A DNA stretch of 27,766 nucleotides, taken from a virus. Made by a program: the position numbers and the translations under genes. The stretch spans positions 1 through 27,766 of IMG/VR virus record IMGVR_UViG_3300028592_000072; one strand, given 5' to 3'. Position 1 is the stretch's first letter, and each line of letters begins with the position of its first letter. This document shows, piece by piece, positions 1 to 27,766 of the stretch. Under the pieces are notes generated by a model. The model saw nothing but the letters and a program-made list of their open reading frames with translations, did no database searches and was not told the DNA's origin.

Positions 1-1
1 C

Positions 2-151
2 ATTGTGACGGTTGCCGAGATTGGCGGGCACGACGTGACCATGCTCCAAAACGAGTATCTGAGGTCCCGCGAGGACTTGAAAATCAAGGCTGTAGAGGGT
101 GCTTTTGGAGGTCCCAACCACCACCCTATCACCCACGAAGGCGCATGTTAG
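2..151 (+). CDS. int: Tyrosine recombinase (phage integrase), C-terminal end, 5' truncated
   Basis: An open frame enters from the window edge and gives 49 residues before TAG at 149-151. The segment GGHDVTMLQNEYL matches the end of the tyrosine-recombinase catalytic domain: the GH motif supplies the second conserved histidine, and the tyrosine lies nine residues after it, the spacing found in XerD-type enzymes (GHxxxxxTxxxY). A short charged tail (SREDLKIKAVEGAFG) follows, as in many integrases. The Arg and first His boxes lie outside the window. The gene reads towards the tRNA-Leu fragment that starts 11 bp after its stop, the usual int-att arrangement of temperate phages that use tRNA genes. 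The family call rests on 49 residues only, but motif spacing and context agree. Confidence 0.8.
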   Translation: MVTVAEIGGHDVTMLQNEYLRSREDLKIKAVEGAFGGPNHHPITHEGAC

Positions 152-162
152 GTTCAATGCCG

Positions 163-221
163 CTACCTTGAGGTGGTAGTGCCCACAAGGCGTGAAGGTT
201 CGAGTCCTTTCCCGCGCACCA
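163..221 (+). other. 3' half of tRNA-Leu(GAG), probable attachment-site core (attP)
   Basis: From 163 on, the sequence folds as the 3' part of a type II tRNA. It has an anticodon stem CTACC/GGTAG (163-167/175-179) around the loop TTGAGGT (anticodon GAG, U33, G37) and a leucine-type long variable arm (180-193). A T arm GAAGG-TTCGAGT-CCTTT (194-210), acceptor 3' strand CCCGCGC (211-217), A73 and encoded CCA (219-221) follow. The 5' half is not convincing: 141-147 pairs at only 5 of 7 acceptor positions, and no D-loop GG is present. Identity that begins at the anticodon stem and runs to CCA is the classic footprint of an integrase using the anticodon loop of a tRNA gene. With the integrase immediately upstream, this is read as an att core rather than a working tRNA gene. 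Confidence 0.75.
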
Positions 222-228
222 GTCTAAA

Positions 229-264
229 ATCGCTCTATAAGGCATGAAAAACGCCAGGAGCGAT
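229..264. other. Inverted repeat / hairpin next to the att core
   Basis: ATCGCTC (229-235) pairs with GAGCGAT (258-264), with an inner GGC/GCC pair (241-243/253-255). On the minus strand the stem is followed by TTTTAGA, so it could be a weak terminator for minus-strand transcription, or an integrase/Xis-related palindrome. No role can be assigned. Confidence 0.3.
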
Positions 265-337
265 AACCCATGGAATCACCCACAGGGCGGCAGGATAAGC
301 GAGTGAACCCCCACGTGGTCACCCACGGAGTTAACCC

Positions 338-574
338 ATGAAAGAAGCCACCATCGACATCGACGGCCACAAAGTAAACGTTTCCAAGGTAGGGGATGAG
401 ATCTCGGCGAAGTTCGAGATCGACGGCATCTGGAAGGGAGTCTCGATGCGCGAGGGAAGAGACTCGGGATTCAGCGCCGCCAGGACAGGCGACAACGTCA
501 CGCTCTACGATTTCCCCAACGAAGCCGAGCAAGAGATACTGCGCCGCGCGATCGAGCAATATCTCGCTGAGTAA
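338..574 (+). CDS. Hypothetical protein, 78 aa
   Basis: I do not recognise this protein. It is acidic, with alternating short beta-like segments at the N-terminus (TIDIDGHKVNVSKV, ISAKFEIDG) and a helical acidic C-terminus (NEAEQEILRRAIEQYLAE). No signal peptide, membrane segment or DNA-binding motif is visible. The start is supported by GGAG at 327-330, seven bases before ATG. The stop codon overlaps the next start (TAATG), so the two genes are probably translated together. The pair lies between the att site and the end of the late operon and faces it. In an integrated prophage these would be end genes, a common place for accessory cargo. Confidence 0.7.
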   Translation: MKEATIDIDGHKVNVSKVGDEISAKFEIDGIWKGVSMREGRDSGFSAARTGDNVTLYDFPNEAEQEILRRAIEQYLAE

Positions 575-669
575 TGCCCCGCCGCTTCGTCCCCCGCATG
601 GTCATGGTCGGCTTGGTGTGCCTGCTTGCCTATCAGGTCGGTGTTTGGCTGTCGCCGTGGTTTAGGTGA
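574..669 (+). CDS. 31-residue single-pass membrane peptide
   Basis: A short gene starts inside the stop of the previous one (TAATG, one-base overlap) and ends with TGA at 667-669. After a basic N-terminus (MPRRFVPR) there is one hydrophobic stretch (MVMVGLVCLLAYQVGVWLSPWF), giving an N-in, C-out single-pass topology by the positive-inside rule. Translational coupling and the clear membrane segment argue for a real gene despite its size. It could be a small toxin, an exclusion or lysis-related peptide, or a cargo membrane peptide; nothing in the sequence decides. Confidence 0.5.
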   Translation: MPRRFVPRMVMVGLVCLLAYQVGVWLSPWFR

Positions 670-674
670 GGCAC

Positions 675-700
675 AAAAAAAGAGCCCTCCGAAGAGGGCT
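675..700 (-). terminator. Intrinsic terminator of the late minus-strand operon
   Basis: On the minus strand, AGCCCTC-TTCG-GAGGGCT forms a perfect 7-bp stem closed by an extra-stable C(UUCG)G tetraloop, followed directly by C and seven T residues. It lies 24 bp after the stop codon of the glycosidase, the last gene of the operon. On the plus strand there is no U-tract after the stem, so it should act mainly leftwards; the two plus-strand genes end just before it. Confidence 0.92.
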
Positions 701-723
701 GCGTCCTAAAATCCACGCTTTAT

Positions 724-1779
724 TTATGCAGGAACCGCGCCTGTTAACGCCCGATAGGTGAACGTCGGCGCATTGGGATAGAACGGGTCTGGCACGGCCT
801 CGAGCGGCACGCCGGCATTCATGACGTACTCGACGCCCTGCATCTTGCACGCAAGCCACCTGAAAGCCTCCATTCGCGCCTCGTCTGCGGCCATCGGCCA
901 ACCTTCGGGATCCCGGTCGATCGCCACGCCCGAGAGCATGTCCTCATGGGAAGTGGCATAGGCGTAGGGGAGGATCGCCTGGGCGCCCAACGTCAGCATC
1001 CGCGAGTAGAGTGCAATCTCGGACTCCTGCCTGAACGGGTTGGGCCAAGGGGAGCCGCCCTCTAACATGGCGAGCGGCTTGGACTTGTCGAGCCTTTCGA
1101 ATCCTGCCGTGCCGTCAGGGTACTGCTTGTTCCAAGTCGACCAGTTGGGATACTTGACCGCGAATGCGTAGCGGATTGTCTGCCCGTTTACTTCCTTCTT
1201 TTCAGGGTGCCCCGCATAGACGTGCGCGGTTTCTATCTCGCCCATCGGACCGCCTTGGATGGATGCGTTCGATCCGAACAGGAGCCCCTTGTATCCCGCC
1301 TTCCTGATCAACTCGCATTGGGCGTCGAAGACTGCCTGCGACGTTGGCGCGGGTTCGTTCACCGGGCAAGCCATCACGACGTTCGAAAGGTCGACATCCC
1401 CACAGAACCGTTTGACGTGCTCGGACCATCCCGCAAAGTCGCCTTTTGCAAGTCTTGACTTTTCAAAGGCTTCGCTGCAGAACTCGACGGCAAGCGGGAT
1501 GCCCTTGGACTTTGCCGCTCCGAAGTAGTAATTGAGCCTTGGCCCGTGCGCCCCCCAATTGGCGATGAGGAACTTGTCGATATGGTGGGGCCTGATGAGC
1601 CTTGCCCCGTTGCGCTTGTGCTTGCGTAGCCACGCGTGCGCCTGGGTGCTCGAGGTCGGGAAGCAACTCGACCCGGTCGTCGAATAGCCTGCCACAAGCA
1701 CGCGCTTCCCTTCGGCGTCGGTGAAGTCCTTCGACCACGGCGCGGGGAAGGTTTTGAGGAATGTAAGGTCGGCTGGCAT
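724..1779 (-). CDS. Clan GH-A (GH5-like) glycoside hydrolase, probable virion depolymerase or lysis-aiding enzyme
   Basis: The 351-residue protein has the layout of a clan GH-A TIM barrel. It contains a strand-4 motif NEP (N141-E142-P143, E142 as acid/base) and, about 100 residues later, E240 in AMLEGGS, the position expected for the strand-7 nucleophile. These spacings fit GH5-type endoglycosidases. No signal peptide or membrane segment is seen. The frame stays open for 34 residues upstream, but that extension runs antisense through the plus-strand gene at 1792 and is low-complexity Arg/Gln-rich, so ATG 1779 is preferred; no clear ribosome site precedes it. As last gene of the tail/fibre block it probably degrades a cell-surface polysaccharide. 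It carries no recognisable tail-attachment domain, so it may be a soluble enzyme. The substrate is unknown. Confidence 0.7.
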   Translation of the reverse strand: MPADLTFLKTFPAPWSKDFTDAEGKRVLVAGYSTTGSSCFPTSSTQAHAWLRKHKRNGARLIRPHHIDKFLIANWGAHGPRLNYYFGAAKSKGIPLAVEFCSEAFEKSRLAKGDFAGWSEHVKRFCGDVDLSNVVMACPVNEPAPTSQAVFDAQCELIRKAGYKGLLFGSNASIQGGPMGEIETAHVYAGHPEKKEVNGQTIRYAFAVKYPNWSTWNKQYPDGTAGFERLDKSKPLAMLEGGSPWPNPFRQESEIALYSRMLTLGAQAILPYAYATSHEDMLSGVAIDRDPEGWPMAADEARMEAFRWLACKMQGVEYVMNAGVPLEAVPDPFYPNAPTFTYRALTGAVPA

Positions 1780-1785
1780 TATAAT
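1780..1785 (+). promoter_or_regulatory. -10 element TATAAT for a leaderless plus-strand gene
   Basis: A consensus TATAAT ends six bases before the ATG at 1792, so transcription would begin at or next to the A of the start codon. The hexamer sits in the 10-bp palindrome CATTATAATG (1777-1786), whose left half is the start codon of the opposite-strand glycosidase. No good -35 is at standard spacing (TTGAGG at 1754-1759 is 20 bp away), and there is no Shine-Dalgarno before the ATG. The promoter is inferred. Confidence 0.5.
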
Positions 1786-1791
1786 GAAGCC

Positions 1792-1953
1792 ATGGATTGG
1801 ATACCTTGGGCTCTCCTGGCGGTCTCGGTTGCGCTGAACGTGGCGCTCGGTTTGCTGTTGCTTCGCTCGATCGACTGGCACTTGGCGACGATGTCGAAGG
1901 TGCCGCCCAAGCCGACGACACGGTACAAGCCGCCAACGGTCTCAGAAAACTAG
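1792..1953 (+). CDS. 53-residue membrane protein on the strand opposite the late operon
   Basis: The protein is a single transmembrane helix (residues about 4-25, WIPWALLAVSVALNVALGLL) followed by a basic, proline-rich tail (KVPPKPTTRYKPPT). It lies between two minus-strand genes, with its start 12 bp from the glycosidase start and its end overlapping the LamG-like gene by 12 bp. Hydrophobic organisation and the -10 element at the start codon support a real gene, apparently translated without a leader. Its isolated orientation is that of a moron expressed independently of the late operon. It could act in superinfection exclusion or as a lysis accessory (holin- or spanin-like topology); neither can be shown. 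Over most of its length it is antisense only to a non-coding gap. Confidence 0.65.
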   Translation: MDWIPWALLAVSVALNVALGLLLLRSIDWHLATMSKVPPKPTTRYKPPTVSEN

Positions 1954-2694
1954 CACTTGGTTTCGCCGCCTGATAGCTGGCGAACCGCCGCCGCCCGCAG
2001 AGGCTGGAGCGAGTTGGAAGCCTATCGGGTTGAAGATTCGGGGATGGTCGGCGTAGGCTGCAACGGCGACCGTCCTCGACGAGCCAAGCAGGTTGTTCTC
2101 GGGGTCGTTTCTGCCGATGAGTGGAAGGTACTCGACCAAAGAGAACGGCGCGACGAGAGCCGGAGAGAACCCAAGCGCCAACGAAGCCTTTTCGCCTGCC
2201 CCGAGGTTGCTGTCGTACCGTCCGTATTCGGCCATCGTGCCCATGCACGACGAGCTGCTGATCGAGGGGGAAGTGTTGCCGATGTACTCGTTTGAACTGA
2301 CGTTGTAGGTGACGAGCGCAGACGTCCGTTGCGAAAGTTGGCTGCCGTCCTTATAGAGCGTGCAGACGTTGGCGGCGTCGTTCCACTCGAACATCCAGTG
2401 CGCCCAGGTGCCCGAGGTGAAAAGCCCGGTGTCGGCAAGTACTATGCGATCGTCGTCTGTCGGCGAGACCTTGAGCCACCCGCAATAGATGTTGTTGTCG
2501 CTGAACTTCTGGAATCCAAGCCGGTCGTTGAGGGTATTGGCTTCATAGAGAAAAAAGTTGTGGTCGACGCTGTCGCCGGAGTTCCAACCCGGCTTGAACC
2601 AAAAGGAGATCAGCCCGCCCCCGCCCGCCGCTGGAAAGTCCTCGGGCGAAGCCTTCGAGATACGGTCTGCCGCGTTTGCGAATATCCGGGCCAT
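1942..2694 (-). CDS. LamG/concanavalin-like lectin fold tail protein
   Basis: The 250-residue protein opens with RIFANAADRISKASPEDFPAAGG and then shows the LamG/ConA-like pattern: SFWFKP (about 30-35), FFLYE, TWAHWMFEWN and LYKDGSQL (middle), and EYIGNTSPS. This matches the beta-sandwich modules used by phage fibres and other proteins to bind glycans. The C-terminus (ASAGGGGSPAIRRRNQVLVF) is Gly-rich then basic. The start overlaps the previous stop by one base. Its position between the tail-tip genes and a glycosidase suggests a virion-bound receptor-recognition protein. Fold assignment is by motif memory, without structure comparison. Confidence 0.65.
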   Translation of the reverse strand: MARIFANAADRISKASPEDFPAAGGGGLISFWFKPGWNSGDSVDHNFFLYEANTLNDRLGFQKFSDNNIYCGWLKVSPTDDDRIVLADTGLFTSGTWAHWMFEWNDAANVCTLYKDGSQLSQRTSALVTYNVSSNEYIGNTSPSISSSSCMGTMAEYGRYDSNLGAGEKASLALGFSPALVAPFSLVEYLPLIGRNDPENNLLGSSRTVAVAAYADHPRIFNPIGFQLAPASAGGGGSPAIRRRNQVLVF

Positions 2695-3188
2695 TAGGTT
2701 TCCTTGATCTCGACGGCGACGAGCTCGGCGTCACCGGTCATGTCGTCGGTGCCCGAAGTTCCATCGGCGTCCCTGGTCACTTTGAGCCTGAACGCGCCCC
2801 CTGCCGCAAGAGAGTCCATTTCAGCGCCATCGGCGTGCGCGATGCTCGTGACGGTCTCAATGCCGTTGGTGCCGTTTGCGGTGCCTCCCGCGCTGTTGGC
2901 AGAGGCGAAACTGTCGCCGTCCAGGTCGAGCCCGGATAGAGCCTCGATCGCCGTTTGCCATCGGCAAGATCCAGAGGTTGCGGAAGTCGCCGCCCAATGG
3001 AGGTAGATCGTAATGCCGCCGCCGCCGTAGTTTCGCGGAAGGACACCGAGGAACACCGCGACTTCGTCCGCGCTCGGGTCGAAGTCCAGAACCGGGCGGT
3101 TGTTGCGAAGGTCGAGAGTCGCCCCGCTCGCGTTGGGCTGCTGGTTGTGCTGCGGGGTAAAGCATGCAAGGGTATCGCCGGATGCCAT
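2694..3188 (-). CDS. Fibre- or baseplate-associated structural protein, 164 aa
   Basis: A beta-rich, acidic protein with a Gly/Ala/Thr-rich middle (SANSAGGTANGTNGIETV) and alternating strand-like segments at both ends (LDFDPSADEVAVFLGVLP near the start, GAFRLKVTRDADGT and DAELVAVEIKET at the end). This composition is typical of small phage tail-fibre or fibre-adaptor proteins. A short segment (YGGGGITIYLHWAATS, about residues 54-69) resembles repeats seen in tail appendages. No enzymatic motif is visible. It is joined to both neighbours with almost no spacing (1-nt overlap downstream, 4-nt gap upstream), so it belongs to the appendage group. Function is inferred from position. Confidence 0.55.
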   Translation of the reverse strand: MASGDTLACFTPQHNQQPNASGATLDLRNNRPVLDFDPSADEVAVFLGVLPRNYGGGGITIYLHWAATSATSGSCRWQTAIEALSGLDLDGDSFASANSAGGTANGTNGIETVTSIAHADGAEMDSLAAGGAFRLKVTRDADGTSGTDDMTGDAELVAVEIKET

Positions 3189-3192
3189 TTCG

Positions 3193-3942
3193 TTAAGTCC
3201 TCGTCACCTTGAGAATCAGGTAACAGCGTGTGATCGTCGTGCATGAATCCACATTGAAGATAATCACGTCCCCCGCAGCGACCGACCGCGTCGTCCAGTT
3301 CGTGAGGTCGGTATCTTGCGCCTTGATCGCGCCGGATATCGCGGGGTCGTTGGAGTTGGTCATCGAATCGCCGGAGTCAGGCGGGTAGTTCGCGTATGTG
3401 TCCTTCCAAACCCCAATGTCGATCGATCCGGACTGGTCGGCAAGCAGTGTCCACTCGTCGATCCTGAAGTTGTACGTCGCCATCAGTAGGGACACTTGGT
3501 TGTCGGGGATTTCCGCGCCTGCACCGTCGAAGGCCACAACGATCGTTCCCGGCAGACCCGCACCCGAATCGTCGGCAAAGTGCTGAACCCAGCCGTCCGC
3601 GACGATGGCGCTGATCCCCTGCGAAACCGTTCGCCACGTCCCCGAAGCCCCGTAGCGGACCTTCACGGCGAACGCCCCGGTCGTCTCGTTTACCACGATG
3701 CGCGTGCCGGTGTTCATGGCAAGCGGCAAAGTGATCTCCGCATCGCTCCCCAAAGAGCCGGTCACCCTGATCACGCCCTTTTGCGCGTTGGCCGTCGAGA
3801 CGGTCGTAGCCCCGCCCGTGGTCGAGAGCGCATAGATGCCGACAATGCCGTCGAGCACCTCCAAGGCGTCGTTTATCGTGACCTCTTTTTGAGCTTGTGC
3901 GGCTTCGACCAAGGTCGCCCCGAAGTTGTCTGTTACTGCCAT
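3193..3942 (-). CDS. Tail-fibre/appendage protein with DUF2793-like N-terminus
   Basis: The first 30 residues contain LVEAAQAQKEVTINDALEVL, which follows the DUF2793 signature AQAQKxVTxNEAL..LD found in GTA and phage tail proteins of the DUF2460-type tail family. The middle (TLPLAMNTGTRIVVNETTGA, VRYGASGTWRTVSQG) is a repeated beta-strand pattern. The end (IGVWKDTYANYPPDSGDSM through SVAAGDVIIFNVDSCT) resembles the terminal domain of many phage tail appendage proteins. The start codon directly abuts the tail-tip gene's stop, so the two are expressed together. Probably virion-attached; the host ligand is unknown. Confidence 0.65.
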   Translation of the reverse strand: MAVTDNFGATLVEAAQAQKEVTINDALEVLDGIVGIYALSTTGGATTVSTANAQKGVIRVTGSLGSDAEITLPLAMNTGTRIVVNETTGAFAVKVRYGASGTWRTVSQGISAIVADGWVQHFADDSGAGLPGTIVVAFDGAGAEIPDNQVSLLMATYNFRIDEWTLLADQSGSIDIGVWKDTYANYPPDSGDSMTNSNDPAISGAIKAQDTDLTNWTTRSVAAGDVIIFNVDSCTTITRCYLILKVTRT

Positions 3943-6882
3943 TTAGATCGTTGCCTCTGTTACATAGCCTCTGAGTGAATACTTGCCGAGTTGGTAGACC
4001 CTGACCGTGATCGGATCGCCAGGTGTGAACCCGTCCGTAGTCTGGTTTGCCGCCGAATAGGATGCCGTCTCGCTCGAAAGCCCGGTGATGGTTCGAACGA
4101 CCGATGCCCCGTCCCAAATGTCGACCTCGTAGGCTTCGACATCTTCGGAGAGTGGGACGTCCTCATAGTCGCGAAGCTGCCCGCCCATTCGCGTGCGCCG
4201 CTTCCAGGTGATGGTGAGGTTGTTGCCGCCGTCGCGGGAACCTTCCACGTCGACCGGCGAATAGCACTTGTATTCGAGCCCCTCGATCAGGACCGTCTGC
4301 GCAACCACGTCGCCCAAGGTCTGGCCGGACGACACGCCCTTGACGTAGAGCGTCTTATTGATCATTTCGTCGCCCAACGGCTCGTAGTGGACCGCATCTG
4401 GCGAAAGCATCGTGAACGTCGTGCCTGAGACGTGCGACTCGATCACGGTGCCGCGGCGACCGCGAAGGAATCCCGAAAGCTGGTAATGCCCGTCGCCCAG
4501 GAGCGTTGCGGTCATGAACTGGACAACCTCGTCGCCGATCCTGGCCGCGTTTGCGCCGTTGAGCATTTCCATGAGGGAAACCGATTCCAAAGTCGTCCCC
4601 GCTGGAATCGTGACCTCGATGATCGAATCCTCATCCACAAGGCCGGTCGTGCCGAATGTCGGCAGGACGTCGATCGTCTCGCCGATGATCGCGGGCATGA
4701 CCAGGCTCTCGACAAACTCGTAGGTGCTTCCCGAGTCCCGGGAAATGTAGACGTCGCACCCGAGCCACCCGTCGCCGCCGCACGCCGCCATGTAGAGCCC
4801 AACCGATTCGCCGTGCTCGTCGACCAGCGCGTTGCCGTTCCAAACGACCAGGGTCGAATTGCCCGGTCGGATCAGTTCCCCGCCGTCCGTTCCCGAATCG
4901 CCGCCGACTGCGGGCTGGTCTGCTACGTCGTCGTCGTCGGTGACGGCAGAGACCGCCATTTCGCTGATCAAGCCGATGTCGCACCGCACGATCTTGCACC
5001 GGACGTTCTCGCCTGCTATGGGGACCGTGACGACGTCGCCCGGGGCATAGCGGTAGTATTTCGGGCCAAGCCTGAAGGTCGGCGACTCACGCTGAAGCCA
5101 AAGCCGGTAGAGCAGTTCCTCGGCCTTGGGGCGCGCCATGTCGTCGGTCATGGTCAGCGCGGTCCCGATGGTCCGCACCTCGTCGACGTGGCCCTTGGTG
5201 TGCCTTACAGCCGATTGGACGCCCTGCTGGAAAGCCTTGCCCCGAATGACGTAGTTCAGATCGACCCGCGCTGGAATCTCAAGGTCCGGAGTCCTGCCGA
5301 CCCTGATCCTTTCCTCGCTGCGGTTGTCGCCGGTGACCGCGCCAAGGTCGTCGCTTGGGATGGTGACTTGCGAAGCCCCGCCCGTTTCGACCGACCGAAC
5401 CTCGCCGTCCACTTCGACAAGGTCCACGCCGTGAACCAACAACGGGCTTGCGATCGCGTCTGCCCCGCTCATTCGCGAGGGGACCATGTAGCCCAGGCAC
5501 GCGGCGTCTGCGTCCGAGTTGTCGTACTCGGTGCCGTCGAGCCCGCAACGGTCCATCACGTCGTCGAGGATGTCCGAGAGCGGGAAGGTGTTCGAAAAGT
5601 TCTCGTAGGCATAGACGACCAGGTTGTCGATCTCCACGCCGTCAGCGATCACGCCGATGCCGTTGATCCCGCCCGTCTGCCAGATGCCGCAATAGTAGGA
5701 GCCGGGAAGGGCATCGCACGCCGATTGGCAAACGAGGGTCCACTCGTCGGCAGAGTCGGCGCGATAGTAGCCGTATGCCACCCCCGCATCGACCACGAGC
5801 CGCAACTGATAGGGGTCGTCGCTCGAGAGCGGCAAGTCGATCGCGTACTCGTCGAGCTGCGGGTTTGCGCTGCCGCCGCTGATGTCGTAGAGCCTGAACC
5901 CGGCAAAGTCGGGGTCGGACGGCGATGCAGCCGACATATAGACGAACGCCGCAACGCCTCCCGGGTTGATCCCGATCGTTGGGATTCCGACCGCTACGCC
6001 GGCGCTTAGAACGGAGTTGCTCGTGCGGGTGTTGCCAACGGCAAAGAAGTCGCACCGGGCATCGACCGCACTCGGTGTGATCGCGTAATCGATCGCATAC
6101 AGCCCGCCGCCCTGGACGGCCGTGTTCCATCTGAGCCGGTTGTTGACGATGGCGCTCGCGCCCGAGACGTTGAGTTCTTCCCAAGCCTCTCCCGATGGCG
6201 CGCCGGATCCCGGTTCCGGAGTCGTCGTATGGTCGGTGAGGCCCGTATTGTTTGCGTCGGTGAACGTGTCTTCAAGCAGGGCCGTGACGCCTTCGCCGGT
6301 TTCGAAGCTGAGGTTGGGGATCCTGCCGCCAAAAGCGGTGAGGTCCATGTCCTTGAACAGGACGGTGTAAACGCCTCGGTAGCCGGGAACGTTGCCCGCG
6401 CCCTCGATCGCCTCTATGAACGACGAGACGACCTGCGCCTCGTTTCCGTCCAGGAACTCGATTTCATAGTCGCTGATCCCGTTCTCGTAGATGACCTTGT
6501 CGTCTGCCCAAATCCGCGAGACTCCAGAGATCAGCCCCGCCTCGCAAACGTAAACAAGGAACGACCGCGAGTAGGTGTAGGTTTTGACCGTCTGGCCGCC
6601 ACCGCCCGACGCCCCTCCGACTTGCTCTCGCTTGACGTGCTCGACCAGGTCGTCAGCCCATACGATATTGCCGCCGACGCGGGTGTTCCCGTAGCAGATC
6701 GGGATCATCGTGCCGTATGCAGAGCCCGAGATCCTGGCGTCGTCGATCTTGCCGCGCTCGATGGTCGGCAGTTTCGGGGGGAACAAGAGCCCGCCGATTT
6801 GCACGCCGATGGCAAAGCCGAGCTGCGGGTTGCCGAACGATGCGCCGATCCCCGCGCCCACTGCGCCGAAAACTAGCGTCAT
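3943..6882 (-). CDS. Tail-tip host-specificity protein (J-like / RcGTA gp15-like) with inserted lectin-like domain
   Basis: At 979 residues, this is the largest protein here. It starts with a hydrophobic glycine-rich segment (FGAVGAGIGASFGNPQLGFAIG) and a conserved tail-hub motif (SGSAYGTMIPICYGNTRVGG, 52-71), as in the large proteins that follow NlpC/P60 genes in GTA-type tails. Residues about 205-428 look like a separate jelly-roll (LamG-like) module beginning EDTFTDANNTGLTDHT. Hub-like sequence then resumes (VDRCG-type region from 440, HGVDLVEVDGEV near 484-495). The C-terminal part (about 880-979) resembles a fibronectin-III-like module (NLTITWKRRTRMGG, AYEVDIWDGASVVRTITGLS). It probably closes the tail tip and carries receptor-binding domains. 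Overlaps the NlpC/P60 gene by 4 nt. Confidence 0.8.
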   Translation of the reverse strand: MTLVFGAVGAGIGASFGNPQLGFAIGVQIGGLLFPPKLPTIERGKIDDARISGSAYGTMIPICYGNTRVGGNIVWADDLVEHVKREQVGGASGGGGQTVKTYTYSRSFLVYVCEAGLISGVSRIWADDKVIYENGISDYEIEFLDGNEAQVVSSFIEAIEGAGNVPGYRGVYTVLFKDMDLTAFGGRIPNLSFETGEGVTALLEDTFTDANNTGLTDHTTTPEPGSGAPSGEAWEELNVSGASAIVNNRLRWNTAVQGGGLYAIDYAITPSAVDARCDFFAVGNTRTSNSVLSAGVAVGIPTIGINPGGVAAFVYMSAASPSDPDFAGFRLYDISGGSANPQLDEYAIDLPLSSDDPYQLRLVVDAGVAYGYYRADSADEWTLVCQSACDALPGSYYCGIWQTGGINGIGVIADGVEIDNLVVYAYENFSNTFPLSDILDDVMDRCGLDGTEYDNSDADAACLGYMVPSRMSGADAIASPLLVHGVDLVEVDGEVRSVETGGASQVTIPSDDLGAVTGDNRSEERIRVGRTPDLEIPARVDLNYVIRGKAFQQGVQSAVRHTKGHVDEVRTIGTALTMTDDMARPKAEELLYRLWLQRESPTFRLGPKYYRYAPGDVVTVPIAGENVRCKIVRCDIGLISEMAVSAVTDDDDVADQPAVGGDSGTDGGELIRPGNSTLVVWNGNALVDEHGESVGLYMAACGGDGWLGCDVYISRDSGSTYEFVESLVMPAIIGETIDVLPTFGTTGLVDEDSIIEVTIPAGTTLESVSLMEMLNGANAARIGDEVVQFMTATLLGDGHYQLSGFLRGRRGTVIESHVSGTTFTMLSPDAVHYEPLGDEMINKTLYVKGVSSGQTLGDVVAQTVLIEGLEYKCYSPVDVEGSRDGGNNLTITWKRRTRMGGQLRDYEDVPLSEDVEAYEVDIWDGASVVRTITGLSSETASYSAANQTTDGFTPGDPITVRVYQLGKYSLRGYVTEATI

Positions 6883-7292
6883 TTGAGCCTGTACGCCCCT
6901 TGGAGCCGCTTGCGCCAGTCCTCGGTCATATTCTCGCGCACAGCCTTGTTAATGCTCCCTTCGTAGGCATGCACGAACGCATCAGCGCCTAGGGCGATCG
7001 CGACGTGCGTCAGATGACCCTTGATCGCAAACAAAAGCAGGTCCCCGATTTGGATCTCGTCGACCTTGCGAAAGTGCTCGAGGATAGGGTTGACCATCGC
7101 CGCAGGGTCGTTGAGCACCGTCTGGCGCGAGTAGCCTCGAAAGTCGGGCAAGTCCACGCCCGCGAACTTGTACGATTCCAACGCCAAGCCGACGCAGTCG
7201 TATGCGACCGGACCCCTTCCGCAATGCGCGAACGGCGAGCCGACCAGTTCCTCGGCACGCTGCGCCGCCAACCTTCCGACGAGCGTCGTCAC
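6879..7292 (-). CDS. NlpC/P60 cysteine peptidase of the tail tip
   Basis: The 137-residue protein has the NlpC/P60 catalytic layout. The nucleophile is in AYDCVGLALE (C33), a glycine/aspartate turn IGDLLLF (82-88) precedes GHLTHVAIAL (H96), and a polar third residue is near FVHAYEG (H108). The GTG start at 7292 is chosen because it gives the 4-base overlap GTGA with the upstream stop; longer in-frame starts would lie far inside the upstream gene. In GTA-type and lambda-type tails this protein sits between the hub and the tip protein and cleaves peptidoglycan cross-links during DNA entry (lambda K, RcGTA gp14). Order and spacing here match. Confidence 0.88.
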   Translation of the reverse strand: MTTLVGRLAAQRAEELVGSPFAHCGRGPVAYDCVGLALESYKFAGVDLPDFRGYSRQTVLNDPAAMVNPILEHFRKVDEIQIGDLLLFAIKGHLTHVAIALGADAFVHAYEGSINKAVRENMTEDWRKRLQGAYRLK

Positions 7293-8158
7293 GCCCTTGC
7301 TCCCCGCTTGATGTAGGAGTCTGTACCCGGCAGGTGCGGCTCTCCCCTGAAGTTGATTTCGTTTGAGAACTTGGTTTGGCAGGTCGTAAAGCGGCGGTCG
7401 CATCCGGCGATGAGCGTGGCGACGTCGGCGGCCGCAACGTTGAACGGCATCGGCTCTTGGAGTTCGATCAGCGCCGCACCGGAAACGAGGGTGTGCCGCT
7501 TGATCTCGCGGACGATGCCGGTGTTGAGCCCGCTGGTGAATTCGACCGTGCCGTAGTGGAAATAGTCCGACGACTGGGCGGTCGAGGCAAAGGTGAACTG
7601 CCTTCGGGAGGGCGCGGGGGATGCGGCGACGACCTTGCCGGCGAAGGTGAAGGATGCCAGGTTAAGCTTGCACCTTGCATCGCCCAACTCCTTGACCCGG
7701 CAGGTTGGGCTCGTCAACTCCCCGATCGACTGCTGAAGCCGCTGCATCAGGGAGCGGATTTCGGCAACGTAGTGCCCATCCATGTAGGTGACCTGCCCGA
7801 TGTAGCCCTTGAGCAGGACGACGGTGCCCATGGTCACGTCTGCCCAGTTGACCAGGAATATCGTGACGCTCGCCCCGTCGTAGAGCCCCGCCTTCAGGTC
7901 GGCTTCGTCGATGGCCGCAGAATCCAGCAGCCCCATGATTTCGAGGTTGTCCACGCCGGTCCCGACCGCGTTCCTGAGCGCCGTGGAATCGACCGCGGAA
8001 CCCGCCTCGTAGTCGACCCCGTCGACGGTCAGCGATTTGTCGTGCGACGTGAACCCGAGGACGGTCGTGTCGAGCCGTTCGATCTTGGTGCAAACGGCAA
8101 GGGTCGGCGTCTCGCTCGCAAGGTGCGTTACCAGGCTTCCACCGATGGTGCGCGGCAT
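7289..8158 (-). CDS. Tail hub protein, DUF2163 (RcGTA gp13-like / lambda L-like)
   Basis: The 289-residue protein matches DUF2163 in size, position and sequence character: a TLAVCTKIERLDTTVLGFTSHD start, a central LKGYIGQVTYMDG and the end NFRGEPHLPG. Four cysteines are placed as two pairs, C153/C163 (SPTCRVKELGDARCKL) and C253/C260 (AGCDRRFTTCQTKF). This is the arrangement that binds a [4Fe-4S] cluster in lambda gpL and RcGTA gp13. The start ATG at 8158 shares one base with the preceding stop (TAATG); an open extension upstream is an antisense-like Arg/His-rich artefact. It should form the ring between Dit and the tail tip. Confidence 0.88.
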   Translation of the reverse strand: MPRTIGGSLVTHLASETPTLAVCTKIERLDTTVLGFTSHDKSLTVDGVDYEAGSAVDSTALRNAVGTGVDNLEIMGLLDSAAIDEADLKAGLYDGASVTIFLVNWADVTMGTVVLLKGYIGQVTYMDGHYVAEIRSLMQRLQQSIGELTSPTCRVKELGDARCKLNLASFTFAGKVVAASPAPSRRQFTFASTAQSSDYFHYGTVEFTSGLNTGIVREIKRHTLVSGAALIELQEPMPFNVAAADVATLIAGCDRRFTTCQTKFSNEINFRGEPHLPGTDSYIKRGARA

Positions 8159-8787
8159 TAGATCAAGAGCTCCACGACGGGGATGGAAGTGATCGCCCTG
8201 ACGTAGTCCTCGGCGGTGAACTTCGGTTGGTCTGTGTCGAAGCGAACCGGCACGTCGAATTCGCAAATGACCTTGGGGACGTAGCCGGGGGCGACCGAAA
8301 AGGTGATGATGCCCGTGGTGAGGTCTACGGTCCACCCGCTTGTGACTTCGGTGGTGCCGTCGACTTGGTACACCCTAACGGTGCTGTCGCCGTCGTCTGC
8401 GGCCGTGTCCGCAAGGTTGTCCCCGGCGATCTTCTTGAGCGTGCGGGTGATGGTCTGCCCGCCGTTGGAATACGTCTTTTGAATCTGGAACGTGGTGGTG
8501 GTGAGCTGCTCGGCAGACTGCGGGGTTTCGATCTCGAAGTCGGTCCAATCCTTGAACCTAAACCCCCTGATCTTGCCCCTTCGCGCGCGAAAGAACTCGA
8601 TGAACGACGTGAGTTGCGCCTGGGTCCGCACGCCGTATGAGATATCCCACGCAAGGCGCGCCTCTGCCCATTGTTGGACCCTCTGCTCCGACCCCGAAGC
8701 GGTCACGACGACGACCGAGTTGAACGCGGGACCGCCCTGCGACTGTTGGGATATGTCCTCTGCCAGCCTTACTTCGTCAAAAGCCAT
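8158..8787 (-). CDS. Distal tail protein, DUF2460 (Dit, RcGTA gp12-like)
   Basis: The 209-residue sequence carries the DUF2460/TIGR02217 signature. MAFDEVRLAEDISQQSQGGP opens it, WAEARLAWDISYGVRTQAQL follows, and then FFRARRGKIRGFRFKDWTDF. The C-terminal half is beta-rich. It is the first tail-tip gene after the tape measure, but separated from it by a plus-strand lipoprotein gene. It should form the distal tail ring that joins tube and hub. The start at 8787 gives the family's usual N-terminus; the divergent lipoprotein gene starts 20 bp upstream. Confidence 0.9.
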   Translation of the reverse strand: MAFDEVRLAEDISQQSQGGPAFNSVVVVTASGSEQRVQQWAEARLAWDISYGVRTQAQLTSFIEFFRARRGKIRGFRFKDWTDFEIETPQSAEQLTTTTFQIQKTYSNGGQTITRTLKKIAGDNLADTAADDGDSTVRVYQVDGTTEVTSGWTVDLTTGIITFSVAPGYVPKVICEFDVPVRFDTDQPKFTAEDYVRAITSIPVVELLI

Positions 8788-8788
8788 G

Positions 8789-8797
8789 TGTTACAAT
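8789..8797 (+). promoter_or_regulatory. Extended -10 promoter (TGT-TACAAT) of the lipoprotein gene
   Basis: TGTTACAAT at 8789-8797 is an extended -10 element (TGn plus TACAAT, five of six consensus). It ends nine bases before the ATG at 8807, so the transcript would begin about three bases before the start codon. There is no good -35 at 17 bp (TTACTT) and no Shine-Dalgarno. The element lies in the 19-bp gap between two divergent start codons. Inferred from sequence alone. Confidence 0.5.
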
Positions 8798-8806
8798 CCT
8801 GCCGTT

Positions 8807-9130
8807 ATGAAGGGGATTCTGTTGGTCGTTGCGGTTCTCGCCATTGGTTGCGGGGGACCTGCCAAGGTCTCTGAGGATCAGAGGTACGTCGTAGGCAACG
8901 CCGTGGCGCCGCTCAAGGCGCTTGGGGCAAAGATCGCAGAGCCCGATCCAAAGCACCCGTTTAGCGTCAAAGCCGAACTGCCAAGCGACGTGGCGATGCG
9001 CCTCACGCCGCTAGAGGTCAAAGAGATCGCCGGCCGAGTTCAAAAGGAATTGGGTCCGGAGGGGTCTGTCGAAGTCGTTTCACAAGGCGGCCAGGTGCTT
9101 GCCAAAGCCACCCCTCAAGGAATCGACTAG
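8807..9130 (+). CDS. Small secreted lipoprotein on the strand opposite the tail operon
   Basis: The 107-residue product begins MKGILLVVAVLAIGCGG: one basic residue, a hydrophobic core and a lipobox LAIG-C15, so it should be cleaved by signal peptidase II and lipidated at Cys15. The mature part is small, with an alternating charged beta/alpha pattern (FSVKAELPSDVAMRLTPLEVKEIAGRVQKEL, here in two stretches, then VEVVSQGGQVLAKATPQ) and no known enzyme motif. It stands alone, divergent from Dit and convergent with the tape measure, the two stop codons sharing the palindrome CTAG (9127-9130). Phage lipoproteins in such positions often block superinfection at the cell surface or alter the lysogen; that role is inference here. 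Confidence 0.75.
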   Translation: MKGILLVVAVLAIGCGGPAKVSEDQRYVVGNAVAPLKALGAKIAEPDPKHPFSVKAELPSDVAMRLTPLEVKEIAGRVQKELGPEGSVEVVSQGGQVLAKATPQGID

Positions 9131-11547
9131 CCCCGCGAACCAACCATCTGCGCCTCTGTCAGAGCGTCCCTGATGATCTGATTTTGGCTCCTGCGGAACG
9201 CGCCGGGGTCGGGAGTCGATATGTTCATTGTGATGTTCACCCCGCCGCCCATTCTGTCGTTCGGGACGATCTTGCCCGAACCCTGTGGGACGAACAACTC
9301 GGGGCCGTTCTCTCCAACGACGTAGGGACGCCCGCCAGAGACCGGACCGCCCGATGCCCTGCCGGGAACCGCCCCAAGGTTGAGTGCGCTGAAGATGAGC
9401 TGGGTCAGTTGCGCCCGAATGATCTGCGCCGAAATGTCAAGGAGCATTTCCTCGAAGCCGCGCACAACGTTGTCGAAGAAACTGCCAAAGCCCTTGTCGA
9501 GGTCCCTGATCGCAAAGGTGAAGGCGTCCACGAAGCTTGCCGCAACGTCCTGCCAAAGCATCTGCATGTCGGTCAGGCCGCCCGCGATGTCGTCTACCGC
9601 CTGGCCAAGGTCCTCGCCGATGGCGCCGCCGATTGCCGCTCCCGCCTCGATTGCCTCGTCGCGCGTTTTCTTGAGCGCGTAGTACCACTTCTCAAAGGCG
9701 TCGAGTCCTGCCTTTGCCCATGCGTCCTGCTCGGTTTTGAGGTCGGCAAAGGCTTGCCCGATGGCGGCAAACGCTCCCTTGATGGCAGGGACGACGTTGT
9801 CTTTGGTGAACCGGGTGATCGCTGACTTTTGAACCGCCTCGTCAAGCTTCTTAAAGTCGGCGAGTTCCATCTGGAAATACTCGGCGACACGGGTGCGCGG
9901 ATCCTGCAGCTTGGCGGCTTCCGTTGCCAGGTGCCTGAGCCCTTCGGTGTACTTGGCGAGGGCTTCGGTTGCGGGATCGACGTACTTGGCCAGTTGCCCG
10001 AGGTTGAGCCCCTTGGCGAGCATTTCGCCGATGTTGTGCCCCACGGCCCCGGACGGCGCTCCGGTTGGTAATCCGAGTTGTCCGATTGCCCCGCTTACGT
10101 CGACGGGTTTGAAGCCGCCACCGCCACGGCTAGAACCGCCGCCGCTGCCGATGCTCCCATAGAGCGCGGCTCCCTGCTGAAGTCCGAACTGCGCCGCACC
10201 AAACCCGACCGGCATGCCCACCCGTTGCTTGTCGAGGTACGCCTTGATCGCCGCCGCGATCTCCTTGGCCATGAACTGTGCCGCCGCACGGCTGTTGCCC
10301 TGCGACTCGAACATGGACGTCAGACCGGCAACACCTGACCGCTTATAGATGTCGACGCGCTTTCGCCCTTCGGGAGTCTTGAGATAATCCTCGTACCTTC
10401 GGGCGTTGGCGTCCTTGTAGTCCTGCGTGCCGCCCAAAGAGAGGGCGATTCCAGCAAGTCCGGCGATCTTGCCAAGCAATCCGAGGGACGTCTGAAGCGC
10501 GACGTTATAGCGCAGTTGCGCGGCCGTGAGCCCATCGGTTGCGACCGAGAGGTTGCGATACCAGGAAATGAACCGCCCGCCGAGGCTGAGCAACCCGGTG
10601 ACCGCAGAGAGCACGCCGGTTGCAGGACCTATCGCCACGGCGAGAATCCCCATCTTGACCGCGAGTTGCTGAGTCTCGGGATTGAGGTTGCCAAACCACT
10701 TGGCGACGTCCTGAACCGCCTCCGAGACTTGGGGAAGGATGTCCTTGGCGATAGGCAGGAGAGTCTTGCCGATCTTGGCTTTGAACATCTCCATTTCCTG
10801 CTCGAAGTTGTCGAGCTGGTTGCGCATCGTGTCGGCGTTCGCCCTGGCAGTCTTGGAGAGTTCGACCGCGATCATTTCGATCGCCTGCTTGCCGCTGATT
10901 CCCATCTTGGCAAGCTTTTGCGGGTCGACCGTGTCGAACGCCTTTTGCATCGCCTGCCTGAACTCGGGGCCGACCGCCTGCGCCATTTCCCGCAGCTCGT
11001 CGCCGGTCAGCTTTGCCGACGACCCGATTTGAGTCAGGTTTACGACGACCCTCTCGAATTCCTCGCGCCCGCCGCCCGCCTTTGCGATCGCGTTGGCGAA
11101 GTTCTCAAGCAGGAACCGAGCCCGGTCTGCGGTGAACCCCATGCTCTGAAGGTTCGCGCTCCCCTTGACCGCCTGTGAGAAATCCAGGCCGGGAAGCTTG
11201 GCAGACTTTTCGAGCGCCTTGAGTTCCTTGGCGGTCGCCCCCGCCGAACCCATGACGGTGCGGAGCATCGCCTCGAGGCTTTCCATCTTTACCGCGGATT
11301 GAAACGCGGCCTTGCCCAACCCGATGAGCGGCAGGGAGACGCCAACGGAGAGCCCCGCGCCGAGCATGCCCAATCCCTTCGAGACTCGCGCAAGGCTTTC
11401 GCCGGCGTTCTTCTCGAACTTCTTGATGTGCTTCGAGCCTTTGTCGCCGAGTTCCTCGACGGACTTGTTTGCCCGGTCCATCGCCTTGTCGAAGTCCTTG
11501 GTGTTGGCTTCGATTACGGCTTGCAGCTTTGCGGCGTTGGTTGCCAT
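9127..11547 (-). CDS. Tail tape measure protein
   Basis: The 806-residue protein has the tape-measure pattern: an N-terminal charged coiled region (AKLQAVIEANTKDFDKAMDR), then the TIGR02675-type core with KSAKLPGLDFSQAVKGSANL and LKLTGDEL-like segments (SSAKLTGDELREMAQAVGPE). Hydrophobic segments are near 57-80, 300-330 and 355-375, and the typical C-terminal motif GRPYVVGENGPELFVP lies at about 739-754. Using the usual 0.15 nm per residue, the predicted tail length is about 120 nm. It starts one base inside the chaperone stop (TAATG). No peptidase or lysozyme domain was recognised in it. Confidence 0.93.
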   Translation of the reverse strand: MATNAAKLQAVIEANTKDFDKAMDRANKSVEELGDKGSKHIKKFEKNAGESLARVSKGLGMLGAGLSVGVSLPLIGLGKAAFQSAVKMESLEAMLRTVMGSAGATAKELKALEKSAKLPGLDFSQAVKGSANLQSMGFTADRARFLLENFANAIAKAGGGREEFERVVVNLTQIGSSAKLTGDELREMAQAVGPEFRQAMQKAFDTVDPQKLAKMGISGKQAIEMIAVELSKTARANADTMRNQLDNFEQEMEMFKAKIGKTLLPIAKDILPQVSEAVQDVAKWFGNLNPETQQLAVKMGILAVAIGPATGVLSAVTGLLSLGGRFISWYRNLSVATDGLTAAQLRYNVALQTSLGLLGKIAGLAGIALSLGGTQDYKDANARRYEDYLKTPEGRKRVDIYKRSGVAGLTSMFESQGNSRAAAQFMAKEIAAAIKAYLDKQRVGMPVGFGAAQFGLQQGAALYGSIGSGGGSSRGGGGFKPVDVSGAIGQLGLPTGAPSGAVGHNIGEMLAKGLNLGQLAKYVDPATEALAKYTEGLRHLATEAAKLQDPRTRVAEYFQMELADFKKLDEAVQKSAITRFTKDNVVPAIKGAFAAIGQAFADLKTEQDAWAKAGLDAFEKWYYALKKTRDEAIEAGAAIGGAIGEDLGQAVDDIAGGLTDMQMLWQDVAASFVDAFTFAIRDLDKGFGSFFDNVVRGFEEMLLDISAQIIRAQLTQLIFSALNLGAVPGRASGGPVSGGRPYVVGENGPELFVPQGSGKIVPNDRMGGGVNITMNISTPDPGAFRRSQNQIIRDALTEAQMVGSRG

Positions 11548-12139
11548 TACTTCCTTGCGGTGCGCTTTGCGGCGGCTTTCCTACTGAATGCTTCGTCCTC
11601 TTTGGCTTTGCCTTCGGCGTTCATGCAGGCAAGAACAGTCATGTAGGCTTTGACGGGGACGTGGTCGATCTCTGTGTAGGGGACGCCCATCGCCTGGGCA
11701 ACCTTCCAATCGACGTACTCCCGGGGCATCTGGCCGCGCCCCGTTCTAAGGGCTTGGTAGATCCCCTGCTCTAGGCTTTTGGGACCTCTTGGTCCTGCCT
11801 GATTGCGGCCATGATCCTGTCGAGCAGGACTTGGGGAACGTGCTCGTCGAAGGTTTCGACGGTGATCGGATAGGGCTTGTCGTCGTCGTCGAGGTAGTCC
11901 CAGGAGACGATCAGGCTTTGCAGGTCCGCGCTGACTTCCTTCTTGACGGTTTCGAACTTGGCTTCGGCTTCCTCCTCGGACAGCCCTGCGATTTCGATCC
12001 CGCTTCCGATGGTCAGGAACTTGCGAAGAAAAGCCCGGGTCATGATGCCCGGGCGGTAGCTGACGTTCAGCTTTTCGCCGAACACGTCGACCTCGACGGT
12101 CTGGACGTGCTCGCGAAGCTGCGATCTTTTAAGCGGCAT
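11547..12139 (-). CDS. Tail assembly chaperone, long -1 frameshift product (gpGT-like)
   Basis: Reading the chaperone frame from 12139 to the slippery site CCCAAAA (11783-11777) and slipping back one base gives a continuous 197-residue protein. It is 121 residues of the upstream frame plus 76 residues encoded to 11547, starting SLEQGIYQALRTGRGQMPRE. The second part also contains an internal ATG (11729) but has no good ribosome site there. Two-product tail chaperones made by frameshifting are known for lambda G/GT and many siphophages. The gene pair lies exactly between tail tube and tape measure, as in those phages. The C-terminal part is strongly basic at its end (SRKAAAKRTARK), likely the tape-measure-binding T-like part. 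Confidence 0.88.
11771..12139 (-). CDS. Tail assembly chaperone, short product (gpG-like)
   Basis: The 122-residue product has an N-terminal beta segment (TVEVDVFGEKLNVSYRPG, about 14-31), a helical middle rich in acidic residues (GLSEEEAEAKFETVKKEVSA) and the segment SWDYLDDDDKPYPITVETFD. This resembles tail assembly chaperones of siphophages. It ends two codons after the slippery heptamer (C-CCA-AAA-GCC-TAG). It would be made in excess over the frameshifted form and coat the tape measure during tail assembly. The next gene upstream is the tail tube, 7 nt away. Confidence 0.85.
   Translation of the reverse strand: MPLKRSQLREHVQTVEVDVFGEKLNVSYRPGIMTRAFLRKFLTIGSGIEIAGLSEEEAEAKFETVKKEVSADLQSLIVSWDYLDDDDKPYPITVETFDEHVPQVLLDRIMAAIRQDQEVPKA
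11777..11783 (-). other. Programmed -1 ribosomal frameshift site CCCAAAA
   Basis: On the minus strand the zero frame reads GTC-CCA-AAA-GCC-TAG, so the heptamer C-CCA-AAA is in the exact X-XXY-YYZ phase needed for simultaneous slippage. Slipping -1 opens the frame that runs to 11547, where the tape measure starts. Downstream there are GC-rich elements that could stimulate slippage (GCCCT pairing with GGGGC about 25 nt on, or GGGGC with GCCCC further on), but no single stable structure stands out. Confidence 0.88.
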
Positions 12140-12146
12140 AAGCCTC

Positions 12147-13430
12147 CTAGAGTGCGGTGTTGGTCGTGTCGACGACGATCTCCATGAAGCCGCCCGAGAG
12201 TTCCGAAGTCGGGACCGGGATCAGTTCCATGGTGTTCGAGTAAACGTCGTTGTTGTCCCCCCTCTGCGGAGCCGCCATCTTGCAGCCCATGGTGATTTTG
12301 AGGACGTATGGGAAGTTGGCCTCGATCTCATCCTGCTCGACGACGAACCGGACGATCTTGGTCGCACCGGCGCGCAGTTCCTCTAGGAGCGCAAGGCTCG
12401 TCGAGTTGTGCATGAGCCGCAGGTTGATCGAGAACGCCAGGGCCTTTTCGACGATTGCCGAGAATGACGTCTCGCGGCTGTCCAGGGTGAAGTACGGGGT
12501 GAAGCGGTCCCCAACGCCGAACTCAAACATGTCTGCACGGTCGAGCTGGGTCAAGCCGCCAACCGTGTCGCCGATGTAGACGTCCGGATAGCGCGGGGAG
12601 ATCGGGATGCAGTCGAGCCGGGTCGGTGCCGAACCCGCCGTGGTGGTGGTGACGCCGGCGCCGCCGCCAGGACCGGTCAGGCCGCCCGTGTTCATGGTCA
12701 TCAGCGCGACGTTCTGTTGGCCGAGGTCGTTCTTGAACTCGACTTGCCACTGGTCGGCTGCGGGCTTGGTGACCGAGACGTCGTCGAGGCCGATGTTCGA
12801 AAGCGCCTCAAGCGCAGTCTTCAGCGTGGATGCGGACGCATCGAAGGCGATATTGCCGGTCGTCTGCCCGTCGAACGTGAGGGTGAAGGTTCCGGCAGAC
12901 GCGCCGTCCACGTCGACCAGTTGCAGCTCGTTGCCGCTCAGGATGACGTCGGACTCGTCTAGTTCCTGCCCGAGGACCGATCCGGTGAGGACCGAGCCTT
13001 CGTTGCTGAAACTCATCGAGATCGCGTTGAACACGACGTAGGTCGCCTGGGAAACCCCCGCATCGCCGCCCTTTTGGACGGTGTACGTCTTGGGATTGTC
13101 CGGACGCCTTGCGCGCGGTGTCCAAGTCCATCGGCGGGTGTTGGTCGCACCGCCAGGGGTCTCGATCTCGGCGGTCCCGAAGATCGAACTGAAGATGTAC
13201 GGGAGCGATAGGAAGCCCGGGGCTCCGTTGACTTCGCCGTCCGTCCACTCCTTGCGGACGACGACGCCCTCGGCGACCTTCGAGCCGTAGGGAACGACCG
13301 GATCGACGGGGATTTGGGGACCGAGCTCGATTCCGAAGTCGCCGATCTGCTTCAGCGCAGGCACGGCTGTCCCGGGAGTGGTCTCCACGCCAAGATAGAT
13401 GCCTTCAAATACTGAAGCGCGTTCTGCCAT
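12147..13430 (-). CDS. Major tail tube protein with an inserted beta domain
   Basis: The 427-residue protein starts ASVFEGIYLGVETTPGTAVPAL, typical of large tail-tube proteins of siphophages and GTAs, and ends LIPVPTSELSGGFMEIVVD. Residues about 167-266 look like an inserted module (AGTFTLTFDGQTTGNIAFDA, then ALEALSNIGLDDVSV, then a Gly/Thr-rich linker). I have seen this module type in surface-exposed virion proteins; that is memory, not comparison. A Shine-Dalgarno AGGAG lies before ATG 13430. The tube should be a hexameric ring stack. At 427 residues it is longer than the 200-residue core of simple tubes, consistent with one added surface domain. Confidence 0.85.
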   Translation of the reverse strand: MAERASVFEGIYLGVETTPGTAVPALKQIGDFGIELGPQIPVDPVVPYGSKVAEGVVVRKEWTDGEVNGAPGFLSLPYIFSSIFGTAEIETPGGATNTRRWTWTPRARRPDNPKTYTVQKGGDAGVSQATYVVFNAISMSFSNEGSVLTGSVLGQELDESDVILSGNELQLVDVDGASAGTFTLTFDGQTTGNIAFDASASTLKTALEALSNIGLDDVSVTKPAADQWQVEFKNDLGQQNVALMTMNTGGLTGPGGGAGVTTTTAGSAPTRLDCIPISPRYPDVYIGDTVGGLTQLDRADMFEFGVGDRFTPYFTLDSRETSFSAIVEKALAFSINLRLMHNSTSLALLEELRAGATKIVRFVVEQDEIEANFPYVLKITMGCKMAAPQRGDNNDVYSNTMELIPVPTSELSGGFMEIVVDTTNTAL

Positions 13431-13461
13431 TGTTGATATCTCCTAAGTGAGGGTTGGGTTT

Positions 13462-13878
13462 CTACAGCGCGTAGCTGTAAAAGCGGTAAATGAAAGCGTA
13501 GTGGTTGTATCGCACGCCGCCGATGGTCTCGACGTACCGGGCGATTTCCTCGCGGTAGAGCGGCATGACGCGATACCCTGAGACCGTGAGCCGCTTGTCC
13601 TGAAGGATGGCGTCGACCCGGTCCATGATGTCGTCGGCGGTGGCAAAGCCGTCCCCGGTTGTGATCGCCTTGACCATGTACTGGCCTCGCGTGAAGGCTC
13701 GCACGGGGCCGAGCATGTTGCGGTCGGCCGCGGACATCAGCCCGAACACGACCAGCGGGTAGGTGGCGTTTTGCGGGGCCTGCTCGCGGTAGATCCTGTT
13801 CGAGATCATCGCCGACATCGTCGAATCGCCCTTGAGCGTCGTCGTGATGCACTGGTCTACTGCTTCGAGCGTGTTCAC
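13462..13878 (-). CDS. Tail terminator / tail completion protein (DUF3168-like)
   Basis: The 138-residue protein has the pattern of DUF3168-type tail terminators: an N-terminal helix, then NRIYREQAPQNATYPLVVFG (about 27-46), a central strand (QYMVKAITTGDGFATADDIM) and a C-terminal VRYNHYAFIYRFYSYAL. The PxxxxPYVVFxL-like piece is the recognisable signature. It overlaps the upstream gp10-like gene by 4 nt and is followed by the tail tube gene. That is the place of RcGTA gp8 and lambda U-type proteins, which cap the tail tube and attach it to the head. Confidence 0.75.
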   Translation of the reverse strand: MNTLEAVDQCITTTLKGDSTMSAMISNRIYREQAPQNATYPLVVFGLMSAADRNMLGPVRAFTRGQYMVKAITTGDGFATADDIMDRVDAILQDKRLTVSGYRVMPLYREEIARYVETIGGVRYNHYAFIYRFYSYAL

Positions 13879-14294
13879 TTGGTGGCCCTCTTGATGGCGT
13901 TTGCCACGCCCTTCTCGAAGTCGTCGCGCTGTTCCTCTACTGCCGGGGTCAGGTATGGGCGCCGCGCGAGGTTGCCGTTTGCCGAGCCGTACTCGAGCAC
14001 CTCGGCGTATTCGGCGTGCACGTTTACCATTCCCTTCAGATCGCCCTCAAAGTCGCTTTGGATCGTGTTGGCGAGGTTGCCGGTGTCGGTTGCGGGGGAC
14101 TCGCCGGGAGCGGACGCCTGATGGAAGTTCTTGCCGCGCTTGTAGAGCCGCCCGGACTTGGGACCGGTCATGATTCTCGTCTTTGCCCCGCCCTCGACGA
14201 GCAGGGTCGTCTTGCGGACCTCTTTGCCGACTTCCTTGCGCGTTGCCCGCTTGATGTCGGGAAGCCGGTTATAGACGATTTTCATCCCGCCCAT
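13875..14294 (-). CDS. HK97 gp10-like neck / tail completion protein
   Basis: The 139-residue protein fits the HK97 gp10 family. Its first third is a basic helix (IKRATRKEVGKEVRKTTLLVEGGAKTR, here split), followed by ATDTGNLANTIQSDFE (a conserved gp10-family stretch), HAEYAEVLEYGSANGN and RPYLTPAVEEQRDDFE. The AYVEYGT-like and RPFLxPA-like motifs are the diagnostic ones. GGAG eight bases before ATG 14294 supports that start over an ATG three codons later. It overlaps the tail terminator gene by 4 nt. Confidence 0.8.
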   Translation of the reverse strand: MGGMKIVYNRLPDIKRATRKEVGKEVRKTTLLVEGGAKTRIMTGPKSGRLYKRGKNFHQASAPGESPATDTGNLANTIQSDFEGDLKGMVNVHAEYAEVLEYGSANGNLARRPYLTPAVEEQRDDFEKGVANAIKRATK

Positions 14295-14295
14295 G

Positions 14296-14691
14296 CTATG
14301 AACTCCGCGCCGGGTTGGGATCGAGTTTGGTGCAAATGGCTACGACGCACAGGCGGTCGCTCTTGGGGTCGTCGACCTCTTGGACCTGCCAGACGTCGCT
14401 GCCGATGGCAATGGTGTCCTTTGGGGCAACGTCGGCGTCGTGCGGCAGCAGGATGCGCCAGTCGCCCATTGAGACCGGGGCAGAGCCTTGGACCGACTCC
14501 TGAACTCCTTGGCTCAGGTCGTGGCGAACCCGGCAGGCGTAGGTCGCCGTCGAAGTCGAGCCATCGGCCTGGTCTCCTACAGACGTAGTCGAACCCGCCG
14601 CGATCCTGGATCGCACGCACGACTGGTCGAACGCGTCGTCCATCGTGTCCCGCATCGCGGTCAGTTCGTCGCTGGTAAGGAGTCCGGGCAT
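14296..14691 (-). CDS. Head-closure (stopper) protein, probable
   Basis: The 131-residue product is short, mostly beta, with a helical N-terminus (LLTSDELTAMRDTMDDAFDQ), a WRILLPHDADVAPKDTIAIG segment and WQVQEVDDPKSD near the end. This resembles head-closure proteins that follow connector genes (RcGTA gp7, HK97 gp7-type), where a conserved Wxxxxxxx-P-x-D...GD.. W.V pattern describes a small beta barrel. The start ATG 14691 shares one base with the preceding stop (TAATG); an upstream open extension is Arg-rich and out of place. Function is assigned by position and size. Confidence 0.6.
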   Translation of the reverse strand: MPGLLTSDELTAMRDTMDDAFDQSCVRSRIAAGSTTSVGDQADGSTSTATYACRVRHDLSQGVQESVQGSAPVSMGDWRILLPHDADVAPKDTIAIGSDVWQVQEVDDPKSDRLCVVAICTKLDPNPARSS

Positions 14692-14852
14692 TATCTTTGC
14701 TTCTTGGGTCGCCCGCCTTTCTTCTTGGGGGCTGTCTGCGGTGCCGGCTCGGGAACCCGCGCCCATCCCTTGGCAAGCATGATCCTGCCGGTGTTCGGGC
14801 CTTCCTCGACGATGCGGGTTTCCCCAGTTGACTTGTGCCTAAAGAGTCCCAT
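14691..14852 (-). CDS. Small basic structural-operon protein, 53 aa
   Basis: A 53-residue protein with a short beta-like N-terminus (MGLFRHKSTGETRIVEEGPN) and a Pro/Lys/Arg-rich tail (APQTAPKKKGGRPKKQR). The closing GGRPKKQR segment resembles an AT-hook-like DNA-binding stretch. It lies between the head-tail adaptor and the stopper and joins the latter by TAATG. Its overall plan (short IVEEG domain, basic tail) resembles the 69-residue protein at 15334-15543. I do not recognise the family; it could be a minor virion or assembly factor. Confidence 0.65.
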   Translation of the reverse strand: MGLFRHKSTGETRIVEEGPNTGRIMLAKGWARVPEPAPQTAPKKKGGRPKKQR

Positions 14853-14859
14853 GGTTCTC

Positions 14860-15333
14860 CTAAACGGTATATATCGGTCTGAACTGCTTGGCCATTTCGA
14901 GGCAGTGCTCGTGGACTTGCTCTCGCTTAAAACTCTGCTCGTCTGATTCGAAATCGTATCGTTTTGCGGCCATCGCGGCTTTGAGCATCCAAGCCTCGCA
15001 CGTCGCCTTGCGCAGGTCCCAGAGTTCGCCGATGTCGTTGGAGCATTCTTCCCATTCGCAGGTGCCGTCTGTGACCGTCCCGCCTTGCCCAGTCGGAAAG
15101 GTTGGCTCTGTGCCTCCGGAGGTACCAGCATCGATGCAGCGGTATCGGTGGCCGTTGCGAACGGTCGGCACTATGACCTGACCGTAGACGTATGCGGTTG
15201 CGGTGGCCCATGCGGTTGCCGTTGCCGCCTGGGAAAGCAGTGTCGACATTTGGTCGTCTGTCAAGGCGGGGTCCGACGAGTAGTCGGAGTCCCGCTTGAT
15301 CTTGGCTAGAGCCGCGGCTGAGTCGAGTGGCAT
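14860..15333 (-). CDS. Head-tail adaptor (gp6-like) with an inserted beta module
   Basis: The 157-residue protein has a helical start (AAALAKIKRDSDYSSDPALT) and a helical end (LWDLRKATCEAWMLKAAMAA followed by YDFESDEQSFKREQVHEHCLEM), the plan of all-helical connector proteins of the HK97 gp6 family. Residues about 42-98 are different: YVYGQVIVPTVRNGHRYRCI, then AGTSGGTEPTFPTGQGGTVT and TCEWEE. This is a small module (STaYxxGxxVxP...NGhxYrc...GTSGxxEPxFPtxxGxTVxDGTxxWxe) that recurs in phage structural proteins. It lies inside a helical scaffold, an unusual place. Position just after the capsid genes supports the connector call. Confidence 0.68.
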   Translation of the reverse strand: MPLDSAAALAKIKRDSDYSSDPALTDDQMSTLLSQAATATAWATATAYVYGQVIVPTVRNGHRYRCIDAGTSGGTEPTFPTGQGGTVTDGTCEWEECSNDIGELWDLRKATCEAWMLKAAMAAKRYDFESDEQSFKREQVHEHCLEMAKQFRPIYTV

Positions 15334-15543
15334 TTACTTGGTCTCGGGGGCTTTGGCTTTCGCCTTGGTTGCTGGCGGCTTGGATACCGCCTTTTCTTTG
15401 GTCGCGTCGAGGTTGAACCGATCGACTATCTCGTTGGGCACGTCCTTCGACTCGGAAAAGGCAAGGAACGCGGATTCCGGATCGCCATGCTCGACGATCT
15501 TGCTTCGATCTGCGTTCCAGTAGAGTCTGCGTCCTATCACCAT
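15334..15543 (-). CDS. Small protein next to the capsid genes, 69 aa
   Basis: The 69-residue sequence begins VIGRRLYWNADRSKIVEHGD and then PESAFLAFSESKDVPNEIVD. The RLYxxxDxxxIVExGDPxxAxL pattern is one I associate with small uncharacterised proteins found close to phage capsid genes. The end is Lys/Ala/Pro-rich (KAVSKPPATKAKAKAPETK). ATG 15543 is the first start after the previous gene; an open extension upstream runs antisense through the decoration gene. No catalytic motif is visible. Confidence 0.68.
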   Translation of the reverse strand: MVIGRRLYWNADRSKIVEHGDPESAFLAFSESKDVPNEIVDRFNLDATKEKAVSKPPATKAKAKAPETK

Positions 15544-15547
15544 GGGC

Positions 15548-15907
15548 CTATCCTTCCGCCGTCCAGGTTCCAGCGAACCCGAGGCAGTCCCAAGTGCCGG
15601 CAACAAGGCACTCGATGTCGACCCACTCGCCGATCGCGTCCGCGACGAGGTACTTGCCTGCCGCGCCTTGGGCGCCGGTGGATGGGAGGGCAATGGTCTC
15701 GGTGCCGTTCGGGTCTATCCGAAGTTCTTGGGCTTCGTTGAGATAAAACCGGAACTTCATTCCGACCTCTGCCGCGGGAAGGGTTACGGTGATCGTGCCC
15801 GCCGCGCCCTGGTTTGTCAGGGTTTTTCCGAGGTCGTCGGAAGTCAGGGTGTACGACGCCGTCTTGACGAGGGACGGGGTTCTGTTTCCGCCTTGAATCT
15901 TTGGCAT
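15548..15907 (-). CDS. Probable head decoration / head-fibre protein
   Basis: This 119-residue protein is all-beta in appearance: SYTLTSDDLGKTLTNQGAAG, then ITVTLPAAEVGMKFRFYLNE, then RIDPNGTETIALPSTGAQG, and a closing IGEWVDIECLVAGTWDCLGF. The pattern (xxxYTLTxxDxGxTxTNxGAxGxxTxTLPxA) is used by jelly-roll or trimeric appendage proteins exposed on phage capsids or fibres. It lies directly downstream of the capsid gene with its own AAGGAG ribosome site, as decoration proteins do, so the decoration role is likely but is inferred. Confidence 0.6.
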   Translation of the reverse strand: MPKIQGGNRTPSLVKTASYTLTSDDLGKTLTNQGAAGTITVTLPAAEVGMKFRFYLNEAQELRIDPNGTETIALPSTGAQGAAGKYLVADAIGEWVDIECLVAGTWDCLGFAGTWTAEG

Positions 15908-15929
15908 TTGATTTCTTCTCCTTGAAGAT

Positions 15930-15953
15930 GCCCCCGGGATCGCTCCCGAGGGC
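15930..15953 (-). promoter_or_regulatory. Stable GNRA-capped hairpin between capsid and decoration genes
   Basis: On the minus strand GCCCTCGGGA-GCGA-TCCCGGGGGC gives a 10-bp stem with one G-U pair and a GCGA tetraloop. It starts 12 nt after the capsid stop codon and is followed by the AAGGAG ribosome site of the next gene, with no U-tract. On the plus strand the same pairing has a C-A mismatch, so the element suits minus-strand RNA. It is likely an mRNA 3'-end stabiliser or processing point that keeps capsid mRNA abundant. Confidence 0.7.
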
Positions 15954-15964
15954 TAGGCGGTCGA

Positions 15965-17215
15965 CTAGAGGCCGGTCACCGAGCAGAACGCGGTCTCTCG
16001 GTACACGGCCAGGGCGATTCTTTCCTCTGCAAGCAAGACGAGCTTGTTGTAGATGAAGTAATCGCTGTGGCTGTCCGTCGCCTTGAGGACGATGCCCGTG
16101 CGTCGGAAAAGTTCCGAATACTGTCGGAAAGCGCCGACGAGGGCGGTGTTCTCGGTGATCGCCGGTGTGACGACCACAGGCTTGCCCCAGATGCGCTGCG
16201 GGCCGGCTTCTGAGGGCGGTCCCCAGATGTAGATGCCGTCCGTCGTGCGGAGCAACCGAATCGGCTCCCAATCGTTCGGGTGGATGACCACCGCGTCGGG
16301 TTCGGCAAAGCCGGTGCCTGCCGAGACGCCGCGAACCTTGGTCATCGCCTTGAAGATCGCATCTGCCCGAACGTCCGCACCCAATGCCTGGGTTTGGATG
16401 CCAGTGCGATCGAGGATGCCAGAAATGTTCGGTGCGGTGCCGTTGCCGACGAGGATCTGAAGGTCCTCTCGCTGCATGATCTGCATCGCCAATCGGTTTT
16501 GGATCAGCGACTCCATGCCGGGAACGTCGGCGAGCTGCTCTTCGGTGACGGGAATCCAAACCGCGATCTTCTGAACCGGGTCGGTGATTTCCGTCCAAAC
16601 GAGTGCCGCCTCGCCCTTGACCGCGCCTTCTGCGACTTCGGCCGCGCCAGACGTGTGGGTCGTTTCCCGCATGTACTTGATGGCGCTCTCCGAGGTCGGG
16701 GTGTTTGGCATCAAGTCGGCGACGACGAGCTGTCGGAGCGGATACTCCTCGACTCGGCTCTGTCGCTGAACGAACGGGGCAAACCCCGCAGTCGTCTCGA
16801 CGAGAGTCTTCATTTCGACGTCGAGGTTCGCCTCAAAGCGCATCTGGCCGGTGCTCTTGTACCGTTCCATGGCCGCCTTGATCTGCGGGTTGTCCGACAA
16901 CGCCTTGCGCAAGTTGAACGGTTCGGGCTTTTCTTCCTTGCCCTTACCCTCTCCCGGCTGCAGGATCCGGTTGTCCGGCGTCCGGTTGGTGTCGAGCGCC
17001 TTCGCGTTCTGCGCGGCGATCTCGGCTGCCTTGACCTCGGACTCGTGCTCCTCTTGGAGCTTGTTCAGCTCGTCGTTGCGGTCGTTGACCTCTTTCAGTT
17101 GGTCGGCCGAGAGGTTGTACGACTTGGACCCGTCAGCGGCCGTTGCCGTGTTCTTGTCGAAAAGTTCCTTAAGCTCGTTTCGCTTCTGGATGATGACGTT
17201 AAGCTTTGCGCTCAT
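15965..17215 (-). CDS. Major capsid protein, HK97 fold
   Basis: The 416-residue protein has the HK97 gp5 plan. An N-terminal delta (scaffold-like) domain forms a coiled coil (about residues 1-75) with a charged Lys/Glu linker (GKGKEEKPEPF), then the mature capsid begins near residue 100. Capsid-family motifs are visible: EYPLRQLV, TSGAAEVAEGAVKGEA, KIAVWIPVTEEQLADVPGME, AVVIHPNDWEPIRLLRTTDG, then WGKPVVVTPAITENTALVGA. The protease that should remove the delta domain is encoded immediately upstream. A ribosome site AAGGAG precedes the start by about 12 nt, and a stable hairpin follows the gene. Confidence 0.95.
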   Translation of the reverse strand: MSAKLNVIIQKRNELKELFDKNTATAADGSKSYNLSADQLKEVNDRNDELNKLQEEHESEVKAAEIAAQNAKALDTNRTPDNRILQPGEGKGKEEKPEPFNLRKALSDNPQIKAAMERYKSTGQMRFEANLDVEMKTLVETTAGFAPFVQRQSRVEEYPLRQLVVADLMPNTPTSESAIKYMRETTHTSGAAEVAEGAVKGEAALVWTEITDPVQKIAVWIPVTEEQLADVPGMESLIQNRLAMQIMQREDLQILVGNGTAPNISGILDRTGIQTQALGADVRADAIFKAMTKVRGVSAGTGFAEPDAVVIHPNDWEPIRLLRTTDGIYIWGPPSEAGPQRIWGKPVVVTPAITENTALVGAFRQYSELFRRTGIVLKATDSHSDYFIYNKLVLLAEERIALAVYRETAFCSVTGL

Positions 17216-17231
17216 TTCGTGTGGGTTCTCC

Positions 17232-18047
17232 TTAAACCGCCACGCCGTTCAGGCGGGCGTCGAGTGCCGAGAGCCGCGCAAGTTGCGCAATGGCTTCGGA
17301 CTGATTGTCGACCTCATGCCCTGCGCCAAGAAGTTTTTTGAACTCCCCGCACAGGCCGTCGAGGTCGGTGGTGATCGCAAGGATTTCCTCGCGTTGAGCG
17401 TCGGACAGGGATCGGGACTCCTTGAGGCGGGTGTCCACCTTCCATCTGGCGCGCTCGAGAAAGTCCTTCACGGCGGAACCCACCGCGTCGGAGTGACGAT
17501 TGAAGCTCAGTTCGGAACCCGAACCGCGCTTTGCCGCAAGGATGTCGGCGCCCGCGTTGGCGGGGACCGAGACCGGCGACACTTCGTAAAGTCGGACCTG
17601 GGTGATCAGGCGGATGCCGTCTTTCCACCAAGGGAGGCGGGCGATCGCTTGATCCCATGCCTCTTTGCCCATCAGGGCGTGCCCCTGTTCCTCGGAGAGC
17701 ATGGAATATGCTTCGACCTTGAACCCGATGGACATCTTTGTCACGACGCCGTCTTTGATGAGCGTCATCGCGTCGCGCCCTTGGGCCGTGTCCGAAACCT
17801 GTGCCTTCAAGAACAGCCCCTTTGCGTCCTCAAAAGCATCGACCGGCTTGCCGATGGGATTGTCCCATTGGTGTTGCCAAGCGATAAACCCAGACTTAAG
17901 GAACTCTGTCAGGGTGTTCTTGAACGCTCCGCGCTGGACGATGTCGCCGTCCGAGTCGTAGTCCCAGGTGTTGGCATAGCCGGCGAACTGGTTCGGCTCG
18001 ATTCCGTCGCCCTGCGACTTGAACGATAGGGTTTTGATCTCTTTCAT
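17232..18047 (-). CDS. HK97-family prohead protease
   Basis: The 271-residue protein contains the U35 serine-protease set: H59 in AWQHQWDNPIGK, S106 in VVTKMSIGF and E155 in VRLYEVSPVSVPAN, plus the early FAGYANTWDYDSDGDIVQRG signature. It would mature the capsid by removing the N-terminal delta domain of the next gene product and then be degraded. The C-terminal 90 residues (RARWKVDTRLKESRSL, EEILAITTDLDGLC and so on) are helical and charged, and could serve as internal scaffold. It follows the portal gene with a 4-nt gap. Confidence 0.93.
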   Translation of the reverse strand: MKEIKTLSFKSQGDGIEPNQFAGYANTWDYDSDGDIVQRGAFKNTLTEFLKSGFIAWQHQWDNPIGKPVDAFEDAKGLFLKAQVSDTAQGRDAMTLIKDGVVTKMSIGFKVEAYSMLSEEQGHALMGKEAWDQAIARLPWWKDGIRLITQVRLYEVSPVSVPANAGADILAAKRGSGSELSFNRHSDAVGSAVKDFLERARWKVDTRLKESRSLSDAQREEILAITTDLDGLCGEFKKLLGAGHEVDNQSEAIAQLARLSALDARLNGVAV

Positions 18048-18051
18048 GGGT

Positions 18052-20442
18052 TTAGCTGGCCTTTGGCATCCTGCGTGCAGCCGCCGATGCTAGCGCCTCG
18101 TCTACTGTCGCCGGTCGTCTCATCGATCCCCAGCGGGCGTCGTGCGTCTGAGTGACAAGGTCGTCGAACCCAACCTTGCCGGAACGATACAAATCGAATA
18201 GCTGTGAGCCGAGAATCTGCTCTTGCTCCTCGTCGCTTAAATCGGAGAACTTCTCTTTGCCGCTTGCCATCGAAAGCGGGGCATCCGTGAGGTTAGGAAC
18301 CATCACACAACGGCATTGCGGGTGCCCGTCGAGCGTGTCAGACGAGTCGTGCTTAGTGCCGTGCATCGCAAAGCAGGCTGCGCAAGTCCGCGAGTCGCTC
18401 GCGCTCATCCAGATCCAACCGGTCATGATGTCGGAGTTCTGAAGGTACGTTTGGCGGGTCGCCTCCCGTGCCGCCCGATGCGGCTCGGTCCTGGCGATGG
18501 TGAGCGCCCGGTTGCGGTTGCCGCCAAGGACGGGATCCAACGCCCTGGCAAGATCTTGGGAACCTTTGCCGAGGGCGATGTGCTCGAAGATGGCTTCTTT
18601 TGCCTTCTGCGCCATGTCGGGGCCGAGCTCGGCGAACAGCGCCGAAAGGGGAGAACCGTCCGACGCGAAACCGGCGAAAGATTCAAGTTGTCTGATCGGT
18701 AACCGGTTGAAGGAGATGTTGAGCCCCGCCTCGTCTGCGGCGATAGTCGTCATGCGCTCGGCATAGAAACTTGCGAGGTTGACGAACTCCCTTTGTTGTT
18801 CGGTGGTGCGCGTGGTCGCCGTGATCCCGAACTCCTCCATTTCGTCGTTGATCTGGTTGATCAGCGCGAGATACTTTGCCTCTCCCTTGAGCCAACCCTC
18901 GGAAACTTCCTCTCCCGCTGCCTGGGCATCGTCGATCCTTCGAGCGAGTTCGTTGAGCCGCTTAACCAGGGCTTCCTCGACCATGGAGAGCAATGCCCCG
19001 AGTTCGGCGATGACAGCCTCGTCCTTGCTGATGAGCGCCTTGCGGAAGTTTTGCGCGGCTTGCTCGAGGGTGAGCACCGAATCCTTCTTGAACTCTTTGC
19101 CCTTCTTACCGGGTTCGGGGAGCATCGGCGCAGTCGGATCGGGCATCGGGTTGGCGATCCTGACCCACTCGGAGCGGTAGACCTCGTCGGACTTCGAGTC
19201 GGCGTCGTAGCCCATTTCCGATCGCGCTTCACTACGCTTGATCAGGTCGGAGGTCCAAAGGAGCGCAAACCTCTTGGCGCGCGCATCCTCATCCTCTTGC
19301 AATGCGTTTATGTCGGAGACGTCAAAGCCGGTCTGCCAGTTCTCGTCTACAGTGAACTCGGGAAGCAGGGATGCGTCGAGCCCGTCTTTGAAAACCCGGT
19401 GCATCGGTAGGACCGCGTTTCGATACGCCTGCTCTTGCTCTGTTTCGGCGTTGCTGTAGGTGTTGCGCTCTAGCCCAGCGCCAAGTTTGACGACTCCTGG
19501 GGGAATGCGGAAAACTGCGCAAATCCTTTCCTCCGGCGTCATCCGCGACTCGCGGGCGTTTACCTCGGAAGGCGAAAACGACAGCTTGTCGAACTTGAGC
19601 GGGATGGAGTTGACGACCATCGAGTCTTTGTTGATCGCCTTGGTCGCCCGCCCGAACTTGTCTTTGATTGCCTCGGCATCCTCTTTCTCGATCGGCTTGA
19701 TCGCGCCCGAAGTGATCAGGGAGGTGTCTGGCTGGATGACCCAAGTGCCGACGCCCATCTTGTAGAGCATCGATGCCGCATAGATCGCACTCTGCTGGTC
19801 GGTGAACACGTCGAGCAAAGCAGCCTTGAAGCGAGAGAGCCCCTTGCGGATGTTGCGGGGATCCAACCCCTGACGGAAGTGGACAACGTCCTCGGGCTTG
19901 AGTTCGTAGGTTCCGCCAGCCGATGAGTATACGTATCGGCTTATGAACTGCGACCCATCCTTTGGCCAGTCGGGCTCGATCAGGTGATGGGGGACGTACT
20001 GTAAGCCGACCACCGAACGGCCGTTTCGGAGTTTGTACCAATAACTGTTCCCGTCGAGCATCAGGCTCAGCACCGATGCCTGCCAAAGCGGAAGTGCGCC
20101 GTAGTCGCTGTTCGGGCGGCGCATCATTCGCTGGAATGCGACGATGTCGGCTTTCTTGCTCGGGAACGGCTCCCACTCGGGTTGCCCGGAGTCGCCTTCG
20201 CTGTAGACCCTCATTGGAGCCTCGGGCCAGACGTCCATCATCCACGCAAGGCACGCCATGACCGCGCTGTTGGTGAGCGGGTCGAGCTTCTCGATCGCGT
20301 TGTTGATGTCCTCGCGGTCGACGTTCAGGTTGAGCGTAAAGTTGGTGCCGTGAGCATCCCAGCCACGGGCGTACCGCTGGTTCTCGCCTTGCGGAAACCG
20401 AAACGCGGTGATCGCTGATTTTAAGCGGTTGAATAGTGGCAT
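18052..20442 (-). CDS. Portal protein fused to a MuF-type (SPP1 gp7-like) minor head domain
   Basis: The first about 430 residues are an HK97-type portal. SAVMACLAWMMDVWPEAPMR and WYKLRNGRSVVGLQYVPHHL occur early, ERICAVFRIPPGVVKLGAGL near 305-324, and the SNAETEQEQAYRNAVLPMHR stretch at 330-349 is diagnostic. A coiled linker (455-540) follows. Residues about 600-720 show the Phage_Mu_F pattern: LARALDPVLGGNRNRALTIA, RTEPHRAAREATRQTY and ASDSRTCAACFAMHG. A Cys/His set (C687, C690, H694, H707, C710, C712) fits the family's metal-binding end. Portal and MuF proteins are usually separate genes, so a single 796-residue chain is unusual. No frameshift or stop separates the parts. Confidence 0.9.
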   Translation of the reverse strand: MPLFNRLKSAITAFRFPQGENQRYARGWDAHGTNFTLNLNVDREDINNAIEKLDPLTNSAVMACLAWMMDVWPEAPMRVYSEGDSGQPEWEPFPSKKADIVAFQRMMRRPNSDYGALPLWQASVLSLMLDGNSYWYKLRNGRSVVGLQYVPHHLIEPDWPKDGSQFISRYVYSSAGGTYELKPEDVVHFRQGLDPRNIRKGLSRFKAALLDVFTDQQSAIYAASMLYKMGVGTWVIQPDTSLITSGAIKPIEKEDAEAIKDKFGRATKAINKDSMVVNSIPLKFDKLSFSPSEVNARESRMTPEERICAVFRIPPGVVKLGAGLERNTYSNAETEQEQAYRNAVLPMHRVFKDGLDASLLPEFTVDENWQTGFDVSDINALQEDEDARAKRFALLWTSDLIKRSEARSEMGYDADSKSDEVYRSEWVRIANPMPDPTAPMLPEPGKKGKEFKKDSVLTLEQAAQNFRKALISKDEAVIAELGALLSMVEEALVKRLNELARRIDDAQAAGEEVSEGWLKGEAKYLALINQINDEMEEFGITATTRTTEQQREFVNLASFYAERMTTIAADEAGLNISFNRLPIRQLESFAGFASDGSPLSALFAELGPDMAQKAKEAIFEHIALGKGSQDLARALDPVLGGNRNRALTIARTEPHRAAREATRQTYLQNSDIMTGWIWMSASDSRTCAACFAMHGTKHDSSDTLDGHPQCRCVMVPNLTDAPLSMASGKEKFSDLSDEEQEQILGSQLFDLYRSGKVGFDDLVTQTHDARWGSMRRPATVDEALASAAARRMPKAS

Positions 20443-20445
20443 GGG

Positions 20446-21972
20446 CTAATAGGCCGACCAAGTCAGGGTCGGGGGGCTGAGTTCGTTGTATCCGTCGCTG
20501 AACGCATCGGCAAAGTCGTCGTGCTCGTGGGTCTCATCCTCTGTGAATTTGCGCAGCTCGTTGAGGGCGAAATGGTTCCATTCGCCGCGAAGAAACTTGA
20601 CGTTGCCGCCGTTGACCTTGTCGGCGATGCCGCGCGCCCGGACCGCCTTTTTGCCTGTGACGGGTTCGATCCTGACTGACAGCCCTTTGCTGACCGGTTC
20701 GAGCATCTGGCGAAACTGCATCGCCTGATCCTTTCCTGCTTGACCGGGGTCCTGCGGGAGGTGGACGATTCCACCGCGATACCGCTGGAACCACTCGACT
20801 TTGCTGCGGATCTCTGCGCGGACCTTGTCGCTTGAAATCTGCCGGCGAAAGACGTCGAGGACATAGACAACGCCATTCTTGCCGATGGCCATCAGCACCC
20901 ATACCGTGTAGTCGCCGCCGCCTTCGGTGGCCGCCAGGTCGAATGCAAGGGCGAACCGAAGTTCTATGTCGTCGGGGAGTTCGTCGACGATCTCGATCTT
21001 TGTGTGGTCAAAGAAGTAGCCGTCTGCTTGGCTGACTTCGTGCTGTGCTTCCCGCAGGAAGGTCCTGTACCCCCAGGCGTTGATCTGGGCTTCGCAAATA
21101 GCGATGTCTTGCCCGTCCCATGTTGGAGTGCCGCCGACGATCTTGTAAATCTTTCGTCCGTCGCCGCGGTCGACCGTTTCAACCTCGAGGCCTTCGATTG
21201 CAACGCTGATTGGCGGGACGACGCGGTCGAGGAGAAAGTCCGCTCGATCGTCCTGTAGCCTTGCGACTATTCCTTCGTCGTGGATCAGGTTTTGCAGAAA
21301 CAGCAGCGCGACGTCGGGAGAACCTGCCGGAATGATAGCCGACTTTACGGTCTCTTGCTTTCTTTCGACAGTGCGAGGGCTGTCGTTCTGGTTGTCGATG
21401 TCGTCGAAGATGATCAGCCCGGGGCGATCCTCGTCGATCTTCGCGCCACGACTTGCGGTGTCAAGCCCAATACCCTCGACGCTGAACCCGTTGGATACCC
21501 GAAGTTGGTTTCGGCGCCACCCTTTCGAGCTGCCGTACTTGTTCAGCGCCCTGTCCATGCCGAGCCGCTCGAACAAATTTGCGACTGCGGCAACGTGCTT
21601 ATCGGCTTGGTCCTGGGTTTCGGACACATAGAGCACGTACTTGCGTGCAAGTTTGAAGCCTATCCTTGCAATTCCAAGTTCGCCGGTGGTGGACTTGGCA
21701 CCACCTCTGGGCCAGACCTCTACCCTTGGCGCAGGACGCGTCCCTGGCTCGAGCGCCTCGATCCAATCCCACAATCGCAAGTGGCGCTCACCAAAGGGCT
21801 TGTAGACGTACCCCGGAAAGTTGCCAGCCAGCCAGGTCAGCAATTCTTGCCCCTCTGCCTGTGCGTTGAGCCCCTTGTCGCTGTCCCAAACTTGCCGCGC
21901 TATTCCTCTGGCGAACCCTCCAAGGTCGTCGAGTTTGATTCCCTTAGACTCTCTTGGAAGAATGCTAGCCAT
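20446..21972 (-). CDS. terL: Terminase large subunit (TerL)
   Basis: The 508-residue protein has both halves of a packaging motor. The ATPase half has Walker A PRGGAKST (88-95) and Walker B GLIIFDDID (185-193). The RNase H-like nuclease half has D345 in FALAFDLAATEGGGDYT, and a late acidic stretch HDDFADAFSDGYNEL (about 480-493) that should supply the third metal ligand. It pumps DNA through the portal encoded just downstream (3-nt gap) and cuts the concatemer. The gene starts 73 nt inside the end of the small-subunit gene. Confidence 0.95.
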   Translation of the reverse strand: MASILPRESKGIKLDDLGGFARGIARQVWDSDKGLNAQAEGQELLTWLAGNFPGYVYKPFGERHLRLWDWIEALEPGTRPAPRVEVWPRGGAKSTTGELGIARIGFKLARKYVLYVSETQDQADKHVAAVANLFERLGMDRALNKYGSSKGWRRNQLRVSNGFSVEGIGLDTASRGAKIDEDRPGLIIFDDIDNQNDSPRTVERKQETVKSAIIPAGSPDVALLFLQNLIHDEGIVARLQDDRADFLLDRVVPPISVAIEGLEVETVDRGDGRKIYKIVGGTPTWDGQDIAICEAQINAWGYRTFLREAQHEVSQADGYFFDHTKIEIVDELPDDIELRFALAFDLAATEGGGDYTVWVLMAIGKNGVVYVLDVFRRQISSDKVRAEIRSKVEWFQRYRGGIVHLPQDPGQAGKDQAMQFRQMLEPVSKGLSVRIEPVTGKKAVRARGIADKVNGGNVKFLRGEWNHFALNELRKFTEDETHEHDDFADAFSDGYNELSPPTLTWSAY

Positions 21973-22436
21973 CGTTCGAATTCGGACTGGTTGTCCTTGT
22001 AGAAGGCGGCCTGTACCTTGATCACCCGCTCAAGCAGGTCGCGGTCGACGATCTCGGTGACGACCGTTGCTGTCGGGCCTCCGAACTGCTGGTCGAGCCA
22101 ATACCTGATCGCCTGGAAGTCGCCGCCGATTACCTTGGCGGCGAGCTGCCCGATCGCCATCTCGTTGATGGACTTTTGGGTCGGCTCGTCGCTTGCCTTG
22201 GAGAGTGCTTCGAGGAAGTCTCGTCGGTTCTTTAGGTCCTTTCGCGCTTGGACGCCAGAAGCGCCGTGGTATTTGCAGACGCTCAAGCCCTTCGCGGCAG
22301 AGTGGGAACATTGCCCGGAACGGTCAGTCTTCCATGCCTGGCAGCGTTTGCCGCCCTTGCCTACTTTCTTGGCGATCAGCGGCTCGAAGTGGGACTTGTC
22401 GGGATAGCGCGGATCCTGCTCGGGCAGTACGGCCAA
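21900..22436 (-). CDS. terS: Putative terminase small subunit with a Cys/His zinc motif
   Basis: The 178-residue protein opens with a Cys/His motif (C32, C43, C54, H57 in RCQAWKTDRSGQCSHSAAKG LSVCKYHG, about residues 31-58). This is the HGGxxx-type zinc sequence common at the start of some TerS and other phage DNA-binding proteins. The rest is helical (SDEPTQKSINEMAIGQLAAK, DRDLLERVIKVQAAFYKDNQ). The TTG start at 22436 is supported by AAGGAG eight bases before it. Position directly before and overlapping TerL (73 nt) makes TerS the best reading; the zinc region could bind the packaging site. It is not a close match to the classic TerS families I know, so the call is moderate. Confidence 0.6.
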   Translation of the reverse strand: MAVLPEQDPRYPDKSHFEPLIAKKVGKGGKRCQAWKTDRSGQCSHSAAKGLSVCKYHGASGVQARKDLKNRRDFLEALSKASDEPTQKSINEMAIGQLAAKVIGGDFQAIRYWLDQQFGGPTATVVTEIVDRDLLERVIKVQAAFYKDNQSEFERWLAFFQESLRESNSTTLEGSPEE

Positions 22437-22439
22437 ACC

Positions 22440-22784
22440 TCACCGCTCCTTTGCCCGCATGATGTTTTTATACACCCGGCTCAGGGCTTCGTTGGCGTCC
22501 AAGATGAACTCGGCCACGTCGTAGTCCTCGGCCGACTTGGCGGATTTGATCGCATGGAGGATGGCAAGGACTTCCGGATCCTCGACCGGTTCTGCGATGG
22601 CTTGTGGCTGGTCGACCTTGACCCACTCGCGCGAGACGGTCGCCTTGTTTCGCTCCCAATAGCCCTTGCTGACGTATTCTCCCGCTTCCGGGTTGCCGTC
22701 GTCGCCCCTGCGGTATACGAAGTACCCTTTGGGCTCTTGGCGGTCGTCGACGTGGTCGGCGGTGTCTAAATTCTTTTCAGGCAT
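22440..22784 (-). CDS. Hypothetical protein, 114 aa
   Basis: I do not recognise this protein. It is acidic, with a disordered start (PEKNLDTADHVDDRQEPKGY), a segment YFVYRRGDDGNPEAGEYVSK and a helical end (DVAEFILDANEALSRVYKNI) followed by a basic tail MRAKER. ATG 22784 is chosen because AGGAGG lies eight bases before it. The open frame extends another 22 residues upstream, without a ribosome site there. It overlaps the NTase-like gene by 8 nt and precedes the TerS gene by 3 nt, so it belongs to the packaging transcript. Confidence 0.7.
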   Translation of the reverse strand: MPEKNLDTADHVDDRQEPKGYFVYRRGDDGNPEAGEYVSKGYWERNKATVSREWVKVDQPQAIAEPVEDPEVLAILHAIKSAKSAEDYDVAEFILDANEALSRVYKNIMRAKER

Positions 22785-23181
22785 TTTGTGCCTCCTCTTG
22801 TTTCCGGGTGGATTCTTCGCAGCGCCTGCGCTCTTCGAGAGTGATCTCAAGCCCGATCGCAGACCTGCGTTTCCCTTTGTGCCGTTCGTTCGCGGCAGTC
22901 ATCGACTGGAATTTGAAATCAATGTCTAGGCCGGTGTGGTCCCTTCCCCAAAGAGAGAAGGCTAGGCAAAGCCCGGCCCATTTGCAGTCCATCTCTCCGA
23001 CATGGATGCCGCCGAAAAGTTCGCGAAACTCATCGTCCGGGAGAATGCAAACGATATCGACATCGCGAGTGTTCTTCTGGTCGAGAGACGACCCTACTTG
23101 GTAAAACCCTCCGCCAAAGACCTTTCGGGCAAGGTGCGCCCATTGGTGCAGCTTAACGCTGGCGGGGAATCCGACGCTCAT
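22777..23181 (-). CDS. Nucleotidyltransferase-fold protein
   Basis: With ATG 23181 the protein has 134 residues and the pattern of a minimal polymerase-beta-type nucleotidyltransferase: helix, then G30-S31 in FYQVGSSLDQ, followed by the acidic pair D40-x-D42 in RDVDIVCIL and a third acidic strand LDIDFKF (D86/D88). The C-terminal part is a charged helix (LEITLEERRRCEESTRKQEE). Such folds transfer a nucleoside monophosphate to a protein or RNA; the target is unknown. The frame is open 26 residues further upstream to a TTG at 23259, but that lies in a hairpin without ribosome site, so the shorter form is preferred. Its place between lysis and packaging genes is unusual. Confidence 0.65.
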   Translation of the reverse strand: MSVGFPASVKLHQWAHLARKVFGGGFYQVGSSLDQKNTRDVDIVCILPDDEFRELFGGIHVGEMDCKWAGLCLAFSLWGRDHTGLDIDFKFQSMTAANERHKGKRRSAIGLEITLEERRRCEESTRKQEEAQNA

Positions 23182-23242
23182 TGAAACTGGATTGGGCAGT
23201 TTTCGACATGCCCAGGTCGGGGGTGCTTGCGCTCCGCCGCCA

Positions 23243-23260
23243 CTTGGCGAGTTCGCCAAG
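23243..23260. other. Perfect hairpin in the gap before the NTase-like gene
   Basis: CTTGGCG-AGTT-CGCCAAG is a perfect 7-bp inverted repeat with a 4-nt loop, just after the stop of the 106-aa gene (23269). No U-tract follows on either strand, so it is not a classical terminator. It may be an RNA processing or insulating point between the lysis and packaging groups. Confidence 0.5.
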
Positions 23261-23268
23261 ACTTGAAA

Positions 23269-23589
23269 TCAGTCGTTGTCGTAGACGAACAGTCCGACGT
23301 TGCTCCAAGGCAATGCACCGGCTATGCCGCCAAGGTCGCCGCCTTTCGGACTGAACATTGCTTGGATTCGGTTGAACACCATGATCGCGTTGTCGCCGGG
23401 TTTTACGAACTCCTCGAGCCGTGCCGGGTTCGTGAGGATGTCGCCAATCTCGCCATCGGCCCGAAACTCGAAAAGGGTCTTGACGTGCATCCCCTCCTCG
23501 GCGCCGCGGAACTGGCCGGTGCTCTTGCGCTGGTCCCAGTCGTTGACGGCGTTGGTGTCGTCTTTGAATGCTTGCTCTTTGAAGTCCAT
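23269..23589 (-). CDS. Hypothetical protein, 106 aa
   Basis: No family was recognised. The sequence is acidic with a helical N-terminus (MDFKEQAFKDDTNAVNDWDQ) and a beta-like C-terminal half (NAIMVFNRIQAMFSPKGGDL, ending LPWSNVGLFVYDND). There is no signal peptide or membrane helix. It is the last gene of the lysis-side block, 6 nt after the 91-aa membrane protein. A regulatory or lysis-accessory role is possible but unsupported. Confidence 0.65.
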   Translation of the reverse strand: MDFKEQAFKDDTNAVNDWDQRKSTGQFRGAEEGMHVKTLFEFRADGEIGDILTNPARLEEFVKPGDNAIMVFNRIQAMFSPKGGDLGGIAGALPWSNVGLFVYDND

Positions 23590-23595
23590 GCTGGA

Positions 23596-23871
23596 TTACT
23601 CCTTGGGTTCGGAAACTACGGGAATGGGGTCGCTTGCCGGCTGGTTGACCGTCGTGACCACCGGGTCTGCTGTCGTGCCGCTTGGGGCGTCGTGCCCGGT
23701 GCGGCTCAGGATTGCGGAGAGTGCGCCGACGACTCCCGCCACAACGCCGACGCCTAGGCCCTCGGGGACCTCCTTGCCGACGAAGATCAGCGCAAACGAG
23801 CCGATCAGCGACAGGATTCCGATGCTGATCAAGCCGATCAGGACCGTAAAGACGACGGGGTTGCTTCTCAT
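23596..23871 (-). CDS. Two-helix membrane protein, possible holin
   Basis: The 91-residue protein has a strong hydrophobic segment (residues about 6-29, VVFTVLIGLISIGILSLIGS then FALIFV) and a second glycine-rich one (about 37-55, GLGVGVVAGVVGALSAIL), and a polar Pro/Thr-rich tail. Short length, two membrane segments and position in the endolysin gene cluster make it a holin candidate. It overlaps the previous gene by 4 nt. A frame open further upstream is Arg-rich and is rejected as start region. Holin identity is inference; two other small membrane genes lie in the same cluster. Confidence 0.6.
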   Translation of the reverse strand: MRSNPVVFTVLIGLISIGILSLIGSFALIFVGKEVPEGLGVGVVAGVVGALSAILSRTGHDAPSGTTADPVVTTVNQPASDPIPVVSEPKE

Positions 23872-24110
23872 TGGGTTGGGGGCGGGGTCGCCTCTGCGTA
23901 CTGCAAAGTCCACTGCTGTGCGTAGGGCGCCATTTCGTCGAGCGAAGGGATGCCGGGGACGCCGCTGAACGGGCAGACGAAGCCGGGAATGATTGCGCTG
24001 AGGTACTGGCAGACCTGCTGGAAGAACTCCCAAGCGTTCTGCTGGTTCATGTCGTCGATCGCGCGGTTGAGCCGCTCAATCGCCTTTTGAAGTTCGCTTT
24101 GCTGTTGCAT
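23868..24110 (-). CDS. Small lysis-cluster protein, 80 aa
   Basis: The sequence starts with a helical heptad-like stretch (MQQQSELQKAIERLNRAIDD) and continues NAWEFFQQVCQYLSAIIPGF, a moderately hydrophobic helix with two cysteines, then a Pro-rich tail ending PPPTQ. There is no clear membrane-spanning segment. Overlap with the upstream gene is 35 nt and with the next gene 4 nt, so it is translated in the same cluster. No function can be assigned; a small adaptor or antiholin-type protein is possible. Confidence 0.6.
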   Translation of the reverse strand: MQQQSELQKAIERLNRAIDDMNQQNAWEFFQQVCQYLSAIIPGFVCPFSGVPGIPSLDEMAPYAQQWTLQYAEATPPPTQ

Positions 24111-24309
24111 CTTGGTTCTGCTTTTCCAACACGTCGGCGAGTTTGTTGATCGCCCCGGTCAGGTTCTTGGATTCGACTTGCGCCTGCTTCGAGAGCGCGT
24201 CTTGGTGGCGCGCCGTATTGACCATCACAACGGTCGTGTAAATCGCGTTGCACAGCCCGACCACCAAGGCGATCAGCGCCATGCGGATTGCGCCGGAGTT
24301 CTGCCTCAC
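24076..24309 (-). CDS. Single-pass membrane protein with coiled tail (spanin-like layout)
   Basis: The 77-residue product has a transmembrane segment near the N-terminus (about 10-30, MALIALVVGLCNAIYTTVVM) and a charged helical C-terminal part (HQDALSKQAQVESKNLTGAI, then LADVLEKQNQDATAKRTSK). This layout is that of an inner-membrane spanin or a small pinholin-like protein. It starts by a 4-nt overlap (ATGA) with the gene before it and overlaps the next gene by 35 nt. Membership in the lysis cluster is sure; the exact role is not. Confidence 0.65.
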   Translation of the reverse strand: MRQNSGAIRMALIALVVGLCNAIYTTVVMVNTARHQDALSKQAQVESKNLTGAINKLADVLEKQNQDATAKRTSKGD

Positions 24310-24617
24310 CGCGTTTTCTCCAAGTCCCTCACACGCTCCCGCAGTTCGTTGATTTCCGTGATTTGGGTTGCGAGCTTGGTGATTTCCTTGCCCTGCTCGT
24401 CGATCTTGGGCTCGATCTTGTCAAAGCGCAGCTCGACGCGGCTGACGCCCTCTTTGGCGTCGTCCACCGCACGAAGCAGGGAGTACGCCGAGCCGATCAC
24501 GGCGACGACGATGCAAGCCGCGCTGATGAGCGTTCCCGCGCTGATTTCGGGGTTCCAGCGAAACGGCGGGTTGGGTTGCGGACCCCGTCGCTCGACTCCC
24601 CCGTACTCGTCGCTCAT
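24306..24617 (-). CDS. Membrane protein with C-terminal coiled coil, lysis cluster
   Basis: The 103-residue protein has a polar, Pro-rich N-terminus (MSDEYGGVERRGPQPNPPFR), one transmembrane helix (about 26-45, TLISAACIVVAVIGSAYSLL) and a long coiled coil (SRVELRFDKIEPKIDEQGKE then ITKLATQITEINELRERVRD). The topology resembles phage lysis-accessory membrane proteins (spanin- or holin-associated). It begins by a 4-nt overlap with the endolysin stop, and the next gene begins 4 nt inside its own stop. The open frame upstream is antisense-like and ignored. Which of the three membrane genes is the holin cannot be decided from sequence. Confidence 0.65.
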   Translation of the reverse strand: MSDEYGGVERRGPQPNPPFRWNPEISAGTLISAACIVVAVIGSAYSLLRAVDDAKEGVSRVELRFDKIEPKIDEQGKEITKLATQITEINELRERVRDLEKTR

Positions 24618-25192
24618 CGGCCGCTCCAGAGCGGCAAGCCGCAATCGTTGGCCATTTGGACGACCGGGAAGTTCTTCGGGTCGGTTTTGCGGCCGGGGCT
24701 GACAATCGCATGCGTGGTCAGGTGCTTGAGCGGCAGGACTTCCCGAAGCTCGAGGATCAGGTCGAGGCAGGCTTTGTACTGGGCCGCCGAGTATCCGTCC
24801 TTGCCGTCGTTCAGGTTCACGAACGAAATCCCGACGCTGTACGGGTTGACCGAGCACCCGGCGACGAACTTGCCAACCCTGCGCAGACTGCGGTTTAGTG
24901 CGTTGTACGGATACTGCGCCCTGCTGACTCCCCTTGCCTGCTCATGGGGCCCGTAGGAACTTCCGGCATGGTAGGCGGCTCGGCTGTACGGCACCAGTTT
25001 GCGGATCAATCCGTCGCTCTCTCGCTGGTCCTCGACGATGTAGTGGTAGCTCAGCCGTCCGACGACGAGCGCCTGAAACGCGCCCTTGAAGGTCGGCCCA
25101 GCTGTGGCGTGGAGAACTACCGTATCGACTTCGACCCCTGCCGGCCTTGCCGACGAGTACTTTGCCAGGCTGTAATCGAGGTTGATCGTCAT
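24614..25192 (-). CDS. Endolysin: N-acetylmuramoyl-L-alanine amidase (Amidase_2)
   Basis: The 192-residue protein is a single Amidase_2/PGRP-type domain. The zinc ligand H28 is in VVLHATAG, a second conserved histidine is in SYHYIVE (H50), and the third zinc-ligand region is H161-AIVSPGRKTDPKN (H161, K169, D171). A YNALNRSLRR/ISFVNLNDG middle is typical. No cell-wall-binding domain, signal peptide or SAR helix is seen, so release should need a holin from the adjacent genes. It is the first gene after a 443-bp hairpin-rich gap; an intrinsic terminator U-tract ends five bases before its ATG, and there is no clear Shine-Dalgarno outside the hairpin. The amidase motif begins about 20 residues in, so no shorter start is likely. 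Confidence 0.92.
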   Translation of the reverse strand: MTINLDYSLAKYSSARPAGVEVDTVVLHATAGPTFKGAFQALVVGRLSYHYIVEDQRESDGLIRKLVPYSRAAYHAGSSYGPHEQARGVSRAQYPYNALNRSLRRVGKFVAGCSVNPYSVGISFVNLNDGKDGYSAAQYKACLDLILELREVLPLKHLTTHAIVSPGRKTDPKNFPVVQMANDCGLPLWSGR

Positions 25193-25197
25193 GGCTC

Positions 25198-25236
25198 AAA
25201 AAATCCCCGGCGCGTTTCTTCGGAGGCAGCCGGGGA
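25198..25236 (-). terminator. Intrinsic terminator abutting the endolysin start codon
   Basis: On the minus strand TCCCCGGC (25236-25229) pairs perfectly with GCCGGGGA (25211-25204) across a 17-nt loop and is followed at once by six T residues (25203-25198). Only five bases (GAGCC) separate the U-tract from the endolysin ATG. No promoter can fit in between, so late transcription from upstream must read through this element, or a conditional structure must form. Confidence 0.8.
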
Positions 25237-25409
25237 ATGTCAGTCTCTTTGATCCTTGGCTCTTGGGCCAAGTTGTATTGCCGCCTCGTCTCGGATACCG
25301 GCATCCAAGCAGGTATGAGGGCATCGTCGCCGCTGCTGGAGGCATGGCGGGATTCCCAAGGTGTCGAAGTGTGTCGGGTCGAGAGTTGGCGGCAAACCGT
25401 GAAATCGGG

Positions 25410-25434
25410 AGCCCCCGCCGATGGAACGGGGGCT
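25410..25434. other. GC-rich hairpin without U-tract
   Basis: AGCCCCCG (25410-25417) pairs with CGGGGGCT (25427-25434) over a 9-nt loop containing CCGATGG. There is no U-tract on either strand. Its loop shares the heptamer CCGATGG with the terminator-like hairpin at 25477-25512, and both stems begin with AGCCCC. The likeness suggests two copies of one RNA element or two binding sites for the same factor. Confidence 0.6.
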
Positions 25435-25476
25435 TGTCCGTTGGAGGATATGCGATTACCTGAGCGTCGGCTTTCC

Positions 25477-25512
25477 AAAAGAAAAGCCCCGGAACCGATG
25501 GCTCCGAGGCTT
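25477..25512 (-). terminator. Intrinsic terminator, probable end of the helicase-side transcript
   Basis: On the minus strand AAGCC-T-CGGA (25512-25503) pairs with TCCG-G-GGCTT (25493-25484), with a T-G step in the middle and a 9-nt loop, followed by TTTTCTTTT (25485-25477). It lies about 125 bp after the stop of the 188-aa gene, where the minus-strand early block would end. Confidence 0.75.
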
Positions 25513-25559
25513 CGAGTGCTCGCGTCAGGCGCAAGTATCTCCGCTAGGATGATACGTCG

Positions 25560-25612
25560 TTGAACCTGGGAAAGTGACGGCAAAAATTGCTGTTTCGACC
25601 GCACAGGTTCAA
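25560..25612. repeat. 9-bp inverted repeat TTGAACCTG / CAGGTTCAA
   Basis: TTGAACCTG (25560-25568) is inverted as CAGGTTCAA (25604-25612), 35 bp apart, just after the 188-aa gene. Perfect arms and wide spacing look more like paired protein-binding half-sites or a long-loop RNA hairpin than a terminator: on the minus strand the T-run precedes the repeat. A -35-like TTGAAC is present but no good -10 at 17 bp on either strand. Role unknown. Confidence 0.45.
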
Positions 25613-25635
25613 AAAAAGTCTGAAACTTGTGGAAC

Positions 25636-26202
25636 TTAGCCCGCATTTCTGAGCCCCGCGTCCCAAAGCGAGGCCTCGACGATGGTCTCGGGCTCCCAAT
25701 CGATGATCGCCTCGCGCACTGCCGGCCGAATCACCCTCAGCCTGGACTTCTTGCACCAGTTTTCCAGGCTCCTGCCCTTGGGGACGATGTTGACCTCCCC
25801 GACCAAGGCCCGGTACTTGAAATCCTTGTCGGCGCGTTGCCAGACGTACGAGTGCTCGGCAAGGTGCCTGAACCTGCGCTGAACCGTTCGGATCGCCACG
25901 TCGACGGTCAGAAACATGAAGGCTCGGACGTCGGGATCGTCGACCGCCCGATTCGTGACGCTGACCCTCGGACCCGAATACAGCTCGATCGGCACTCCCG
26001 CCTCGTAGCCGTATCTGGCGTCGAACACCTCGATCCACTCCTCGATCCGAGTGTTCAGCCGACGCTCCTGGTTGCGCAACTGCGCCTCGAGCCTGGCAAG
26101 CATCACCGCGTTCGGCAGCTCGTCTTCGGGGGACCTCCCGCGAAGCGTCTCCCCCCAAACACCCAGGTACAAACCGATCACCCGCTCGTTGACGAAGATC
26201 AT
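25636..26202 (-). CDS. Hypothetical protein, 188 aa
   Basis: The protein is not recognised. It has a charged helical middle (RLEAQLRNQERRLNTRIEEW, about 37-56), a beta/helix pattern (DVRAFMFLTVDVAIRTVQRR), and a basic C-terminal third (KGRSLENWCKKSRLRVIRPA) ending WEPETIVEASLWDAGLRNAG. No catalytic motif, membrane segment or zinc motif is clear. A purine-rich GGGGGAAGG lies directly before ATG 26202. It follows the helicase gene by 54 bp and precedes a terminator, so it is likely the last gene of the replication-side transcript. The basic content suggests nucleic-acid contact, which is weak evidence. Confidence 0.7.
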   Translation of the reverse strand: MIFVNERVIGLYLGVWGETLRGRSPEDELPNAVMLARLEAQLRNQERRLNTRIEEWIEVFDARYGYEAGVPIELYSGPRVSVTNRAVDDPDVRAFMFLTVDVAIRTVQRRFRHLAEHSYVWQRADKDFKYRALVGEVNIVPKGRSLENWCKKSRLRVIRPAVREAIIDWEPETIVEASLWDAGLRNAG

Positions 26203-26256
26203 GCCTTCCCCCGGTTCAAAACAGGTGCCGCCGATAGGTTTGCGTCGGTCGAAGGG

Positions 26257-27540
26257 TTAAGCCTCGGCATACGGATCGTAGCCCTCCTCGACGTACTTGA
26301 CCTGAGCGCCCAGGAACTTGACCCCGAAGCTTGGTTCTCGGTCGTGCCGGTTCTTGGTGACGGCGATCTTTCCCTCATTCTCGTTTTCCTTGCGCCGCAG
26401 TTGGATCACGAGCGCGGCGTTGTCTTCCCACTTGATCGAGTCTTTGGAGCGCCAGGCGCCCCGCAGGTTTGGGTCCATGGAGCGTTGCGACCCGATGACG
26501 ACGGCGATGCCGGTTTGCTTGACCAGGTCGTCGACCATGTCGGCGCAGTAGTCTTGGCTGCGGGTGTTGTTTTCGAGCTTTCGGTTGGTGGTCAGCTTTT
26601 GGGCGTAGTCGATCCCGAGCCAGTCGATACCGAGGGTCGTCCTGGCGTCGTGCGCCCATGCTACGAGGCTCTCGATCGAGCGGTCGGTCCTGCCCTTTTG
26701 CCTCGACTCGTAGATCGGGATGTTCATCGCCTTGACGACTTGGCAGGCTTCCTCGAACGCGATTTGCTCGAGCACGTTCTTTCGCGGCTCGTCGTAGCCG
26801 CAGAGCGATTTGACCTGCCTGCCGATCACTTGGTCGGCCGTCATTTCGAGCGTGGCGAGCGCCGGTTTGAAACCCGCACGGTATGCGGTGATCGCCGAGT
26901 CGACGAGCACTCCGGTTTTGCCAGAGCCGCGGGCGCCCATGACCACGGCGTATTCGCCGAAGTACCAGCCCGAGCCCTTGCAAGCCGAGTTGAGCGCCTG
27001 CCACGGCGTCGGGATCCCGGGAGTCTTTGCCCCGAGCTGGTTGAAGTCGAACTCACCGGACATGACGGTGTCGGTTCCGATCTTGGGCAGGTTGCGTGCA
27101 ATTCCGAAAGCCTTGGCCAGAATCGCCTCTATGTCCTCGGCCTGGTCGCACATGGTGACCACCGCCCTTGCCCTTGCCCTGACCGACCGGATCGTTGCAA
27201 AACCCATGACCATCGAGGCGTGCGTCTTGACCATCGCCGAGCTGAAGCTTTCGGCCTCGATCCCGTCGAGCAGCATGGTCTCGGTGTCGCCGAGGTTTCC
27301 CTTTGCCTTGAGCCTGGCGCGCATGGCGTTGACGTCGGGAAGGATCCCGTCGTTGACCATGGCGATCAGTTCTGACGCGACGGTTTGGTGGAACGCCGAG
27401 AAGAACGCAGAGGCCGGGACGTTGATCGCAAACCACCGGGACATCGCATCGCCGTGCAACGCTCCCCCGAGCAGCGCGGTTTCGAGACGGTCGTCGAACA
27501 GGGCTTCCCGCTCGTAGTCGTGCCCAATGTCCACGGCCAT
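26257..27540 (-). CDS. dnaB: DnaB-like replicative helicase
   Basis: The 427-residue protein has the two-domain DnaB plan. The N-terminal helical domain (LETALLGGALHGDAMSRWFA, about 20-80) is followed by the RecA-like C-terminal domain. This has Walker A GARGSGKT (about 202-209), the family motif ALATLEMTADQVIGR with its catalytic Glu, Walker B WLGIDYA (about D311), VVIGSQRS as the glutamine sensor loop, and KNRHDREP near the end. It would load at the phage replication fork and unwind 5'-3'. ATG 27540 is preferred to a GTG four codons earlier, which overlaps the previous gene by 11 nt. A primase is not in the window. Confidence 0.92.
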   Translation of the reverse strand: MAVDIGHDYEREALFDDRLETALLGGALHGDAMSRWFAINVPASAFFSAFHQTVASELIAMVNDGILPDVNAMRARLKAKGNLGDTETMLLDGIEAESFSSAMVKTHASMVMGFATIRSVRARARAVVTMCDQAEDIEAILAKAFGIARNLPKIGTDTVMSGEFDFNQLGAKTPGIPTPWQALNSACKGSGWYFGEYAVVMGARGSGKTGVLVDSAITAYRAGFKPALATLEMTADQVIGRQVKSLCGYDEPRKNVLEQIAFEEACQVVKAMNIPIYESRQKGRTDRSIESLVAWAHDARTTLGIDWLGIDYAQKLTTNRKLENNTRSQDYCADMVDDLVKQTGIAVVIGSQRSMDPNLRGAWRSKDSIKWEDNAALVIQLRRKENENEGKIAVTKNRHDREPSFGVKFLGAQVKYVEEGYDPYAEA

Positions 27541-27541
27541 G

Positions 27542-27766
27542 CTAAGCGCCACCTTCGACCGCCTTGAGGGGTGGCTCGTGCTTTTTCCAGGTCGGCCCGA
27601 AGTTCAGCCAGACTTGGCCGGTGTCGGTGTCCCTGATGTCGGCGTCGCAGTTCTCCTCGTCGATCTTGAGCAGGACGGCGTTGGCGACTCCATCGGGGAG
27701 CGGGGTTCCCCAAGGCAGGACGAAAGTTTCCGTGAGGACCGTGCCTTTTCGCAAAGGGGGTAAGGG
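27542..27766 (-). CDS. Hypothetical protein, 3' part (runs off the window)
   Basis: The frame is open to the right edge of the window, giving 74 residues with no stop, so the real start may lie outside; a TTG at 27754 is a possible but unsupported start. The sequence is mildly acidic (LLKIDEENCDADIRDTDTGQ) with GQVWLNFGPTWKKHEPPLK at the end and no recognised motif. Its stop is 2 nt from the helicase ATG, so the genes share a transcript. Confidence 0.55.
   Translation of the reverse strand, partial: PLPPLRKGTVLTETFVLPWGTPLPDGVANAVLLKIDEENCDADIRDTDTGQVWLNFGPTWKKHEPPLKAVEGGA

Follow-up and report, generated by a model that had tools for sequence, protein, structure and literature searches.

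Gene content, att site and putative host

The DNA analysed here, hereafter the window, is the 27.8-kb record of an uncultivated virus, and nearly every gene in it is on the minus strand. Along that strand the order is a DnaB-like replicative helicase, which forms the upstream replication unit (26257–27552), a gene for a 188-aa protein (25636–26202), a gap of 443 bp (25193–25635), an Amidase_2 endolysin (24614–25192), small genes, terS, terL and portal. Prohead protease, major head protein (MCP), tape measure and tail genes follow. The endolysin was identified by Pfam (PF01510, 62.8 bits) and by PHROGs, and it heads the late operon. The remainder of the operon spans 724–24617 on the minus strand, with terS assigned by position only, and ends with an AGCCCTC/GAGGGCT hairpin and a U-rich tail at 700–683. 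The Amidase_2 match starts at residue 21 and an in-frame TGA lies two codons upstream of the endolysin ATG at 25192, so this ATG is the only start that keeps the whole domain.

Two plus-strand features bear on lifestyle and host. The C-terminal end of an integrase (2–148) shares 50% identity across 52 aa with a prophage integrase from Armatimonadetes bacterium 55-13, and an att core corresponding to a tRNA-Leu 3' end (161–222) matches the same genome at 100% over 62 nt. Several further Armatimonadota genomes carry this core at 93–98% identity. In strain 55-13 the core is present in two copies, 65 kb apart, which bracket a prophage with a terL 44% identical to that of the window. Since late phage genes come after the core in the window, it is best read as attP, and we infer that the phage is temperate and has its host among the Armatimonadota. 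Judged from these sequences, the integrase end and the tRNA-Leu core show the phage to be temperate, and the host is probably a member of the Armatimonadota, a phylum for which we know of almost no phage biology. One cultured member of it, Fimbriimonas ginsengisoli Gsoil 348, harbours an excising prophage of 45.5 kb (PMC4072686). The 55-13 prophage (L084; G016 C6:740056-805130) occupies ∼65 kb between its two tRNA-Leu att copies, and a second viral record, IMGVR_UViG_3300024981_000013 (65,030 bases), corresponds to it, down to the terL identity and the terminator.

Two intrinsic terminators before the endolysin

The 443-bp gap is the sole gap of more than 100 nt in the minus-strand gene array, the gene-poor left end apart. 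It is noncoding, as none of the ORFs running across it scored as coding in a codon-usage scan, and it folds better than shuffled sequence (z = −5.3). Codon usage also led us to dismiss one long ORF across the gap (25646–24942) as a chance frame.

The hairpin at the endolysin end of the gap, T3 (25204–25236, minus strand), pairs TCCCCGGC with GCCGGGGA in an 8-bp stem around a 17-nt loop, with a folding energy of −17.7 kcal/mol. The outer stem is perfect over its 8 bp and the loop is weakly structured. A U6 tract follows directly (25198–25203), so that the minus strand reads TCCCCGGC-[17 nt]-GCCGGGGA-TTTTTT-GAGCC-ATG, where GAGCC is the 5-nt spacer before the start codon. An earlier note on this DNA had described a perfect 8-bp stem whose U6 ends five bases before the endolysin ATG, and the sequence confirms it (U6 at 25203–25198, ATG at 25192). 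The second terminator that it placed within the same 443 bp was also found and is the stronger of the two (−23.2 versus −17.7 kcal/mol): T1 (25477–25513, minus strand; stem-loop 25513–25483) has a 14-bp stem, a 3-nt loop and the tail UCUUUU.

With strong intrinsic terminators defined by dG ≤ −14 and a U score ≥ 4, T1 and T3 are the only two on the late strand of the window. Among 300 dinucleotide shuffles of the gap, ten contained at least one strong terminator and none contained two or more; in none of the 300 did a strong terminator end within 15 nt of the gap end. In a simple consensus scan, weak terminator-like sites were no more frequent than expected (9 versus 7.9 ± 2.7); the scan omitted T3 because its loop limit was 8 nt.

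Only 5 nt separate the U6 tract from the ATG, which bears out the earlier view that no promoter fits between them. Transcription of the endolysin therefore has to pass T3, and it is well supported that late transcription, in the case of the endolysin, runs through a terminator. The lysis and virion genes as a whole are probably expressed only if polymerase passes a stop.

The layout in relatives

No close relatives of the endolysin, helicase, portal or 188-aa protein were found in viral contigs, nor of the portal in genome contigs, and in the collections searched only terL retrieved relatives, all of them distant. By tblastn in phage records, the endolysin and the 188-aa protein had no match, and terL and the helicase had distant matches only.

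Two groups of these relatives share the gene order of the window, from a replication-type gene through an unknown gene and a gap to endolysin, terS and terL. In L006/L005 (terL 47% identical, M15-type endolysin) an 11-bp stem followed by U6 precedes the endolysin, with the hairpin ending 29 nt before the ATG. In L003/L007/L022 (terL 50–64%, Rv2525c glycoside-hydrolase-like endolysin) the distance to the ATG is 21 nt from the end of a hairpin of −17.7 kcal/mol that has a U run. L003 and L006 were tied to the window via terL similarity and gene order, not via gap sequence. The layout that the earlier note had suggested seeking before the endolysins of relatives is thus seen in two independent syntenic groups. 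It recurs next to unrelated endolysins, and its recurrence in syntenic relatives argues for function.

Other relatives are less uniform. In the 55-13 prophage the last gene upstream of the GH25-like endolysin is followed by a T1-like terminator, and a G+C hairpin lacking a U tract precedes the endolysin itself. In L111 and L112, which are decayed prophages, a terminator lies 32–43 nt before the first small gene preceding terL, and no U-tract terminator adjoins the endolysin in L013 or L108.

These comparisons also bear on the idea that the main effect of T3 is on translation or mRNA stability, with the hairpin hiding a Shine–Dalgarno (SD)-like element and delaying the endolysin, and termination secondary. 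The only SD-like GGGG (−16 to −13) is in the 3' arm of T3, where its pairing probability is ∼1, no other SD-like element occurs at normal spacing, and G+C hairpins without a U tract stand before the first late genes in L084 and L013. However, a perfect U6 directly after a G+C stem is the signature of termination, and in L006 the SD falls outside the hairpin. We regard a chiefly translational role as unlikely.

Frequency of start-adjacent terminators

Across 65 non-duplicate records, a strong terminator lay within 40 nt upstream of 11 of the 265 co-directional starts with a gap of at least 40 nt. Among co-directional gaps of at least 150 nt in related phages, ∼11% have a start-adjacent terminator, often before capsid genes, and adjacency alone is therefore not unusual. 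Terminators inside such gaps do gather towards the downstream start, with 11 of 29 within 45 nt of it as against the 15% expected under uniform placement. The gaps that open late operons are not special in this respect: in the 35 records with a largest gap before terL, a terminator was within 45 nt in 4/35, compared to 6/55 of the other gaps of at least 150 nt, with no enrichment, and we lowered our claim for the window on this account. Promoter-sized gaps with a terminator at their start-codon end are a recurrent phage layout and no peculiarity of the window.

Six of the start-adjacent cases come before capsid genes, with a strong terminator 18–39 nt before the start (L020:13173, L033:11391, L067:12544, L021:13996, L068:11790 and L032:4646). 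The genes downstream encode major head protein or head protease and are inside an apparent late operon. In these distant phages the terminators may be a second read-through gate or a means of tuning expression.

Promoter-like sites and the operon-boundary explanation

The top promoter-like site of the gap is GTCACT-18-TATCAT (25549–25578, minus strand, −10 at 25554), identified by consensus match, with a predicted start at ∼25542. It ranks 8 of 27,760 on the minus strand and is upstream of both terminators; counted from the predicted start, T1 begins at ∼+30 and T3 at ∼+307. In L003 and L006 the top promoter-like sites are likewise at the beginning of the gap (strand ranks 13 and 4), and the last terminator is at ∼+138 and ∼+214, respectively, compared to ∼+307 in the window. 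As a rank this high would arise by chance in a gap of equal length with a probability of ∼0.1–0.2 per phage, these sites are suggestive only. The candidate promoter falls within the gap's first ∼100 nt.

The sequences TTGAACCTG...CAGGTTCAA (25560–25612, either strand) form a perfect inverted repeat of 9 bp. One of its arms overlaps the spacer of this candidate promoter, possibly by chance, and the repeat is a putative operator or factor-binding site. On the plus strand the repeat also gives rise to promoter-like sites that score highly (−10 at 25582). It is possible that it represents a divergent promoter or an operator.

Promoter-like sites close to the T3 hairpin score poorly, and in the interval from the endolysin to terS no such site is better than the gap's own (≤7.3 versus 9.4). 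The earlier note had offered two routes to the late operon, read-through or a promoter further down in the lysis cluster. Passage of T3 stands for the endolysin; for the second route, no better site was found downstream as far as terS.

The second route is at the centre of the main rival to antitermination, in which the tandem T1/T3 simply end the replication operon, the endolysin lives on leak-through, and the main late promoter is in the lysis cluster. T1 is ∼120 nt past the stop codon of the 188-aa gene, like a normal operon end, and in L084 too the last early gene is followed by a T1-like terminator. Promoter-like sites exist downstream at 24219, 23827 and 23185, but these are weak, again scoring 7.3 or less against 9.4. 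Moreover, in L003 and L006 the sole strong terminator adjoins the endolysin, with the length of the gap between it and the upstream stop codon. We consider this explanation possible, though doubtful.

RNA structure of the leader

Between the two terminators lies a further hairpin, H2 (25410–25434, minus strand), with a 10-bp G+C stem and a 5-nt loop and without a U tract. T1 and H2, both G+C hairpins, have an 18-nt direct repeat (78%) in common. Downstream of H2 a long-range RNA domain (25278–25395, minus strand; fold z = −3.8) is formed by the arms TTGCCGCC and GGCGGCAA, which pair 25395–25380 with 25293–25278. The domain is absent from the relatives examined.

The earlier note had seen natural targets of a Q-, N- or put-like mechanism in these stems and had also raised attenuation; neither attenuation nor a put-like RNA fared well. 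In leader attenuation, alternative pairing of a riboswitch or ribosome type would control T3. The leader is strongly structured (z −5.8), and one arm of the domain, GAGGCGGC, is a possible pairing partner for GCUGCCUC in T3. That pairing, however, occupies chiefly the T3 loop, and pairing between the T3 5' arm and the leader is at the level of shuffles (fraction 0.57; 0.29 with the loop). Since the same is true of L003, L006 and L111, antiterminator pairing does not exceed chance in any of the four leaders, and we think attenuation extremely improbable.

A put-like RNA, either the T1/H2 pair or the 25395–25278 domain, might instead act in cis and need no phage protein, as put does in HK022, and the two similar hairpins in tandem would suit such a role. 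T1 is itself a terminator, though, and strong leader structure is confined to the window, as the leaders of L003, L006 and L111 are structured as shuffles are (z −0.4, −1.3 and −0.2). A search of the gap against Rfam returned only a chance snoRNA match, which counts against attenuation and a put-like RNA alike. We therefore find a put-like element very unlikely.

A candidate antiterminator gene

The 188-aa gene adjoins the gap in what would be the 'Q position' of a lambdoid phage, and it is a candidate antiterminator by that position only. It has no match above threshold in PHROGs, Pfam or NCBIfam; its best sub-threshold Pfam match is HVO_A0261_N (16.7 bits, cut-off 35). A single-sequence AlphaFold model had a pLDDT of 36 and its fold was unusable. 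Family searches detected no N-, Q- or ArpU-type gene in the window, a fragment that lacks most early genes, and PF06530 was not found in the phage records of relatives. The earlier statement that no antiterminator gene is visible in the window holds for known families. It is otherwise weak, because most early genes fall outside this fragment and the 188-aa ORF sits immediately upstream of the gap. By position, we take the 188-aa gene to be the most likely source of a read-through factor.

Comparison with known control regions

Phage Q proteins act at a promoter-embedded site and let RNA polymerase pass tR' (PMC6606751). The window resembles the pR'-tR' region of λ and 21 in that the replication unit is followed by a noncoding leader with intrinsic terminators (T1 and T3) before the first late gene, and then by lysis genes and terS-terL-portal-head-tail (terS by position only). 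A small gene of unknown family also sits where Q does in λ. Unlike λ and 21, the window has two terminators, the second abutting the endolysin ATG, whereas tR' and S of λ lie a few hundred bases apart. No Q homologue was detected in the window by family searches, and a QBE and a pause element were not identifiable.

AlpA of Pseudomonas aeruginosa binds between −10 and −35, at a site placed much as that of Q, and lets RNA polymerase read past the terminators that precede PA0807 (+26 and +247) and alpB (+54) (PMC7969949). Here too intrinsic terminators come just before the first gene, with those of PA0807 at positions similar to the predicted +30 and +307 in the window, and lysis genes are among the targets (alpBCDE and PA0807-PA0829). 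The window differs in its phylum, in having a whole virion operon downstream and in that its promoter is only predicted. Family searches of the 188-aa gene (PHROGs, Pfam, NCBIfam) detected no AlpA homologue. Since no Q or AlpA protein was detected, we do not claim membership in either family, and it is by analogy that the gap may work like a Q- or AlpA-type control region.

The putRNA of HK022 is ∼70 nt with two stem-loops (PMC9378689), and the leader of the window likewise has tandem stem-loops before terminators. In contrast to put, one of these stem-loops is a terminator, there is no Rfam resemblance, and the leader structure is not conserved; put also acts on early genes, whereas this leader precedes late ones.

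Proposed control of the late operon

We propose that the gap is a control region of the late operon at which a phage factor brings about processive antitermination at T1 and T3, a reading to which we give about even chances. A leader RNA would start from a promoter within the gap's first ∼100 nt, and RNA polymerase would by default stop at T1 or, failing that, at T3 just before the endolysin ATG, keeping the lysis-packaging-head-tail operon off. Late in infection or upon induction, a phage factor, likened to Q at pR'-tR' of λ and 21 and to AlpA at alpB and PA0807, would modify the polymerase so that T1 and T3 are passed and the whole late operon is transcribed. By its position, the 188-aa gene would be the most likely source of the factor.

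To our knowledge, the known Q-like antiterminators (λ Q, 21 Q, AlpA and Xp10 p7) are mutually unrelated, and proteins of this kind are therefore hard to spot by sequence. A terminator abutting the first late gene could instead serve as a mark for the control region and for candidate factors in uncultured phages; in the window it singles out one short gene, that of the 188-aa protein. The window would present a familiar phage switch design in an unstudied phylum, with no known switch protein found. If confirmed, terminator-gated late expression would extend well beyond the phages in which it has been worked out. A bolder version holds that new families of promoter-loaded processive antiterminators are represented by the 188-aa protein and by the unrelated proteins that occupy its position in relatives, and that terminator-gated late operons are the rule in temperate Armatimonadota phages. 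It is speculative and we judge it rather unlikely, but if the new families are real, this would be the first antitermination switch from the Armatimonadota.

Elsewhere in the window, a terminator-like hairpin, GCCCGGGCATCATGACCCGGGC-TTTTCTTC, was seen at 12054–12033, near the start of a 122-aa gene (11771–12139) and after a gene that ends at 12147.
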